The notes beneath the pieces are model-generated. The model had not been told where the DNA came from. It searched no databases and saw nothing but the letters and a program-made list of their open reading frames with translations. A DNA stretch of 64,000 nt from Actinoallomurus spadix. Its GTDB lineage: Bacteria; Actinomycetota; Actinomycetes; Streptosporangiales; Streptosporangiaceae. The translations under genes were made by a program, and so were the position numbers. The stretch lies in NCBI RefSeq assembly GCF_024055725.1, contig NZ_JAMXMX010000003.1:124001-188000 (forward strand). The letters run 5' to 3'. This document shows, one piece after another, positions 1 through 64,000 of the stretch (position 1 is the first letter of the stretch; each line of letters starts with the position of its first letter).

Positions 1-1153
1 TGAGCTGGCGTACCGCGGCCTCGGCCTGCTCGGCCCGCTGCTCGGCCTGCCGGGACTGCGCGAGGGCCTGGTCGGTCTCCTGCCGGGCGGCGACGGTCTC
101 CTGCTGCGCCTGGTCACGCTCGGTCAGGGCCTGGCGCATCGCGGCCTCGGACTGTTCCGCCTGGGCGCGGGCCCGCAGGCCCTCCTGCCAGGCGGTCTGC
201 GCCTCCTGCTGGGCCTGGTCGCGCTCGGAGACCGCCTGCCGGGCGGACGTCTCGGCCTGCTCGACGCGCTGCCCCATCTCCTCGACCTGGGCGCGCATCC
301 GGTCGACCTCCTGCAGGGCGGCGGCGGCGTCCTGCTTGGCGGCCTCACGCTCGGCCATGAGGCCGCGGGCGGTGGCCTCGGCCTGCTCCTTGAGCTGCCG
401 CTCCGCCAGGGTCTCCTGCCGCGCGGCGGCGGTCTCCTGCTGGGCGGCCTCACGCTCGACCATCATCTGGCGGACCGCGGCCTCGGCCTGCTCCTTGAGC
501 TGCCGCTCCGCGAGCGTCTCCTGCTGGGCGGCCTCACGCTCGACCATCATCTGGCGGACCGCGGCCTCGGCCTGCTCCTTGAGCTGCCGCTCGGCCTGCG
601 TCTCCTGCCGCGCGGCGACGGTCTCCTGCCTGGCAGTGGCGGTCTCCTGGCGCGCGGCCGCGGCCTCCTGCTGCGCGGACTCCCGCTCGGCCATCATCTG
701 GCGCACGGCGGCCTCGGCCTGCTCGACGCGCTGCTCCATCTGGTCGTGCGCGGCGCGGATGCGCTCGACCTCCTGCAGCGCGGAGGCGGCGTCCTGCTTG
801 GCGGACTCGCGCTCGGCCAGCATCTGGCGCGCGGTGGCCTGGGCCTGCTCCATCTGGGTGCGCAGCCGCTCCGCCTCCTGCCAGGCGGACGCGGCCTCCT
901 GCTTGGCCGACTCGTGCTCGGCGCGTACGGCGGCGATCTGTGCCGCGGCGTCCTGCTTGGCCTCGGCGACCTTCTGCTCTCCCTGCGCGAGGGCGCCGGC
1001 GAGCATGTCGGCCATCTGCCTCAGCCGGTCGACCACCTCGGCCGGTTGGTCGGCCTCGCCGGGGCGCGCCGGTGGGTTGGCGTTGCTGGGCGCCCACGAC
1101 GACCCGGCGCCCTCTGGGGCATAGGAACCGCCCGAACCGTTGAGATCGCTCAC
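1..1153 (-). CDS. Long coiled-coil protein (C-terminus beyond window)
   Basis: The minus strand is open from a GTG at 1153 to the window edge, about 384 codons, so the C-terminus is missing. The first ~45 residues are Gly/Pro/Ser-rich and probably disordered. From about residue 45 the protein is an unbroken Ala/Glu/Gln/Arg helix with heptad character. A unit like AERQLKEQAEAAVRQMM recurs; the DNA copies at 442 and 526 are 84 bp (28 residues, four heptads) apart, and an earlier related unit is offset by 105 bp (five heptads). No enzymatic motif, signal peptide or membrane segment is visible. Long Ala/Glu coiled coils in actinomycetes include cytoskeletal or polar-growth proteins (DivIVA/Scy/FilP type), but I see no diagnostic N-terminal motif, so the role is unassigned. 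The start is chosen because the ATG two bases upstream hits TGA at once; no strong ribosome binding site is visible. Confidence 0.8.
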   Translation of the reverse strand, partial: MSDLNGSGGSYAPEGAGSSWAPSNANPPARPGEADQPAEVVDRLRQMADMLAGALAQGEQKVAEAKQDAAAQIAAVRAEHESAKQEAASAWQEAERLRTQMEQAQATARQMLAERESAKQDAASALQEVERIRAAHDQMEQRVEQAEAAVRQMMAERESAQQEAAAARQETATARQETVAARQETQAERQLKEQAEAAVRQMMVEREAAQQETLAERQLKEQAEAAVRQMMVEREAAQQETAAARQETLAERQLKEQAEATARGLMAEREAAKQDAAAALQEVDRMRAQVEEMGQRVEQAETSARQAVSERDQAQQEAQTAWQEGLRARAQAEQSEAAMRQALTERDQAQQETVAARQETDQALAQSRQAEQRAEQAEAAVRQL

Positions 1154-1282
1154 ATAGGGAACTCTAAGGGCGTCTCACCTAGCTGTCTGCCATGTCACGC
1201 AAGGTGTGGCGCATAACTCGTGATGATTTCGAGATCTACGCTGTTTCATGCGACCCCCGTGACCAGCGGTGACGCACCGTGA

Positions 1283-2299
<1,017 letters not shown>

Positions 2300-2354
2300 C
2301 GGCGCGGATCACCCGCCGACAGGATGTGACCACCGTAACGACTTAGGTGGTGTC

Positions 2355-3281
2355 ATGACCTCCGTGCAGCGATCGATCGCCGTCCTGGACGCTCCGTCGA
2401 ACCTCGGGCTCCGGCCGCCGCGCGAGGGCCACCAGCCCGGGGTCCGCGGCCTCGCCGCCGCGCTGCGCGGCCACGGCCTCGTCGACCGGCTCGGCGCGGC
2501 GGACGCGGGCCGGGTCGAGCCGCCGCCGTACTCGTTCGACGGCGACCCCGTCACCGGCTACCGCAACGGCCCGGCGATCGCGGAGTTCTCCGTACGGCTC
2601 GCGGACCGCGTCGGGGACCTTCTCGACGCGGGACGGTTCCCGCTCGTGCTGGGCGGCGACTGCGGCATCGCGCTGGGGCCCGCCCTGGCGCTGCGGCGGC
2701 GCGGCGCGTACGGGTTCGTGTACCTCGACGGGCACGACGACTACTCCCCGCTCCTGGACCCGGCGAGCCGGCACGGCCGCTTCACCGCCGGGGGCACGGC
2801 GCTCGCGCTCATCACCGGGCACGGGCCGGCGGCGCTGACCGGCATCGAGGGCCTCGGCCCGTACATCGCCGAGGAGCACGCGGTGCACATCGGCGCGCAG
2901 TACGAACCGGAGGACCTCGAGCTGTTCGACATCGAGCGCTTCCGAACGTCGCCGATCCACCGCTACCCGATCGAGTACGTCCGCGCGCACGGCGCCTCGG
3001 CGGCCGCCGAGGCGGCGCGCCGGGACCTGGCGGCGGCACCCGTCGAGGGGCACTGGATCCACATCGACGCGGACGTGCTGGACAGGAGCGTCATGCCGGC
3101 GGTCGACTCCCCCAACCCGGACGGCCTGTCCGTCCCGGAGTTCACCGAGGTCCTGGCGATCCTGCTCGCCGACCCCCGCGTGGCCGGCATGCACGTGGGC
3201 ATCTACGACCCGGAGCTCGACCCGTCGGGCGAGGCGGGCCGCGCCCTGGCCGGCGCCCTCGTCTCGGCCCTCATCCGCTGA
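2355..3281 (+). CDS. Arginase/agmatinase-family protein with a Cys at the first metal site
   Basis: 308-residue ureohydrolase-fold protein. Three metal-ligand stretches are visible: GGDC (Cys103, where arginases carry His in GGDH), DGHDD (Asp125, His127, Asp129, the usual DxHxD) and DADVLD (Asp238, Asp240, Asp243). Classical members use two Mn ions to hydrolyse guanidinium compounds such as arginine, agmatine or formiminoglutamate. Five of six ligands are standard, so a metal site is likely, but the Cys makes the metal, substrate and even activity uncertain. The gene is preceded by GGTGG just upstream of ATG. No urea-cycle or polyamine genes adjoin it. I would not assign a substrate. Confidence 0.85.
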   Translation: MTSVQRSIAVLDAPSNLGLRPPREGHQPGVRGLAAALRGHGLVDRLGAADAGRVEPPPYSFDGDPVTGYRNGPAIAEFSVRLADRVGDLLDAGRFPLVLGGDCGIALGPALALRRRGAYGFVYLDGHDDYSPLLDPASRHGRFTAGGTALALITGHGPAALTGIEGLGPYIAEEHAVHIGAQYEPEDLELFDIERFRTSPIHRYPIEYVRAHGASAAAEAARRDLAAAPVEGHWIHIDADVLDRSVMPAVDSPNPDGLSVPEFTEVLAILLADPRVAGMHVGIYDPELDPSGEAGRALAGALVSALIR

Positions 3282-3289
3282 GCGGGCAC

Positions 3290-3324
3290 TCCCCGTACCG
3301 AACTCCATTCGGTACGGTGGGGAG
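3290..3324. promoter_or_regulatory. Palindromic operator/hairpin ahead of the thiolase cluster
   Basis: GTACCGAA (3295-3302), a 5-base spacer, then TTCGGTAC (3308-3315) form a perfect 8+8 palindrome. CTCCCC and GGGGAG extend it outwards with a 3-base bulge. The size and symmetry fit a TetR-family operator, which commonly controls acyl-CoA catabolic genes in actinobacteria. The same symmetry could also end transcription of the arginase-like gene 9 bases upstream. No TetR gene lies in the window. Confidence 0.55.
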
Positions 3325-3360
3325 CGAACGCGCACGAGAGTGAGGCGGCGACGGTGGGCC

Positions 3361-4527
3361 ATGGCTGAGACCGCGATCGCCGGGCTGGGCATGACCGAGC
3401 TCGGCAAGGTGTACGGCCGCAGTCCGCGCCGCCTGGCGGCGCAGGCCGTACGCGCGGCGGCGGCCGACGCCGGGCTCGCCCTCACCGACCTCGACGGCCT
3501 GATCGTCGCGCCCGGCATGTCCGGCTCCCCCGGCATCGAACTGGCCCGTACCCTCGGCCTGCGCGACCTCCGGCTGCTCACGTCGATGAACACGTTCGGC
3601 GCGTCGGCCGGAGCCATGGTGGCCCACGCCGCGTCGATGATCGCCGCCGGTTCGGCGAGCGCCGTCGCCTGCGTGTTCGCCGACGCGCCACTGCGGCCCG
3701 AACGTTCGGCGGGCGCCGCGTACGGCCGCGACGCCCGCGAGTGGCACGGCCTGGACGGGCTCCGCGCGGCCCTCGGGTTCCGCAGCGTCAACGTCTACTA
3801 CGCGCTGGCCGCCCGGCGGCACATGCTCCGCTACGGCACCACCAGCGAGCAGCTCGGCGCGATCGCGGTGAGCACCCGCGCCTGGGCGGCCGGCAACCCC
3901 CGCGCCCAGCTGCGCGACCCGATCTCCCTGCGCGACCACCAGGAGTCCCGCTGGGTCGTCGAGCCGCTGCGCCTCCTCGACTGCTGCCTGGTCTCCAACG
4001 GCGGCGTCGCGGTCATCGTCACCGGCGCCGAGCGCGCCCGCGACCTGGCGCGGCCCCCGGTCCACATCTGGGGCTGGGGGCAGGGGCACCCCGGGCACCG
4101 GCTCGAACGCGGCAGTGCGTTCGGGCTGACGACCGGGGCCGCGATCTCCGGCCCGGCGGCGATGAAGATGGCCGGCGTCACCCCCGGCGACATCACCGTG
4201 TGCCAGCTGTACGACTGCTACACCTACACGGTCCTCGTGTCCCTGGAGGACTACGGCTTCTGCGCCAAGGGCGAGGGCGGCCCGTTCGCCGCGAGCGGCG
4301 CCCTCGGCCCCGGCGGAGCGCTGCCGACCAACACCGGCGGCGGGCAGCTGTCGGCATACTACCTGTGGGGAATGACGCCCCTGTCGGAGGCCGTCATCCA
4401 GGCGCGCGGCGACGGCGGCGACCGTCAGGCGCCGCGCAACGACCTCATCCTGGTCAGCGGCAACGGCGGCATCCTCGACCACCACTCCACCCTGATCGTC
4501 GGCCCGCACCCGAAAGGACGACCGTGA
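3361..4527 (+). CDS. Thiolase-fold protein (lipid-transfer/SCP-x type, possible aldolase)
   Basis: 388-residue protein of the non-decarboxylating thiolase-like superfamily that pairs with DUF35 partners. The N-terminus (AGLGMTELGKVYG) and the later QLYDCYTYT and NTGGGQLSAYYLWG stretches are typical. The classical nucleophilic Cys is missing: the position that should read as a Cys-Ala-Ser-Gly type motif is NTFGASAGA. That pattern resembles Ltp2-type steroid side-chain aldolases, which work with a DUF35 protein through Tyr residues; the Tyr-rich motifs here agree. I infer C-C bond cleavage or formation on an acyl-CoA thioester rather than ordinary thiolysis. ATG 3361 is chosen over an in-frame GTG at 3340 because homologous proteins begin with MAETAIAG-like sequence. 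Its stop overlaps a short ORF and the DUF35 gene follows at once. Confidence 0.85.
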   Translation: MAETAIAGLGMTELGKVYGRSPRRLAAQAVRAAAADAGLALTDLDGLIVAPGMSGSPGIELARTLGLRDLRLLTSMNTFGASAGAMVAHAASMIAAGSASAVACVFADAPLRPERSAGAAYGRDAREWHGLDGLRAALGFRSVNVYYALAARRHMLRYGTTSEQLGAIAVSTRAWAAGNPRAQLRDPISLRDHQESRWVVEPLRLLDCCLVSNGGVAVIVTGAERARDLARPPVHIWGWGQGHPGHRLERGSAFGLTTGAAISGPAAMKMAGVTPGDITVCQLYDCYTYTVLVSLEDYGFCAKGEGGPFAASGALGPGGALPTNTGGGQLSAYYLWGMTPLSEAVIQARGDGGDRQAPRNDLILVSGNGGILDHHSTLIVGPHPKGRP

Positions 4528-4574
4528 ACGAGCGGATCACGACCACGGCGTCCCCCGCGACGGAGGGCGCCTGA
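4524..4574 (+). CDS. Possible 16-codon coupling ORF
   Basis: GTG 4524 overlaps the thiolase TGA as GTGA, has GAAAGGA about 7 bases upstream, and encodes MNERITTTASPATEGA before TGA at 4572-4574. The DUF35 ATG follows two bases later. It may be a translated coupling peptide, or the displaced original N-terminus of the DUF35 protein after a frameshift; the two frames differ. Far below normal gene length, so this is a flag rather than a firm gene. Confidence 0.3.
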   Translation: MNERITTTASPATEGA

Positions 4575-4576
4575 CC

Positions 4577-4972
4577 ATGGAGACGTTCGGCGTCGTGCGG
4601 CGCGACGGCCGCTCCGATCCGTTCTTCGACGGCGCGGCGCGGGACCGGCTGGTGATCCGCCACTGCCCGCCCTGCGACCACTGGTACGCCCCGGACGCCG
4701 GCGGCTGCCCCGAGTGCGGCGCGGAGGAGCTCGAGTGGGCGGAGGCGAGCGGCCGGGCGGTCCTCGTGTCGTGGGCGGTCGCGCACCCGCGCGGCGGGGA
4801 GCCCGCGCCGCTGGCGCTGGTCGAGCTCGCCGAGGGACCGTGGATGTACGGGCGGCTGCACGGGGTGACCTCCCCGCGCGAAGGGCTGCCGTTGCGTGCG
4901 CGCTTCGTCCATCCGGACGAGGGCGAGAGCCACCCCCTGTTCGAGGAGGACCGTGAAGACCGAGGTCTGTGA
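4577..4972 (+). CDS. DUF35 zinc-ribbon/OB-fold partner of the thiolase-like protein
   Basis: 131 residues. An N-terminal rubredoxin-like zinc ribbon carries Cys30-x2-Cys33 and Cys44-x2-Cys47 (HCPPCDHWYAPDAGGCPEC), followed by a small beta-rich domain of the OB type (about 55-125). Proteins of this family bind next to a thiolase-fold subunit, hold acyl-CoA or steer substrate, and are needed for activity of Ltp2-type aldolases. ATG 4577 has GGAGGG nine bases upstream. It sits between the thiolase-like gene and the flavoprotein gene, overlapping the latter by 20 bases, so the three are almost certainly one transcript. Confidence 0.88.
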   Translation: METFGVVRRDGRSDPFFDGAARDRLVIRHCPPCDHWYAPDAGGCPECGAEELEWAEASGRAVLVSWAVAHPRGGEPAPLALVELAEGPWMYGRLHGVTSPREGLPLRARFVHPDEGESHPLFEEDREDRGL

Positions 4973-6083
4973 CAGGTTCGGGATCGAGTTCCCGCTGTTC
5001 GCGTTCAGCCACTGCCGCGACGTCGTCGCGGCGGTCACCAACGCGGGCGGCTTCGGCGTGCTCGGCGCGGTCGCCTACAGCCCCGACCGTCTCGAGGAGG
5101 AGCTGCGCTGGATCGACGAGCACGTCGGCGGCCGCCCGTACGGCGTCGACGTCCTGGTCCCCGGCAAGATCGCCAAGGAGGCGGCGGACGGCCGCGGCTC
5201 GCTGCTGTCCGCGGTGCCGCCGGAGCACTGGCGGTTCCTGAGCGGGCTGTTCGAGAAGTACGGCGTTCCGGCGCCGTCGCCGGAGGCCCTCGGCGACCCG
5301 CGGGTCGACGGCGTGGGACGGCAGGTGACGCAGCAGGGCGCCACCGAACTGATCGACGTCGCGCTGGCCCATCCGATCCGGCTCATCGCCAGCGCGCTCG
5401 GCCCGCCCCCGCCGGTCATGGTCGAGCGGGCCCGCGCCGCCGGCGTGCCGGTGGCGGCGCTGGTCGGCACGGTCGAGCACGCCCGCCGCCAGGTGGCGGC
5501 CGGGGCCGACCTGATCGTGGCGCAGGGCGGCGAGGCCGGCGGCCACACCGGCGAGATCTCCACGATGGTGCTCGTCCCGGAGGTCGTCGACGCGGTCGCG
5601 CCGCTGCCCGTCCTGGCCGCGGGCGGCATCGCGACCGGGCGTCAGATGGCCGCCGCGCTCGCGCTGGGCGCGTCGGGCGTCTGGTGCGGCTCGGTCTGGC
5701 TGACGACCGAGGAGGCCGAGACCCTGCCCGCGGTCAAGGCCAAGATGCTCGCCGCCACGTCCCGGGACACCGTCCGCTCCCGGTCGCGCACGGGCAAGCC
5801 GGCCCGGCAGCTCCGCTCCGCCTGGACCGAGGAGTGGGACTCCCCCGCCAGTCCCGGCCCGCTGCCGATGCCGCTGCAGATGATCGTCGCCGAAGGCGCG
5901 ATGGCGCCGATCGGCAAGGCCGCCGAGGCCGGCAACGAGGGCGCCCGGCAGCTCGCCAACTACTTCGTCGGCCAGGTCGTCGGGCTGATGAACACCGTCA
6001 AGCCCGCGCGCCAGGTCGTCTACGACATGATCGAGGAGTTCGCCGACGCCCTTGAACGGCTGAACCGCATCACGAACGACTGA
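4953..6083 (+). CDS. Nitronate monooxygenase-family flavoprotein
   Basis: 376-residue TIM-barrel FMN enzyme of the 2-nitropropane dioxygenase/nitronate monooxygenase family. Visible signatures: NAGGFGVLGA near the N-terminus, the central IVAQGGEAGGHTG with the likely catalytic His, and the FMN-phosphate stretch AAGGIATGRQMAAALALGASGVWCGS. The family includes nitronate oxidases and reductases or oxidases of CoA-bound substrates. In this operon a redox step on the same acyl-CoA pathway is more plausible than nitroalkane detoxification; that is inference. GTG 4953 is selected for the GAGGAGGA motif directly upstream, even though the frame stays open to 4896. Confidence 0.87.
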   Translation: MKTEVCDRFGIEFPLFAFSHCRDVVAAVTNAGGFGVLGAVAYSPDRLEEELRWIDEHVGGRPYGVDVLVPGKIAKEAADGRGSLLSAVPPEHWRFLSGLFEKYGVPAPSPEALGDPRVDGVGRQVTQQGATELIDVALAHPIRLIASALGPPPPVMVERARAAGVPVAALVGTVEHARRQVAAGADLIVAQGGEAGGHTGEISTMVLVPEVVDAVAPLPVLAAGGIATGRQMAAALALGASGVWCGSVWLTTEEAETLPAVKAKMLAATSRDTVRSRSRTGKPARQLRSAWTEEWDSPASPGPLPMPLQMIVAEGAMAPIGKAAEAGNEGARQLANYFVGQVVGLMNTVKPARQVVYDMIEEFADALERLNRITND

Positions 6084-6100
6084 GCCTCGTCACCGACCAC

Positions 6101-6158
6101 GGGGAGCCGCCGTTTCCGGCCGCTCCCCGCCGGTCCGGCCCGGCGCCGGCTTTTGTTT
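6101..6158 (+). terminator. Terminator after the catabolic operon
   Basis: GGGGAGC and GCTCCCC arms (6101-6128) form one hairpin. GCCGG (6129-6133) and CCGGC (6146-6150) form a second one, followed directly by TTTTGTTT. Position 18 bases after the flavoprotein stop supports intrinsic termination. Confidence 0.75.
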
Positions 6159-6289
6159 CGGCGCTGCCCCCGCCCAGGTTGTGGTTGGGACTGATCCCGC
6201 AGTGTCGGGAGGGGTCCCGCATCCGCCTCGTACGCTGCATTCACGGCGGTCTGCCACCGCCGAGCGATCCGATTTCGCGGGGGTGCGGC

Positions 6290-9247
6290 ATGAGCGTGAC
6301 GGAACCCGCCAGAGCGATGGGCGAGGAGATCCTCAGCACCGGGGTCGGCCGTGAGCTCCTGGAGCGGCTGGACGAATGGACCAGGGCGCATCCGTGGCGG
6401 CTGGGCGGCCAGGCGTTCCCGTTGGTGGTGCTGGAGTCGGCCGACGCCGGTGTGGACGCCGGCGCGTACGTCGACGCCCTGGCGCAGGCGGCGGCCGCGG
6501 CCGACATCCCGCACCTCGTCCTGTCCTCCCCGGACGCCCCGGAGCGCGCCGCCGACGGCGAAGATCAGGGCGGCGCGGTCCCCGGCAGGACGCCGCCGGG
6601 GATCACCCTGCTCGACTCGCTGAGCAAGCCCGGCGCGTGGCCCGAAAACGGTCCCGCGGCCGGCCGTTACCGGTTCCCCCGGTCGGACCTCGTCCGGTCC
6701 TGCGAAGAGGCGGTCCGCAGCGCCGCCGAGAAGAACCGGGAACGGCCCGCCTCGACGACACCTACCGAGGAGTGGTCCGACGCCGCCGTGCTGCTGCCGT
6801 GGACCCGGCGGCCGCTGACCGCGCCGGTGTGGTGGTCCACCGTCATCGTGCTGGTCGCCGCCATCTTCGGCGGCATCGCCCAGGGCGTCGCGGACAAGAC
6901 GCGCATCGGCACCCTGCTTGCCGTCTGCTGCGTCCTGCTGGCGGCGGTCGCACTCGCCGCCGGCCTGTCGAACCGCAGGATCTGGCTGCCCATCCTGTCC
7001 CGTGTCGGATTCGGTACGCGCTACCGCTGGCTGGCCGCCTCCTCGTTCTTCGCGGTTCAGGGAAGCCGGGGATTCGGCGGGCGGCTGAACTCCCAGCTCG
7101 AGCAGATCAACGATGCCCTCGGGATCGAGTCGGCCAGGTCGGCCGGCGCAAGGAAACGGGAGAAGGCGGCCAAGTCCTGGCTGCAGACGAAGACGTTCGC
7201 GTTCCTGGAGGACCTGCGCGCCCGGCACCGCAAGCTCTCCTTCACCCTCCGGGGGTTCAAGCGCCCCGTCCCGTCCGTGGTGTTCCTCCGGGACATCACC
7301 CGCCGGAACGGCGGCGCCGAACTGCTGGTGGCCATGAGCGACGTGCGCAGCCGCCGCAGCGAACTGCATCCCCTGCTCGTCATCGCCTCCGTCGACCATG
7401 CCCACCGCGCCGACATCGACGACCTGCTCGGTGCCGCTCCCGCCGCCGGTTCCCTGTCCTCCGGCAAGCGCTCCGAAACTCTCAAGAAGCGCTACGAGGA
7501 CTGGATCAAGTCCCTGGCCGGCGCCCAGGGGCCCAGCACCCAGGTCACCTCGCCGTGGCTGCTGCGGCTGCCCATCACCGCCGACAACCCCGCCGACGCG
7601 ACTCCTCCGCCGCTGAAACCCCGCACCCGGCCCCGCTGGACGTGGCTGTGGTCGGGCCGATCGCTGCTGGCGCTCCTCGCCGCCCTCGCCGTCGGCGGGT
7701 CGTACCTGCACGCCCAACTGACCTCGACGCACTGCAGCGTCCACGCCCTGTTCTTCGCCAACACCGACACCCAGCTACGCCGCGACGCCGCGGGCAGCCG
7801 CGAGTGCGTCGGCATCGCCACCGAAGGCGTCCGCTTCGAACAGGGCCCCCTCAGCACGACGCTGGGCGGCGGGAGCGCCAAGCCCGACGCCGCCCATACC
7901 GCGGACCAGATCACGCTCGCCGATCTGGAGAACCGGATCGCGGCGGAGAACGCCTGGGTGCTGGCCGGCCACCGGCCGTACGTGACGATCCTGTACGTCG
8001 GGATGATGACGGCGGCCAACGGCCAGGAGAACAGCACGGTGAGCACCATCCGCCAGCTCGCTGGAGCGTACCTCGCGCAGCGCGGCAACAACCGTGCCCA
8101 AGCCGGCGGCGGCGACGATCCCCTGAAGATCCGTCTGCTCGCGGTGAACGCCGGGCAGGACATGGCCTTCTCCAAGATCGCGGCGGACCGCATCCTCGCC
8201 ATGGCGCGCCGGGACCGCACGGTCGTCGGGGTGGTCGGTCTCGGCCGCAACACCGCCGAGTCGCAGAAGGCCATCCGCAGGCTGAGCGCCGCCGGCCTCG
8301 CGGTGGTCAACCCGGTCAACTCCTCCGACACGCTGCGCGCGCTCCCGCAGTTCTACGGTCTGGCCGCCACCGACAACGACGAGGCCGTGGTCGCCCGTAA
8401 GGCCCTGGGCGGCAAGCGCGCCGGCCGCACGCTGATCGTTTACCGCTCCCCCGGAGTGGAGGGCAACGACTACGGCGCGGAGCTGGCCGAGGACGCACGG
8501 CGGGCGCTGGCGGTCGGCCGGTCCTCGACGATGCTGCGCTACGACGGCATCGACGACATCGGCGCGAAGGTACGGGCGGCTTGCCGGAACTCGGCGGGAG
8601 ACCCCTACACCCTGGTGTACTTCGCCGGGCGCACCGAAGACCTCGGCGGCCTCATCAACGCGCTGCGCGACGGCGGCTGCGCCGATCGCGAGCTGACGGT
8701 GCTCGGCGGGGACGAGGTGTCCCGGTCGCGGTTCGGCACCGGCCGGACCGACGTGCTGTTGCCGCGGTCGATGACGGTCTACTACACGACGTTCACCTAC
8801 CCGCCGAACCTGGTCGCGGGGAACAGGGACACCGACAACCCGTTCTTCGTCCTCGCCCGGAACGAGCTCGGAATCGGCCCCGAACAGCGTTCGGCGCTGC
8901 TGGCGGACGGCCAGATGATCATGTCGTACGACTCGACGTCCGCGTTGGCACAGGCCGCGGAGCGCGCCTTCGGAACGCTGGACCTCGCCGCGCACGGCGC
9001 GGCCCGCGCGCCGGGCTCCGCGTCGGTCACCTCCGGCTCGGTGCTGCTGACGTTGCCGAATCTCAGCTACCAGGGCGCGACCGGTCTGATCGACTTCACC
9101 CACGACCAGCACGTCAGAGGCGGCTCCGGCCGCCGGGCGCTCACTCTGGTCAAGGTGACCGGCCGTGACCTCGGAGCGACGCCCAAGGCCGTCTGCGGCC
9201 AACTCGCCGGTGGCCGGCCCGCCCCTGGCCTTCCGGCCTGCCAGTAG
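6290..9247 (+). CDS. Membrane-anchored receptor: degenerate NTPase-like region + periplasmic-binding-protein domain
   Basis: 985 residues from ATG 6290 (GCGGGGG upstream). Residues ~30-60 (QAFPLVVLESADAG...) look like a beta strand, loop and helix in the place of a P-loop but lack GK[ST]. Two hydrophobic segments (~185-235) form a membrane hairpin. A cytoplasmic part (~240-450) contains VVFLRDITRR followed by LHPLLVIAS, resembling the Walker-B and sensor strands of KAP/STAND-type NTPases without clear catalytic acids. A third membrane segment (~475) leads to an extracellular region (~500-985) resembling type I periplasmic-binding proteins of the LivJ kind, with VVGVVGLGRNTAESQKAIRRLS and GGDEVSRSRF. 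I infer ligand sensing outside coupled to an inactive NTPase scaffold inside. No transporter genes adjoin it, so import is unlikely. The domain names rest on pattern similarity only. Confidence 0.75.
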   Translation: MSVTEPARAMGEEILSTGVGRELLERLDEWTRAHPWRLGGQAFPLVVLESADAGVDAGAYVDALAQAAAAADIPHLVLSSPDAPERAADGEDQGGAVPGRTPPGITLLDSLSKPGAWPENGPAAGRYRFPRSDLVRSCEEAVRSAAEKNRERPASTTPTEEWSDAAVLLPWTRRPLTAPVWWSTVIVLVAAIFGGIAQGVADKTRIGTLLAVCCVLLAAVALAAGLSNRRIWLPILSRVGFGTRYRWLAASSFFAVQGSRGFGGRLNSQLEQINDALGIESARSAGARKREKAAKSWLQTKTFAFLEDLRARHRKLSFTLRGFKRPVPSVVFLRDITRRNGGAELLVAMSDVRSRRSELHPLLVIASVDHAHRADIDDLLGAAPAAGSLSSGKRSETLKKRYEDWIKSLAGAQGPSTQVTSPWLLRLPITADNPADATPPPLKPRTRPRWTWLWSGRSLLALLAALAVGGSYLHAQLTSTHCSVHALFFANTDTQLRRDAAGSRECVGIATEGVRFEQGPLSTTLGGGSAKPDAAHTADQITLADLENRIAAENAWVLAGHRPYVTILYVGMMTAANGQENSTVSTIRQLAGAYLAQRGNNRAQAGGGDDPLKIRLLAVNAGQDMAFSKIAADRILAMARRDRTVVGVVGLGRNTAESQKAIRRLSAAGLAVVNPVNSSDTLRALPQFYGLAATDNDEAVVARKALGGKRAGRTLIVYRSPGVEGNDYGAELAEDARRALAVGRSSTMLRYDGIDDIGAKVRAACRNSAGDPYTLVYFAGRTEDLGGLINALRDGGCADRELTVLGGDEVSRSRFGTGRTDVLLPRSMTVYYTTFTYPPNLVAGNRDTDNPFFVLARNELGIGPEQRSALLADGQMIMSYDSTSALAQAAERAFGTLDLAAHGAARAPGSASVTSGSVLLTLPNLSYQGATGLIDFTHDQHVRGGSGRRALTLVKVTGRDLGATPKAVCGQLAGGRPAPGLPACQ

Positions 9248-9273
9248 GCGGCGAGCCGGGGAGGAACGGCCGG

Positions 9274-10326
9274 TCAGCGGCGGTACTGATACACCGGGCG
9301 GGCCGGCCCGGCCTGGATCTGCCGGTCGATGAGCTGGGCGAACGCTCGATAGCCGAGCTCGTTCGGGTGGAAGCTGCGCGGTTCGACCGCCAAGGCCCCG
9401 AAGTCGACCTTCAGGGAGTTCAGGTAGGGCTGCGCCGTCCCGAGCTCGTGCCCGTCGAACGCGGCGTACCCGTCGGTGAACTCCACGGTGCCCGGACGGC
9501 CCGCAGCCGCCAGCCCCCCGTCCGCGCGGCGGGCCGCGGCGGCGATGACGTCGTCGAGGTCACGGACGACGCCGTTGAGGTACGCCTGGTCGGCGACGCC
9601 GATGTTGTCCACCGAGTGGCCGGGCCGCACCGGGAACGGCCGGGGATAACCCAGCACGACGATCCGCGCCTTCGGCGCCCGCCGCCCGATCTGGTCGAAG
9701 ACCGTGGCCAGCCGGGCGGGCAGGGCGGTCATCCGGGCCCGGATGCCGGGGTCCTGGTCACGGCAGGCCGACGACCAGGGCAGGCGTACGACGCACCGGG
9801 TGACGATCTGCGAGAAGCCGAGGTCGTTGCCACCGATGGTGAGAGTCACCAGGCTCGTCTCGGGCCGCAGGCGATCGACCTGGGCCGGCTCACCGTGCCG
9901 GCCGCCGTACAGGATGTCATCGATCCGCGCGCCGCTGCAGGCCCAGAGATTTCCGCCGAGCGCGAACCGGAAGCCCTGTGCCACCGCCGAGAAGTACGCG
10001 CCCCTGGACCGGTGGCAGTCCTCGGACCCGCCGCCGGCGTACCCGCGGTCGGCGGTGAGGTCCCAGGTCCCCTCTCCCGAGGAGTAGGAGTCTCCGAGGG
10101 CGACGTAGCCGCCGCGCAGGGCGGCCTGCAAGGCGGTCAGCCGGGTCGGCGGGGAGACGAACCGGATGCGCGGGATCCCGCAGCCGGAGCCGAAGAGCCG
10201 GCACTGCCCGGTCACCGCGAGCGGAACGACCAGCGCCCCGATCAGCGCCGCGACGAGCGCCGGGACCAGGATCAGCAGGCCACGGCGTGTGCGGATGCGC
10301 CTCCCCAGTGCCGCGAGCGCGACCAT
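9274..10326 (-). CDS. Exported SGNH/GDSL-family esterase
   Basis: 350-residue lipase/esterase with an N-terminal hydrophobic segment (LLILVPALVAALIGALVVPLA, about residues 17-38) that exports or anchors it. SGNH blocks are clear: block I GDSYSSGEG with nucleophile Ser80, block III GGNDLGF, and block V SFHPNELGYRAF with the catalytic His. Conserved Cys (GCGIP, EDCH, WACSGA, RCVVRLPWSSAC) resemble those that form disulphides in Streptomyces extracellular SGNH esterases. ATG 10326 is preferred over ATG 10350 because GGAGGTGG lies immediately before it. It converges with the receptor gene, 26 bases apart. Confidence 0.88.
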   Translation of the reverse strand: MVALAALGRRIRTRRGLLILVPALVAALIGALVVPLAVTGQCRLFGSGCGIPRIRFVSPPTRLTALQAALRGGYVALGDSYSSGEGTWDLTADRGYAGGGSEDCHRSRGAYFSAVAQGFRFALGGNLWACSGARIDDILYGGRHGEPAQVDRLRPETSLVTLTIGGNDLGFSQIVTRCVVRLPWSSACRDQDPGIRARMTALPARLATVFDQIGRRAPKARIVVLGYPRPFPVRPGHSVDNIGVADQAYLNGVVRDLDDVIAAAARRADGGLAAAGRPGTVEFTDGYAAFDGHELGTAQPYLNSLKVDFGALAVEPRSFHPNELGYRAFAQLIDRQIQAGPARPVYQYRR

Positions 10327-10491
10327 GCACCACCTCCGCCCCATGATCATGGTCTCATCTCACCACGCCGGAGGCGAGCCTCGGGCCCGGCCGCGACGGG
10401 CCTCCGTTCCCGGGGGCGGCGCGCCACCCGAAGACCCGCGATGATCCGGCACGCTTGCCGGGGTTCCGGGGAGCGGATAGCATCCCAGGTG
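10327..10491. other. Intergenic region upstream of the SGNH esterase
   Basis: About 165 bases between the esterase start and the cspA promoter. It must hold the minus-strand esterase promoter, but I see no convincing -35/-10 pair, no repeat and no open frame with coding character. Confidence 0.4.
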
Positions 10492-10521
10492 TTGCAGTCG
10501 TAGTTTCCTCGTACGTGTTAA
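10492..10521 (+). promoter_or_regulatory. Candidate cspA promoter
   Basis: TTGCAG (10492-10497), an 18-base spacer and TGTTAA (10516-10521) match a housekeeping sigma promoter in outline. It would give a leader of about 145 nt, in keeping with the long leaders of cold-shock genes. Confidence 0.5.
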
Positions 10522-10532
10522 GTTTGATCTTG

Positions 10533-10563
10533 AACGCCCGCGGAAGTATTGACGGCGGGCGTT
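10533..10563 (+). promoter_or_regulatory. Hairpin in the cspA leader
   Basis: AACGCCCGC (10533-10541) and GCGGGCGTT (10555-10563) form a perfect 9-bp stem with a 13-base loop, followed by TTCG. It lies between the promoter and the coding region. It could be an attenuator or a temperature-responsive leader element; no longer U-run follows. Confidence 0.55.
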
Positions 10564-10672
10564 TTCGCTTCTCCGGGATAGTCTTCGCGGACGTAAGCCA
10601 AAGGTCCGTAAACGCAGCCCCGGGCGCAACCGGCGTCTGGTGTGGCTCCCCAAGAAGGAGAGAAGAAGGAAA

Positions 10673-10876
10673 GTGGCAGAAGGTACCGTCAAGTGGTTCA
10701 ACGCCGACAAGGGTTTCGGATTCATCGCGCCTGACGGCGGCGGCCCGGACGTTTTCGTTCACTACTCGGCGATCACTTCCTCCGGCTTCCGCAGCCTGGA
10801 GGAGAACCAGCGCGTGAGCTTCCAGACGACCCAGGGCCCGAAGGGCCCGCAGGCGGAGGACGTGACCCCGCTCTAA
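10673..10876 (+). CDS. cspA: Cold-shock protein
   Basis: 67-residue single-domain CSD RNA chaperone. The RNP motifs are complete: KGFGFI (RNP-1 type, from about residue 13) and DVFVHYSAI (RNP-2 type, from about 27). The protein melts RNA secondary structure and aids translation at low temperature or during growth transitions. GTG 10673 follows AGGAGAGAAGAAGGAAA, and the N-terminus [16 protein letters not shown] is the family standard, so the start is secure. The leader contains a hairpin, and a strong terminator follows 17 bases after the stop, so it is monocistronic. Confidence 0.96.
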
Positions 10877-10893
10877 GGCTTAGATGTGCCTGT

Positions 10894-10926
10894 CCGGGCC
10901 CGCACCGTTCATCGGTGCGGGCCCGG
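10894..10926. terminator. Strong terminator between cspA and the AhpD-like gene
   Basis: CCGGGCCCGCACCG (10894-10907) pairs perfectly over 14 bp with CGGTGCGGGCCCGG (10913-10926) around loop TTCAT. It sits between convergent genes, so it can serve both strands. Confidence 0.9.
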
Positions 10927-10939
10927 TCTCGTTGACCGA

Positions 10940-11419
10940 TCAGTTCCCTGCGAACATCCCGGGCTCGTAGGAACCGCCCTGCCGGCGGGTGATCACGCCG
11001 AGCCGGTTGGCCGCGTTGATCACGGCGACCAGGTAGACCAGCGCGGCGGTCTGGTCGTCGTCGTAGTGCCTGCGCACCTGAGCCCACGTCTGGTCGGACA
11101 CGCCCTCGCAGGCGTCGGCAAGCCGGGTGCCCTCCTCGGCGAGTGCCAGCGCGGCCCGCTCGGCCTCGGTGAACACGCTGGACTCGCGCCAGGCGGCGAC
11201 CAGGTTGAGGCGGACCGGAGTCTCCCCCGCGGCGGCGGCCTCCTTGGTGTGGATGTCCACGCACCAGCCGCAGCCGTTGATCTGGCTGGCGCGCAGCATC
11301 ACGAGCTCCTGGAGATCCCGGGGCAGCGACGACTGCTGGATCGCCAGGCCGACGTTGAAGAACCGCTTGCCGATCTTGCTGCCGAGCTCGTTGGCCATCA
11401 GGTCGAAACGAGGTTCCAT
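10940..11419 (-). CDS. Carboxymuconolactone decarboxylase-family / AhpD-like protein
   Basis: 159 residues. The redox motif INGCGWCVDIHTKEA carries Cys-x2-Cys and the following His typical of AhpD-like alkylhydroperoxidases, in which the cysteine pair reduces peroxides with help of a lipoyl or thioredoxin-like donor. Helical content and length suit the single-domain family. ATG 11419 has AGGGA upstream. Downstream the cspA terminator closes it; upstream lies a 290-base region with an inverted repeat that may be regulatory. No peroxiredoxin neighbours it, so the donor and the real substrate remain open. Confidence 0.85.
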   Translation of the reverse strand: MEPRFDLMANELGSKIGKRFFNVGLAIQQSSLPRDLQELVMLRASQINGCGWCVDIHTKEAAAAGETPVRLNLVAAWRESSVFTEAERAALALAEEGTRLADACEGVSDQTWAQVRRHYDDDQTAALVYLVAVINAANRLGVITRRQGGSYEPGMFAGN

Positions 11420-11707
11420 GACTTTTCCCTCACGCGTGGGGCGGCGTACCGCGCGGATCGTCCGCGCGGCGCCCTGACGACCACGAGATGCCGGCGCCCC
11501 CGCCCCTGTGACAGCCCGGCCATGTGACGTACGCCACCGGCCGTCGGCGTCACAGAACGCCCGCGACCGACATCTGGTGCGTGGAGAGCAGTCGACAACG
11601 AACGGGCGGGCGGCCATGAGCGAGCACGGGAAGGCGACGACGGACCGGGATCCGGACACGAGGGAGCACAGCGGGGCGACGCCGGACGCGGCCGCGTCCC
11701 GGCGCGA
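11420..11707. other. Intergenic region with inverted repeat, upstream of the AhpD-like gene
   Basis: Holds the AhpD-like promoter and the end of the uvrB transcript. TGTGACG (11523-11529) and CGTCACA (11548-11554) are a perfect inverted repeat with 18 bases between, of a size that could bind a dimeric regulator. An open frame beginning with ATG near 11616 runs antisense into uvrB and is not considered a gene. Confidence 0.4.
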
Positions 11708-13822
11708 CTACCGGACGCCGGCCTCCTTCATGTCGCGCAGTTCGCGCTTGAGCTCCTTGATCTCGTCGCGGAGCCGGGCCGCCATCTCGAACTGCAGCTC
11801 CTCCGCCGCGTGGTGCATCTGCTGCGTCATCTGCTCGATGAGGGCCTCCATCTCCTCGCGCGGCCGCTCGCCGACGAGGTCGGCCGCGTGCCGGCCGGCG
11901 CGCTGCTTGGAGGACAGGCCCGGCACCGGCGCCTTACCCCGGCTCTGCTGCCGTCCGGCACCGCCGATGAGCTCCTCGGTGTCGGCGTCCTCCCGGGTCA
12001 GCATGTCGAGGATGTCGGCGATCTTCTTGCGCAGGGCCGTCGGCTCGATGCCGTTCGCCTCGTTGTAGGCCATCTGCTTGGCGCGCCGCCGGTTGGTCTC
12101 GTCGATGGCCCGCTCCATCGACGGGGTGACCTTGTCGGCGTACATGTGCACCTGGCCCGAGACGTTCCGCGCGGCCCGGCCGATCGTCTGGATCAGCGAG
12201 GTCTCTGAGCGCAGGAAGCCCTCCTTGTCGGCGTCGAGGATGCTGACCAGCGACACCTCCGGCAGGTCGAGACCCTCGCGGAGCAGGTTGATGCCGACCA
12301 GGACGTCGAACTCCCCCAGCCGCAGCTCGCGCAGCAGCTCGACCCGGCGCAGCGTGTCGACCTCGCTGTGGAGGTAGCGCACCCGGATGCCGAGCTCCAG
12401 GAGGTAGTCGGTGAGGTCCTCGGCCATCTTCTTGGTCAGCGTGGTGACCAGCACCCGCTCGTCCCGCTCGGCGCGCTGCCGGATCTCGTGGACCAGGTCG
12501 TCGATCTGCCCCTTCGTCGGCTTGATGACGACCTCGGGGTCGACCAGGCCGGTCGGGCGGATCACCTGTTCGACGACGTCGCCCTTCACCCGGCCCAGTT
12601 CGTACGGCCCGGGGGTCGCCGACAGGTACACCGTCTGCCCGATGCGCTCGAGGAACTCCTCCCACTTCAGCGGGCGGTTGTCCATCGCGCTCGGCAGCCG
12701 GAACCCGTGGTCGACGAGGGTGCGCTTGCGCGACATGTCGCCTTCGTACATCGCGCCGATCTGCGGGGTCGTCTGGTGCGACTCGTCGATGACGAGGAGG
12801 AAGTCCTCGGGGAAGTAGTCGAGGAGGGTGTTGGGCGGGGTGCCGGGACCACGGCCGTCGATGTGCCGGGAGTAGTTCTCGATGCCGGAGCAGGTGCCGA
12901 CCTGCCGCATCATCTCGATGTCGTACGTGGTGCGCATCCGCAGCCGCTGGGCCTCCAGCAGCTTGCCCTGCCGCTCCATCTCGGCGAGCCGCTGCTCCAG
13001 CTCCGTCTCGATGCCGTTGATGGCGCGCTCCATGCGCTCCGGACCGGCGACGTAGTGGGAGGCCGGGAAGATGTACAGCTCCTCGTCCTCGGTGATCACC
13101 TCACCGGTCAGCGGGTGCAGCGTGGCGAGCTTCTCGATCTCGTCGCCGAACATCTCGATGCGGACGGCGAGCTCTTCGTACTGCGGAATGATCTCGATCG
13201 TGTCGCCGCGCACGCGGAACGTGCCCCGGGTGAACGCCAGGTCGTTGCGGGCGTACTGCATCGCGACGAGGCGGCGCAGCAGCTCGTCCCGCTCGATCTC
13301 GTCCCCGACCTTGAGCCGGACCATGCGGTCGACGTACTCCTGCGGGGTTCCCAGGCCGTAGATACAGGACACCGACGCGACCACGATCGTGTCGCGGCGG
13401 GTCAGCAGCGAGTTGGTCGCCGAGTGCCGCAGCCGCTCCACCTCGTCGTTGATCGAGGAGTCCTTCTCGATGTAGGTGTCGGTCTGCGGGACGTACGCCT
13501 CAGGCTGGTAGTAGTCGTAGTAGGAGACGAAGTACTCGACGGCGTTGTTCGGCAGCATCTCGCGCAGCTCGTTGGCGAACTGCGCGGCGAGCGTCTTGTT
13601 CGGCTGCATGACCAGGGTCGGGCGCTGGACCTTCTCGATCAGCCAGGCGACCGTCGCGGTCTTGCCGGTGCCGGTCGCTCCCAGGAGCACCGAGTCCTTG
13701 TCGCCGCGCTTGACGCGCCGCTCCAGCTCGGCGATCGCCGCCGGCTGGTCGCCGGACGGGGTCATCTCGGTGACGACCTCGAAGGGCGCCACCTTCCGCT
13801 GAAGATCGGTGACAGGCCGCAC
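11708..13822 (-). CDS. uvrB: Excinuclease ABC subunit B
   Basis: 704-residue nucleotide-excision-repair helicase-like subunit. UvrA loads it at damaged DNA and UvrC is then recruited for incision. Seen: Walker A GATGTGKT (~47), the PNKTLAAQ motif, the beta-hairpin region [20 protein letters not shown] (~95-115), the DESHQT Walker-B type motif, [12 protein letters not shown] and QTIGRAARN helicase motifs V/VI, and a C-terminal UVR domain ([20 protein letters not shown]) that contacts UvrC. Full length. GTG 13822 has GGAGGAGC directly upstream. No LexA-type palindrome was found upstream, so SOS control is not supported by sequence here. Confidence 0.97.
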
Positions 13823-13970
13823 GCTGCTCCTCCGAATGATGCGCTCACTGGCCGCCTCGGCGGCTTCTGAACCGGGCGGGCCCCCTCACGGCCACAGTCC
13901 CCGGTATGAGGTTCAACCTACGCCCCGCCACCGACATTCCGGTCCAGCGAGCGCCGGCTCGCGCGTGGTC

Positions 13971-14042
13971 GAGCCCGTACGGGCACGGGCTCGGATCGGG
14001 CAGGGGCTCGAATCGGGCGGCGGATGCCGGTGAGACACCGGC
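13971..14042 (-). terminator. Tandem hairpins after the two-component operon
   Basis: GCCGGTG/CACCGGC (14026-14042, 3-base loop) lies 9 bases past the response-regulator stop. GAGCCCGT/ACGGGCTC (13971-13992) follows. Together they can end the kinase-regulator transcript before uvrB; neither has a long T run. Confidence 0.55.
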
Positions 14043-14050
14043 CGGGGGGA

Positions 14051-14743
14051 TCAGCCCTCCGCGCCGCCGGCCCCGCCGGCCCCGCCCGGGACGACGACGC
14101 CTGTCTCGTAGGCGACGACGATCGCCTGGGCGCGGTCGCGCAGGCCGAGTTTGGACAGGATCCGCGCCACGTGGGTCTTCACGGTCGCGTCGCTGACGTG
14201 CAGCACGCCGGCGAGCTCGGCGTTGCTGAGCCCGCGCGCCAGCAGCCGGAGCACGTCGAGCTCCCGGGGGGTGAGCGTCGACAGGTCGCGGTGCAGGGTC
14301 GCGCCCCGATCGTCGTGGCGGGCGTACCGCTCGATGAGACGGCGGGTGATGCTCGGGGCGAGCAGCGCGTCGCCGGAGCGCACCAGCCGCACCGCCGCGA
14401 CCAGATGCTCGGGCGAGACGTCCTTGAGGAGGAACCCGCTGGCACCCGCGCTGAGCGCGGCGTAGACGTAGCGGTCGAGGTCGAAGGTCGTCAGGATGAT
14501 GACGCGCGGCGTGTACGGGCCGGCCGACAGGATGCGCCGCGTGGCCTCCAGACCGTCGACCTCGGGCATCCGGATGTCCATGAGCACGACGTCGGGCCGG
14601 GTCCTGCGGACCTCGTCGACGGCCTTCGCGCCGTCGGCGGCCTCCCCGACGACGTCGATCCCCTCGGCGGCCAGGATCATCGCGAACCCGGTCCGGACCA
14701 GCGCCTGATCGTCGGCGATGACGACCCGGAGGGGATCGCTCAC
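14051..14743 (-). CDS. NarL/LuxR-family response regulator
   Basis: 230 residues: receiver domain (1-120) with the acidic pair Asp11/Asp12, phospho-acceptor Asp56 (VLMDIRMP) and Lys in LLKD; LuxR-type HTH (about 155-215) with LTPRELDVLRLLARGLSNAELAG and TVKTHVARILSKLGLRDRAQ. It ends in an unusual Gly/Ala tail. Start GTG 14743 forms a GTGA overlap with the kinase stop and has GGGGGAGAGGA upstream. It is co-transcribed with the kinase and divergent from the ABC exporter, its likely target. Confidence 0.93.
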   Translation of the reverse strand: MSDPLRVVIADDQALVRTGFAMILAAEGIDVVGEAADGAKAVDEVRRTRPDVVLMDIRMPEVDGLEATRRILSAGPYTPRVIILTTFDLDRYVYAALSAGASGFLLKDVSPEHLVAAVRLVRSGDALLAPSITRRLIERYARHDDRGATLHRDLSTLTPRELDVLRLLARGLSNAELAGVLHVSDATVKTHVARILSKLGLRDRAQAIVVAYETGVVVPGGAGGAGGAEG

Positions 14744-16059
14744 TCCTCTCCCCCTGGCAGCACCGCGCACAGCCGATAGCCGCCGGCCGGAAGCCCACCG
14801 GCCTCGAGCGTGCCGCCGTAGACGGCGAGTCGTTCGCGCAGTCCGATCAGCCCGCGGCCGCTGCCGGAGCGGGCCGACGCCGTGGGCGTACCGCCGGTGT
14901 CGGTCACCTCGATCCGCAGATCGCGAGGGCCGTACGTGACGCTGATCGCGACCCGCGCGCCCGCCGCGTGCTTGACCGTGTTGGTCAGCGCCTCCTGCAC
15001 CACCCGGTAGGCCGCGAGATCGACCCCGGCGGGCAGCGGAACCGGAGAGCCGGTCACGGTCAGCTCGGCCTCCACTCCCGCTTCCCGGGCCCGCTCGACC
15101 AGCGCCGGGACCTGGTGAAGCCCGGGCGGCGGGGCGAGGTCCTCCGCGCCCACCTGGTCCGGGTCGTCACCGTTCATGGTGAGCAGGCCCATGACGTGGC
15201 GCAACTCGGTCATCGCGGTCCGCCCGCCGGACTCCACGGCCAGCATGGCCTGCTCGGCCCGCTCGGGCGCCGTCTTCAGCACCTTCCGGGCGGCGCCGGC
15301 CTGAACGACCATCATGCTGACATTGTGGGTGACGACGTCGTGCAGTTCCTGCGCGATCCGCGACCGCTCCCGCTCGACCGCCCGCCGTGTCGTCGTCTCC
15401 CGCTCCTCCTCCAGGATCCGTACGCGCTGCTTCCAGGTGTGCATCGCGTTGGCCGCGAGCCCCGCCGGGATCAGGACGAGGAACGTGACCACGCCGGGCC
15501 TGATGGAAGGCACGACCCCCTCGTGGTCGGCTGCGAGCAGCACCGCGCCGGCCAGCGCGCCGGCCAGCGCCAGCGACCGGTGCGGACTGTACATCACGGC
15601 ACTGTAGGCGGCGATCAGGCAGGCGGCGAAGGTGAATGAGGGGTCGTAGCCCGGGTGCAGGTGGTAGAGCTGTGTCGCGCCGAGGACGACCCAGAACGCC
15701 GCGACCGGGTACCGGCGCCGCGCCACCAGGGGCATCGCGGTCAGGACCGCCAGGATCAGGTGCCAGAACGAAGTGCCGCCGTGGAGACTCCCGGCGTCGA
15801 CGCCGTGGGGCGGCGCCGGCGGATCCGGGGGAACCGGGACATCGCCCGGGGTCACCGGGACGGGCCCGCCGTTCACCACGGAGACGGGATCTGACGCGCT
15901 CGGGTACCGGCTGACGCTCAGCGTGCCCAGGGTCAGGACGAGAGCGAGGATCGCGTCGGACGTCCAGGCCCAGCGGGAAACGGCCGGCGGCGGACCGGTG
16001 ACACGCCACAGCGCGGCAACACCGCCAACCCGGCGGCCGATGATCTCTGCTCTGCTCAC
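14740..16059 (-). CDS. Membrane histidine kinase of the HisKA_3 type
   Basis: 439 residues from GTG 16059 (MSRAEIIGRRVGG). The frame remains open to 16242, but that extension runs into the divergent promoter region, so the shorter start is preferred. The N-terminal half has about five hydrophobic segments with a proline-rich extracellular loop between the first two. The dimerisation/phosphoacceptor motif is RSRIAQELHDVVTHNVSMM, with the His in ELHDVV. The ATPase has the N box YRVVQEALTNTVKHA and a GRGLIGLRERL G box. With the adjacent NarL regulator and divergent ABC exporter this resembles envelope-stress or antimicrobial-response modules; the stimulus is unknown. Confidence 0.88.
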   Translation of the reverse strand: MSRAEIIGRRVGGVAALWRVTGPPPAVSRWAWTSDAILALVLTLGTLSVSRYPSASDPVSVVNGGPVPVTPGDVPVPPDPPAPPHGVDAGSLHGGTSFWHLILAVLTAMPLVARRRYPVAAFWVVLGATQLYHLHPGYDPSFTFAACLIAAYSAVMYSPHRSLALAGALAGAVLLAADHEGVVPSIRPGVVTFLVLIPAGLAANAMHTWKQRVRILEEERETTTRRAVERERSRIAQELHDVVTHNVSMMVVQAGAARKVLKTAPERAEQAMLAVESGGRTAMTELRHVMGLLTMNGDDPDQVGAEDLAPPPGLHQVPALVERAREAGVEAELTVTGSPVPLPAGVDLAAYRVVQEALTNTVKHAAGARVAISVTYGPRDLRIEVTDTGGTPTASARSGSGRGLIGLRERLAVYGGTLEAGGLPAGGYRLCAVLPGGEE

Positions 16060-16265
16060 CGGCCAAGTGTCCCAATCGGCGGGAATCGCGACATCCGCCC
16101 CGATGACGACCGGCACGCGGGTACCGGCGTACATCGCAAGGATGACGCGCCGCCCTCGTCCCCCTGGCGGAGGACCGGAGTTCGCCACGGTTGCCGACGC
16201 GCCGGTCCGCGCACCGCTCCTAGCGTCGGGTCGCGTCGACACCGACCCGATCCGTGGAGGACCCG

Positions 16266-16952
16266 TTGACAGCGATCATCGAGATCCGAGATGTGCGCAA
16301 GAGATACGACGAAGGGCCGCCGGCCCTGGACGGCCTGAACCTCCAGGTGCGCGCCGGTGAGGCGCTGGCGGTGCTCGGCCCGTCGGGCAGCGGCAAATCG
16401 ACCCTGCTCAACATGATCGCCGGATTGGACAAGCCGAGCGAAGGCGCCGTCACCGTGGACGGCCTACGCGTCGACCGGCTGGGCGAGGCCGCCCTGGCGA
16501 GGTACCGGCGGGAACGGATCGGAATGGTCTTCCAGTTCTTCAACCTGCTGGACGACCTGACCGCCGAGGACAACGTGCTCCTGCCGGCCCAGCTGGCCGG
16601 CGTGCCGCGGGCCAGGGCCCGCGCCCGGGCCGCCGAACTGCTCGACCAGCTCGGCATCGCCCGGCACGCCCGCGCCTTCCCCGGCCGCCTGTCCGGCGGC
16701 GAGCGCCAGCGCGTCGCGGTCGCCAGGGCGCTGATGAACCGTCCCCCGCTCCTGCTGGCCGACGAGCCGACCGGCGCTCTGGACAGCGCCTCCGCCGCCG
16801 ACGTCAGGGAACTGCTGGTCGACCTCAACCGGAACGGGCAGACGATCCTGCTGGTCACCCACGACACCGCGCTCGCGGCGTCGAGCGCGACACGGACGAT
16901 CGAGCTGATGGACGGCAGGATCTCGCGCGACGTCCAGACGGTCACCCGATGA
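16266..16952 (+). CDS. ABC exporter ATPase (MacB/LolD type)
   Basis: 228 residues with Walker A GPSGSGKST, Q-loop FQFFNLLDDLTAEDN, signature LSGGERQRVA, Walker B LLLADEPTGALD and the switch His in LLVTHDTALA. The EPTGALD ending is typical of ATPases that energise FtsX/MacB permeases rather than importers. TTG 16266 is chosen because GGAGG sits 5 bases upstream; a GTG at 16254 is in frame but would overlap that ribosome binding site. The stop overlaps the permease ATG (ATGA). Confidence 0.92.
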   Translation: MTAIIEIRDVRKRYDEGPPALDGLNLQVRAGEALAVLGPSGSGKSTLLNMIAGLDKPSEGAVTVDGLRVDRLGEAALARYRRERIGMVFQFFNLLDDLTAEDNVLLPAQLAGVPRARARARAAELLDQLGIARHARAFPGRLSGGERQRVAVARALMNRPPLLLADEPTGALDSASAADVRELLVDLNRNGQTILLVTHDTALAASSATRTIELMDGRISRDVQTVTR

Positions 16953-19333
16953 GCGCGCTGGGGAGGGTCGTACGCGCCGGCGTCGGACGGCGCCGCGTCC
17001 AGACCGTGGTGATGACGCTGACCACGATGATGGCGGTCACCGCGTCGGTGCTGGCCGCAGGTCTCCTCGTGACGTCGCAGGCCCCGTTCGACCACGCCTT
17101 CGCGAAGCAGAAGGGCGCGCACCTGACCGTGCAATACGACGGATCAAGGGTCACCGCCGGGCAGGTCGCGGCCACCGCGCACGTCTCCGGGGTGACGGCG
17201 GCCGCCGGGCCGTTCCCGGTCCTGTCGCTGCGTCCGCATGTCGGCCGGAACAAGTCCGGCATGCCGCTGGGCGACCACCTGCCGCCGATGACGATCGTCG
17301 GCCGTGCCGATCCGGGCGGACCGGTCGACGACCTCGACCTCACCACCGGTCGGTGGGCCACCGGGGCGGGGCAGGTCGTGCTGAGCGACGAGAATGCGCC
17401 GTTCGGCATCGGCGACCGTATGGATTTCCCCGATCTGCCCGGCGGTCCGTCGCTGACCGTCGTCGGGCTGGCCAGGTCGGTGGGCGCTAGCGCGGAGGCG
17501 TGGGTGTCGCCGGCGGAGCTCACCGCGCTGACCGCTCCCGGTGCCGTACCGGCCCATCAGATGCTCTACCGCTTCGCCGGCGCCGGGACCGACGCCCAGA
17601 TCACCGCCGATCGCGCCGCGATCACCGCGGCCGTGCCGCCGGGATCGATGACCGGAGCGGCGTCCTACTTGAAGATCAGGCTGGCCGCGAGCCGCGCCTC
17701 GGCGACGTTCGTCCCGTTCGTGATCACCTTCGGGGTCCTCGGCCTGGTCATGTCGATCCTGATCATCGGCGTCGTGGTCAGCGGGGCGGTCGGCGCCGCG
17801 ACCCGGCGCATCGGCGTCCTGAAGTCGCTGGGGTTCACCCCGGCCCAGGTCGTGCGCGCCTACGTCGCGCAGGCGCTGATCCCCGCGACCGTCGGCGCCG
17901 TCCTGGGCGTCATCTCCGGCAACCTGCTGTCGATCCCGGTCCTGAGCCAGGCCAAGAGCGCGTACGGCACCGGCGGGTTGACGGTCGCCCCATGGATCGA
18001 CGTCGCCGTTCCCGCCGTCGTTCTCGCCGCGGTCGCCGTCACCGCACTGGTGCCCGCGCTGCGTGCCGGGCGGCTGCGGACCGTCGAGGCGATCGCCGTC
18101 GGCCGCACACCCCGCTCCGGACGCGGCCGCGCGGTGCGGTACCTGCTGGGCCGGCTGCCATTGCCGCGGCCGGTGAGCCTCGGCCTGGCCACCCCCTTCG
18201 CCCGGCCCGCGCGGTCGGCGACGGTGGCCGCGGCCGTGGCCTTCGGCACGATCGGCATCACCTTCGGCGTCGGTCTCGCCCTGTCCCTGAACGCGATCCA
18301 GAACGGCCTCAACCGCCGGACCCCGGGTACGGTCGTGGTCTCGGCCTTCGCGTTCGCCCCGCCGGCCCCCGGGACGGACCCGGCCACCCCGCTCGTGAAG
18401 CCGGCCGTGAAACCCGCGGCGATCGCCGCGAAGATCAGTGCGCAACCGGGCACCAGGCGCTACTTCAGTACCGGCCAGACCCGGGTCGGCGTGGCCGGAC
18501 TGGCCGGCCGGACGACCGTGATCGCTTACGAGGGCGACTCGTCCTGGGGTTCGTACCAGATGGTCGCCGGGTCGTGGTTCCACGGCCGAGGCCAGGCGGT
18601 GGTCCCCTCGGGGTTCCTCAGGACGACCGGGGCCCATATCGGAGACACCATCACCCTGACCGAGGGCGGCCGCAGCGCCCCGGTGCGGATCGTCGGCGAG
18701 GCGCTGGACCTGCGGGAGGAGGGCATGGTCATCCTGACCGATGACTCGTCCCTCACCGCCCTCCGCGCCCCCGTCCTGCCGGAGTCGGTCGAGTTCGCGA
18801 TCGATCTCAAACCGGGAACCGATCCGCGGGCGTATCTCGACTCGCTCAACGCGGCCCTGCGGCCGCTCGGCATCACCGCGGCGACCAATTCCGGGCGGCT
18901 GAGCGGCACGGTCGTCGCCATGGACACCCTGGCCGCGATGCTCACGTTGATGCTGCTCGCCGTGGCCGGTCTGGGCGTGCTCGACACCGTCGTGCTCGAC
19001 ACCCGGGAGCGCGTCCACGACCTGGGGGTGCTGAAGGCGCTGGGTATGTCACCGAGGCAGACGGTCACCATGGTCATCACATCGGTCGCCGGAGTCGGCC
19101 TGCTCGCCGGCGCACTCGGGGTCCCGGTCGGCGTCGCGCTGCACGATCACGTGCTGCCGGTCATGGGTGATGCCGCGGGCACCAGGTTCCCGGCGGCGGA
19201 CATCGCGGTGTACGACCTGCCCGTGCTGATACCGCTCGTCCTGGGCGGGCTGGTCATCGCGGCGGTGGGCGCGTTCCCGCCGGCCGGCTGGGCCGCCCAC
19301 ACCCGCACCGCGACCGCTCTGCGCACGGAGTAG
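16949..19333 (+). CDS. FtsX/MacB-type ABC permease
   Basis: 794 residues. An N-terminal membrane helix (VVMTLTTMMAVTASVLAAG) is followed by a large extracytoplasmic MacB-like domain (~45-240), an FtsX module of three helices (~250-370), a second N-terminal-type helix (~415-440), another extracytoplasmic domain (~460-630) and a final FtsX module (~645-790). This two-FtsX layout occurs in exporters of peptides, antibiotics or lipids and in mechanotransmitters. ATG overlaps the ATPase stop, so the two form one complex. The divergent kinase/regulator pair probably controls it. Substrate unknown. Confidence 0.92.
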   Translation: MSALGRVVRAGVGRRRVQTVVMTLTTMMAVTASVLAAGLLVTSQAPFDHAFAKQKGAHLTVQYDGSRVTAGQVAATAHVSGVTAAAGPFPVLSLRPHVGRNKSGMPLGDHLPPMTIVGRADPGGPVDDLDLTTGRWATGAGQVVLSDENAPFGIGDRMDFPDLPGGPSLTVVGLARSVGASAEAWVSPAELTALTAPGAVPAHQMLYRFAGAGTDAQITADRAAITAAVPPGSMTGAASYLKIRLAASRASATFVPFVITFGVLGLVMSILIIGVVVSGAVGAATRRIGVLKSLGFTPAQVVRAYVAQALIPATVGAVLGVISGNLLSIPVLSQAKSAYGTGGLTVAPWIDVAVPAVVLAAVAVTALVPALRAGRLRTVEAIAVGRTPRSGRGRAVRYLLGRLPLPRPVSLGLATPFARPARSATVAAAVAFGTIGITFGVGLALSLNAIQNGLNRRTPGTVVVSAFAFAPPAPGTDPATPLVKPAVKPAAIAAKISAQPGTRRYFSTGQTRVGVAGLAGRTTVIAYEGDSSWGSYQMVAGSWFHGRGQAVVPSGFLRTTGAHIGDTITLTEGGRSAPVRIVGEALDLREEGMVILTDDSSLTALRAPVLPESVEFAIDLKPGTDPRAYLDSLNAALRPLGITAATNSGRLSGTVVAMDTLAAMLTLMLLAVAGLGVLDTVVLDTRERVHDLGVLKALGMSPRQTVTMVITSVAGVGLLAGALGVPVGVALHDHVLPVMGDAAGTRFPAADIAVYDLPVLIPLVLGGLVIAAVGAFPPAGWAAHTRTATALRTE

Positions 19334-19360
19334 CCGGCCGACCGTTCGAGGTCCTCATCG

Positions 19361-19396
19361 GGTCGCCCGCCCTCCCTCCAGGGTGGCCGGGCGACC
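19361..19396 (+). terminator. Terminator after the ABC exporter
   Basis: GGTCGCCCG (19361-19369) pairs with CGGGCGACC (19388-19396), with further CCCT/AGGG pairing inside. It lies 28 bases after the permease stop. Confidence 0.75.
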
Positions 19397-19537
19397 GCTG
19401 CCTCCGAAGGCCCTCCGGGCCGGGTTACCTGATGTCAATATGAACGTCATGCCCGACTTACACCCCGCTTCCCGACCGGCAGTCCTGTCGGCGCACCGTC
19501 ATGACCGAGCCCCCGCCCCCGGCCGTGAAGGACCCCC

Positions 19538-20362
19538 ATGCTCGTACGCCTCGCCGCCATCACGCTCGTCTCCGCCGTCCCCCTCGCCCTCGCCGGAACC
19601 GCCTCCGCCGCTTCGACCGTCGCGGACGTCGGCCACCGGGGCGCGTCCGCGTACGCGCCGGAGAACACCCTCGCGGCCTTCCGGCAGGCCAAGACGAGGC
19701 ACGCCGACTACTTCGAGCTCGACGTCCAGCAGACCAAGGACCACAAGCTCATCGTCATGCACGACGAGACGCTGAAGCGGACCACCAACGTGGAGAAGGT
19801 CTACCCGCACGGCTCACCATGGCGGATCCGCGACTACACCCTCAAGCAGATCAAGCGGCTCGACGCCGGGTCGTGGTTCTCGTCCAAGTACAAGGGCGAG
19901 CGGGTGCCGACCCTGGACGAGACGCTGAGCGCCATGCAGGGCCAGGGTCTGAAGCTCCTCCTGGAGCTCAAGAACCCGTCCCTGTACCCCGGCATGAACG
20001 GCCGGGTCGCCACGGCGCTGCGCGCCCACCCGTACTGGCTGCGCCCGGGCCGGCTGATCGTCCAGAGCTTCGAGTGGTCGTACCTGAAGAGCTTCCACCC
20101 GCTGCTGCCGTCCGTGCCGCTGGGCGTCCTCGGCAAGCCGACCACGGCACAGCTCCCGGCGGTCGCGAAGTACGCGCGCTACGTCAACCCGAAGTACACG
20201 AAGGTCGGCAAGAGCTACGTCGGCAGCGTCAAGAAGCGTCACCTGAAGGTCTTCGTGTACGTGGTCGACGACCGCGCGACGATGCGCCGGATGATCGGCT
20301 ACGGGGTGGACGGGATCATCACCAACCGCCCCGACACGCTCCGCTCGGTCCTCAAGGGATAG
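19538..20362 (+). CDS. Secreted glycerophosphodiester phosphodiesterase
   Basis: 274 residues with a Sec signal peptide ending near GTASA-A (about residue 25). The GDPD TIM barrel shows HRGAS with His33 and Arg34, Glu42 in PENT, ELDVQQTKD with the metal-binding Glu and Asp, and HDE with the second catalytic His. Such enzymes cleave deacylated phospholipids to glycerol-3-phosphate and an alcohol, supplying phosphate and carbon from outside. GAAGGA lies upstream of ATG 19538. It is single, between two terminators. No clear Pho box was found. Confidence 0.92.
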   Translation: MLVRLAAITLVSAVPLALAGTASAASTVADVGHRGASAYAPENTLAAFRQAKTRHADYFELDVQQTKDHKLIVMHDETLKRTTNVEKVYPHGSPWRIRDYTLKQIKRLDAGSWFSSKYKGERVPTLDETLSAMQGQGLKLLLELKNPSLYPGMNGRVATALRAHPYWLRPGRLIVQSFEWSYLKSFHPLLPSVPLGVLGKPTTAQLPAVAKYARYVNPKYTKVGKSYVGSVKKRHLKVFVYVVDDRATMRRMIGYGVDGIITNRPDTLRSVLKG

Positions 20363-20379
20363 GCGTGCCGCCGTCAACG

Positions 20380-20435
20380 CCGTGGATCGTCGTCGTCCAC
20401 GGTACCGGGATCCTCGGCGCCGGTCGCCGAGGATC
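20380..20435. terminator. Bidirectional terminator between convergent genes
   Basis: CCGTGGA/TCCACGG (20380-20402) and then a perfect 11-bp stem GATCCTCGGCG (20409-20419) with CGCCGAGGATC (20425-20435) around CCGGT. They fill the gap between the GDPD and PP2C stops. Confidence 0.85.
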
Positions 20436-21137
20436 TCAGGGGGCGGGGAACTCGCAGTAGGCGACGGTCGCGTCGTCGTGACGCTTGTGCCGGGGCCAGC
20501 GCCGGCCGTCCGGGTCGGATCGCTCGGCCTCCCGGACCTGTTCGATCAGCGCCGCGGGCCCTCGCTCGCCCAGCGTGGCCAGGGTCTGCGGCCAGTCGGC
20601 CAGGCCGAAGGCGTCGACCGCCCGGGTCGCGCCGTCGGTCAGCAGGGCCGCCCGGCGCAGCTCCGGGAGCGGCACGCTCCCGGTGAGCGCCCGCCCCGCC
20701 ACGCGCGGGTCGGCGGCGGCGAATCCGCTGCCGTCGGCGGTGAGCGCGGTGACCCGCCCGCCCTGGTCGAGCAGCAGCGTGGAGTCCGACAGCACCAGGT
20801 AGTCCGCGGCCTGGTCCCGGACGCGCAGCGCGACGACCGTCGTCGCCGGGGTCCAGGGATGGGACAGGTCACAGCGGCCGCCGTGCGCGGCGGCCGTCTC
20901 CGTGATCGCCTGCGCGAGGGCGGCGGCCGGGCTCAGTCCGTGGTCGAGGAGGCCGGCGAGCAGCCGGGTCGCGAGCTGCCCCACGTACCAGGGGCGGCCG
21001 TGCACGCAACCGGTCTCCAGATCCATGTCGATGCTCATGCCGTCCAGCACCACGGCAGCGCCGAGCGCGGTCGCGACGAAGTCCTCGTTCGGGCGAGCGG
21101 GGCTGCCCTGATCGGTCGCCCAGGTAACCCGCATCAT
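20436..21137 (-). CDS. PP2C-type protein phosphatase
   Basis: 233-residue single-domain PPM phosphatase. Metal-site and phosphate-site motifs are present: ATDQGSPARPNED near the start, VVLDGMS, LLTDGATR and the C-terminal DDATV. It should dephosphorylate Ser/Thr phosphoproteins in the cytoplasm. It has no membrane anchor or sensor domain. Two adjacent ATGs (21137, 21134) follow GAGGAG. The first overlaps the stop of the preceding 42-residue ORF (ATGA), so translation is probably coupled to the coaE transcript. Substrates unknown. Confidence 0.88.
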   Translation of the reverse strand: MMRVTWATDQGSPARPNEDFVATALGAAVVLDGMSIDMDLETGCVHGRPWYVGQLATRLLAGLLDHGLSPAAALAQAITETAAAHGGRCDLSHPWTPATTVVALRVRDQAADYLVLSDSTLLLDQGGRVTALTADGSGFAAADPRVAGRALTGSVPLPELRRAALLTDGATRAVDAFGLADWPQTLATLGERGPAALIEQVREAERSDPDGRRWPRHKRHDDATVAYCEFPAP

Positions 21138-21262
21138 CGCCCACTCCTCGCACCGGTACGGCCCGCGGGCCGGCCGCCCGTCCGGGCGATCCGCGTCATC
21201 GCCCGCTCCTCCACGTCGGTACGACCCGCGAGCCCGCCGCCCGTCCGGGCGATCCGCGTCAT
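21134..21262 (-). CDS. 42-residue ORF made of two tandem units, linking coaE to PP2C
   Basis: ATG 21262 overlaps the coaE stop (ATGA) and the ORF's TGA overlaps the PP2C start (ATGA). The peptide is two near-copies of MTRIARTGG(G/R)xAGRT. The second copy begins at an in-frame ATG (21199), itself preceded by GGAGGAGCGGGCG. Each copy therefore carries its own ribosome binding site and start. It may be a real Arg-rich peptide or only a translated spacer that keeps ribosomes moving into PP2C. No homologue is recognised. Confidence 0.5.
21138..21262 (-). repeat. Two tandem copies of a 62-63 bp start-site unit
   Basis: Units 21200-21262 and 21138-21199 share a GGAGGA-CGGGCG-ATGACGCGG-type block and the GATCGCCCGGACGGGCGG stretch. 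A third, shorter resemblance is the real PP2C start region. Confidence 0.85.
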
Positions 21263-21888
21263 CGCCGGTCCTCCGCGTCGGCGTGGCGTTTCAGGTCCGC
21301 CCACAGCTCGTCGACCTGCCCGGCGAGCCGTTCGAGCGTGCCGGAGTTGTCGATGACGCGGTCGGCGATCTCCAGCCGCCGCTCCCGGGTGGCCTGGGCC
21401 GCGATGCGGGCCCGCGCGTCCGCCTCGGTCATGCCGCGCCGCCCGGTCAGGCGCCGCACCTGCTCCTCGACGGGCGTGTCGACGACGACCACGAGGTCGT
21501 ACATGCCCGCCAGGCCGTTCTCGGCGATCAGCGGCACGTCATAGACGACGATCGCGTCGCCCGGCGCCCGCTCGACGAGTTCGCGCATCCGCTCGCCGAC
21601 GCGCGGGTGCACGATCGCGTTGAGGCGCGCCCGCCGTTCCTCATCGGCGAACACGATCGACCCGAGCCGTTCCCGGTCCAGCGAGCCGTCGGGGAGCAGC
21701 ACCCCCTCGCCGAACTCCGCGACGACCTCGGCCAGGCCCGGCGTGCCCGGCTCGACGACCTCCCGGGCGACGGCGTCGGCGTCGACGACCACCGCGCCGT
21801 GCTCCGCGAGCCGCCGGGACACCTCGCTCTTGCCCGACCCGATCCCTCCGGTCAACCCCACACTCAGCACGACGGCGAGCGTACTCAC
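21259..21888 (-). CDS. coaE: Dephospho-CoA kinase
   Basis: 209 residues; catalyses the last step of coenzyme A synthesis, ATP-dependent phosphorylation of dephospho-CoA. P-loop GGIGSGKS at 14-21, DAD around 37 in [11 protein letters not shown], then the CoA-domain helices and [13 protein letters not shown]. The usual family start would be the internal GTG giving [15 protein letters not shown]; the upstream GTG at 21888 adds eight residues and has only GGGGCGG before it, so the start is uncertain by eight codons. It belongs to the minus-strand chain from rpsA to the PP2C gene. Confidence 0.94.
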
Positions 21889-21908
21889 CCGCCCCGCGCG
21901 GGGACCAG

Positions 21909-22391
21909 TCAGCCGCCCCGGACGGGCCCGAGGGGCTTGCGCATGTGGACGAGCGTCAGGTGGTCGGCGACCCGCTCCCGGTTGGTCTCGGCGTAGCCGA
22001 GCCGGCGGTACATCCGCAGGTCGGTCTCGCTGAGATGCCCGGTGAACAGCACGCAGGCGTCGGCCCGGCCGGCCGCCTCCGCCTCCAGCGCCCGCATCAG
22101 CGCCTCGCCGATCCCCCGGCCCTGCAGGTCGGGCGCGACGACGAGCCGGCCGACCAGGCAGGTGCGCTCGTTGAACCGGCCGCGTACCGAACCGACGAGC
22201 CGGGGTCCCACGCTGGCCTTCAGGACCAGGGACTCGGCGATCATTGCGCGGATCTGGTCGAGGGACTCGACGAGCGGCGGCAGGAACGGGTCACCGTGCA
22301 GCTGCGCCTCGGTGACGTACGCGGCGCGCTGCACGGTGAGGATCTCCCCGGCGTCGGAGACGTCGGCGTGTTCGATCCGGACCTCCTCCAC
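21909..22391 (-). CDS. GNAT-family N-acetyltransferase
   Basis: 160 residues. The acetyl-CoA pyrophosphate-binding motif [17 protein letters not shown] (around 90-106) and the C-terminal [15 protein letters not shown] are clear GNAT signatures. Substrate not predictable. The GTG start is 7 bases after the upstream stop, so co-transcription with the membrane EEP-like gene and coaE is likely. Confidence 0.88.
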
Positions 22392-22397
22392 GGACGG

Positions 22398-24410
22398 TCA
22401 GCCCACCACGCGGACCGTCGCGGCCACCGGATAGTGGTCCGAGGCACGCCGGGACGAGTCGACCGCGCTGTTGTCGAAGCCGAGGTCGTCGCTGCCGAGG
22501 ATCCAGTCGGCGCGGACGCCGCCCGTCATGGTCGGCGGAGGCGATTCCATCGTGCCGCGCAACCCGCTCTGGCCCATGAGGCGGCTCAGCTCCGGGGTTC
22601 CCGGACCCGCGCCCATGTTCCCGGCGATGATCGTACGCGGCGCGCCGCTCCACACCTGCAGCAGCTTCCCGATCTCGGTCAGCCGGCTCTGGGCGCGGTC
22701 GGCGCCCTGCTGGAGCCGTACGGACCACACGTCGGCGGTGTTGCCACCGCCGACGTCGACCCGGGCCCAGACGTACCCGGGCGCCTGCGGGCCGGCGCCG
22801 ACCGGCAGCCGCCCGGCGCCGGTGGCCTTGACGCGCAGCCGGGTCAGCACCGCGTTGCCGTCCTGGTGGTCGGCCGCCGCGCCCCACACGAGGCGCATCT
22901 TCAGCCGCCGGGCCAGCCAGGACGCGACGTCCGTGGTGCCGGACATCGGACGGCCCCGCCCGACCCCCTGCAGCGCCACGACGTCGGCGCGCTGCGCCTC
23001 GATCGCGCGGGCGATCGCCTCCGGGTCCAGCCGGCCCCCGTCACCGATGGCGTCGTGGATGTCGTACGAGACGAGCCGGAACGTGCCCGGCAGCCTCGTC
23101 GCCGCGCGGGTCACCGACGGCGCGGTCACCGCGTAGATCACCGGGACGACCGCGAGGACCAGCGCGCCCGCGCCCGCGCCGAGCGCGCGGACCGCCGAAC
23201 GCGCCGGGAGCGGGCCGCCGCGCGCCGCGGCGATCGCCGACAGCAGGCCCAGCGCGATGCCCGCCAGGCCCGGCAGGACCTTGTTCGGCAGGGGCAGCGG
23301 GTGGGTGTAGTGCAGTTGGTACGGCAGGATCACGACCAGGACGCCGAGCGCGCCGAGGGCCGCGCCCAGGTCGATGCGCCACGCCCGGCCCCCGGTGTCG
23401 GGGACGCTGACGTCCGGCGGCGGGCCGCCCCGCTCGGCGGGCCGGCCGCGGTAGCCGCCGCGCCGCAGCGGCACCCGTGAGGCGACCGCGAGCAGCCACG
23501 CCGACAGCACCTGCCCGATGATCACGACGGCGATGGCGACCGCGCCGGTCAGGCCGTACCGGCCGGTGACCGCGCCCGCGCCCACGCCGAGCAGCGTGCC
23601 GCCGAACACGCACACCCCGCCGGGCACGGCCGCGACGGCCAGGCCCGAGGACAGGAACGCCATCGCCAGCGCCTGCCCCGCCAGGACGACCACCCCGGCG
23701 ACGGCCAGCGGCAGCCCGCCGCTGGAGGACGTGAACGCCGGACTGGACAGCACGAGGATCTGCAGGGCCAGGAACGGCCCCAGCGCCGCCGCGCCGAGCG
23801 CGTCACGCCAGCCGATCACCGGCGCCTCGACCGGCGGGTTGCGCAGCCAGCGCACCAGCGCCGCCACGCCGCCCGCGACGATCAGCAGCGTGACGATCCA
23901 GGCGGCGACGCCCGCGCGCGCGGGCGGGTCCCAGGTGCCGAACGCGAGCCGCAGCGCGGTGTCGCCGGTGAGCCCGGCCGTCGCCGCCACCGCGAATCCG
24001 GTGCCGGACAGGCCGCGCGCCGCCTCGTACAGCGCCGTGACGGCGAGCATCCCGAACACGGCGCCGGCGAACGCCAGCCACAGCGCCGGTGAGACGGCCT
24101 GCATGGCGAGCCGGACGGCCAGCAGGCCGCCGATCGCGACGGCCGGCAGGCCGCGCGGCCCGGCGACCGCGCGCACACCGGGCGCCAGAAAGCCGGACAG
24201 GCACGACACCAGGATCACCAGCGTGGCGGTGACCGCCCCACCGGACTCGGTGTAGTGCCCGAACGCGGGGAATCCCGCCCGCAGCACCTCGGCGAGCACC
24301 GCGAGGGTGACCGCGATCAGCGAGATCCGCGAAAGTTCCTGGGGAACGACCGGGGGTCCCGCCGTAGCGACGGGACCCCCGGATCGGACGCGTGAGTCAG
24401 AATCGACCAT
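22398..24410 (-). CDS. Polytopic membrane protein with a C-terminal EEP-fold domain lacking catalytic residues
   Basis: 670 residues. Residues ~28-425 hold about ten hydrophobic segments. Residues ~440-670 have the endonuclease/exonuclease/phosphatase fold pattern, but most catalytic positions are changed. The usual Asn motif reads SYDIHD, the metal-binding Glu of LQEV is Gly (VALQGV), the catalytic His stretch is VWSVRLQ, and the GDFN loop is AGNMGA. Only the terminal SDHYPV is intact. I infer a non-catalytic membrane-tethered EEP domain, perhaps a binding or regulatory module. It starts 41 bases after rpsA and precedes a GNAT gene. Confidence 0.8.
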   Translation of the reverse strand: MVDSDSRVRSGGPVATAGPPVVPQELSRISLIAVTLAVLAEVLRAGFPAFGHYTESGGAVTATLVILVSCLSGFLAPGVRAVAGPRGLPAVAIGGLLAVRLAMQAVSPALWLAFAGAVFGMLAVTALYEAARGLSGTGFAVAATAGLTGDTALRLAFGTWDPPARAGVAAWIVTLLIVAGGVAALVRWLRNPPVEAPVIGWRDALGAAALGPFLALQILVLSSPAFTSSSGGLPLAVAGVVVLAGQALAMAFLSSGLAVAAVPGGVCVFGGTLLGVGAGAVTGRYGLTGAVAIAVVIIGQVLSAWLLAVASRVPLRRGGYRGRPAERGGPPPDVSVPDTGGRAWRIDLGAALGALGVLVVILPYQLHYTHPLPLPNKVLPGLAGIALGLLSAIAAARGGPLPARSAVRALGAGAGALVLAVVPVIYAVTAPSVTRAATRLPGTFRLVSYDIHDAIGDGGRLDPEAIARAIEAQRADVVALQGVGRGRPMSGTTDVASWLARRLKMRLVWGAAADHQDGNAVLTRLRVKATGAGRLPVGAGPQAPGYVWARVDVGGGNTADVWSVRLQQGADRAQSRLTEIGKLLQVWSGAPRTIIAGNMGAGPGTPELSRLMGQSGLRGTMESPPPTMTGGVRADWILGSDDLGFDNSAVDSSRRASDHYPVAATVRVVG

Positions 24411-24451
24411 AACGGTGGTCTGTCTACTCCTCGCCGGTTTTCGGTTGTGTG

Positions 24452-25915
24452 TTACTCCTGGCCGCCGGACAGCTTCTCGCGGAGCGCCGCGAGCGCCTCG
24501 TCGGAGGCCAGCGCGCCGCCCGTGTCGCCGCCCTGCGACTCCTCCGTCGCGTACGACTGCGGGCCGGCCGCCTCGGCCTCGGCCCGGCGGGCCTCCTCGA
24601 CCTGCCGCTTGTGGGCGTCGAAGCGGGAGCGGGCCTCGGCGTACTGCCGCTCCCAGGCCTCACGCTGCTCCTCGTAGCCCTCGAGCCAGTCGCCGGTGTC
24701 CGAGTCGAAGCCCTCGGGGTACTTGTAGTTCCCCTGCTCGTCGTACTCGGCGGGCATGCCGTAGAGCGTCGGGTCGAACTCCTCGTCGGTGAACGTCCCG
24801 CCGGTCTCGTTGGCCTGCTTCAGCGAGAGGCTAATGCGGCGCCGGTCGAGGTCGATGTCGATGATCTTGACGAAGATCTCGTCGCCGACCTGGACGACCT
24901 GCTCCGGGATCTCCACGTGGCGCTCGGCCAGCTCGGAGATGTGGACCAGGCCCTCGATGCCCTCCTCGACCCGCACGAACGCGCCGAACGGCACCAGCTT
25001 GGTGACCCGGCCCGGAACGACCTGGCCGATCTGGTGGGTGCGGGCGAACTGCTGCCAGGGGTCCTCCTGCGTCGCCTTGAGCGACAGCGAGACCCGCTCG
25101 CGCTCCATGTCGACGTCGAGGACCTCGACCGTGACCTCCTGGCCGACCTCGACGACCTCGGAGGGGTGGTCGATGTGCTTCCAGGACAGCTCGGACACGT
25201 GCACCAGACCGTCGACGCCGCCGAGGTCGACGAACGCGCCGAAGTTGACGATGCTGGAAACGACGCCCTTGCGGACCTGGCCCTTCTGGAGGGTGTTGAG
25301 GAAGGTCTGGCGGACCTCGCTCTGCGTCTGCTCGAGCCAGGCACGGCGGGACAGGACCACGTTGTTGCGGTTCTTGTCCAGCTCGATGATCTTGGCTTCG
25401 AGCTCACGGCCGACGTACGGCTGGAGGTCGCGGACCCGGCGCATCTCCACCAGCGATGCCGGCAGGAAGCCGCGCAGGCCGATGTCGAGGATGAGGCCGC
25501 CCTTGACGACCTCGATGACGGTACCGGTGACGATGCCGTCCTCGTCCTTGATCTTCTCGATCGTGCCCCAGGCGCGCTCGTACTGCGCGCGCTTCTTGGA
25601 CAGGATCAGGCGACCTTCCTTGTCCTCCTTCTGGAGGACGAGGGCCTCGACGTGGTCTCCGACCGTGACGACCTCGTTCGGGTCGACATCGTGCTTGATC
25701 GAAAGCTCACGCGAGGGGATGACACCCTCGGTCTTGTAGCCGATGTCGAGCAAGACCTCGTCTCGATCGACCTTGACGACAGTGCCCTCGACAATGTCGC
25801 CGTCGTTGAAATACTTGATGGTCTCGTCGATCGCCGCGAGGAAGGCTTCCTCGGACCCGATGTCATTGACCGCTACCTGCGGGGTACTCGAGGTGGCCTC
25901 GGTGCTGCTCGTCAT
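24452..25915 (-). CDS. rpsA: 30S ribosomal protein S1
   Basis: 487 residues, mRNA-binding component of the small subunit. Four S1 (OB) domains span about 35-105, 120-190, 205-275 and 290-365, e.g. GGLILDIGLRGFLPASLVE, VNFGAFVDLGGVDGLVHVSEL and VPFGAFVRVEEGIEGLVHISEL, followed by an acidic, Glu/Ala-rich tail. Four domains plus tail is the actinobacterial form (six in E. coli). ATG 25915 gives the standard MTSSTEATSSTPQVAVND start, although the frame is open to 26110. A clear promoter lies ~165 nt upstream, leaving a leader long enough for autoregulation. Confidence 0.97.
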   Translation of the reverse strand: MTSSTEATSSTPQVAVNDIGSEEAFLAAIDETIKYFNDGDIVEGTVVKVDRDEVLLDIGYKTEGVIPSRELSIKHDVDPNEVVTVGDHVEALVLQKEDKEGRLILSKKRAQYERAWGTIEKIKDEDGIVTGTVIEVVKGGLILDIGLRGFLPASLVEMRRVRDLQPYVGRELEAKIIELDKNRNNVVLSRRAWLEQTQSEVRQTFLNTLQKGQVRKGVVSSIVNFGAFVDLGGVDGLVHVSELSWKHIDHPSEVVEVGQEVTVEVLDVDMERERVSLSLKATQEDPWQQFARTHQIGQVVPGRVTKLVPFGAFVRVEEGIEGLVHISELAERHVEIPEQVVQVGDEIFVKIIDIDLDRRRISLSLKQANETGGTFTDEEFDPTLYGMPAEYDEQGNYKYPEGFDSDTGDWLEGYEEQREAWERQYAEARSRFDAHKRQVEEARRAEAEAAGPQSYATEESQGGDTGGALASDEALAALREKLSGGQE

Positions 25916-26080
25916 GTGTGGGATGGCTCCGGATACGGACATGCGTAGTTGCCTGTGCTGCGCGGAGGGCCAGTTATCCGTCCCTGCCGATGAACCGGCG
26001 GCGTGACCATACCGATGTCGACGTGACCGAGCGCGAGCCTGCTCTGTCCGAGGCGCGCGCAGGCCCACAGCGCAGCGATC

Positions 26081-26110
26081 AGAATATGGGACGTAGGCCG
26101 GTACGGTCAA
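26081..26110 (-). promoter_or_regulatory. rpsA: rpsA promoter
   Basis: On the minus strand TTGACC (26110-26105), an 18-base spacer and TATTCT (26086-26081) make a near-consensus housekeeping promoter. It begins only 12 bases beyond the deacetylase stop and gives an rpsA leader of about 160 nt. Confidence 0.8.
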
Positions 26111-26122
26111 TCGCCCGCTTGA

Positions 26123-27310
26123 TCAATACGGGCACGCGCGGGCCACGAAGCTCTCCGCGAGGTAGATCATCTTAGCCCGCGGGAAGGCCACCGTGGCCGG
26201 ATCACCATCGGATGTGTAGCGCTTGTCCGGATGCCGGGCCAGCCAGTCGAGCCAGGCGATCGAGCAGAATCGCCGGCAGTCGTCCTGGCGAACCCGGCCG
26301 TCGTCGCGGATCCGCGGGATCTGCCGAGGATCATAGTCCTTCTCGAACGGCGAGTCGGCCGGACGCCATCCCGCGAGGAACATCCCCCGGAAGTCCCACC
26401 GGGCTCCGCCGGCCGATCCGTGGCCGGCCCACGACAGGCGTGCCGGGGCGCCGAAAGGAAACGCGAACGTCACCGGCGGGATAGCCGTCGCAGCCGTGAT
26501 CATCTTCTGGTCGGCACCGATCTCCTCGGCCACCCCGCCGTGATCCATCCCCGCCAGGTCACGATGGTGGGCCGTATGGTTGGCGACCTCGAAGCCGTGC
26601 TGGACCAGCCAGCGCAGCGCGGCCGCCGCCCGGTCCCCCAGCGCGAACGGACCGGCGTTCACGAAGAACGTCGCGACCGGACGGAACCCCGGGTGCTCCC
26701 GGGCCACCCTCTCGATCACCCCGACGGCGGTGTCCGGCTCCGGCACGCCCGCCGCGTCGAACGCCAGATGCGTCGGCGACCCGTCGTCGAAGGTCAGCAC
26801 GACCGGATGCCGGCCCGCCGGAACGTTCATCGTCCCCGTGACGAACTCCGCGGCCGTCACCGGCACGTACCCCTCCTGCGCCAGCCGGGTGAACTCGGCG
26901 TACAGCTGGGCCGGCGTGCGGTCCAGCGACGCCTTCGGCCGGGCCAGCACCCGGTGGATCATCAGGATCGGGACCTGACCGAGTTCGTTCGCGTCGGCGG
27001 CACGGGCCACCGCGGCCGCCCGCGCCCGGTCGAAGGCCGGGACCGCCGGGGCCGCCTGCGCCGGGCCCGGCGGCGCGACGGCACGCCGGCCGCGTCCCGC
27101 CCCGTCTCCCGCCCCACGTGCCGGCGCCGCCGCGCCGTCCCACGGCCCGCCGCCGCCCGCCGCGCCGTTCCCGGCGGCGGAGACGGCCGCGGTGACGCCC
27201 GCGCGGCGCGTGGTGCCGGCGCGGCGGCCGTGCCCGTCCGGGGGCAGCAGCAGGCCCACGGCGACCGCGGCGACGATCAGGGTGGCGGCGAGTCGGTGAA
27301 GATGCGGCAC
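26123..27310 (-). CDS. Exported polysaccharide deacetylase (NodB domain)
   Basis: 395 residues. N-terminal signal or anchor (LIVAAVAVGLLLPP), then ~90 Gly/Ala/Pro-rich residues as a wall-spanning spacer, then a NodB domain. Catalytic motif 1 is LTFDDGS, motif 2 is NHTAHHRDL with the metal-binding His residues, and a FPFGAPAR-type motif 3 follows. A C-terminal part with three Cys (DDCRRFC, ARACPY) may form disulphides. It probably removes acetyl groups from cell-wall glycan or an exopolysaccharide. GTG 27310 is preceded by GGGGGGCAC. It lies downstream of polA but is separated by ~220 bases with repeats. Confidence 0.85.
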   Translation of the reverse strand: MPHLHRLAATLIVAAVAVGLLLPPDGHGRRAGTTRRAGVTAAVSAAGNGAAGGGGPWDGAAAPARGAGDGAGRGRRAVAPPGPAQAAPAVPAFDRARAAAVARAADANELGQVPILMIHRVLARPKASLDRTPAQLYAEFTRLAQEGYVPVTAAEFVTGTMNVPAGRHPVVLTFDDGSPTHLAFDAAGVPEPDTAVGVIERVAREHPGFRPVATFFVNAGPFALGDRAAAALRWLVQHGFEVANHTAHHRDLAGMDHGGVAEEIGADQKMITAATAIPPVTFAFPFGAPARLSWAGHGSAGGARWDFRGMFLAGWRPADSPFEKDYDPRQIPRIRDDGRVRQDDCRRFCSIAWLDWLARHPDKRYTSDGDPATVAFPRAKMIYLAESFVARACPY

Positions 27311-27452
27311 GTGCCCCCCAGCAGCTCGTACCCGTGGCGAGCCGTGCGGCCGCGGGCACCGTCGAAGTCCGCGCGGAACGGCCGTCGGATCATGGCCGCC
27401 CGTCTCGCGCGGACTCTTCCTTCCCGCTCACTGGATCTTGCAATCCGTCACC

Positions 27453-27507
27453 GGGGTGAGCCCTCCGTGACCGGCCCCCGCCGCAGGGGTGAGCCCTCGG
27501 TGACCGG
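27453..27507. repeat. Direct repeat between polA and the deacetylase gene
   Basis: GGGGTGAGCCCTC-(C/G)-GTGACCGG occurs at 27453 and 27486, period 33. A similar GTGACCGG ends the polA reading frame at 27532-27539, so the repeat may have grown from the polA tail. Confidence 0.6.
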
Positions 27508-27528
27508 TGCCGTCGGCGGGACCAGCCG

Positions 27529-30222
27529 TCAGTGACCGGCCTCCTGCCAGGTGCGCCCGGTGCCCATCGAGACCTCCAGCGGCACCCGCAGGTCGTACGC
27601 GCCGCCCATCTGCTCGCGCACGAGGGACTGCAGCGTCTCCAGCTCGCCCGGCGCCACCTCGAAGATCAGCTCGTCGTGGACCTGCAGCAGCATCCGCGAC
27701 GCCAGCCCGGCGGCGCGCATCGCGCGGTCGACGTTCAGCATCGCGACCTTGATGATGTCGGCCGCCGACCCCTGGATCGGCGCGTTAAGCGCCATCCGCT
27801 CGGCCATCTCCCGGCGCTGCCGGTTGTCCGAGGTCAGGTCCGGCAGGTAGCGGCGGCGGCCCATGATCGTTTCGGTGTAGCCGTCCTGCCGGGCCCGAGC
27901 GACGATGTCGCGCAGGTAGTCGCGCACGCCACCGAACTGCTCGAAGTACTCGGCCATCAGCGCCCGCGCCTCGTCCGGCGTGATCTTCAGCTGCTGCGAC
28001 AGCCCGAACGCCGACAGGCCGTACGCCAGGCCGTAGTTCATCGCCTTGATCCGCGACCGCAGCTCGCCGTCGATCTGCTCGGGCGGCAGGTCGAACACCC
28101 GGGAGGCGGTGATCGTGTGGAAGTCCGCGCCGGACCCGAACGCCTCGATCAGCGCGGCGTCCTCCGACAGGTGCGTCATGATCCGCAGCTCGATCTGGCT
28201 GTAGTCGGCGGTGAGCAGGCACTCGTAACCCGCGCCCACCATGAAGCCCTCGCGGATCTGCCGGCCCTCGGCCGAGCGGATCGGGATGTTCTGCAGGTTC
28301 GGGTCGGAGGAGGACAGCCGGCCGGTCGCCGCGACCATCTGCCCGAACGTCGTGTGAATGCGCCGGTCCTCGTCCGCCATCGGGATCAGCGAGTCGACCA
28401 TGCTCTTGAGCTTGGCGACCTCACGGTGCCGCAGCAGGTGCTCCAGCACCGGATGGCCGGTCTGGGCGAACAGGCTCGTCAGCGCGTCGGAGTCGGTGGT
28501 GTAACCGGTCTTGGTACGCCGCGTCTTCGGCAGCTCCAGCTCGTCGAACAGCACCTGCTGGATCTGCTTGGGCGACCCGAGGTTGAACTCGTGCCCGATC
28601 GCCTCCCAGGCGGCCTCCTCCATCGCCTTGACCTCCGCGCCGAAGGTCGCCGACAGCTTCGCCAGGTAGTCGATGTCCAGGGCGACGCCGACCCGCTCCA
28701 TGCCGGCGAGGACCTCCACCAGCGGCAGCTCGACATCCTGCAGCAGCCGGGTCGCACCCCGCCGCTCCAGGTCCGCGTCGAGCGCCGCGGCGAGGTCGAC
28801 GACCGCCCGCGCCCGTACGACGAGGTCCCGGGCGGCCTCCTGCTCGCCGGAGCCGTCGATCGTCAGCTGGCCGCCGCCGTCGGCCTCCTCGCGCAGCTCC
28901 CGGTGCAGGTAGCGCAGGACCAGGTCACCCAGGTCGAAGGAACGCTGGCCGGGCAGCGCGAGGTAGGCGGCCAGCGCCGTGTCGCTCGTCACCCCGTCGA
29001 GCCGCATGCCCCGCGCGGCCAGCGCCAGCATCGGGCCCTTCGCGTCGTGGACGGCCTTCGGCCGCTTCGGGTCGGCCAGCCACGCGGCCAGCGCCCGCTC
29101 GTCCTCCTCGACCAGCTCCACAGGGTCGACGAACGCCCCCGCACCCGCCTGGTTGGCCAGCGCCAGACCGGTGAGGTCGCCGGTGCCCCGCCCCCACGTG
29201 CCGGTCACCGCGACGCCGACCCGGCCCTCGCCGGTGGCGTGCTCGTCCAGCCACGCGGCGAGCTCGCCCGGCCCCGGCCGGGCCACCTCGACCTCGAAGC
29301 CCTCCTCCGCCTCCGGCTCGACCGCCGACAGCGTGGCGTACAGCCGCTCGCGCAGCACCCGGAACTGCAGGGTGTCGAACAGCGTGTGGATCTCGTCGCG
29401 GTCCCACTGGCCGATCGTCAGCTCCGCCGGAGCCTGCTCCAGCGGCACGTCGCAGACGAGCTTGTTGACCTGGTAGTTGCGCATCACCTCACCGAGGTGC
29501 TCGCGCAGGCTCGCGCCCGCCTTACCGGTGATCTCGTCGACGTGCGCGATGACCCCGTCCAGCCCGTCGTACTTGGCGATCCACTTCGCGGCGGTCTTCG
29601 GGCCCACGCCCGGCACGCCCGGCAGGTTGTCGCTCGTCTCCCCCACCAGGGCCGTGAGCATCCGGTGCCGCTCCGGCGGCACGCCGTACTTCTCCTCGAC
29701 CGCCGCCGGCGTCATGCGGGCCAGGTCCGACACGCCCTTGCGCGGGTACAGCACCGTGCAGCGCGGCCCGACCAGCTGGAACGCGTCCCGGTCACCGCTG
29801 ACGATCGACACGTCCATGCCCTGGTCCACGGCGCGCGTGGCGAGCGTGGCGATCAGGTCGTCCGCCTCGTAGCCCGCGACGGACAGCCGCGGGATGCGCA
29901 GCGCGTCGAGCACCTCGAAGATCAAGCTGATCTGGCTGCGGAAGTCGTCCGGCGTCTCCCGCCGGTTCGCCTTGTACTCGACGTAGGCCTCGTGCCGGAA
30001 CGTCGGCTCCGACCGGTCGAAGCACACCCCGACGTGCGTGGGCTCCTCGTCGCGCAGCACGTTGATCAGCATGGACGTGAAGCCGTACACCGCGTTGGTC
30101 GGCTGCCCCGTCGTCGTCGAGAAGTTCTCGATGGGCAGCGCGAAGAACGCCCGGTAGGCCAGAGAGTGCCCGTCCAGGAGCAGCAGGCGCGCGTTTTCAG
30201 AGGTCGCTTCCGTCGTCACCAC
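27529..30222 (-). CDS. polA: DNA polymerase I
   Basis: 897 residues, repair and Okazaki-fragment polymerase. N-terminal 5'-3' nuclease domain (~10-300) with LLLDGHSLAYRAFFAL, GYEADDLIATLA and SGDRDAFQL. The middle 3'-5' exonuclease-like domain (~320-490) lacks the DxE motif (the place reads VTGTWGRG), so proofreading should be absent, as in other actinobacteria. Polymerase motifs A (DYSQIELR), B (RIKAMNYGLAYGLSAFGLS) and C (LQVHDELIFEV) are intact. Two successive GTG codons (30222, 30219) can start it; the choice changes one residue. It is divergent from the thioesterase gene with 53 bases between. Confidence 0.97.
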   Translation of the reverse strand: MVTTEATSENARLLLLDGHSLAYRAFFALPIENFSTTTGQPTNAVYGFTSMLINVLRDEEPTHVGVCFDRSEPTFRHEAYVEYKANRRETPDDFRSQISLIFEVLDALRIPRLSVAGYEADDLIATLATRAVDQGMDVSIVSGDRDAFQLVGPRCTVLYPRKGVSDLARMTPAAVEEKYGVPPERHRMLTALVGETSDNLPGVPGVGPKTAAKWIAKYDGLDGVIAHVDEITGKAGASLREHLGEVMRNYQVNKLVCDVPLEQAPAELTIGQWDRDEIHTLFDTLQFRVLRERLYATLSAVEPEAEEGFEVEVARPGPGELAAWLDEHATGEGRVGVAVTGTWGRGTGDLTGLALANQAGAGAFVDPVELVEEDERALAAWLADPKRPKAVHDAKGPMLALAARGMRLDGVTSDTALAAYLALPGQRSFDLGDLVLRYLHRELREEADGGGQLTIDGSGEQEAARDLVVRARAVVDLAAALDADLERRGATRLLQDVELPLVEVLAGMERVGVALDIDYLAKLSATFGAEVKAMEEAAWEAIGHEFNLGSPKQIQQVLFDELELPKTRRTKTGYTTDSDALTSLFAQTGHPVLEHLLRHREVAKLKSMVDSLIPMADEDRRIHTTFGQMVAATGRLSSSDPNLQNIPIRSAEGRQIREGFMVGAGYECLLTADYSQIELRIMTHLSEDAALIEAFGSGADFHTITASRVFDLPPEQIDGELRSRIKAMNYGLAYGLSAFGLSQQLKITPDEARALMAEYFEQFGGVRDYLRDIVARARQDGYTETIMGRRRYLPDLTSDNRQRREMAERMALNAPIQGSAADIIKVAMLNVDRAMRAAGLASRMLLQVHDELIFEVAPGELETLQSLVREQMGGAYDLRVPLEVSMGTGRTWQEAGH

Positions 30223-30275
30223 GCCAGCAGCCTAGTCTTCGATGCCGACAGTTCTACGCACGTCATGGAGGTTTC

Positions 30276-30695
30276 ATGGGCGAGGCCGGCGGCGGCCCCA
30301 CGAACGATCTCGGCGGCATCGACCCGCGCGGGGATCTCGCCACGGCGATGGGCGTCGAACTCCTCGAGGCGAGCCCCGAACGCGTCGTGGCCCGCATGCC
30401 CGTCAAGGGCAACACCCAGCCGTACGGCGTCCTGCACGGCGGCGCCTCCTGCGTCCTGGCCGAGTCCACCGGCTCCGTCGGCGCGGCCCTGCACGCCGGA
30501 CCCGGCCGCATCGCCCTCGGCATCGAGATCAACGCCACCCACCACCGGTCAGCCACCAGCGGATACGTCACCGCGGTCGCCACCCGCCTACACGGCGGAC
30601 GCACCCTGGCCAGCTACGAGATCGTCATCACCGACGAGCAGGACCGCCGCGTCTGCACCGCCAGACTCACCTGCGCCATCCGCGACAAGGCATAG
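30276..30695 (+). CDS. PaaI-family hotdog thioesterase
   Basis: 139 residues with the hotdog-fold signature QPYGVLHGGASCVLAESTGSVGA, where HGGA and the following Glu are the usual active-site elements, and the LGIEINATHHR strand. It hydrolyses small-acyl or aryl-CoA thioesters in the cytoplasm. GGAGG lies 5 bases before ATG 30276. It is divergent from polA; this pairing appears in other actinomycetes as I recall, without a known functional link. Confidence 0.9.
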   Translation: MGEAGGGPTNDLGGIDPRGDLATAMGVELLEASPERVVARMPVKGNTQPYGVLHGGASCVLAESTGSVGAALHAGPGRIALGIEINATHHRSATSGYVTAVATRLHGGRTLASYEIVITDEQDRRVCTARLTCAIRDKA

Positions 30696-30709
30696 ATTTC
30701 TCGCATCTT

Positions 30710-30739
30710 TTGCACCAGTCACTCCAGTCTCGCTACCGT
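30710..30739 (+). promoter_or_regulatory. Promoter of the candidate small RNA
   Basis: TTGCAC (30710-30715), 18-base spacer, TACCGT (30734-30739). Transcription would begin near 30746, a few bases before the closing stem of the RNA. Confidence 0.6.
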
Positions 30740-30745
30740 TGGAGG

Positions 30746-30862
30746 GCAAGAGCCCGGAGCGCTGAGTAGAAAACGTACGATCCGGTCCTCGTGCAGGGCC
30801 GGGGAAGGCCTGCACGGGCCACCAGGTCGGACGGCACCAAAGGCGCTCCGGGCTCATTGTCG
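30746..30862 (+). ncRNA. Candidate structured small RNA, about 115 nt
   Basis: A perfect 13-bp closing stem joins GAGCCCGGAGCGC (30750-30762) to GCGCTCCGGGCTC (30843-30855). Inside, CCG(G)TCC (30782-30788) pairs with GGACGG (30829-30834). The apex is CGTGCA(G)GGCC (30790-30800) with GGCCTGCACG (30807-30816) around loop GGGGAA. An A-rich internal loop (GAGTAGAAAACG) lies on the 5' side. A promoter sits just upstream and ATTGTCGTT follows the stem. The rod shape recalls SRP or 6S RNA, but the SRP domain-IV consensus is absent and it is shorter than 6S. No open frame has coding character here. Identity unknown. Confidence 0.5.
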
Positions 30863-31002
30863 TTCCGCCCCGCCCGCCGGAACCCTCGGCACGTCAGAAC
30901 CCCCAGCCCGCCGGAACCACCGGCCCAGCGGCCCACCTGAACCCTGGCGCGCCGGTCTCGATTCGGCCACAGCCGCTCTACGCGTCGGCCACGGGGCTTT
31001 GC

Positions 31003-31632
31003 ATGATCACGCCCGTCGCCTACCGTCGCGCTGTGCGCCCCTTCGCGATCACACCCGGCGTCCGCGCCCGGCGCCGATCCGGCGCCCTCCGCGCCGTCGC
31101 ACCGCTCCTCGCACTCGCCCTCGCCGCGGCGGGCTGCGGCCACCCGGCCCGCGACTACACCATCCCCCGCCAGCCCCTCCCCGAGCACGAGACACCGCTC
31201 AAGGGCCGTACCGCCACCATCGGCGAGGTCACCTACACCGCGATCGGCGTCCGCACCAAGATCCCCGAGGTCATCGGCTCGCACGCCAGCTGGATCCCGC
31301 ACGGGCAGTACGTCCGCGTCCGCCTCCTGATGGTCAACCACGGCCGCGAACGCCACGACCTCGACCCCTACCGGCAGCGGCTCGTCACCGCCGACGGCGC
31401 CACGTACCTTCCCAACACCGACGCCATGCAGATCTCCCGCGCGCCCTCCGGCGTGCAGTCCATCGCCTCCCAGGAGATGCGCGCCTTCGACCTCTGGTAC
31501 GACGTGCCCGCGAACGCCAAGGTCAAGGCCCTGCGCGTCCTCGGCGACCCCTCCTCGTCCCGGCTCGGCGACCAGCTCAAGGGCGCCGCCGTCGGCCACA
31601 CCAAGAACCCCGTCGACCTCTCCCTCACCTGA
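31003..31632 (+). CDS. Lipoprotein with a DUF4352-like domain
   Basis: 209 residues. A signal peptide with lipobox LAAAGC (Cys about residue 46) predicts attachment to the outer face of the membrane. The remainder (from ~60) is a beta-rich immunoglobulin-like domain of the DUF4352 kind (VRVRLLMVNHGRERHDLDPYRQRLVTADG...), a common module of unknown ligand. ATG 31003 has no good ribosome binding site; a GTG at 31033 would shorten the N-terminus by ten residues and leave a more usual signal peptide. It ends at a terminator shared with livF. Confidence 0.75.
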   Translation: MITPVAYRRAVRPFAITPGVRARRRSGALRAVAPLLALALAAAGCGHPARDYTIPRQPLPEHETPLKGRTATIGEVTYTAIGVRTKIPEVIGSHASWIPHGQYVRVRLLMVNHGRERHDLDPYRQRLVTADGATYLPNTDAMQISRAPSGVQSIASQEMRAFDLWYDVPANAKVKALRVLGDPSSSRLGDQLKGAAVGHTKNPVDLSLT

Positions 31633-31647
31633 CGCCGGGAAACGACG

Positions 31648-31686
31648 AAGGGACGGCGGCCCGCCCTGCGAGCCACCGTCCCTTTC
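31648..31686. terminator. Bidirectional terminator between lipoprotein and livF
   Basis: AAGGGACGG (31648-31656) pairs with CCGTCCCTT (31676-31684), followed by TTCC on the plus strand and preceded by a matching A-rich side for the minus strand. It lies between convergent genes. Confidence 0.8.
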
Positions 31687-31702
31687 CAACGCGGCGCCTG
31701 GT

Positions 31703-32434
31703 CTAGTCGCCCGACCCGGCGGCCGCCTCCGCGCCACCGCCGAGGTACGCCGCGCGCACCTGCGGGTCGTTCAGCAGCGCACTCGCCTCCGCCGACTTCA
31801 CCACCGCGCCCGTCTCCAGGACGTACGCGCGGTGCGCGACCTGCAGCGCCTGCTGGGCGTTCTGCTCCACCAGCAGCACCGTGGTGCCCCGCCGGTTGAT
31901 CTCCGTGATGATCTCGAAGATCTGCTGGATCAGCTTCGGTGCCAGACCCATCGACGGCTCGTCCAGCAGCAGCACCTTCGGCTTGGTCATCAGCGCCCGG
32001 CCGATCGCCAGCATCTGCTGCTCACCGCCGGACATCGTGCCGCCCGCCTGGTCCTTGCGCTCGGCCAGCCGCGGGAACAGGTCGTAGACCTCCTTCAGGT
32101 CCTTCTCGACCTCATCCCGGCGCGCGTACGCGCCCATCAGGAGGTTCTCCACGACCGTCATGCCGGGGAAGATGCCACGACCCTCAGGGGACTGCCCGAT
32201 GCCCATGAGCACGCGCTTGTGCCCCGGCACCTTGCTGATGTCCTTGCCGTCGAACAGGATCTGCCCGCGCGTCAGCGGACGCAGCCCAGAGATCGTCTTG
32301 AGCGTCGTCGTCTTGCCGGCGCCGTTCGCGCCGATCAGCGTGACGACCTCACCCTCGTCGACCTCCACGGACACGCCCTTGAGCGCGGCGATCTTGCCGT
32401 AGTGGACGTGGATGTCCTTGATCTCAAGAAGCAT
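31703..32434 (-). CDS. livF: Branched-chain amino acid ABC transporter ATPase LivF
   Basis: 243 residues. Walker A GANGAGKTT, Q-loop GIGQSPEGRGIFPGMTV, signature MSGGEQQMLAIGRAL, Walker B LLLDEPSMGLAP, and the LivF-type ending VVKSAEASALLNDPQVRAAYLGG. It powers import of Leu/Ile/Val or related solutes together with LivG. ATG 32434 starts 11 bases inside the livG end; a further in-frame start at 32458 would lengthen the overlap and is unlikely. Last gene of the operon. Confidence 0.95.
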   Translation of the reverse strand: MLLEIKDIHVHYGKIAALKGVSVEVDEGEVVTLIGANGAGKTTTLKTISGLRPLTRGQILFDGKDISKVPGHKRVLMGIGQSPEGRGIFPGMTVVENLLMGAYARRDEVEKDLKEVYDLFPRLAERKDQAGGTMSGGEQQMLAIGRALMTKPKVLLLDEPSMGLAPKLIQQIFEIITEINRRGTTVLLVEQNAQQALQVAHRAYVLETGAVVKSAEASALLNDPQVRAAYLGGGAEAAAGSGD

Positions 32435-33236
32435 CGGCGGGGACCCCCAGGTACGCATCGATGACCCGCTGGTTGGTCTGGATCTCGGCCGGCAGACCCT
32501 CTGCGATCTTCTGGCCGAAGTCCAGCACGGCGATCCGGTCGCTGATGCCCATGATCAGGCTCATGTCGTGCTCGATCAGCAGCACCGTGCGCCCGGTGTC
32601 CCGGATCTTGCGGATCAGGCCCTGCAGCTCCTCCTTCTCCGTCGGGTTCATCCCGGCGGCCGGCTCGTCGAGCAGCAGCAGCTTCGGGTCCGTCGCCAGC
32701 GCACGAGCGATCTCCAGCCGCCGCTGGTCACCGTACGGGAGGTTCTTCGCCGTCTCCTCCATCCGGCGCGCGACCCCGACGAACTCCAGCAGTTCCTCCG
32801 CCTTCGCCCGGCCGTCGCGCTCCTCACGGCGATGCCACGGCAGCCCCAGAGCCGCCCCGGCCAGACCCGTACGGTGATGCGCGTCCGCGCCCACCATCAC
32901 GTTCTCCAGCGCCGACATGTTGTGGAACAGCCGGACGTTCTGGAACGTGCGCGCCACGCCCCGCTTCGTCACCTGGTAGCGCTTCTTGCCGTCGATCCGG
33001 GAACCCGCGAAGACCACCTGGCCCTCGGTCGGCCGGTACACGCCGGTGACGACGTTGAACACCGTCGTCTTACCCGCGCCGTTCGGGCCGATCAACGCGA
33101 AGATCTCACCCTCGTTGATCGCCAGGTTCAGGCCGTTGATCGCGACGACGCCGCCGAAGCGCATCGTGATCCCGCGCAGCTCCAGCACCGGCGTACCGGT
33201 CTTCTTCTCCGCCGGAACGCCTGCCGTCTCACTCAT
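32424..33236 (-). CDS. livG: Branched-chain amino acid ABC transporter ATPase LivG
   Basis: 270 residues. Walker A GPNGAGKTT, Q-loop ARTFQNVRLFHNMSALENV, a LivG-specific insertion (about 110-150), the signature in the LivG form LPYGDQRRLEIARAL, Walker B LLLDEPAAGMNP and the switch His in LIEHDMSLI. It pairs with LivF as the heterodimeric motor. The start ATG overlaps the livM stop by four bases. Confidence 0.95.
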   Translation of the reverse strand: MSETAGVPAEKKTGTPVLELRGITMRFGGVVAINGLNLAINEGEIFALIGPNGAGKTTVFNVVTGVYRPTEGQVVFAGSRIDGKKRYQVTKRGVARTFQNVRLFHNMSALENVMVGADAHHRTGLAGAALGLPWHRREERDGRAKAEELLEFVGVARRMEETAKNLPYGDQRRLEIARALATDPKLLLLDEPAAGMNPTEKEELQGLIRKIRDTGRTVLLIEHDMSLIMGISDRIAVLDFGQKIAEGLPAEIQTNQRVIDAYLGVPADAS

Positions 33237-34420
33237 TCGCCCACCTCACCAGCGGCGACGGTCACCGGACCGCCCACCTCGGCACCCAGGCCGCCCATAC
33301 CGCCCTCGCCCTCGGCGAGCTCCGCCTTACGGCGCCGCGACGGCAGCAGACCCTCCGGCCGGAAGATCATCAAGAGGACCAGGACCCCACCGAACACCAG
33401 CACGCGGTACTCCTGAAGGCCACGGATCCGCTCCGGAATCCACGCCACCAGGAACGCCCCCAATATGACGCCCGGGAGATTCCCCGAGCCGCCCAGGACC
33501 ACCGCCGCCAGGATCGTCGCCGACAGGATGAACGGGAAGTTCGTCGGAATGATCGACACCGACTGCGACGCGTACACCACGCCGCCCGCGCCACCGATCG
33601 CCGCGCCGATCGCGAACGCCGCCAGCTTGAACTTGAACGTCGGAACACCCATCAGCTCGGCCGCGTCCTCATCCTCACGGATCGAGGCCCACGCCCGGCC
33701 CACCCGGCTGTTCTCCAGCCGCTTGGCGAAGATGATCGCCGCGACGATCAGCAGCAGCATCAGGTAGTAGTACGGCTTGCCGTCCAGCGCGCCGTACTTC
33801 AGCGGCTGCACGCCGCCGATCCCGATCGCGTCGAAGAACCCGTTGTCCGGGATCGTCCACTCCGACAGCGACGGCGGGTGCGGAATACCACCGATGCCCC
33901 GAGGACCACCGATGTAGTCGGTATTGTTCGCCACGATCCGGACGATCTCCCCGAAGCCCAGGGTCACGATCGCCAGGTAGTCGCCGCGCAGCCGCAGCGT
34001 CGGAGCGCCCAGGATGATCCCCGACACCGCCGACAGAAGCACGCCGACGACCAGGATCTCCCAGAAACTCATGTGCATCTTCGTCCCGAAGATGGCCATC
34101 GCGTAGCCACCGATCGCGAAGAACGCCACATAACCCAGGTCGAGCAGGCCCGCCTGCCCCACCACGACGTTCAGGCCGATCGCCAGCAGGATGTACCCGC
34201 CGATCGGGAAGAACAGCAACGTCGGCCAGTCCGTGTACGGCGACATGAAACTGCCGACACCGTCCGCCGGCAGCAGGATCGCCAGCACGATCAGCACCAG
34301 ATAGACGACCCAGCGCGCCCAGCGCGGAGCGGTCGCCCATCGGTCACGAAGCGTATCGAAGAAGGACGAATACCCGTCCCGAGCTCGGGAGAGCGGGTTC
34401 CGGTTGGTCGTATCGTTCAT
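33233..34420 (-). CDS. livM: Branched-chain amino acid ABC transporter permease LivM
   Basis: 395 residues with about nine to ten membrane segments and the LivM core VVGQAGLLDLGYVAFFAIGGY and LRLRGDYLAIVTLGFGEIVRIV. An N-terminal extension of ~40 polar residues precedes the first helix, and a Gly-rich tail ends the protein. It forms the channel with LivH. The stop overlaps livG (ATGA) and the start overlaps livH, so expression is coupled. Confidence 0.95.
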   Translation of the reverse strand: MNDTTNRNPLSRARDGYSSFFDTLRDRWATAPRWARWVVYLVLIVLAILLPADGVGSFMSPYTDWPTLLFFPIGGYILLAIGLNVVVGQAGLLDLGYVAFFAIGGYAMAIFGTKMHMSFWEILVVGVLLSAVSGIILGAPTLRLRGDYLAIVTLGFGEIVRIVANNTDYIGGPRGIGGIPHPPSLSEWTIPDNGFFDAIGIGGVQPLKYGALDGKPYYYLMLLLIVAAIIFAKRLENSRVGRAWASIREDEDAAELMGVPTFKFKLAAFAIGAAIGGAGGVVYASQSVSIIPTNFPFILSATILAAVVLGGSGNLPGVILGAFLVAWIPERIRGLQEYRVLVFGGVLVLLMIFRPEGLLPSRRRKAELAEGEGGMGGLGAEVGGPVTVAAGEVGE

Positions 34421-35397
34421 GCGCGCGCCTGCTGGAGAGACTCACCGAGGATCCCGGTGGGACGGAACATGAGGACAAGCACCAGAACGCTGAAAGCAAC
34501 GACGTTCTGCCACTCGGAGCCGAAGACCGCGGAGCCGTACATCTCGATCAGGCCGAGGACGATACCGCCGACCAGCGCACCGCGAAGGTTGCCGATACCG
34601 CCCAGCACCGCGGCCGTGAACGCCTTGATGCCCAGCAGGAACCCGACGTCGAACCGCGTCTCCTCGAACCGCAGCATGTACAGCGCCGCCGCGACACCCG
34701 CCATCGCGCCGCCGAGCGCGAACGTCGCCGTCACGATCCGGTCGATGTTGACACCCATCAGCACGGCCGTCTCCGGATCCTGCGCCGTCGCGCGGATCCC
34801 GCGGCCGAGCTTCGTCCGGTTCACGAACATGTCCAGCGCGACCATCATGAGCACCGCACCGACGATCACGATGAGCCGGTCGTTGGACAACTCGAACCCG
34901 CCGATGTGAATCACATTGGTGTGGTGCACGAAGTGGCCCTGGACCGGCAGCGCGCCCTTCTCCTTCGGCAGGCCGAACGCCTGCGGGATCACCAGCCGGG
35001 CGAACAGCTGCTGCAGGAACAGGGACGCGCCGATCGCCGAGATCAGCGCCGCGAGCCGCGAGGCGTTGTTCCGCCGCAACGGCCGGTACGCCACGTACTC
35101 CAGGATCACGGCGCTGCCGCCCGACGCGATACCACCCGCCACCGCGAGCGCCAGGACCAGCGCCACCAGCGCGAAACCGCCGACGTTCGATGGCATCCCG
35201 AACAGATGCAGCGTCCCCAGGGCCCCGAACGTCCCGATCATGAAGATCTCGGAGTGCGCGAAGTTGATGAGTCGCAGGACGCCGTAGACCATCGTGTAGC
35301 CGAGCGCCACCAGCGCGTAGATCGCGCCCAGCGACAGGCCGTCAATGGTGTACGGCCAGAATTGACTGAAGAGATTGTTCAATGTGGTCGCCTTCAT
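34417..35397 (-). CDS. livH: Branched-chain amino acid ABC transporter permease LivH
   Basis: 326 residues, about eight membrane helices, with the family motifs LGAIYALVALGYTMVYGVLRLINFAHSE, RATAQDPETAVLMGVNIDRI (the EAA-like loop that contacts the ATPases) and GIKAFTAAVLGGIGNLRGALVGG. It lies 70 bases downstream of the binding-protein gene and overlaps livM by four bases. Confidence 0.95.
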   Translation of the reverse strand: MKATTLNNLFSQFWPYTIDGLSLGAIYALVALGYTMVYGVLRLINFAHSEIFMIGTFGALGTLHLFGMPSNVGGFALVALVLALAVAGGIASGGSAVILEYVAYRPLRRNNASRLAALISAIGASLFLQQLFARLVIPQAFGLPKEKGALPVQGHFVHHTNVIHIGGFELSNDRLIVIVGAVLMMVALDMFVNRTKLGRGIRATAQDPETAVLMGVNIDRIVTATFALGGAMAGVAAALYMLRFEETRFDVGFLLGIKAFTAAVLGGIGNLRGALVGGIVLGLIEMYGSAVFGSEWQNVVAFSVLVLVLMFRPTGILGESLQQARA

Positions 35398-35467
35398 CGC
35401 ACGGGGCGGGAGCGCACCTGTCGCTCCCGCCCCTGCGCGTTCTCAAGGCCGCCGTCTGGTCGGCGGG

Positions 35468-36637
35468 CTACTTGACCGTCGCGTTCTTGGCGTTGCCCAG
35501 CAGCGGAAGCTGGTCGCCCTTGACCTGGTAGACGTAGACGTCCGCCGCGGCCGGCTCACCGTTGCTCTGGAACTTGATCTCCTTCGACACGCCCGGCTTG
35601 TCGATCTTCGACAGGTAGTCGTTGATCTTCTCCGGGGTCGTGTTCCCGGCCTTGACCGCCTCGATGAACGCCGTGGCCGCGTCGTAGCCCTCGGCCGAGT
35701 AGACCGCCGGGTCGGCGTGGAACTTGGCCTTGTAGTCCTCGGCGAACTTCTTGCTCGCCGCGCTCGCCGTACCGCTCGGGTCGATCAGGCAGGGGCAGCC
35801 GATGATCGAGCCGTCCGCGGTGGTACCGCCGGCACCCTTCGCCAGGCCCTTGTCCAGCGAACCGTCACCGGACAGGAAGCGCGCCTTCACGCCACCCTCG
35901 CGCAGCTGCTTGATCAGCTTGCCGCCCTGCGCGTAGTAGCCGCCGAAGAAGATCGCTTCCGGGGTGAACGCCTTCACCTTGTTGACCGTCGCGGAGAAGT
36001 CCGACCCCTGCGGGTCGATGGCGTCCTCGGCGGTCTGGGCGCCGCCCTGCGTCACCGCGGCCTTCACCGTCTCGGCAAGCGGCTTACCGTACTCGGAGCT
36101 GTCGTGGATGATGAAGACCTTCTTGGCCTTCAGCGAGTTCGCGATGAACCCGCCGATCCCCTGGCCCTGCACGTTGTCGTTGCCGATCACACGGTGCCAG
36201 TACTTCCAGCCGTGCGTCGCCAGCGAGGCGTTGGTCGCCGAGGAGGAGATGTTCGGCAGCTTGCCCTCCTCCAGCACCGGGTCGGCCTGCGCCGACTCGC
36301 CGGAGAAGGTCGGGCCGATCAGGCCGGCGATCTTGTCCTTGGTGATCGCCTGCTTCGCCAGCGGCACGGCCTGCTCGCCCTTGCCCTGGCTGTCGTAGGT
36401 CTTGAGGGTGATCTTGACCTTCGGGTTGGTCGCGTTGTACTGGTCGATGGCCAGCTGAGCGCCCTGCCTGGGCGGAATGACCAGACCGGAGTTCTCACCG
36501 GTCAGGTCGCCCATGAACCCGATGGTGACGGTGTCGCCGCCGCCGCTCTTCGAGCCGCCACCACACGCGGACGCGCCGAGCGCCAGTGTCGCGCTCGCCG
36601 CCGCCACGCCGACGACCGTAATCAATCTGCTCCGCAA
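35468..36637 (-). CDS. livK: Branched-chain amino acid ABC transporter substrate-binding lipoprotein
   Basis: 389 residues. Lipobox LGASAC (Cys about 24) anchors it to the membrane; then GGGSKSGGGD linker and a type I periplasmic-binding fold starting VTIGFMGDLTGENSGLVIPPRQGAQLAIDQYN. Two Cys (GCPCL) near the ligand side may form a disulphide. It delivers Leu/Ile/Val or a related solute to LivHM. TTG 36637 is selected for GGAAGGAAGAG upstream and because it gives a normal lipoprotein signal; the frame stays open to 36751. First gene of the operon. Confidence 0.93.
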   Translation of the reverse strand: MRSRLITVVGVAAASATLALGASACGGGSKSGGGDTVTIGFMGDLTGENSGLVIPPRQGAQLAIDQYNATNPKVKITLKTYDSQGKGEQAVPLAKQAITKDKIAGLIGPTFSGESAQADPVLEEGKLPNISSSATNASLATHGWKYWHRVIGNDNVQGQGIGGFIANSLKAKKVFIIHDSSEYGKPLAETVKAAVTQGGAQTAEDAIDPQGSDFSATVNKVKAFTPEAIFFGGYYAQGGKLIKQLREGGVKARFLSGDGSLDKGLAKGAGGTTADGSIIGCPCLIDPSGTASAASKKFAEDYKAKFHADPAVYSAEGYDAATAFIEAVKAGNTTPEKINDYLSKIDKPGVSKEIKFQSNGEPAAADVYVYQVKGDQLPLLGNAKNATVK

Positions 36638-36907
36638 GGTAGCTCTTCCTTCCGTCCGAATCCCCTGGATCAGGGAACTTCTCTGCACCCAGGGCGTGGA
36701 CTCGGTGCGGGCGAAATAACACGGTTCCCTGGGGCTCGGTGGGTAGTACACCGAGCACCGGCTACGAACAGTAGGGATCCAGCGAGGGTGTTGCGGATTC
36801 GTTACTGGCCCGTGCCCTAAAAGTCCAGATCTGATTACGGACGACTACTTTGCGTAGTGGCACAGCTCACTTGGTTTCAAGGGTGTTAACGGACAAGCGC
36901 GACACGG
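36638..36907 (-). promoter_or_regulatory. liv operon leader and promoter region with hairpin
   Basis: 270 bases without a gene. GCTCGGTG (36734-36741) and CACCGAGC (36749-36756) form a perfect 8-bp hairpin with a 7-base loop, inside the likely leader of livK. The regulator gene upstream on the same strand ends at 36908. A TACTGT element near 36763-36768 (minus strand) could be a -10, but no matching -35 is convincing. Confidence 0.45.
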
Positions 36908-37513
36908 CTATTCGGCCGATCCGCCGGAGGTCTCCCCCGCGCCGCCCGCGATGACCGCCTCCGCCACCGCCCGCATCGTCAGCCGGCGGTCCATCGACGT
37001 CTTCTGGATCCAGCGGAACGCCTCCGGCTCCGACCACCCGTGCGCGCTCTGCAGCAGCCCCTTGGCCCGGTCGACCAGCTTCCGCGTCTCGAGCCGCTCC
37101 CCGAGCGACGTCACCTCGGCCTCGAGGCTCTTGATCTCCTGGAAGCGGCTCACCGCCATCTCGATGGCGGGCACCAGATCCGCCTTCGTGAACGGCTTCA
37201 CGAGATAGGCCATGGCTCCGGCCTCGCGCGCCCTCTCGACCAGCTCCCGCTGCGAGAACGCCGTCAGGATGACCACCGGCGCGACCCGCTCGGCGGCGAT
37301 CCGCTCGGCCGCCGAGATCCCGTCCAGGACGGGCATCTTCACATCGAGGATCGTCAGGTCCGGCACCAGCTCCATCGTCAGGCGAACGGCCGTCTCTCCA
37401 TCCCCGGCCTCGCCGACGACCTGGTACCCGTCTTCTTCCAGCATCTCCTTGAGGTCCAGCCTGATCAGGGCCTCATCCTCAGCGATCACAACACGACGCG
37501 CGCTCTCGGTCAC
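36908..37513 (-). CDS. pdtaR: ANTAR-domain response regulator (PdtaR type)
   Basis: 201 residues. Receiver domain with acidic residues 12-13, phospho-acceptor Asp57 (TILDVKMP) and Lys in LVKPF. A short coiled linker (~118-135) leads to an ANTAR RNA-binding domain (~130-190) with LETRKLVDRAKGLLQSAHGWSEPEAFRWIQK. ANTAR regulators bind paired hexaloop hairpins in mRNA and prevent termination; PdtaR is activated by the kinase PdtaS, which is not in this window. GTG 37513 gives the family N-terminus (MTESARRVVIAEDEAL). TACGCT about ten bases upstream suggests a leaderless mRNA. Confidence 0.92.
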   Translation of the reverse strand: MTESARRVVIAEDEALIRLDLKEMLEEDGYQVVGEAGDGETAVRLTMELVPDLTILDVKMPVLDGISAAERIAAERVAPVVILTAFSQRELVERAREAGAMAYLVKPFTKADLVPAIEMAVSRFQEIKSLEAEVTSLGERLETRKLVDRAKGLLQSAHGWSEPEAFRWIQKTSMDRRLTMRAVAEAVIAGGAGETSGGSAE

Positions 37514-37592
37514 GCGCACGAGCGTACCCGGACCCGCTACCCTGGTACCCGACCCAGGTCGGTAGACGGCACCTCTACCCACGACTCGGACA

Positions 37593-37598
37593 TATAAT
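37593..37598 (+). promoter_or_regulatory. -10 element of the tRNA gene
   Basis: A perfect TATAAT, rare in this G+C-rich DNA, lies 17 bases before the tRNA 5' end. No good -35 is seen 17-18 bases upstream. Confidence 0.65.
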
Positions 37599-37615
37599 CG
37601 AATATCCCGAATAAT

Positions 37616-37689
37616 GCCCCGATAGCCCAATCGGCAGAGGCCGCAGATTCAAAACCTGCACAGTGTGGGTTCGACTCCCACTCGGGGCA
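37616..37689 (+). tRNA. tRNA-Leu(CAA) with a short variable loop
   Basis: 74 nt. Acceptor GCCCCGA (37616-37622) pairs with TCGGGGC (37682-37688), discriminator A. The D-stem is only 3 bp (GCC/GGC, 37625-37627 with 37639-37641) with an 11-nt loop containing GG. The anticodon arm GCAGA/CCTGC has an A-C mismatch at the loop-closing position; the loop TTCAAAA gives anticodon CAA. The variable region is only ACAGT (5 nt), where bacterial tRNA-Leu normally has a long arm. The T-arm GTGGG/CCCAC with TTCGACT is regular, and no CCA is encoded. Leu assignment rests on the anticodon alone. Confidence 0.85.
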
Positions 37690-37697
37690 CCTCAAGA

Positions 37698-37724
37698 AAC
37701 CGCCGTCCGTAACGGGCGGCGGTT
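37698..37724 (+). terminator. Terminator after the tRNA
   Basis: AACCGCC (37698-37704) and GGCGGTT (37718-37724) with inner CCG/CGG pairing, starting 9 bases after the tRNA; TTCT follows. Confidence 0.7.
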
Positions 37725-37753
37725 CTGCCGTAGGGCGATGCAACACTGAGCGC

Positions 37754-38532
37754 ATGTATGACATTGCCACGCGTAATCGCGCATTAAGCCTTCTCGCGCA
37801 AGGTATGACCGTCAGCGAGGTCAGCAGGCGCACATCTCCCGGTGGGCCATCCGCGACTGGCAGCTGCGGGCGGACCAGGGCAGACCCATCGCGTCGTCTC
37901 GCCCCACGTCATGCCCCCGCTGCACGACCCCTGCGGCGCTCCCGCAGTCTGCGGATCGGTACGCCTATCTCCTCGGGCTCTATCTCGGTGACGGCTGCAT
38001 CAGTCCGGTGGGTGATTCCGCCAAACGAATCTGGGCGCTGCGCATATCCTGCGCGGACGACTATCCAGGTCTGCAGGTCGAGTGCGCGGACGCCATCCGC
38101 GCGATCCGGCCCGACAACAGGATCCGCTTCCTCCGACTCGCCGGCTGCACGGAGATCAACAGCCATTCGAAGCACTGGCCGTGCCTCTTCCCTCAGCATG
38201 GTCCGGGCAAGACGCACAACCGGACGAGCGCGCTCGAATCCTGGCAGCAGGACCTCGTGGAGCGGTATACGAGACCGTTCGTCCGTGGTCTGATTCACTC
38301 GGATGGGAGCCGCTCGACCAATCGCGTACGGCATGCGGCCGAAGGCGGCGATCGCTGGTATGAGTACCCGCGTTACTTCTTCACCAACGAATCCGCCGAT
38401 ATCGCGAAACTCTTCACGGACGCGCTCGACAGGCTCGGCGTCGCCCGGAAGCGATCGAACCGCAACAACATCTCCGTCGCGCGGCGGGAGGCGGTGGCGC
38501 GGTTGGATGAGTTCGTGGGGCCGAAATACTGA
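37754..38532 (+). pseudogene. Frameshifted HTH + LAGLIDADG-like protein
   Basis: The N-terminal frame (MYDIATRNRALSLLAQGMTVSEVSRRT) begins an HTH that should continue ISRWAIRDWQLRADQ. That continuation is present but in another frame from 37834; the 779-nt span is one short of a codon multiple. After the shift come CPRCTTP, a first LAGLIDADG-like YLLGLYLGDG, the conserved SKHWPCLFPQHGPGK block and a second motif FVRGLIHSDGSR, ending FVGPKY. Intact relatives in Streptomyces are ~260 residues and annotated as HTH proteins of unknown role. A GTG at 38008 could restart translation but would miss the first LAGLIDADG motif. It sits directly after a tRNA gene. Confidence 0.8.
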
Positions 38533-38721
38533 TCAGCCGGCGTGGCGGATCATGAACTCCTGCTGGGCGTCCGGGGCGGTCATGATGGAGCCGGGGACGG
38601 CCGGGTCGCGGTGCTCGGCCTGGAGGTCCTCGGGGCGCGGGCGCGCCGGGAGGGAGCGCCAGCGGGCGGGGCGGCGGGGCGCGGAGTCCTTCTGCGGGAG
38701 GACCTCTTGGTCTTCGCTCAT
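38533..38721 (-). CDS. Small Arg/Pro-rich protein of unknown function
   Basis: 62 residues (MSEDQEVLPQKDSAPRRP...QQEFMIRHAG). Codon third positions are almost all G or C, which supports real coding despite its size. No membrane, signal or zinc motif is seen. It follows pyk on the same strand but behind a strong terminator, and its stop abuts the pseudogene stop on the other strand. Function unknown; the start ATG lacks a good ribosome binding site. Confidence 0.65.
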   Translation of the reverse strand: MSEDQEVLPQKDSAPRRPARWRSLPARPRPEDLQAEHRDPAVPGSIMTAPDAQQEFMIRHAG

Positions 38722-38777
38722 GGTTTCAGGATGCCGCGTGCCGTGCCGCGTACCAACCCTTGGCCGTATCCCGTGGG

Positions 38778-38815
38778 GTGCGGGGCCATCGCCGGAGACG
38801 ATGATGGCCCCGCAC
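38778..38815 (-). terminator. pyk terminator
   Basis: GTGCGGGGCCATC (38778-38790) pairs perfectly over 13 bp with GATGGCCCCGCAC (38803-38815). Lies 17 bases past the pyk stop. Confidence 0.85.
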
Positions 38816-38831
38816 TGCGGAACGCCTCGGG

Positions 38832-40268
38832 TCAGGAGGACGGGTGGGTGGCGATGGCGTCGCCGATGCGGTGGACGCGCAGCGCGTTGGTGGAGCCGGG
38901 GGTGCCGGGGGGCGAGCCGGCGACGATGACGACGCGGTCGCCCTTCTGGAGGCGGCCGATGTCGAGGAGCGCGGCCTCGACCTGGCGGACCATCTCGTCG
39001 GTGTGGAAGACCTCGGGGACGATGAAGGTCTCGACGCCCCAGACGAGGGCCAGCTGGCTGCGGGTCTCGGGGCGGGCGGTGAAGGCCAGGAGGGGGATCG
39101 GCGAGCGGTAGCGCGACATGCGGCGCGCGGTCTCGCCGGTCATGGTGAAGGCGACGAGGGCCTTGGCTCCGACGGTCGCGCCGATCTCGGCGGCGGCGCG
39201 GGCGATGGCGCCGCCGACGGTCTCGGGGACGCGGTCGAGGGAGTGGGTGGCGCGGAGGGTGTGCTCCTCGGCGGCGGTGACGATGCGGCCCATGGTCTGG
39301 ACGGACTCGATGGGGTAGTCGCCGACGCTGGTCTCGCCGGAGAGCATGACGGCGTCGGCGCCTTCGAAGACGGCGTTGGCGACGTCGGAGGTCTCGGCGC
39401 GGGTGGGGCGCGGCGCGCTGATCATGGATTCGAGCATCTGGGTCGCGACGATGACCGGGCGGGCCTTTTCGCGGGTGAGCTCGATGGCGCGTTTCTGGAC
39501 GATGGGGACCTGCTCGAGCGGGAGCTCGACGCCGAGGTCGCCGCGGGCGACCATGATGCCGTCGAAGGCTTCGACGATCTCTTCGAGGCGCTCGACGGCC
39601 TGCGGCTTCTCGATCTTGGCGAGGAGGGGGACGGTGCGTCCTTCCTCTTCCATGATGCGGCGGGCGGTGGTGGCGTCGTCGGGGTTGCGCACGAAGGACA
39701 GGGCGACCATGTCGACGCCGAGGTGGAGGGCGAAGCGGAGGTCGTCCTCGTCCTTCTCGGTGAGGGCGGGGACGCTGACGGCGACGCCGGGGAGGTTGAG
39801 GCCCTTGTGGTCGGAGACCATGCCGCCGATGAGGACGCGGGTGCGGACGCGGGGGCCGTCGACGACGGTGACGTTGAGGACGACGCGGCCGTCGTCGATG
39901 AGGACGGTGTCACCGGGGTTGACGTCACCGGGGAGGCCGCCGTAGGTGGTGGAGACCATGGCGCGGTCGCCGGGGACGTCCTCGGTGGTGATGGTGAACT
40001 CGTCGCCTAGGGTCAGGCGGACCGGGCCGTCGGCGAACCGGCCGAGCCTGATCTTGGGTCCCTGGAGGTCGGCGAGGATGCCGACGCCGTGGCCGGTGGC
40101 GTTGGAGGCTTCGCGGAGATATCGGTAGACCTCCGCGTGCTGCTGCTGCGTGCCGTGGCTCATGTTGAGCCGGGCGACGTCGATCCCGGCCTCCACGAGG
40201 GCGTGGATGCGCTCCTCGCTGGAACAGGCGGGACCTATCGTGCTGACGATCTTTGCTCGGCGACTCAC
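38832..40268 (-). CDS. pyk: Pyruvate kinase
   Basis: 478 residues; converts phosphoenolpyruvate and ADP to pyruvate and ATP. The barrel has VSTIGPACSS, ARLNMSHG, LADLQGPKIRLG and the active-site signature LLAKIEKPQAVERLEEI with the catalytic Lys, then MVARGDLGVELP and ATQMLESMI. The C-domain holds the effector region (~350-478). Full length. GTG 40268 follows TAGGGT by about nine bases, which suggests a leaderless or very short leader transcript. Confidence 0.97.
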   Translation of the reverse strand: MSRRAKIVSTIGPACSSEERIHALVEAGIDVARLNMSHGTQQQHAEVYRYLREASNATGHGVGILADLQGPKIRLGRFADGPVRLTLGDEFTITTEDVPGDRAMVSTTYGGLPGDVNPGDTVLIDDGRVVLNVTVVDGPRVRTRVLIGGMVSDHKGLNLPGVAVSVPALTEKDEDDLRFALHLGVDMVALSFVRNPDDATTARRIMEEEGRTVPLLAKIEKPQAVERLEEIVEAFDGIMVARGDLGVELPLEQVPIVQKRAIELTREKARPVIVATQMLESMISAPRPTRAETSDVANAVFEGADAVMLSGETSVGDYPIESVQTMGRIVTAAEEHTLRATHSLDRVPETVGGAIARAAAEIGATVGAKALVAFTMTGETARRMSRYRSPIPLLAFTARPETRSQLALVWGVETFIVPEVFHTDEMVRQVEAALLDIGRLQKGDRVVIVAGSPPGTPGSTNALRVHRIGDAIATHPSS

Positions 40269-40611
40269 GCTACAACCCTAGGTAGTTACTGGGCGGTACG
40301 CGTATTCATGCAGGTCGGCGTCGCCCAGTGTTCACGTATTGGTCTAGACCGAAGGGGCCGACACGGGTCCCTTGGCCTAGATGTGAGGGTATGCCCGGAT
40401 GCGGGGAACGGCAGCCGGATCCGAAAGTCCGGCCCGTGCGGCGGCCGGCGCGCGCCCGGCCGCGCGAAGCGGCTCCGGGTCGGGCCGGGGCGCCGTACGC
40501 CCGCCCGCGCGGGGTGGTTCCCGGGCGGGCCGGGGCGCCGTACGCCCCGGTCGCGGGGAGGGCGGCGCGGCCGCCGGCGAAGGGTGGCCCGGCCGGCCGC
40601 GCGCCGGTGGT
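40269..40611. other. pyk upstream region with palindrome and direct repeat
   Basis: No gene is supported. GGTCTAGACC (40341-40350) is a perfect palindrome and the left part of a larger imperfect hairpin ending at 40381 (TCTAGACC.AAGGG with CCCTTGGCCTAGA). CGGGCCGGGGCGCCGTACGC occurs at 40481 and 40526, a 45-bp period within very G+C-rich DNA. It holds the pyk promoter and the end of the PfpI transcript. Confidence 0.5.
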
Positions 40612-41166
40612 TCAGGCCGCGAAGGTCTCGACGATCTCCTGGCAGAAGGCCTTGAGGTCGTCGGGTTTGCGGCTGGTGATGAGGGTGTTGGGACCGGCGG
40701 TGCAGCGTGCGACCTCCTGGTCGACCCAGGTGCCGCCCGCGTTGCGGATGTCGGTTTGCACGCTGGGCCAGGACGTCAGGGTGCGGCCGCGTACGACGCC
40801 GGCTTCGACGAGGGTCCAGGGCGCGTGGCAGATCGCCGCGACCGGCTTGGCGGCGTCGAAGAATCCCTTGGCGAAGGCGACGGCCTTGGGTTCGGTGCGC
40901 AGGAAGTCGGGGTTGGCGACGCCGCCGGGGAGGACGAGCGCGTCGAAGTCGGCGGCCGAGACCTCGTCGACGGTGGCGTCCACGGGGAAGGTGTCGGCCT
41001 TCTCGAGGTGGTCGCGGGCCTGGACCTGGCCGCTGGTGGTGGAGACGAGGCGGGGCGTGCCGCCGGCCTGTTCGACCGCCTTCCAGGGCTCGGTCAGTTC
41101 GACCTGCTCGATCCCGTCGGGGGCGACGAGGAAGGCGATCGTCTTGCCGTGGAGGTTGGTGCTCAT
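40612..41166 (-). CDS. DJ-1/PfpI-family protein (type 1 GATase-like)
   Basis: 184 residues. Nucleophile elbow AAICHAPWTL carries the family Cys, with the supporting Glu in GIEQVELTEPW and the LPGGVANPDFLR loop. Family members act as intracellular peptidases, glyoxalase-III-like or deglycase-type stress proteins; the sequence does not separate these. It resembles the YhbO/PfpI branch by length. ATG 41166 has GGAAGG ten bases upstream. Monocistronic, divergent from phospholipase C. Confidence 0.88.
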   Translation of the reverse strand: MSTNLHGKTIAFLVAPDGIEQVELTEPWKAVEQAGGTPRLVSTTSGQVQARDHLEKADTFPVDATVDEVSAADFDALVLPGGVANPDFLRTEPKAVAFAKGFFDAAKPVAAICHAPWTLVEAGVVRGRTLTSWPSVQTDIRNAGGTWVDQEVARCTAGPNTLITSRKPDDLKAFCQEIVETFAA

Positions 41167-41540
41167 GGGTCAGTACCTTCCCGGATGAAGCTTTCGGCGG
41201 TTCCTGAAGAGCCCTGCCCGGCATCGGGGCCGGTATTCACGTCCGGGCGTGACGTTCGGAACCGAGTGTTCTCGCCGGTGCGGGGTGCGAGGTGCGGCCC
41301 GCCGGCGCCGTGGCGGTCGTGTTCGGCCGCGTTCTGTGGGCGGTGGGTCTCCGGCCGCCGGATCGCCGCGATTTGCAGTTACATTTCGCCATAGCAGCGA
41401 TTTTTGTTGATTGTCCGGTTCAACGTTTCCGTCGCTCGATCATCGAACGTCGTTCATGCGTTCGCGTTGCGCCCGGCCGCCGAATGAGCCATTTTCTATC
41501 TGGTGTTTCGTGGTCCTCGAGTCGACGGGAGCGTGGCAAT
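41167..41540. other. Divergent promoter region of PfpI-like and phospholipase genes
   Basis: About 370 bases. The right half (41385-41500) is markedly richer in A and T than its surroundings. It contains the palindrome GAACGTCGTTC (41445-41455) and GTTCA-like elements that loosely recall Pho-box direct repeats. No coding frame convinces. Confidence 0.4.
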
Positions 41541-42968
41541 ATGCCGGAACTCACCCGCCGTCGCCTGTTCAGTGCGGCGGGATCGATGGGCGCGGCGGCG
41601 TTCGCCGCGGAGTTCCTGCCTTCGAATCTGCGGCGAGCGATGGCGGCCGCGTCGCCGGCCGGGGGCCGGCTCGGCGACATCAAGCATGTCGTCATCTTGA
41701 TGCAGGAGAATCGCTCGTTCGACCATTATTTCGGAACACTTCCTGGAGTGCGGGGTTTCTCCGATCCGGCGGCGATCACGCTGAGCACCGGCCGGTCGGT
41801 CTTCCACCAGCCGGATCCGGAGAACCCCGCGGGTCATCTCCTACCGTTCCACCTGGACACACAGCGGACGAACGCGCAGTCGATCCCGTCCACCGACCAC
41901 GCGTGGAAGGTCCAGCACGAGGCGTGGAACAACGGCAGGATGGACAACTGGGTGCCGGCGCACCGGGCGGCCGACGGGGACGACGCGCCGTACATCATGG
42001 GCCATTACACCCGGGCGGACATTCCGTTCCACTTCGCATTGGCCGAGTCGTTCACGATCTGCGACGCCTATTTCTGCTCGGTGCTGGGACCGACCTGGCC
42101 GAACCGCCTCTACCTGATGAGCGGCACCATCGATCCGGGCGGCGAGAGAGGCGGCCCCGTCATCGGGAACCGGGACCCCGTCCCGTACCGCTGGAAGACC
42201 TATCCGGAGGCGCTGACCGACGCCGGAGTGGACTGGCGGGTCTACCAGGAGGTCGACAATTACGGATGCAATGTCCTCGAACGCTTCGACGCGTTCCAGA
42301 GCGCCCCCGCCGACTCGCCGCTGTACCGCAACGGGCTCCGGACGTACACCGCGGGCCAGTTCGAATTCGACGCGGCCCACGACCGGCTGCCGACGGTCTC
42401 GTGGATCATCCCGACGAGTTATCAGTCCGAGCACCCGGACTACACTCCGGCGGCCGGCGCCGACTATGTGGCGAGCAAGATCGACGCGATCGCGTCCAAT
42501 CCCGCCGTGTGGGCCAAGACGCTGTTCATCCTCACCTACGACGAGAACGACGGCCTGTTCGACCACGTCCCTCCCCCCGTCCCCCCGGCCGGCACCCCGG
42601 ACGAGTTCGTCGCGGGCCTGCCGATCGGGGGCGGCTTCCGCGTGCCGTGCGTCCTCGTGTCCCCCTGGACGCAGGGCGGCTGGGTGGCGCGCGAGGCGTT
42701 CGACCACACGTCCACGCTGCGGCTGCTGGAGCGGCTGACCGGGGTGCGCGTGCCGAACCTCAGCGCCTGGCGGCGGCGGGCGTTCGGGGACCTGACGTCC
42801 GCGCTGGGGATGGCGGTACGCGGCCGGCCGCCGCGGCTGCCCCGGACGAAACCGGAGCTGGCGCGGGTGGCCGAGACCGTCGACCGGCTGCCGGCCCCGG
42901 AGTTCCCGGGCGCCGCGCAGACCCCGCCCCACCAGGAGAAGGGCCCCCGGCCTCGGCCCCGGAGCTGA
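41541..42968 (+). CDS. Tat-exported phospholipase C / acid phosphoesterase
   Basis: 475 residues. A twin-arginine signal TRRRLFSAAGSMGAAAFA (Arg6-Arg7) exports the folded enzyme. The phosphoesterase domain starts IKHVVILMQENRSFDHYFGT, the hallmark of non-haemolytic phospholipase C/acid phosphatase AcpA-type enzymes, and continues with AYFCSVLGPTWPNRLYLMSG and LTYDENDGLFDHV, which carry the remaining metal ligands. Probably cleaves phosphodiesters or phospholipid heads outside the cell. ATG 41541 has GGGAG upstream; the frame is open earlier but without a signal. The YVTN gene follows 27 bases later. Confidence 0.9.
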   Translation: MPELTRRRLFSAAGSMGAAAFAAEFLPSNLRRAMAAASPAGGRLGDIKHVVILMQENRSFDHYFGTLPGVRGFSDPAAITLSTGRSVFHQPDPENPAGHLLPFHLDTQRTNAQSIPSTDHAWKVQHEAWNNGRMDNWVPAHRAADGDDAPYIMGHYTRADIPFHFALAESFTICDAYFCSVLGPTWPNRLYLMSGTIDPGGERGGPVIGNRDPVPYRWKTYPEALTDAGVDWRVYQEVDNYGCNVLERFDAFQSAPADSPLYRNGLRTYTAGQFEFDAAHDRLPTVSWIIPTSYQSEHPDYTPAAGADYVASKIDAIASNPAVWAKTLFILTYDENDGLFDHVPPPVPPAGTPDEFVAGLPIGGGFRVPCVLVSPWTQGGWVAREAFDHTSTLRLLERLTGVRVPNLSAWRRRAFGDLTSALGMAVRGRPPRLPRTKPELARVAETVDRLPAPEFPGAAQTPPHQEKGPRPRPRS

Positions 42969-42995
42969 GCCGCGGCGGCCCGGAAGGGACCACAC

Positions 42996-44363
42996 GTGCC
43001 GAAGGACATCTCACGGCGGCGGCTTCTCCTGACCGCGGGCGGCGTCGCGGGGCTGGTCGTCCTCGCCGTCCCCGCGGGTTCGGCGGCGCAGGCGCCCCGG
43101 CCGCGGCCGAGCCCGCGCAACAGCGTCCCCGGCGAACCGAAGTGGGACACGCCGGGCGAGCAGCCGCAGGCCAGGCGGGCGGCCGGCGCGTACGTCGCGT
43201 ATGTGGCGCTGACCGGCGGGCAGACCGTGGCCATCATCGACGTCGCTACGCACCGGGTCGTGGCGAACGACATCCCCGCCGACGCCGCGCAGAGCGTCGC
43301 GGCGACCCCGGACGGCGCGAAGCTGTACGTCGCCCAGACGGGCCGGTTCCAGGTGCTGGCCGTGGATCCGGCGACCGGTTCCGCGCGCCCGCTGCGCGTC
43401 GGGCCGTTCCCCCGGAGCGTCGCGGTCTCCCCGGACGGGACGAAGGTGTACGCGGCGGTCACGGGCGGGGACACCGGGAAGGGCGGTTCGGACGTCGTCG
43501 CGGTGATCGACGCCCGGTCCGACACGGTGGTGCGGTCCGTACGGGTCGGGACCGCGCCGCGTCAGGTGGTGTTCGCGGCGGACGGGACGCGCGCGTACGT
43601 GACATACGACTCGGGAGTGGCGGTGCTGGACGCGCGCAGGGACCGGGTGATCCACCGGATCAGCGACGCGTCCGGCCCGCAGGGCATCGCGGTCGATCGG
43701 CCCGGCCGGACGCTGTACGTGACGGAGCCCCGGGCGAACACGGTCGCGGTGCTCGACGCGGCGAGCGGCCGGCTCCGCGGCCGGGTCGCCGTCGGTGACC
43801 AGCCGTGGGGCGTCGCGGTCACCCCGGACGGCGCCAAGGCGTACGTCAGCCGGATGAACGCCGATGCCGTGGCGGTGATCGACACGGCGGCGCGGAGGGT
43901 CCTGCGGACGGTCGCGGTCGGCAGGATCCCCGCTCCGGTGGTGATCACGCCCGACGGCGCGGAGGTCTGGGTGGGCAACGTCCTGTCCGGCGGCGTCTCC
44001 GCGATCAGCACGGCGTCGGACGAGGTCATCGCGACGATCAGCGGCGGTCCCGGGAGAAGACCGCTGCGCGCGGCTCCACTCGGCATCGCCTTCGCCCGGA
44101 ACCCGGACGAACCACCCCCGGCGGCCCGCCGTCCCGGGGCAGGCAGGCCCGGGGCAGGCCGCCCAGGGCCGCCGGCCGGGCCGGTGCCCGGTCTACGGCC
44201 GTCTGTCGGCGTTCCGGCCTTCGACCACGGCCGACCATCGGTGCCGCAGATCGGTCTGGCCGAGGCCGAGTTCCTCGAACCGGTCACGGAACCAGCTGTC
44301 ACCGCCGCCCACCGGCCAGAAGCCGCCGCCGAGCTTCCGCTGGGCGGCCTGGAAGATCGATGA
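42996..44363 (+). CDS. Tat-exported YVTN beta-propeller protein
   Basis: 455 residues. Tat signal SRRRLLLTAGGVAGLVVLAV, then about seven repeats of the YVTN type with motifs such as SVAATPDGAKLYVA, SVAVSPDGTKVYAA and GVAVTPDGAKAYVS (~65-375). Such propellers are extracellular binding platforms. From ~385 the sequence becomes Pro/Gly/Arg-rich and its last ~57 codons are antisense to a conserved-looking protein end on the minus strand, so the tail is probably recent. GTG 42996 follows GGAAGGGA. It is likely co-transcribed with the phospholipase and may present or regulate it; that link is inference. Confidence 0.87.
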   Translation: MPKDISRRRLLLTAGGVAGLVVLAVPAGSAAQAPRPRPSPRNSVPGEPKWDTPGEQPQARRAAGAYVAYVALTGGQTVAIIDVATHRVVANDIPADAAQSVAATPDGAKLYVAQTGRFQVLAVDPATGSARPLRVGPFPRSVAVSPDGTKVYAAVTGGDTGKGGSDVVAVIDARSDTVVRSVRVGTAPRQVVFAADGTRAYVTYDSGVAVLDARRDRVIHRISDASGPQGIAVDRPGRTLYVTEPRANTVAVLDAASGRLRGRVAVGDQPWGVAVTPDGAKAYVSRMNADAVAVIDTAARRVLRTVAVGRIPAPVVITPDGAEVWVGNVLSGGVSAISTASDEVIATISGGPGRRPLRAAPLGIAFARNPDEPPPAARRPGAGRPGAGRPGPPAGPVPGLRPSVGVPAFDHGRPSVPQIGLAEAEFLEPVTEPAVTAAHRPEAAAELPLGGLEDR

Positions 44364-44604
44364 AGGGCCGCCTCAGCCTGTCGTCCTGGGCGCTCACCAC
44401 GCGTACGGCCCACTCCACGACCTGGCCGGGGCTCGCGTCGCGGTCCATCAGGTGGGTGAAGACATAGGGGGCGTTCCGGGCCAGGCCCCGGGCACGGTGG
44501 TGGGCCATTCCGTCCGGCCGCCGGTAGGCGCGGATGACACGCGGATACCCGGTGCGGGTGGGTGCAACGATGACCTCGCACAACTCCTGACGCAGGCCCA
44601 GGAC
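44193..44604 (-). pseudogene. Frameshifted gene of unknown function, antisense to the YVTN tail
   Basis: In one frame the minus strand reads ELCEVIVAPTRTGYPRVIRAYRRPDG ... VVEWAVRVVSAQDDRLRRPFI (44604 to about 44370) with protein-like composition. It then shifts to another frame giving SSIFQAAQRKLGGGFWPVGG...DSWFRDRFEELGLGQTDLRHRWS...ADRRP and TAG at 44195-44193. No in-frame start codon precedes the first part. The span is one base over a codon multiple. I do not recognise the family. Confidence 0.65.
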
Positions 44605-44701
44605 TCATGAGCCTGCCGATGGTCATGTCCTCATGACGTGGCTCGGGGACTTGAGTACTTGTGCTCATGCGGCCGGGCGCGGGCGGGCCGACGATCGGCG
44701 T

Positions 44702-44989
44702 ATGAACACCACGGTCAAATCGAGCACCACGACGGCGTTCCTGGTCCAGGCGGCCGTCTCGTTCGGGCTCTCGTTGGCGGCCTGCGTGATCGGCATCGCC
44801 TACCTGCCGGTCGGCGGCTGGATCAGGGCGTTCCTGGGCCTGGCGTTCCTGTACGCGGTGACCTCCACCTTCACGCTCGCCAAGTGCGTACGGGACCGGC
44901 AGGAGACGGCGACGCTCACCGGTCGCGTCGACCAGGCCCGGCTGGACAAGCTGCTGGCCGAGCACGACCCGTTCAAGGTCGAGGCCTGA
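44702..44989 (+). CDS. YiaA/YiaB-family inner membrane protein
   Basis: 95 residues with two membrane helices (VQAAVSFGLSLAACVIGIAYLPVG and FLGLAFLYAVTSTFTLAKCVRDRQE) matching the YiaAB two-helix domain, plus a polar C-terminus. Role unknown in all species. ATG 44702 is the family start. Upstream, GTCATG-tcct-CATGAC (44622-44637) is a small palindrome that could be an operator. Confidence 0.8.
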   Translation: MNTTVKSSTTTAFLVQAAVSFGLSLAACVIGIAYLPVGGWIRAFLGLAFLYAVTSTFTLAKCVRDRQETATLTGRVDQARLDKLLAEHDPFKVEA

Positions 44990-45345
44990 CGGTCCGGGCG
45001 GGGGGTTCCCGGCCCGGTTCCGCGCCGTTCTCGTACGGCCAGATGGTCGGTCTCTTCGGCGACAGGCCGGTGCACTCCTCCGCGAACGCCAGCAGGTCGG
45101 CGGTGCCGAATTCCTCGGTCCACGTGTGTCCCAGGCCGAAGCGTTCGTAGCGCACCATGTCGCGGAGCGGCCCCGCGGCGATGACCGCGGCGTACAGGTC
45201 CGGTCGCTGTACGGCGGCGGCGGTGACGAGCAGCCCGTCGCCGCCGCGTACGCAGGCGACCGCGTAGGCGCCGCCGGCGCCGACCCAGGCGGCCGCCATG
45301 GGGAAGAACCAGGGGCGTATCGGCGAGGACACATCGTCGACGAGC
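44973..45345 (-). pseudogene. Prolyl oligopeptidase (S9) stump
   Basis: The minus strand encodes AWVGAGGAYAVACVRGG, then at once DGLLVTAAAVQRPDLYAAVIAAGPLRDMVRYERFGLGHTWTEEFGTA. In prolyl oligopeptidases these two stretches are separated by ~50 residues that include the GGSNGG nucleophile elbow. That segment has been deleted, together with the propeller domain and the C-terminus carrying the catalytic Asp and His. No start codon or ribosome binding site is associated. It is a non-functional remnant. Confidence 0.75.
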
Positions 45346-45424
45346 GACGCCCACGACTCCCGTGCGCTCCATCCGGCGCGGACGAACGCCCTCCTCCGCC
45401 GCGTCGGCCGCCTGACATGAGCGG

Positions 45425-45454
45425 AGGTACTGCGGTCCTCAGCCCGCAGTACCT
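45425..45454 (-). terminator. Terminator behind the 31-residue ORF
   Basis: AGGTACTGCGG (45425-45435) pairs perfectly over 11 bp with CCGCAGTACCT (45444-45454), loop TCCTCAGC. It lies 12 bases past the small minus-strand ORF. Confidence 0.75.
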
Positions 45455-45466
45455 CGCCTCGCTCAG

Positions 45467-45562
45467 CTAGGACTCGCCTCGAAGGATGTCCTGCTGCCGG
45501 CCTCGGACGCCCCCGGAACGGGGCGCCGGACCGGTGGAGCTGTAGGGCAGGTAACGGCTCAT
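45467..45562 (-). CDS. Possible 31-residue peptide
   Basis: ATG 45562 with GAGAGG about 6 bases upstream encodes MSRYLPYSSTGPAPRSGG followed by an Arg/Gln-rich end and TAG. A strong hairpin follows 12 bases downstream. The size, the Tyr/Pro/Ser core and the immediate terminator would suit a small secreted or modified peptide, but no maturation enzyme is nearby and no family is recognised. Confidence 0.35.
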   Translation of the reverse strand: MSRYLPYSSTGPAPRSGGVRGRQQDILRGES

Positions 45563-45569
45563 ACCAGCC

Positions 45570-45927
45570 TCTCGAGTCCCTCCGGAATCGCCCAGAATAA
45601 GCGTTTTCCTGCTGAACCCCTTCTCTCCCCCGGCGATCGATAAACGAGCCGATGTGAGCACCGCCCCACGGGACGTCGGCAGGAGGTAAAACTCCCGCAA
45701 GTCGGTAGTGCACTCGGGAAGGTCACGCGCAGGTCGACGTCGCCCGGCGGCAGATTCTCAGGAGCTGGGATAGGTACGTCTCAACCGGGAGACCATCGTG
45801 GTGTAAAGGTTCGCCATCCGGTGCGGTCATCGCGAACAGCGCGGAACGACGTCCCATCCGCTGCGGTCCAACAGTCGGCGGCGTCCGAGCACGGACGCAG
45901 AGTCTGGAACGACGGGAGAGCACGCCG
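45570..45927. other. Intergenic region without a convincing gene
   Basis: About 360 bases. A minus-strand frame at 45723-45998 is open but has mixed third positions and no ribosome binding site. No repeats or long hairpins were found. It probably carries the promoters of the flanking small genes. Confidence 0.4.
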
Positions 45928-46440
45928 ATGGCCGCAGAAGCACTCTTCGGGTTCGCAGGGGTCGTGCTGGGATCCTTCACGACCTCCGTCCTGACCATCT
46001 ACAAGGACAGACTGGCGGCCCGCCATGAGACGGCCGCCCGTGACCGGCAGCACGAGCGCGATCGTGTCACTGCCCGCAACACCTTTCAGCGCGAGAGCAT
46101 CCTGGCTCTGCAGGCGGCGGTCTCGGACCTCCTCAAGGCCGCGTACGAGGAACTCGACCGGGTCATCGCCGAGTCCCGGCGTTCGGGGATCTGGCCCGCC
46201 CGCCAGTGGGAGACGCCCACGGCGACGGGATGGTCGGAGGCCCTGCTACGGCTGGAGGCGTTGCGCGCCCGCGTGTTCGACGACGAGTTGCGCAGCCTGG
46301 CCGGAGAGATCCGCGAAACCGCCGGCGACGCGGTGTGGGCGAAGGACCTGGACGCCGCGAAGACGTTCAGCCGGCGCCTCGAACCACTGCAGAGACGGTT
46401 CAACGAGGCGGTCACCACGATCATCCCGTCGCTGTACTGA
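45928..46440 (+). CDS. Membrane-anchored helical protein of unknown function
   Basis: 170 residues. One N-terminal membrane helix (LFGFAGVVLGSFTTSVLTIY, about 6-25), then a charged helical region (RLAARHETAARDRQHERDRVTARNTFQRE) that looks like a coiled coil, and further amphipathic helices to the end. Similar one-helix proteins are common singletons in actinomycetes without assigned function. ATG 45928 has GGGAG ten bases upstream. Confidence 0.75.
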   Translation: MAAEALFGFAGVVLGSFTTSVLTIYKDRLAARHETAARDRQHERDRVTARNTFQRESILALQAAVSDLLKAAYEELDRVIAESRRSGIWPARQWETPTATGWSEALLRLEALRARVFDDELRSLAGEIRETAGDAVWAKDLDAAKTFSRRLEPLQRRFNEAVTTIIPSLY

Positions 46441-46487
46441 GGGCTCGGAATCGGTTGAACGCGTGCCGGAGATGTCAGGATGGTGGC

Positions 46488-46856
46488 ATGAACGCCAAGG
46501 GACATGAGATCGAGGTCACGACCGGCTCCGAGCAGGTGGTGGTGCGGATCAAGGACACGGTGGTCGCGTCCTCCTCGCGGCCGGTGGTGCTCACCGAGAC
46601 CGGCTGCCCCGTGCGGTACTACCTGCCGCCGGAGGACGTGAAGATGGACCTGCTCCGCTCGTCGACGACCACGTCGCACTGCCCGTTCAAGGGCGACGCC
46701 GTCTACTGGTCGGTGCAGACGGAGGACGGCACCGTCGAGGACGCCGTGTGGTCCTACCCGGAGCCGTTCGCGCGGGTCGAGCGCATCGCCGGCCTGCTCG
46801 CCTTCTGGACCGAGAAGCCCGGCGTCACCCTGGAGCTGAACGGCCGGCCCGCGTAA
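46488..46856 (+). CDS. DUF427 protein
   Basis: 122 residues with the DUF427 pattern: VVVRIKDTVVASSSRPVVL, CPVRYYLPPEDVKMDLL, TTSHCPFKGDAVYWSV and AVWSYPEPFARVERIAGLLAF. The fold is a small beta barrel of unknown biochemical role, often found beside oxidoreductases or hydrolases. ATG 46488 is preceded by AGGATGG. It lies upstream of the alpha/beta hydrolase gene in the same direction but with ~127 bases between. Confidence 0.88.
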   Translation: MNAKGHEIEVTTGSEQVVVRIKDTVVASSSRPVVLTETGCPVRYYLPPEDVKMDLLRSSTTTSHCPFKGDAVYWSVQTEDGTVEDAVWSYPEPFARVERIAGLLAFWTEKPGVTLELNGRPA

Positions 46857-46983
46857 CCGCCGGCCACCGACCGCACCGACGGCCAAAGAATCTTCAAAAA
46901 AGTCGCGGAGGGATGTCGATTCGGGGCCGGGCCGTTCGACGCGTCGGTGTAAGCGCGAAGACGAACCCCTCAAGGAGCACTCC

Positions 46984-47808
46984 ATGACCGCCTCGACCGG
47001 CACTTCCGCAGCGGCCTCCACCGTCGTCTCGGCGGACGGCACACCGATCGCGTTCACCCGGATCGGCGCGGGACCCGCCGTGATCCTGGTCGACGGCGCG
47101 CTGTGCCACCGCGGGTTCGGCCCGATGCGGAAGCTCGCCGAAGAGCTGAAGAGCGACTTCACCGTCTACACCTACGACCGGCGCGGTCGTGGCGAGAGCG
47201 GTGACGCCCCCTCGTACGATCCTGCCCGTGAGGTCGAGGACCTGGCGGCGCTGATCGAGGAGGCCGGGGGTTCCGCGCACGTGTGCGGCCTTTCTTCCGG
47301 CGCGGCCCTCGCCCTGGAGGCCGCCCGCAGCGGCCTGCCGATCGACCGGCTCGCCCTGTACGAGGCCCCGTTCATCGTGGACGACAGCAGGACGCCCGCC
47401 CCGGACGACTACCTGCCCGGGCTGGAGCGGGCCATCGCCGCAGGCAGGCCCGGTGACGCGGTCCGGCGCTTCATGCGCCTCGTGGGGATGCCGGCGGTCA
47501 TGGTGTCCATGATGCGCTTCATGCCGGGCTGGTCGAAGCTGAAGAAGGTCGCTCACACGCTGCCCTACGACGGCGTGCTCGTGAACGAGTTTCAGCAGGG
47601 CAGGCCGCTGCCCGCGGACCGGTGGGCGTCGGTGACCGTGCCGACGGCCGTGATCGACGGCGGCAAGAGCCCGGCCTGGATGCGCAACGCCAACGCGGCC
47701 CTCGCCGCCGCGGTCCCCGGTTCGGCCTACCGGACCCTGCCGGGCCAGACCCACATGGTGAAGGCCGCCGTCCTGGCCCCCGCGCTGGTCGAGCACTTCA
47801 CCGCGTGA
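46984..47808 (+). CDS. Alpha/beta hydrolase
   Basis: 274 residues. Nucleophile elbow GLSSGA (Ser about residue 104), DRRGRGES motif, Asp in AVIDGGKSP region and catalytic His in PGQTHMVKA. The oxyanion motif HGG/HG is replaced by VDGAL, a change seen in a subset of family members. Substrate unknown. ATG 46984 follows AAGGAG. A 14-bp inverted repeat lies 26 bases after the stop. Confidence 0.88.
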   Translation: MTASTGTSAAASTVVSADGTPIAFTRIGAGPAVILVDGALCHRGFGPMRKLAEELKSDFTVYTYDRRGRGESGDAPSYDPAREVEDLAALIEEAGGSAHVCGLSSGAALALEAARSGLPIDRLALYEAPFIVDDSRTPAPDDYLPGLERAIAAGRPGDAVRRFMRLVGMPAVMVSMMRFMPGWSKLKKVAHTLPYDGVLVNEFQQGRPLPADRWASVTVPTAVIDGGKSPAWMRNANAALAAAVPGSAYRTLPGQTHMVKAAVLAPALVEHFTA

Positions 47809-47833
47809 CCGCCGGAGCGCGGTCCGCGTGGGG

Positions 47834-47888
47834 CCTGAATCGCCGGAGCTCGCCGCCGGCGTTGCCGGGACGGATCCGGCGATTCAGG
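47834..47888 (+). terminator. Long inverted repeat after the hydrolase gene
   Basis: CCTGAATCGCCGGA (47834-47847) and TCCGGCGATTCAGG (47875-47888) are perfect 14-base arms with 27 bases between. It may end the hydrolase transcript; no T run follows. Confidence 0.6.
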
Positions 47889-47935
47889 CGTTCGGCCGAC
47901 GCCACCGGCGGCGAAGAGTCAACAGCGGCGAGCGG

Positions 47936-48193
47936 TCAGCCGTCGGCCAGGACGGCCTGAATCTCCAGGCCGATGTCGATCTCGTCGCCGAGGACCACGC
48001 GGTCTCCCTGGAGGGGGACGTTGAACCGAATGCCGAACTCCGAGCGCAGGATGCGCGTCGAAGCCGTGAAGCCGGCGCGAAAGCCCTGGCCGCTGCTGCG
48101 ACTGCTCTTACGCCACTCGGCGACCTCGACGCATGCGCCGCCTTGACCGCTGCTGCGGCTGCTCTTACGCCACTCAACCTCGCTGCTCATCAT
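47936..48193 (-). pseudogene. DUF397 fragment duplicated and fused to a YceI C-terminus
   Basis: 85 codons. The start VEWRKSSRSSGQGGACVEVA is the N-terminal half of a DUF397 protein, the usual small partner downstream of an XRE-DUF5753 regulator. It is then repeated (EWRKSSRSSGQG). The frame runs on into FTASTRILRSEFGIRFNVPLQGDRVVLGDEIDIGLEIQAV, which matches the end of YceI-like lipocalin-type proteins. The second half of DUF397 and the YceI N-terminus are missing. The start overlaps the ancestral stop of the regulator (ATGA). The frame is open, so a chimeric peptide could be made, but function is doubtful. Confidence 0.7.
48090..48175 (-). repeat. 29-bp direct repeat inside the DUF397 fragment
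   Basis: Copies at 48090-48118 and 48147-48175 (one mismatch, period 57 = 19 codons) cause the doubled WRKSSRSSGQG sequence. Confidence 0.85.
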
Positions 48194-49027
48194 TCTCCGA
48201 TCAGGTCAGCGATCATCCGGACGGAGTCATCGGGCGGAAGCGCACACGCACGCAGAAGGTCAAAAGCGATGCGACAGTTCGCGACCTCCTCCGGGAGCCC
48301 CGGTGATGTGCCCGCCGCCGAGGGCTTCAGCGTAAACGAGCTTGCTCTCGTCGGGGAGGGTGAAGAGGATCATCATTCCGTTGGTTCCCGGGTGTGCGCC
48401 GACCGCGAACGGCAGCACTTGGAGCACGATGTGCGGAGACCGTGAGGCGTGCACCAGCCGGGTGAGCTGGTCGCGCATCACCGCGGCTCCGCCGACCGGG
48501 CGACGGAGCACGGCCTCGTCGAGAACGACCCACAGGAACGGCGGATCGTTGCGCGTGAGGATCTCCTGGCGGCTCATCCGGGCAGCGACGTGCTTCTCGA
48601 TCTCCTCGTCAGTGTCGCGGGGCCGTCCCGCGCGGAGTTGGGCGCGGGCGTAGTCCTCGGTCTGGAGGAGGCCGGGCACGGCCTGCGGCTCGTACTCCAG
48701 CATCTCGGTGGCCTCGGACTCGACCTCGACGAAGGGGCGGAACCACTCCAGGTAGGAGTGCTTGATGATGCGCTTCCAGAGCCGCGCGAGGGAGCCGTTG
48801 GTGCCCAGGACCTGGTCGCAGGCCCTGATGAACTCGATGCGGGGCGCGCGCCTGCCGGTCTCGACCATGGCGACCATGGACGGGGACATGTGGATCGCGC
48901 GGCCCAGACCCTCCTGGGTGAGGCCCGCCTGTTCGCGGTGGAACCGCAGCTCGTCGCCCCAGTAGGCGAGCGCCGTGAGGCCGGAGACGGTGGCCGTGGC
49001 CGGCTTGCCGGAAGTCTTCGATGTCAC
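48190..49027 (-). pseudogene. XRE regulator with DUF5753, frameshifted near its C-terminus
   Basis: From GTG 49027 (GAGGAG upstream) the protein has an XRE helix-turn-helix (LRFHREQAGLTQEGLGRAIHMSPSMVAMVETGRRAP) and a DUF5753 domain (WFRPFVEVESEATEMLEYEPQAVPGLLQTEDYARA...). At 48291-48300, in a run reading CTCCCGG on the coding strand, the frame is lost and stops at 48260. The proper end EVANCRIAFDLLRACALPPDDSVRMIADLIGE continues in the next frame to TGA 48192-48190, overlapping the DUF397 ATG. The span is one base over a codon multiple. DNA binding may survive; the C-terminal ~33 residues do not. Confidence 0.8.
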
Positions 49028-49068
49028 TGGAGGGCTCCTCACCTCACGGTCGCTTCACCGGCATCCCG

Positions 49069-49095
49069 GTTGCCTACCGAGCGTAAGTATGCAAC
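49069..49095. promoter_or_regulatory. Palindromic operator between the XRE gene and a divergent small gene
   Basis: GTTGCCTAC (49069-49077) and GTATGCAAC (49087-49095) form 9-base arms with one mismatch and a 9-base centre. Its place in the divergent promoter suggests binding of the XRE regulator itself. Confidence 0.6.
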
Positions 49096-49110
49096 GACAG
49101 ACTGTGCGCC

Positions 49111-49392
49111 ATGACGAAGATTTCCACATTCACCGACCTTCAGCAGGAGGTCGCGGAACTCGCCGCCGAGGAGGCGCCCCGGCGGTTCGCGCTCTGCTGG
49201 ATCGACGCCGAGGCGGACGACGGAGGTGTCCTGTGCTGGGGCCTGCAGCTCCGCCGCGGCGGCGCCCTGGTCCACCGGGACGGCGGAGGCTGGTCCGGGC
49301 GGTTCGAGAGCGCCGAAGTGGCCCGGCGCATGTTCTCCCGCATCCGTACGGTCACGCTCGTCTGGCTCGACGGGCCCGGCCCTGCCCTCTGA
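49111..49392 (+). CDS. Small conserved-type protein beside the XRE regulator
   Basis: 93 residues (MTKISTFTDLQQEVAELAAEE...LVWLDGPGPAL), compact mixed alpha/beta composition with Trp-rich strands and no signal or membrane segment. It is transcribed away from the XRE gene across the palindrome. I recognise the N-terminal type from actinomycete genomes but know of no function. Starts at ATG 49111. Confidence 0.65.
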   Translation: MTKISTFTDLQQEVAELAAEEAPRRFALCWIDAEADDGGVLCWGLQLRRGGALVHRDGGGWSGRFESAEVARRMFSRIRTVTLVWLDGPGPAL

Positions 49393-49516
49393 TCACCAGC
49401 CGTTCTCACACAGACTGCCGCTCCGCCGCGAGGTCTCGCAGCGAAGCAAAGATCGCTCAGGCACTTTGTGCGAACGGGCTCACGGGACGGCGCGCGGCCT
49501 CGTCTCACCTGCGTTC

Positions 49517-50242
49517 CTATACGCGGCGGGCGGTGACGATCCCGGAGATCAGGACCGCACACCCCAGCCAGGCGATCAGGAAGACCTTCGGATCCGCGTT
49601 ATCGTCCGCCGACTGCAGGGCACCGACGACGAGGGCGAGTACGGCGAGACCGCCGGCCGCCTTGCCTTCGGGCGGGATCGCCCTCCCCGAGGCGCGCCAG
49701 CGCTCGTTGAGCCCGGGGTGGAGGTTGCGCACGGCGAGGTCGGCGGCCATAAGACCGAAGAGAAGGAGCGCCACAGCGACGGCGAGGTGGTTCATGGGGT
49801 TGACGCCCGGTGGTTCGCGCGTCTCTTGGACTTGCCCGTGCGCCGCTATCGAGGTCCGCCGTCCGTGCCAGACCCGGACCGTGACGCGGTCGCCTAATCT
49901 GAGCTGGGACAGCACGGGCTTCGCGCCGTAGAACGTGAGCCGGCCCGCGACGGCAGGCGGTCCGGCGAGGACGATCTCGTAGCGACGGCCCTTCCCGCTG
50001 TCCTTGATCCGCCTCTGAGCGACCTGTGCCTCCAGGACCTGGACGCAGTCGGCGCGCGGGGCGGCGGGATTCGCGCAGACAGGGGCGTGCTGGTAGGCGC
50101 GGAGGTTACCCCGGGAATCGGGGTAGGTGATCAAGAGGACGGCGCTCCCGGCGGCCATCAGGAGCAACGAGATGATCGCCCAGTTCCGGCCGACGCGGCG
50201 GGCTCCGAGTCCTGTGTGCTTCGAGCCGGCCCTGGTGCGCAT
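49517..50242 (-). CDS. Membrane protein of unknown function (DUF3592-like layout)
   Basis: 241 residues. N-terminal helix (WAIISLLLMAAGSAVLLITY), an extracytoplasmic domain of ~95 residues with two Cys (APVCANP, ADCVQVLE) and beta-rich sequence, then two further helices (LAVAVALLLFGLMAADLAV and FLIAWLGCAVLISGIVTA) around a cytoplasmic loop. The layout resembles DUF3592-type proteins but I cannot confirm it. ATG 50242 has GGAGG six bases upstream. Confidence 0.7.
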   Translation of the reverse strand: MRTRAGSKHTGLGARRVGRNWAIISLLLMAAGSAVLLITYPDSRGNLRAYQHAPVCANPAAPRADCVQVLEAQVAQRRIKDSGKGRRYEIVLAGPPAVAGRLTFYGAKPVLSQLRLGDRVTVRVWHGRRTSIAAHGQVQETREPPGVNPMNHLAVAVALLLFGLMAADLAVRNLHPGLNERWRASGRAIPPEGKAAGGLAVLALVVGALQSADDNADPKVFLIAWLGCAVLISGIVTARRV

Positions 50243-50473
50243 GATCGCCTCCGTCCGTGACGGCCACGCGCCGGATCTCCGCGCCGGGCGCGTCGCCACA
50301 CCGGTTGGACGCACACCGGCCGCAGGCCGTTGCCTGGAACGCAGGCCCGATCGGTGGCGCCCCTGAGCGGTTCGCCGGTCTGGCTCGACGGTCCGAGAGC
50401 GGACCTTGCCGCCGACGTTGTCCGGCGAACCTGGCGATCCGGACACCGGACCGGCGACGCCGACGGCAGGGTG

Positions 50474-50959
50474 TCAACAGTGACGGCCGAGTCGAGGCGA
50501 GCGCCGGGCGGCCTCGCTGCCCGCGGTTCCCGTTGGGCGGGGACTCCTCGGCGGGCCGTCCGCAACCCGGCTGCGCGGGGAATGTTCGGGAGGGGCGTGG
50601 CACTCACGCGGACCGCGGGCCTCAGGGACTGGGGCGCGCGCCGGTCGGGTCGGTGACGGACGTGAGGGCGCAGAAGCTCCGGAGGGGCGGCGCTTCGGCA
50701 CGGAGCTCGGGCCAGGCCGCCCCCGGCAGTCGTGGCCGGTCGGCTCGTGGCGTTCTGTGCCGTCTACCGAGGCGAGGGGAATTCTCGCCTCGGTAGACGG
50801 CGCTGAGGGCGAGGCGGCACCGAAGGTGTCGTTCTGCTCCGGCATCGGAATCCCGTCCCCGGCCTTGGCACACTGCGGCCGGTCGGCCAGCCATGACTTG
50901 AACAGGTACAACTTCGCTTCGATCAGCGTCGGCCAGTGGGAGGCGTAGGCGAGGAACAC
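50474..50959 (-). CDS. Doubtful ORF whose first third looks coding
   Basis: The first ~50 codons from GTG 50959 (LAYASHWPTLIEAKLYLFKSWLADRPQCAKAGDGIPMPEQ) have G/C-ending codons and protein-like composition. After the strong hairpin at 50759-50801 the frame becomes Arg/Pro/Ser-rich and looks non-coding. A short protein that once stopped before the hairpin may have lost its stop. No ribosome binding site is seen. The flanks 50243-50473 and 50960-51010 hold no other gene I can support. Confidence 0.3.
   Translation of the reverse strand: MFLAYASHWPTLIEAKLYLFKSWLADRPQCAKAGDGIPMPEQNDTFGAASPSAPSTEARIPLASVDGTERHEPTGHDCRGRPGPSSVPKRRPSGASAPSRPSPTRPARAPVPEARGPRECHAPPEHSPRSRVADGPPRSPRPTGTAGSEAARRSPRLGRHC
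50759..50801. terminator. Perfect 18-bp hairpin
   Basis: GCCGTCTACCGAGGCGAG (50759-50776) and CTCGCCTCGGTAGACGGC (50784-50801) with loop GGGAATT. It is the strongest intergenic stem in the window and could terminate both strands. Confidence 0.75.
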
Positions 50960-51013
50960 AGACTGCAGGACTAGGCAGTCACCGACAGATGCCGATGCCC
51001 AGAACGATGATTT

Positions 51014-51054
51014 TAGGCATAGATGCCGTACCAGAAACAGCTAATCTAGGCATA
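51014..51054 (+). promoter_or_regulatory. Repeated TAGGCATA elements upstream of a secreted protein
   Basis: TAGGCATA at 51014-51021 and 51047-51054 (33 bp apart, about three helical turns). The first is part of an inverted repeat GGCAT-AG-ATGCC. TAGGCAG occurs at 50972 too. The region is richer in A and T than its neighbours. Confidence 0.45.
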
Positions 51055-51134
51055 CCACTGCCATTGCCCATATGCAAGGATGTATCAGCCGTTATCAACC
51101 GATTCAGGTTGACGGTCGTATCGAAGGGACGAAG

Positions 51135-51455
51135 ATGGGCCTCAAGGCAAGGACGAAGGCTGTGCTAGGTCTCACCGTGGCGGGCGTCGCCGCGTCGGTG
51201 CTGATCCCCGCGACGGCACAGGCGTCGGACCAAAACCAAACTATTTGCAACCATAGCGACGTCTCTCAAATGTACATTTTCCAGCCGTGGGATGGGTATC
51301 AGGGCATCGGCTCGCCCGTCATCGGCCCGAATGAGTGCTGGACCGCCTGGGTGCGCGACCTCCCTCGGCCGGTAGATCTCTATAAGCAGATCAACGGGCA
51401 GATGCAGTTCTATGGCACCACGGAAGCCGGTGGTGTGGAATTCGGTGTAGTCTGA
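51135..51455 (+). CDS. Small secreted protein of unknown function
   Basis: 106 residues. Sec signal MGLKARTKAVLGLTVAGVAA... with likely cleavage after ATAQA; the mature part of ~75 residues has two Cys (TICNHS, NECWTAW) that probably form a disulphide, and aromatic residues. Codon third positions are clearly less G/C-rich than in neighbouring genes, suggesting recent acquisition. ATG 51135 follows AAGGGA. No family recognised. Confidence 0.65.
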   Translation: MGLKARTKAVLGLTVAGVAASVLIPATAQASDQNQTICNHSDVSQMYIFQPWDGYQGIGSPVIGPNECWTAWVRDLPRPVDLYKQINGQMQFYGTTEAGGVEFGVV

Positions 51456-51517
51456 GCCTTGTAGGCGCATAACGCTGGAACGTCTTTCGCGTGTCGAGCC
51501 GTCTGTGCCGCGTGGCC

Positions 51518-52404
51518 CTATGGTGCGGTGGCCGGGGTCGCCGGGGCGTCGCTTCCCCGTGAGGAGCGCAGGCGGTCGGCACGGGATTCGAGGTAGCGCT
51601 GTTCGGCGAGGCCGGCGGCGGCTCGCCGATAATCCCCGTTATGCCCCCGGCCGTGTCACCGGTCCTCTCCAGCAGGTGCGCCCGGACGGACAGCAGCCGG
51701 TGGTGGCCGGCGATCCGTTCGTCAGCGTTCAACGTGAACAGCAGGGTCGGCCCGGCGTGGGGGCCCTCGGTCTCGGCGAGCGCGATCGCCCGGTTGAGGG
51801 TGACCATCGGTTCGAGGCGATCCGCTCCAGGATCAGGTAGAGGGCGTGCACCTGCGCCCATCGGTCTCCTCTGCGGTGGCCGCGTCGGCGTGCGTGGCGG
51901 CGATGGCGGCCTGCAGCCGGTACGGCCCCAGCGCCGGGCCGGCCAGCGACGCACGTACCGAACGAGCCACCGGCGGTCTTGATGCGCTGCTTGGCCCGGC
52001 TGATCCGGACCGCCGTCGTGCCCTCCGGCACCAGGAACGCGCGGGCGATCTCGGCGGTGGTCAGGCCGCCGACCGCCCGCAGGGTCAGGGCGGTCTGAGA
52101 GGCCGCGGTCAGCGTCGGATCGCAGCAGAGGAACAGCAGGACGAGTGTGTCGTCGGTGCCCGGTACGTCTTCGGGCACCGCCTCGGTGGCCGTCGCCGGC
52201 TTCCGCTCGCGGCGCGCGTGATCGCTGCGGTTCTGGTGATGAGCCGCCGGGATACCTCGACGCCCAGACCCTTGATCGCGGCGGCGTCGTCGCGGCGGTC
52301 GTCTTCGCCGGGTCGGCCGTGCTGATCCTGAACCATGCGCCCGGCCACCGGACCGCCCCGGCGGCGCTCCCCGAGTACGAGGCGACGCGGGCATGAACGC
52401 GCAT
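51518..52404 (-). pseudogene. ECF sigma factor remnant (DUF6596/ECF42 type)
   Basis: Pieces in different minus-strand frames read, in order, DTLVLLFLCCDPTLTAASQTALTLRAVGGLTTAEIARAF, LVPEGTTAVRISRAKQRIK, VHALYLILERIASN, VTLNRAIALAETEGPHAGPTLLFTLN and LAEQRYLESRADRLRSS, ending at TAG 51520-51518. These match the sigma-4 region and C-terminal extension of ECF42 factors. Several frameshifts separate them, the DUF6596 middle is shortened, and the sigma-2 region is absent because gltD begins 40 bases upstream. Non-functional. Confidence 0.8.
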
Positions 52405-52444
52405 GGGGCACGCCCGGGAACGGGCGTGCCCCTGAGGCGGTCGG

Positions 52445-53908
52445 TCAGACGAGCGGGCGGGCGGTCGGCGGGATCGGGGCCGGGAGGGCCGAGTGGCCCG
52501 TCAGCCACTTGTCCACCGCCGCGGCCGCGGAGCGGCCCTCGGCGATGGCCCAGACGATCAGCGACTGGCCGCGGCCCATGTCACCGGCGACGAACACACC
52601 GTCGACGGAGGTGGCGTACGCGGTGTCGCGGACGACGTTGCCGCGCTGGTCCAGCTCGACGCCGAGCTGCTCCAGCAGACCCTCGCGCTGCGGGCCGAGG
52701 AAGCCCATCGCCAGGGTGACGAGCTCGGCCGGAATCTCCCGCTCGGTGCCCTCGATGGGCGCGAAGCCGGTCTCCGGGCCGCGTACGTCGACGAGGCGCA
52801 GGGCCCGGACGCGGCCGTTCTCGTCGCCGAGGAACTCCAGCGTGTTGACGGCGTACGCGCGCTCACCGCCGAGGTCGACCAGCTCCTCGTGGGCCGACTC
52901 GACCTTGAAGAGCATCGGGTACGTCGGCCACGGCTGGCTGCCGGGCCGGGTCTCCGGCGGACGCGGCATGATCTCCAGCTGGGTGATCGACGCCGCGCCC
53001 TGGCGGACGGCGGTGCCGATGCAGTCCGCACCGGTGTCGCCGCCGCCGATGACCACGACGTGCTTGCCCTTGGCGGAGATCGGCGAGTCGGCGATGTCAC
53101 CCTCCTGGACCTTGTTGGCCAGGGGGAGGTACTCCATCGCCTGGTGGATGCCGTCGAGCTCGCGGCCGGGCACCTTCAGGTCGCGCCAGGCGGTGGCGCC
53201 GCCGGCGAGGACGACGGCGTCGTACGAGGCGCGCAGTTCCTCGGCGGTGACGTCCGCGCCGATGTTCACCGAGCAGCGGAACTCGGTGCCCTCGGCGCGC
53301 ATCTGGGCCAGGCGGCGGTCCAGGTGCGCCTTCTCCATCTTGAACTCGGGGATGCCATAGCGCAGCAGCCCGCCGGGGCGGTCGGCCCGCTCGTACACGA
53401 CGACGTCGTGGCCGGCGCGGGTGAGCTGCTGGGCGGCGGCGAGGCCGGCGGGGCCGGAGCCGACGACCGCGACCTTCTTGCCGGTCCGGACGGCCGGGGG
53501 CTGCGGCGTGACCCAGCCCTCGGCGAACGCCCGGTCGATGATCTCGACCTCGACCCGCTTGATGGTCACCGGGTCGGAGTTGATGCCCAGGACGCAGGCG
53601 GACTCGCACGGCGCCGGGCACAGCCGCCCGGTGAACTCCGGGAAGTTGTTCGTGGCGTGCAGCCGCTCGATGGCGTTACGCCACTCGTCCCGGTGGACGA
53701 GGTCGTTCCACTCGGGGATGAGGTTCCCCAGCGGGCAGCCGTTGTGGCAGAACGGGATCCCGCAGTCCATGCAGCGGGACGCCTGCTTCTCCAGGGCGGG
53801 CTTGGGGAAGTCCTCGTACACCTCGCGCCAGTCGCGGATCCGAACGTCGACCGGGCGACGCTTCGGGAGCTCCCGCGGATGGGTCATGAAGCCCTTCGGG
53901 TCAGCCAT
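52445..53908 (-). CDS. gltD: Glutamate synthase small (beta) subunit
   Basis: 487 residues. Transfers electrons from NADPH to the large subunit. N-terminal [4Fe-4S] motifs CMDCGIPFCHNGCPLGN and CPAPCESAC, FAD motif VAVVGSGPAGLAAAQQL (~148), NADPH motif VVVIGGGDTGADCIGTA (~280), and the C-terminal FAD contact GVFVAGDMGRGQSLIVWAI. GTG/ATG region agrees with the family start MADPKGF. It lies 10 bases after gltB on the same strand. Confidence 0.97.
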   Translation of the reverse strand: MADPKGFMTHPRELPKRRPVDVRIRDWREVYEDFPKPALEKQASRCMDCGIPFCHNGCPLGNLIPEWNDLVHRDEWRNAIERLHATNNFPEFTGRLCPAPCESACVLGINSDPVTIKRVEVEIIDRAFAEGWVTPQPPAVRTGKKVAVVGSGPAGLAAAQQLTRAGHDVVVYERADRPGGLLRYGIPEFKMEKAHLDRRLAQMRAEGTEFRCSVNIGADVTAEELRASYDAVVLAGGATAWRDLKVPGRELDGIHQAMEYLPLANKVQEGDIADSPISAKGKHVVVIGGGDTGADCIGTAVRQGAASITQLEIMPRPPETRPGSQPWPTYPMLFKVESAHEELVDLGGERAYAVNTLEFLGDENGRVRALRLVDVRGPETGFAPIEGTEREIPAELVTLAMGFLGPQREGLLEQLGVELDQRGNVVRDTAYATSVDGVFVAGDMGRGQSLIVWAIAEGRSAAAAVDKWLTGHSALPAPIPPTARPLV

Positions 53909-53918
53909 GTCTCCCCCT

Positions 53919-56900
53919 TCACCCGTTGCTGGCCATGACGGCCTGGTCGGCGTCGCGTCCTTCGGCCTCCGCGGCGGCGCGGGCGGTCAGGACCCTCTTG
54001 TAGTCGCGCGGCATGACCTTGCTGAACCGGCCGGCCGCGGTGTCCCAGTCGGCGAGCAGCGCGGCGGCCACCGTCGATCCGGTCTCGGTGTGGTGGCGTT
54101 CGACGACGTCCCGCAGGTAGGCGAGGTCGTCGGCGTCGAGCGGGTCGAGGTCGACCATCTCGGTGTTGAGGCGTTCGGCCCGCAGGTCCAGGACGTACGC
54201 GATGCCGCCGGACATGCCGGCCGCGAAGTTGCGGCCGGTCGGGCCGAGGATGACGACCCGGCCGCCGGTCATGTACTCGCAGCCGTGGTCGCCGACGCCC
54301 TCGACGACGGCGGTGGCGCCGGAGTTGCGGACGCAGAACCGCTCGCCGACGACGCCGCGGACGAACGCCTCACCGGACGTCGCGCCGTACAGCATGACGT
54401 TGCCGGCGATGATCTGCTCCTCCGCCTTGAACGGCGCGTCGGCGGGCGGGCGCACGGTGAGGCGGCCGCCGGACAGGCCCTTGCCGACGTAGTCGTTGGC
54501 GTCGCCGATGAGCCGCAGGGTGATCCCGCGCGGCACGAACGCGCCGAACGAGTTGCCCGCCGAGCCGGTGAAGGTGACGTCGATCGTGTTGTCGGGCAGG
54601 CCCTCGCCGCCCCACTTCTTGGTCACCTCGTGGCCGAGCATCGTGCCGACGGTGCGGTTGACGTTGCGGATCGGCAGCTCGAGCGTCACCTGGTCGCCGT
54701 AGGCGATGGCGCCTTCGGCGAGCTGGATCAGCGTGTTGTCCAGGGCCTTCTCCAGGCCGTGGTCCTGCGTGGTGACGCGGCGCAGCGCCGCGCCGTCGGG
54801 CAGGTCCGGCCGGTGCAGGATCGGGCGCAGGTCCAGGCCGGCGGCCTTCCAGTGGTCGACGGCCTCGGCGGTGTCGAGCAGGCCGACCTGCCCGATCGCC
54901 TCGTCCAGGGACCGGAAGCCGAGCGCGGCGAGGTACTCGCGGACCTCCTCGGCGATGAACTCGAAGAAGTTGACCACGAACTCGGGCTTGCCGCTGAACC
55001 GCTTGCGCAGCTCCGGGTTCTGCGTCGCGACGCCGACCGGGCAGGTGTCGAGGTGGCAGACGCGCATCATCACGCAGCCGGAGACGACCAGCGGCGCGGT
55101 GGCGAAGCCGTACTCCTCGGCGCCGAGCAGCGCGGCGATGACCACGTCGCGGCCGGTCTTCATCTGCCCGTCGGTCTGCACGACGATGCGGTCGCGCAGG
55201 CCGTTGAGCAGCAGCGTCTGCTGGGTCTCGGCGAGGCCGAGCTCCCAGGGCGCGCCGGCGTGCTTGATCGAGGTGAGCGGCGAGGCGCCCGTACCGCCGT
55301 CGTGCCCGGAGATGAGCACCACGTCGGCGTGCGCCTTGGACACGCCCGCCGCGACCGTGCCGACGCCGACCTCGGCGACGAGCTTGACGTGCACGCGCGC
55401 CGCGGGGTTGGCGTTCTTCAGGTCGTGGATGAGCTGGGCGAGGTCCTCGATCGAGTAGATGTCGTGGTGCGGCGGCGGGGAGATGAGCCCGACGCCGGGC
55501 GTGGAGTGCCGGGTCTTGGCGATCCACGGGTACACCTTGTGGCCGGGCAGCTGGCCGCCCTCGCCGGGCTTGGCGCCCTGCGCCATCTTGATCTGCAGGT
55601 CGTCGGCGTTGGTGAGGTACTCGGAGGTCACGCCGAACCGGCCGGAGGCCACCTGCTTGATGGCCGAGCGGCGCAGGTCGCCGTTGGCGTCGGGCGTGAA
55701 CCGCTCGGGGTCCTCGCCGCCCTCACCGGTGTTGGACTTGGCGCCGAGGCGGTTCATCGCGATGGCGAGGGTCTCGTGGGCCTCCGCGGAGATCGAGCCG
55801 TACGACATCGCGCCCGTGGAGAACCGCTTGACGATCTCCGAGACGGACTCGACCTCCTCGATCGGCACCGGCGGGCGTACGCCCTCGCGCAGCTTGAACA
55901 GACCGCGCAGGGTCATCAGCCGCGCCGCCTGGTCGTCGACGAGCCGCGTGTACTCCTTGAAGATCTCGTAGCGGCGGCTGCGGGTGGCGTGCTGCAGCTT
56001 GAAGACCGTCTCGGGGTTGAACAGGTGCGGCTCGCCCTCGCGGCGCCACTGGTACTCCCCGCCGACCTCGAGGGTGCGGTGGGCCAGCTCGTTGCCGCCG
56101 GGCGGGAACGCCCGGCGGTGGCGCTGCGCGACCTCCTCGGCGAGGACGTCGAAGCCGACGCCGCCGAGGCGGGAGGTCGTGCCGGCGAAGCACTCGGCGA
56201 GGACCTCTTCGCCGAGGCCGACGGCCTCGAAGATCTGCGCGCCGGTGTAGGAGGCGACCGTGGACACGCCCATCTTGGACATGACCTTCAGGACGCCCTT
56301 GCCGTACGCCTTGACGAGGTTGCGGACGGCCTTGGCCGGCTCGACCTCCAGGACGCCGGTGGCGACCAGGTCCTCGACGGTCTCGATGGCGAGGTACGGG
56401 TTGACGGCGGAGGCGCCGTACCCGATGAGCAGCGCCATGTGGTGGCACTCGCGGGCGTCGGCGGCCTCGACGACCAGGCCGACCCGCGTGCGGCTCTTCT
56501 CCCGGATCAGGTGGTGGTGCACCGCGCCGGTGAGCAGCAGCGACGGGATCGGCGCCCGGTCGGCGGTCGCGCCGCGGTCGGACAGGACGAGGAGGCGGGC
56601 GCCGTCGCGGATCGCGGCCGAGACCTCGGCGCAGATCTCCTCCAGGCGGTGCCGGAGCGCCTCGCCGCCGCCGGTCACGTCGTACAGGCCGGAGACGACG
56701 TACGGCTGGAAGTCCGGCCGGTCGCCCTCGTCGTTGATGTGGATGATCTTGGCCAGTTCCTCGTTGTCGAGGATCGGCGTGGGCAGCACGAGCCGGCGGC
56801 AGGACTCCGGGCCGGGCTCGAGCAGGTTGCCCTCCGGGCCGAGCGTCGACTGCAGGCTCGTGACCAGCTCTTCGCGGATGGCGTCCAGCGGCGGGTTCGT

Positions 56901-58487
56901 GACCTGCGCGAACAGCTGCTTGAAGTAGTCGAACAGCTGCCGCGGGCGGTCCGACAGCGCGGCCAGCGGCGTGTCGGTGCCCATGGACCCGATCGGCTCG
57001 GCGCCGTTCTTCGCCATCGGCGCCAGGATGATCTTCAGTTCCTCGTTGGTGTAGCCGAAGACCTGCTGGCGCTTGACGAGGGTCTCGTGCGAGGGCAGGT
57101 CACCCTCGTGCAGCTCCTCGACGACGCGCAGCTCGCGCTCGGGCAGCTCCTCGAAGCGCACGAGACCGTCGCGGAGCCACTCGGCGTACGGGTGCTCGCG
57201 GGCGAGCTCGGCCTTGATCTCGTCGTCCTCGACGATGCGGCCCTGCGCCGTGTCGACGAGGAAGATCTTGCCGGGCTGCAGGCGGCCCTTGCGGACGACC
57301 TTGGACTGCTCGATGTCGAGTACGCCGGCCTCGCTGGCCAGCACGACGAAGCCGTCCTCGGTGACCCAGAAGCGCCCGGGGCGCAGGCCGTTGCGGTCCA
57401 GGACCGCGCCGACGACGGTGCCGTCGGTGAAGGTGACGCTGGCCGGGCCGTCCCAGGCCTCCATCAGCGTGGAGTGGAACTCGTAGAACGCCCGCCGCTC
57501 GGGGTCCATCTCGGCGTGGTTCTCCCACGCCTCGGGGATCATCATCAGCACCGAGTGCGGCAGCGACCGGCCGCCGAGGTGGAGCAGCTCCAGGCACTCG
57601 TCGAAGGAGGCCGTGTCGCTGGCCTCGATGTCGATCACCGGGAAGATCCGGGACAGGTCGCCCGGCAGCAGGTCGGACTTGAGCAGCGCCTCGCGGGCGC
57701 GCATCCAGTTCCGGTTGCCCTTGACGGTGTTGATCTCGCCGTTGTGCGCGACGAAGCGGTACGGGTGGGCCAGCTCCCACGCCGGGAACGTGTTGGTGGA
57801 GAACCGCGAGTGCACCAGCGCGATCGCGCTGTCGTAGCGCCGGTCGGACAGGTCCGGGAAGAACGGCTCCAGCTGCGGGGTGGTCAGCATCCCCTTGTAG
57901 ACGATCGTGCGGCTGGACAGGCTGGGGAAGTACACCCCGGTGTCCTGCTCCATGCGCTCGCGGGCGCAGAACACGATCCGGTCCAGCTCCAGCTCCCGCG
58001 CTCCGTCGCGGGCGCCGAGGAACAGCTGGGCGAAGTGCGGCATGACCGCGCGCGCCGTCGGCCCGGTGAACTCCGGGTCGTACGGGAGCTCGCGCCAGCC
58101 GAGGACGGTCAGGCCCTCCTCGTCGGCGATCCGCTCGATGATCGCGACGGCCTCGGCCCGCTCCGCCTCGCCGGCGGGCAGGAACGCGATGCCGGCGGCG
58201 TACGCGCCGGGCTCGGGCAGCGTGAAGCCGACGACCTCACGGAAGAGGGCGTCGGGCAGCTGGGTGAGAATGCCGGCGCCGTCGCCGTCGTCCGGCTCGG
58301 CGCCCTTGGCGCCGCGGTGATCCAGGTTACGCAGGACGGTCAAGGCCTTGACGATGATGTCGTGGCTCTTACGACCATTGAGGTCGGCGACCATGCCGAC
58401 GCCGCAGGCGTCGTGTTCACCGGCGGGGTCGTACAGACCTTGACGCTCAGGGCGTCCCCGGCCCGGAATCATGGCAGCAGGCACCAT
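53919..58487 (-). CDS. gltB: Glutamate synthase large (alpha) subunit
   Basis: 1522 residues; makes two glutamates from glutamine and 2-oxoglutarate. Class II amidotransferase domain with nucleophile Cys28 after a short propeptide ([12 protein letters not shown]), central domain, FMN-binding barrel with [20 protein letters not shown], a [3Fe-4S] cluster motif [13 protein letters not shown] preceded by another Cys, and a C-terminal beta-helix. ATG 58487 is chosen because GGGAGGG lies five bases upstream; a TTG just before it is also possible. Forms the GltBD enzyme with the next gene and feeds nitrogen assimilation. Confidence 0.97.
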
Positions 58488-58708
58488 CAACCCTCCCGTC
58501 GTCTCGTTAGCTCCTCATCAGTGCAGTCCGGGACGACGTTGGCCCACTGCGGTGACTAGAGATTACAACACTGCCTGATTCATCCCCGACGCGGTGGGAT
58601 CGCGAAACTTGCACAATCTCCCGCATCTTGGAGCAACCGTGCCGTCCGCCGGATTGTTCCGGCCGCGCGGCCGGACGTTCGTCACCCCGGCGACCTGCGG
58701 AAACGCGA
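58488..58708 (-). promoter_or_regulatory. gltB upstream region
   Basis: About 220 bases holding the gltBD promoter. TAATCT on the minus strand (about 58561-58566) is a possible -10. No clear -35, operator palindrome or coding frame was found. The lactate oxidase-like gene ends at 58709. Confidence 0.35.
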
Positions 58709-59866
58709 TCATCCGACGCGGCGGAGCGCCTCCGGCGTGAGATCCCTCCGGGCGGGATAACCGTCGACCGCCATGATCAAATCGGCCTCGGCCAGCAGCG
58801 AGCGCAGCACGTGGACGACGCCGTCGACGCCGCCGAGGGCCAGCCCGTAGGCGTAAGGGCGGCCGACCCCCACCGCCGTGGCGCCCAGCGCCAGCGCCTT
58901 GACGACGTCGGCGCCGGTGCGCACGCCCGAGTCGAACAGGACCGGCAGCCCGCCGGCCGCGTCGAGCACACCGGGCAGGCACTCCAGGGCGGGCAGCCCG
59001 TTGTTCGCCTGCCGCCCGCCGTGGTTCGAACAGTAGATGCCGTCCACGCCGTGGTCCTTGGCACGGCGCACGTCGTCGGGATGGCAGATGCCCTTGAGCA
59101 TCAGGGGCAGGGCGGTCTGCGACCGGAGCCAGTCCAGGTCGTCCCACCGGAACGGCCCGCCGAAGATCGGCAGCGTGCGCACCGCCACCTCGACCGGATC
59201 GTCACCGGGCCCCAGTCTCCGCTGGAACACCGGGTCACCGGTGTAGTTGCGCAGGCACCCGCTGGGCACCTGGGGGTAGTTCGAGCCGCGCAGGTCCCGG
59301 GGCCGCCAGCCGGTGACCCAGGTGTCGAGGGTGACGGCGATGCCCGTGAAACCCGCCGCCTCCGCCCGGTGCACCAGGCTCGCGGCCAGATCCCGGTCCG
59401 GCGGCGTGTAGAGCTGGAAGAAACCGGGCGTGTCGCCGAGCAGCGCGGCCACGTCCTCCATCGGATCCGCCGACAGCGTCCCCGCGAAGAACGGAACACC
59501 CGTGCGGGCGGAGGCCCGCGCGCACGCGAGATCGCCGTGGCCGTCCTGGGCGCACACCCCGATCACCCCGATCGGTGCCATGAACACCGGCGAGGGCAGC
59601 TCGATCCCGAACAGCTCGATCGACAGGTCGCGTTCGGCGGGCGCGACGAGCATGCGCGGATACAGGCCCCAGCGCTCGAACGCCGCGCAGTTGGCGCGCT
59701 GGGTGTGCTCGTCGCCGGCGCCACCGGCCACGTACTCCCAGACCTTCGGCGTCATCGCGGCCGAGGCCTTCTCCTCCAGCTCCGCGAACCTGATGGGGTA
59801 CGGCGGCTGATGCCCGGTCAAGCCCCGGGCATACAGCTCGTCCTGGTATTCGGCGAATGCCGCCAC
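58709..59866 (-). CDS. Lactate 2-monooxygenase-like FMN enzyme
   Basis: 385 residues of the alpha-hydroxy-acid oxidase family. Resemblance is strongest to mycobacterial lactate 2-monooxygenase: YVAGGAGDEHTQRAN, FMAPIGVIGVCAQDGHGD, ITLDTW-type stretch VTLDTWVTGWRPRDL, the catalytic His/Arg motif CSNHGGRQANNGLPAL and LLAEADLIMAVDGY. That enzyme converts L-lactate and O2 to acetate, CO2 and water; dehydrogenase or oxidase activity on another hydroxy acid is possible. GTG 59866. Single gene. Confidence 0.9.
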   Translation of the reverse strand: MAAFAEYQDELYARGLTGHQPPYPIRFAELEEKASAAMTPKVWEYVAGGAGDEHTQRANCAAFERWGLYPRMLVAPAERDLSIELFGIELPSPVFMAPIGVIGVCAQDGHGDLACARASARTGVPFFAGTLSADPMEDVAALLGDTPGFFQLYTPPDRDLAASLVHRAEAAGFTGIAVTLDTWVTGWRPRDLRGSNYPQVPSGCLRNYTGDPVFQRRLGPGDDPVEVAVRTLPIFGGPFRWDDLDWLRSQTALPLMLKGICHPDDVRRAKDHGVDGIYCSNHGGRQANNGLPALECLPGVLDAAGGLPVLFDSGVRTGADVVKALALGATAVGVGRPYAYGLALGGVDGVVHVLRSLLAEADLIMAVDGYPARRDLTPEALRRVG

Positions 59867-59928
59867 GATGTGCGTGCTACCCCACCGTGTGACGCGCCAA
59901 CCCGAGCACGCGGCAAAGCCGCGGCAGG

Positions 59929-60996
59929 TCAGTGGGAGCCGACGTTCCGGCTGAACAGGAACGTCTTGCCCGCCCGCTCCGTGAGCCCGGCCGGCGCGAT
60001 CGTGTCGCTCTCGGACGCGCTGCCGTCCGCCGACCCCGCCCAGCCGATCACGACGAAGTGGCCGTACGCGCCGCCGGACGCGCCGGTGCTCCCCTTACCG
60101 AACCGGTCCACCGGCGAGGCACCCGACACGGGCAGGAAGAAGCCCTTGCCGGCCGCCTCCGGGTCCATGTCCTGGATCAGCGTGTTGGCGGCGTTGACGT
60201 CCCGCAGATTGAAGATCACCACCTGGCCGACCCACTTCTGGTCCGTGGAGACGTACGCCGCGCGGATCGCCTGCGTGCACCCGTAACTCTGCAGCGCCGC
60301 CTTCAGCCCCGGGCCCCACACCGTGCTCGCGCAGTCCGTGTCCAGCCGGCCGCCGCCCTGCAACTGCATCGTGATGTGCTCGATGTTGTTGGTCTGGCTC
60401 TTGGCCTCACCGTCGCCGAACACCTCGTCGACGGTCATCGGCTTGGAATCCTGCGCGGCGCTGTTCAGGTTGTTCCACAGCGACCAGGACTTGGTCGCGT
60501 TGTAGTACGAGGGCTTGTACTGGCCGCCCGCCGTGCCCGGCTGCCCGGCCGTCGGCCGCCCCGCCTCCGGCGTTCCCACGGTGGCCGGCGTGGTCTTCGA
60601 CTTGTCGTCGTCCCCGCCACTGGACGCGGCGTAGTAGGCGCCGCCCAGCACGCCGCCGACCAGGACGACCGCCGCGGCGATCACCCCGGCGACCAGGCCG
60701 CCGTTGCCCTTCTTCGGAGGCGGGCCCATCGGCGGCTGCCCCATCGGGCCCATCGGACCCATCGGCGGCTGGCCCATCCGGCCCATCGGCGGCGGTCCCT
60801 GCGGCGGCAGCATCTGCGGCGGCCCCATGGGCACGCCACCCGCCATCGTCTCCTGGTGCTGCCAACCGGGCCCGGACGGGTTGTATCCGCCCTGGGACGG
60901 GTCGTATCCGCCCTGCGGCGGCGGCGCGCCCCACCCGCCGGGCTGGCCGCCAGGGGGCTGCTCTCCGGGGCCGGTGGGCGGGTACGGGTAACTCAT
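59929..60996 (-). CDS. Proline-rich single-pass membrane protein, paralogue A
   Basis: 355 residues. A cytoplasmic ~95-residue Pro/Gly/Met/Gln-rich head (MGPPQMLPPQGPPPMGRMG...) precedes one membrane helix (GLVAGVIAAAVVLVGGVLGGAYYA, ~100-123), a Thr/Gly/Pro linker and an extracellular domain (~165-355) with two Cys in DTDCASTVWG and SYGCTQAIRAAY. The same Cys frame and TVIFNL-type strand recur in the protein at 62668-63942, so they are paralogues. ATG 60996 has GAGGAG upstream. It is divergent from the polyamine synthase gene. Function unknown. Confidence 0.8.
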   Translation of the reverse strand: MSYPYPPTGPGEQPPGGQPGGWGAPPPQGGYDPSQGGYNPSGPGWQHQETMAGGVPMGPPQMLPPQGPPPMGRMGQPPMGPMGPMGQPPMGPPPKKGNGGLVAGVIAAAVVLVGGVLGGAYYAASSGGDDDKSKTTPATVGTPEAGRPTAGQPGTAGGQYKPSYYNATKSWSLWNNLNSAAQDSKPMTVDEVFGDGEAKSQTNNIEHITMQLQGGGRLDTDCASTVWGPGLKAALQSYGCTQAIRAAYVSTDQKWVGQVVIFNLRDVNAANTLIQDMDPEAAGKGFFLPVSGASPVDRFGKGSTGASGGAYGHFVVIGWAGSADGSASESDTIAPAGLTERAGKTFLFSRNVGSH

Positions 60997-61069
60997 ATCG
61001 CGATCTCCTCTGACGACATCGCCATTTTGATGGAAGAAGCCTAAGGTCTGGTTCCCTGCTCTTTGGGCG

Positions 61070-61095
61070 GATTCTGGCACCGGATTCTGACACCT
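61070..61095 (+). repeat. Tandem 13-bp repeat in a divergent promoter
   Basis: GGATTCTGGCACC (61070-61082) is followed at once by GGATTCTGACACC (61083-61095). It lies between paralogue A and the polyamine synthase gene; TACGCT follows about ten bases before the ATG at 61110. Confidence 0.75.
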
Positions 61096-61109
61096 CTACG
61101 CTGGACGGC

Positions 61110-62633
61110 ATGTCTGAGGTGCCCGAGGAAGCCGCGCGACTCGTCGAGGGCGTCGGTGCCCGCCGCCTGCGCCATGCCCTCGCTCTGCTGACCGGCGACC
61201 GCACATGGGACGCCGACGCGCTCGTCCGGGCGACCGCCGCGCCCCGCCGGGCGATCGACGCGCTGCTCACCGCGCTCGGCGACGACCTGGATGACGGCCG
61301 GATCCGCCGCGACCGGGTCGACGCCTACCGGCCCCTGGCCGCCCCGCCGGTCATCGCCGACCCCGTCGCCCACCTCCTCCCCGGCCACGCCGAGGCCGTC
61401 GCCACCATGGCGGAGCTGGTCGCGGCCGCGCCCCGCGCCCGCATCGCGCTGGACCACGTCGCGGCGACCGCCGAGACGGCCGTACGACGGGCACTGCTGC
61501 TCGGCGCCCGGTTCTGGCTCGGCTCCGCCCGGCTGCTGTGCGTCGGCGACCACGACCTCACGTCCCTCGCGGTCGCGCTGACCCACCCCGGCGTCGAGAT
61601 CACCGTGGTCGACATCGACGACCGCATCCTGGAGTTCATCGGCGAGGAGGCCGCCCGGCGCGGCCTGCCGATCCACTGCCGGTTCGCCGACCTACGGCTC
61701 GGACTGCCACCCGGCGCGCGCGAGTGGGCCGACCTCGTCTTCACCGACCCGCCGTACACCCCGGACGGCGTCGCGCTGTTCACCCGGCGCGGCCTGGAGG
61801 GCCTGCGAGACCGCGACTCCGGACGGATCCTCGTCGCGTACGGCGCCAGCGAGGGGACCCCGGCGCTTGCGCTCAAGGTCCAGGAGGCCCTCGGGCCGCT
61901 GCACCTGGCGTACGAAGCGATCTGGCCGGACTTCAACCGCTACGACGGAGCCCCGGCGATCGGCTCTGCCAGTGACCTGTACGTCCTGCGCCCCACCAGC
62001 CGCACCTGGAAGGCGCTGGGACCCGCCGCCGCGGGCACCCGGATCTACACGCAGGGACCGCAGGCCGTGGAGGCCCGGGAACGGCCCTTCGAGGCCACCG
62101 ACGCCGGCACCGCCGACCTGCTGGTCGGCGACTGGCCCAAGGGATTCGCGCCCGGCACTCCGCGCGTGCACCTGGCGACCTGGCTCGCCAAGCCGTACGC
62201 CGGCCGCACCGGGGACGTCGTCATCGCGCTGCCGGCCGGATACGACGCCCTGCTGCCCCGCGTGCTGCTCGCGTCCCGCGCCGAGCGGGTGCGCGTGCTC
62301 ACGCCCGCGGTGCTCCCCCGGGCCCTGAAGGGCGTCCTCTCGGCCGTGTACCACCTCAAGACGGCGTCCGGCGAGATCGCCGCCTCCCGGGTCGAGGCGC
62401 CCGGCGGGACGGGAGCCGTCCTCCGGCACATCCTCGACCGGCCGCACAACCGGATCGCGGGCTCCTGGCGCGAAGGTCTCATCCGGCACACCGCCGGCGA
62501 CCTGACCAAGAACCAGGCGCGCGCCCGGATCCAGGAGGCCGCCCCCTGGCTCGGCGACGCGACCGTACTCGACCTGCCCGCCCACCGGCTCGCCGGCCTC
62601 CCCGACCTGGTACGACGGACGCTCGGCGCCTGA
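61110..62633 (+). CDS. Bis-aminopropyl spermidine synthase-family protein
   Basis: 507 residues. An N-terminal helical/winged region (~1-110) precedes a Rossmann methyltransferase-like domain with LLCVGDHDLTSLAVAL (~148), EITVVDIDDRILEFI and FTDPPYTPDG (~213), matching the BpsA/DUF43 family that adds aminopropyl groups to make branched polyamines in thermophiles. A C-terminal ~190-residue extension (from ~310) is beyond the archaeal enzyme. In a probably mesophilic actinomycete the product may differ. TACGCT ten bases before ATG suggests leaderless expression. Paralogous membrane proteins flank it on both sides. Confidence 0.82.
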   Translation: MSEVPEEAARLVEGVGARRLRHALALLTGDRTWDADALVRATAAPRRAIDALLTALGDDLDDGRIRRDRVDAYRPLAAPPVIADPVAHLLPGHAEAVATMAELVAAAPRARIALDHVAATAETAVRRALLLGARFWLGSARLLCVGDHDLTSLAVALTHPGVEITVVDIDDRILEFIGEEAARRGLPIHCRFADLRLGLPPGAREWADLVFTDPPYTPDGVALFTRRGLEGLRDRDSGRILVAYGASEGTPALALKVQEALGPLHLAYEAIWPDFNRYDGAPAIGSASDLYVLRPTSRTWKALGPAAAGTRIYTQGPQAVEARERPFEATDAGTADLLVGDWPKGFAPGTPRVHLATWLAKPYAGRTGDVVIALPAGYDALLPRVLLASRAERVRVLTPAVLPRALKGVLSAVYHLKTASGEIAASRVEAPGGTGAVLRHILDRPHNRIAGSWREGLIRHTAGDLTKNQARARIQEAAPWLGDATVLDLPAHRLAGLPDLVRRTLGA

Positions 62634-62667
62634 CCCCGCCCGCCGGGCGGCCGGGGCGACGGGCGCG

Positions 62668-63942
62668 TCAGTCCTGCGTGCCCCTGTCGGCGACGCGCCC
62701 GACGATGGCGGGCGGAGGGCCGATCGTGACCAGCAGCGACACCAGCTTCGGATCCGTCTCACTTCCCGAACCGTCCGCGCGCCGTACCCAGGTGATCACC
62801 GCGTAGTGGCCCATCGCCACCCCGCGCGCCGTGCTGAACCCCTGGCCGTACGCCCCGTCCTGGTCCAGCGGGCGCACGAACCCGTCGCCGGTCTGCGGAT
62901 CCGCCGCCGCGACGAGCTTGTCGGCGGCCGTGGAGTCCGCCAGGTTGAAGATCGTCACCAGGGCCGAGAAGCCCTTGTCACCGTAGGCGGCGCGCGTCAC
63001 CTGCGTGCAGCCCGACCGCTGCAGCAGCTGAGCGAACGGCTGCCCCCACACGGCGTCGGCGCACCGAGCGTCCAGCTTGGACGCCTTCAGTTTCAAGGAC
63101 GCCCTGGCGTCCCGATCCGAGATCGTCTTCTTGTCGAAGACCTCGCCCGCGGTCAGGGGATGCGGGTCGGCGGTGCGCTTGGCGATCGGCGCGAACACCG
63201 CCGTGGAGGAGGCCGCGGAGTAGACCGATGGCAGCGGTCCGCCGGCGGGTGCGGCGGCCTGCTGCGGCCCGGACGGCTTCCGATCGTCGTGGAGCAGCAC
63301 CACCAGGCTCGCGACGACGATGAGCGCGACGACGATGATGACTCCGGCCGCACCGAAGTACGCGGCCGGCGGCACAGCGCCGGGGCCCCGCTCACCGCGT
63401 GCGGGGCGGGCCGGCAGCTTGATCGAGGGAAGCCGGAGCGACCGGCGTGACGGTCGCGGCTTCTCCTCCTCCGGATCAGGCTCCGTCTCCCAGCCGGGCG
63501 GCCGGCCGCCGTTCCACGCGGCGGGCTCCTGCCCCTCCCAGGCGGGAGGCCCCGCGCCGTCCGGCCCGGGCTGCGGCCCGTCCCAGGTGGGGGGCTGCCC
63601 GCCGTTCCAGACCGGCTGCTGGCCCTGCCCTGCCGGGGGCCGACCGTCGTTCCACGCGGGCGGCTGCTGCCCCTCCCCCGCCGGGGGCCGACCGTCGCTC
63701 CACGGCGGCTGCGGTCCCTCCCCCGCCGGGGGCGGTCCGCCGCTCCACGCGGGCGGCTGCTGCGCGTCCGTCCTCGGAGCGTGTCCGCCGTTCCACGCCG
63801 AAGCCGGCCCGGCACCCCACGGCCCGGGCGGCGCGCCGTACCCGTGGGGCGGCTGCGGAAGATCCCCCTCGGGGCTCTGCGGGGCGTCCTGGTCCGCGGC
63901 GTTGTCGGGCGCCGCGGACCGGCGGCGTGGACGCCTATGCAC
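62668..63942 (-). CDS. Proline-rich single-pass membrane protein, paralogue B
   Basis: 424 residues. The head (~25-165) contains about six degenerate repeats of the form QQPPAWNDGRPPAGEG, then a basic stretch, a membrane helix (AAGVIIVVALIVVASLVVLL, ~195-215) and an extracellular domain with Cys in DARCADAVWG and RSGCTQVTRAAY. This matches paralogue A over about 100 residues (CA-x-VWG...GCTQ..RAAY...VTIFNL). GTG 63942 overlaps the preceding gene's stop by 8 bases, so it is co-transcribed with it. It converges with the polyamine synthase gene. Function unknown. Confidence 0.8.
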   Translation of the reverse strand: MHRRPRRRSAAPDNAADQDAPQSPEGDLPQPPHGYGAPPGPWGAGPASAWNGGHAPRTDAQQPPAWSGGPPPAGEGPQPPWSDGRPPAGEGQQPPAWNDGRPPAGQGQQPVWNGGQPPTWDGPQPGPDGAGPPAWEGQEPAAWNGGRPPGWETEPDPEEEKPRPSRRSLRLPSIKLPARPARGERGPGAVPPAAYFGAAGVIIVVALIVVASLVVLLHDDRKPSGPQQAAAPAGGPLPSVYSAASSTAVFAPIAKRTADPHPLTAGEVFDKKTISDRDARASLKLKASKLDARCADAVWGQPFAQLLQRSGCTQVTRAAYGDKGFSALVTIFNLADSTAADKLVAAADPQTGDGFVRPLDQDGAYGQGFSTARGVAMGHYAVITWVRRADGSGSETDPKLVSLLVTIGPPPAIVGRVADRGTQD

Positions 63943-64000
63943 CGGCGAGGACGAGTCGTTCCCAGACGAAGTCGTCGGCCCGCTCGATGGCGATACTGGC
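63935..64000 (-). CDS. C-terminal end of an unidentified gene (cut by window edge)
   Basis: The last 21 codons read ASIAIERADDFVWERLVLAGA with TAG at 63937-63935. Codons end in G/C. It overlaps the start of paralogue B (GTGCATAG). Too short to identify. Confidence 0.65.
   Translation of the reverse strand, partial: ASIAIERADDFVWERLVLAGA

Follow-up and report, generated by a model that had tools for sequence, protein, structure and literature searches.

A putative one-protein membrane receptor joining a type I periplasmic-binding-protein domain to a pseudo-NTPase in Actinoallomurus spadix

Introduction

A 64,000-nucleotide stretch of the Actinoallomurus spadix genome (hereafter the window; contig NZ_JAMXMX010000003.1, positions 124,001 to 188,000) contains an open reading frame of 985 codons that raises the question of what a solute-binding domain outside the cell is doing when it is joined, through the membrane, to something resembling an NTPase that has lost its catalytic motifs. 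An earlier note on this DNA had proposed a signalling receptor in which the binding fold drives an inactive NTPase scaffold. The architecture of that proposal stands, with homology to NTPases on one side of the membrane and a LivJ/mGluR-type domain on the other, whereas the word “drives” goes beyond it and is kept here as a proposal. On balance we favour, with some reserve, a transmembrane receptor made of a single protein, whose amino-acid-type periplasmic-binding protein (PBP) domain controls a pseudo-NTPase scaffold and which descends from a two-gene unit of NTPase and receptor. The features of the protein are collected in Table 1.

Table 1. Features of the 985-residue protein, with positions in the window.
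Feature	Residues	Positions	Strand	Basis or remark
Whole gene: pseudo-NTPase, TM hairpin, pseudo-NTPase core, TM helix, type I PBP	985 aa plus stop	6290..9247	+	
First core strand, at the P-loop site of the split NTPases; GxxxxGK[ST] absent	45-60	6422..6469	+	hhalign, orthologue columns
RFPR, counterpart of the FPR motif of separate NTPases	128-131	6671..6682	+	
TM hairpin inside the NTPase-like domain	180-227	6827..6970	+	hydropathy, AF2 helices
RYRWL, aligned to DWYGD of separate NTPases	244-248	7019..7033	+	
AFLEDLR, counterpart of AFLADLR in separate NTPases	304-310	7199..7219	+	
VVFLRD, Walker B strand, Asp replaced by R334	330-335	7277..7294	+	
LHPLLVIAS, sensor-1-like strand	359-367	7364..7390	+	
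Third TM helix (TM3), after W-rich RTRPRWTWLW	456-477	7655..7720	+	AF2 helix; below strict hydropathy cut
Extracellular type I PBP domain, six Cys	479-985	7724..9244	+	
NT, candidate ligand contacts	654-655	8249..8254	+	invariant in orthologue rows covering the site
S678, candidate ligand contact, aligned to Thr of LivJ-type proteins	678	8321..8323	+	invariant in covering orthologue rows
D784, candidate acid facing an amino group	784	8639..8641	+	invariant in covering orthologue rows

Gene conservation

The reading frame is taken to be a real gene because an orthologue with 88% identity is found in Actinoallomurus soli and others with 40–62% identity occur elsewhere; antisense frame 1 opposite it contains a stop. 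Searches of named genomes with the five closest sequences as queries returned relatives at 24 loci, those at L092–L108 belonging to Actinoallomurus, Actinomadura, and one Streptosporangiaceae bacterium (40–88% identity over the best segment), and those at L109–L115 to Streptomyces (30–33% identity). Among 150 genomes of the same family, 58 contained a match at E ≤ 1e-10, spread over 33 of 68 genera and mostly confined to the PBP part, with near-full-length matches at five places (49–100% identity). In a sample of the phylum, two of 198 genomes reached E 1e-25, the focal genome among them. Pfam and NCBIfam returned no useful family for the protein, only a sub-threshold ANF_receptor match at residues 875–941, and a PDB sequence search with the single protein as query gave no match at E 1.

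The start codon is uncertain, with the ATG at 6290 being a GTG in A. soli. The DNA upstream of this start is likewise similar between the two genomes.

The extracellular half

An AlphaFold2 (AF2) model of residues 466–985, built from 24 sequences (pLDDT 85.8, pTM 0.90), places the C-terminal half among the type I PBPs, as the earlier note had supposed in calling it LivJ-like. Foldseek against the PDB matched the model to mGluR5 (E 1.1e-14) and to mGluR ligand-binding domains at E about 1e-14, with bacterial LivJ-type proteins also in the top 50 (TM-scores of 0.67–0.78 by target length, 0.77 for LivJ 4gnr). The family PBP profile A5, made from 14 PBPs, matches LivJ-type chains (4n0q, E 6.2e-11), and the narrower orthologue profile A4 gave no match to LivJ-type proteins at 0.01. 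The C-terminus is thus predicted by the model to fold as a type I PBP domain of the LivJ/mGluR kind.

The candidate ligand contacts N654/T655, S678, and D784 are assigned roles that we take to be those of their counterparts in LivJ and mGluR, with S678 and D784 lying on or near these presumed contact columns, and N654/T655 placed ambiguously by one column. The six cysteines beyond TM3 are conserved in all covering rows of the 16 compared, and the three N-terminal cysteines vary, a pattern that fits an extracellular C-terminus.

The cytoplasmic half

The AF2 model of residues 1–478 is of lower confidence (pLDDT 74.8, pTM 0.76), with strands at residues 45–50, 75–79, 329–334, 362–368, and 424–429, and with the membrane hairpin, which had been called from sequence and is borne out at about residues 180–227 by hydropathy and AF2 helices, falling between the first and third of these. 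The third membrane helix fared less well, being present as an AF2 helix yet under the strict hydropathy cut of 1.6. The relation of the N-terminal region to P-loop NTPases is upheld by profile comparison, and the fold comparison of residues 1–460 with such NTPases was not significant on its own: Foldseek of the N-terminal model (pLDDT 75) gave no match at E ≤ 0.001, its best being RdrA at E 0.12, heading a weak list rich in AAA+ proteins (TRIP13, FtsH, and p97 among them) that also includes unrelated folds.

Comparison of profiles by hhalign gave a probability of 99.05% (E 2.2e-18, 258 columns, 19% identity) between 21 fused N-termini and 15 separate NTPases, and 99.06% after removal of the hairpin. 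The fused set comprised 21 of 23 rows, L021 and L025 having been left out beforehand for poor N-terminal alignment; the separate NTPases were picked from 23 matches by P-loop-like pattern and length, the eight left out being fragments, copies, or L068 (a 752-aa ORF without a P-loop-like pattern), and one of those kept (L071) has no adjacent PBP. Ten column shuffles and a reversed profile scored no higher than 0.2%, and the parts align individually, with 94.8% for residues 1–178 and 97.9% for residues 236–440 (≤0.97% in their eight shuffles). The fused profile scored ≤0.2% against KAP (two sequences), a single NB-ARC, UvrB, and ABC, which are thin controls, with the separate-NTPase profile giving 71% for KAP (54 P-loop columns), 93% for ABC (26 columns), 8% for NB-ARC, and 4% for UvrB. 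A one-sequence hmmsearch of the NTPase profile against the focal protein matched residues 282–389 (E 2.3e-7), and its match to residues 18–71 (E 0.004) fell at the opposite end of the profile from that expected.

The motifs correspond along the length of the domain, with FPLVVLE of the fused form paired with the P-loop strand, RFPR with FPR, RYRWL with DWYGD, AFLEDLR with AFLADLR, VVFLRD with VLLDN, and HPLLVIAS with PLTFVATS, and the fused form is shorter by roughly 300 C-terminal residues. Pfam scans of 14 separate NTPases gave weak matches around the P-loop, to AAA_22 in nine and AAA_16 in eight. As judged from these profiles and motifs, the N-terminus of the receptor is homologous to a STAND/AAA-like NTPase family, most members of which have an intact P-loop.

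The catalytic motifs are missing from the receptor itself. The P-loop-like segment lacks GK[ST], as originally read and as the orthologue columns confirm, with both the Walker A GxxxxGK[ST] and the Walker B Asp absent from the focal protein and from the 15 orthologue rows compared. The label “Walker-B-like” was generous: the strand VVFLRD is present, but the Asp position is occupied by R334, and by Arg, Ala, Ser, Lys, or Pro in the orthologue rows.

The two-gene form and the wider family

The focal genome also encodes the parts separately. On contig C22 a 644-aa NTPase with the motifs GPRGSGKT and LLLDN lies directly upstream of a gene for a 511-aa TM-PBP of the same PBP family as the receptor, the two genes sharing 10 nt (counting the stop codon) provided that the start was called correctly. 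Relatives of this NTPase were found in 16 of 120 family genomes at E 1e-10, and a PBP of the family adjoins the NTPase in 15 of 17 further loci (L072–L088), including two with broken frames (L077 and L078); the exceptions are L083, which has no adjacent PBP, and L080, which stops at a contig end.

A class-wide survey with profile A5, in which up to five candidates were scored per genome, yielded matches at E ≤ 1e-10 in 92 of 296 genomes, ordinary PBPs included. Of the matches listed, 69 scored 150 bits or more; with one left out whose contig begins there (G380:C193), 67 loci with 68 PBP ORFs were classified, 30 as fused, 15 as split, and 23 without an NTPase match. GxxxxGK[ST] is present in 11 of the 15 split NTPases, the remaining four keeping the glycine-rich loop and losing the K or S/T, and in none of the 30 fused forms, though the first strand was unaligned in seven of these, where absence refers to a pattern search of the whole N-terminal part. 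Two fused forms (L180 and L197) carry looser A....GK[ST] strings distant from the first strand. Fusion goes with P-loop loss (Fisher p 1.3e-7, relatives treated as independent), an association resting on few events, because the tree needs only about five changes of the label “fused”.

All 15 separate NTPases have Asp at the Walker B position, compared with 18 of the 30 fused forms, the others having Glu (4), another residue (7), or a gap (1). Walker B is thus frequently retained where Walker A is missing, the focal group having lost both. Two hydrophobic segments precede AFLEDLR in 10 of the 30 fused rows, one in 11, and none in eight, with one row unanchored, so the hairpin is frequent and not universal.

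Other cytoplasmic parts are found in the same position. Domain scans of the N-termini of 10 of the 23 ORFs without an NTPase match identified TIR_2 with Pkinase (L148 and L151), TIR_2 (L185), TIR_2 with NB-ARC (L192), and DUF4062 (L194, L195, and L198), with no domain found in L157, L175, or L176; by eye, L193 and L203 are kinases and L202 has a DUF4062-like start, and L160, also among the 23, is a split form going by the gene call. The NB-ARC of L192 retains its P-loop (GMGGVGKT), so fusion is compatible with an intact P-loop in an NTPase of another family. In a tree of 75 PBP domains, two of which (L200 and L160) were labelled by inspection, split and fused forms fall in different halves, the dividing branch being weak (47/65), with TIR and TIR plus NB-ARC forms nested among the fused and TIR plus kinase forms among the split. 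The strongest case for placing the pseudo-NTPase in a signalling position comes from this nesting.

Constraint, partners, and neighbourhood

Nei–Gojobori (NG86) comparison of the focal gene with A. soli gave a dN/dS of 0.27 overall, with values of 0.08 for the hairpin, 0.11 for TM3, 0.17 for the PBP, 0.26 for residues 40–175, and 0.65 for the core (residues 240–440, linkers included). Constraint on the core is far weaker than on the membrane parts and the PBP, which fits a degenerating domain. The same contrast between core and PBP would be expected if the N-terminal region were a vestige, the pseudo-NTPase now being just a membrane anchor for a binding protein that serves as a ligand buffer or as an orphan subunit of a distant transporter. 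This reading, which we think unlikely although worth weighing, also draws on the lack of a transporter or partner gene found adjacent, and on relatives in which no NTPase gene is called beside the PBP (L159, L172, and L173). Against it stand the lower dN/dS of residues 40–175 and the occurrence of the Walker-less domain in five family codes on the tree (f1, f17, f18, f37, and f46), with RFPR, RYRW, AFLEDLR, and HPLLV recognisable in most rows.

In another reading the domain acts in trans. The pseudo-NTPase would mix, in the manner of an inactive ring subunit, with an active NTPase from a different locus (the split NTPase on contig C22, for example), so that the PBP signal gates the active enzyme. 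The intact pair in the focal genome, and the presence of both fused and split forms in genome G381, agree with such action in trans. However, a search at E 1e-5 found no relative of it in any of the four other genomes with an orthologue (G115, G052, G114, and G131), so the split NTPase is not a required partner, an argument that applies to it and not to more distant partners. We regard action in trans as distinctly unlikely.

The neighbouring genes, named by eye, are a thiolase, a DUF35 gene, and a nitronate monooxygenase upstream, and an SGNH esterase downstream on the other strand, which bears out the earlier statement that no transporter gene adjoins; a pair of ABC-type genes is found at 16254–19333, a distance of 7 kb. 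The receptor gene comes immediately after that for nitronate monooxygenase in nine of the 17 orthologue loci (L092–L108) and lies one gene further in L107, with L093 and L101 beginning too near a contig end to judge. This recurrence is what would be seen if the receptor were a metabolic sensor reporting a nitro or acyl compound handled by the thiolase, DUF35, and nitronate monooxygenase proteins, a reading that is very doubtful given the 206 nt gap between the nitronate monooxygenase and receptor genes, and the lack of the arrangement in five loci (L094, L095, L100, L105, and L106) and in the Streptomyces relatives. Furthermore, other fused paralogues sit equally stably between serC and citrate synthase (read by eye), so the synteny may reflect vertical inheritance alone. 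The receptor genes occupy stable chromosomal places, and no obvious signalling partner was seen among their conserved neighbours.

Proposed mechanism

Returning to the favoured ligand-controlled scaffold, the Venus-flytrap domain outside the cell would bind an amino-acid-like small molecule and close, with the movement of closure passing through TM3 and the hairpin to the cytoplasmic RecA-like domain. This domain would be the descendant of a STAND/AAA-like NTPase, and no NTP cycle is expected of it because Walker A, the Walker B Asp, and the C-terminal part have been lost; the pseudo-NTPase may instead serve as a docking scaffold under the control of the ligand. The most likely origin is fusion of a two-gene unit of NTPase and membrane PBP, a unit that persists with an intact P-loop in the focal genome. 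Domain homologies, gene pairing, motif loss, and gene conservation are the direct evidence on which this proposal is built. From these we infer the direction of the fusion, the class of the ligand, the direction of signalling, the role of the scaffold, and any partner that may dock on it.

Relation to known systems

Among open-licence PMC papers, judged by titles and the starts of abstracts, no publication describing this receptor family was found, the closest published systems found being System 4 of Kaur et al. 2020 and GlnH-GlnX-PknG. System 4 combines EACC1 and a caspase component with C-terminal TM helices and an extracellular PBP (PMC7159879). Like the receptor, it is prevalent in actinobacteria and membrane-associated, with a TM helix leading into an extracellular PBP, joined to a cytoplasmic signalling or effector domain (PMC7159879). 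It differs in having EACC1 and a caspase or cyclase as its constant partners, and is likened to the receptor here by architecture, not by kinship of the PBP; no caspase, cyclase, or EACC1 domain was found in the Pfam scan of the focal protein itself. The second system is a GlnH-GlnX-PknG cascade with a kinase output, in which GlnX, an almost entirely helical protein, spans the membrane four times (PMC9769921). As in the receptor, an actinobacterial amino-acid-binding PBP lies outside the cell, combined with a membrane protein and with an output in the cytoplasm that involves no transport. In contrast to the receptor, it is made of separate proteins and its output is a kinase, with no NTPase-derived domain mentioned in the sections of the article on which this comparison draws (PMC9769921).

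The N-terminus resembles the STAND/AAA_16-like NTPases (AAA_16, AAA_22, and nSTAND) in being homologous to separate NTPases that weakly match these families, and departs from them in lacking Walker A, the Walker B Asp, and the C-terminal part, and in having a TM hairpin within the domain. Similarly, the C-terminal half shares its fold with the LivJ and class C GPCR ligand-binding domains, and its family profile weakly matches LivJ-type proteins; unlike these, it is membrane-tethered, has extra cysteines, and is joined to an NTPase-derived cytoplasmic domain with no transporter or 7TM part.

A hairpin inserted inside an NTPase-like domain is also reminiscent of the KAP NTPases, the defining paper on which (2004) reportedly describes, by its title, membrane segments inserted inside the NTPase domain. 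In KAP proteins the insertion lies between Walker A and Walker B, and the hairpin of the receptor has the corresponding place, between the strands at residues 45–50 and 329–334. The KAP family (PF07693) was nevertheless rejected, with no Pfam match for the focal protein or the separate NTPases, none in the focal genome, and an hhalign probability of 0.1% for the fused N-terminus against KAP (two of five KAP matches used).

A label of known anti-phage defence finds no support from PADLOC, the models of which gave no match to the receptor at E 0.01. Two of three separate NTPases matched mad8 weakly (E 2.6e-4 and 1e-5).

The receptor would seem to belong to a group of bacterial receptors that has received little study and whose inner signalling part is swapped between members. 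This places an orphan binding protein within a broader scheme, that of a receptor module in which an NTPase partner, a TIR domain, a kinase, or a dead NTPase takes the cytoplasmic place, and suggests that many actinobacterial proteins likely annotated as transporter binding proteins may be signalling receptors. The split and fused forms would also provide a natural before-and-after pair for the effect of making a switch protein ATP-free.

More speculatively, and in our view improbably as a joint claim, the Actinobacteria may hold a Toll-like receptor architecture, with a flytrap-TM module carrying interchangeable outputs (TIR, TIR plus kinase, TIR plus NB-ARC, kinase, DUF4062, a partner STAND ATPase, or a pseudo-ATPase), the Walker-less members of which act as NTP-independent or dominant-negative tuners. 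If so, these tuners would read small molecules in the surroundings of the hypha and, on that basis, set whether a death or defence response stands ready. Of the 68 PBP ORFs classified, the Walker-less receptors make up the largest class (30).

Domain partners of the receptor module

Cytoplasmic domains other than the focal NTPase-like region are fused to focal-type modules of a transmembrane helix and an extracellular periplasmic-binding protein domain (TM-PBP), with TIR and kinase domains together in loci L148 and L151, TIR in L185, TIR and NB-ARC with an intact P-loop in L192, and kinase alone in L193 and L203 (both identified by eye). In architecture, these fusions are Toll-like. DUF4062 is likewise fused to the focal-type receptor module in L194, L195, L198, and L202 (the last by eye), and these fusions form a single clade in the tree of PBP domains.

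In the focal protein's own genome (G000), an NTPase gene overlaps a TM-PBP receptor gene (contig C22, locus L051, 7613–11070), with the NTPase being STAND/AAA-like and intact; this pair corresponds to the focal protein but is encoded by two genes. In L081 (5520–9009), a single NTPase gene precedes two tandem TM-PBP genes. One long frame of L076 (genome G057) holds both NTPase and PBP, with the P-loop segment in another, overlapping frame; this split may be a genuine frameshift, a sign of decay, or an error in sequencing. TM-PBP genes of L159, L172, and L173 have no adjacent called NTPase gene and possibly encode orphan receptors; the same peptidase-like gene adjoins all three.

The Actinoallomurus soli genome carries two focal family copies (L092, L095), only one of which occupies the syntenic place.

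At the window start lies a coiled-coil protein whose repeat units resemble KEQAEAAVRQMM.

Feature at the start of the window
Feature	Position	Strand	Remark
Coiled-coil protein with internal repeats	2–1153	-	Runs past window start
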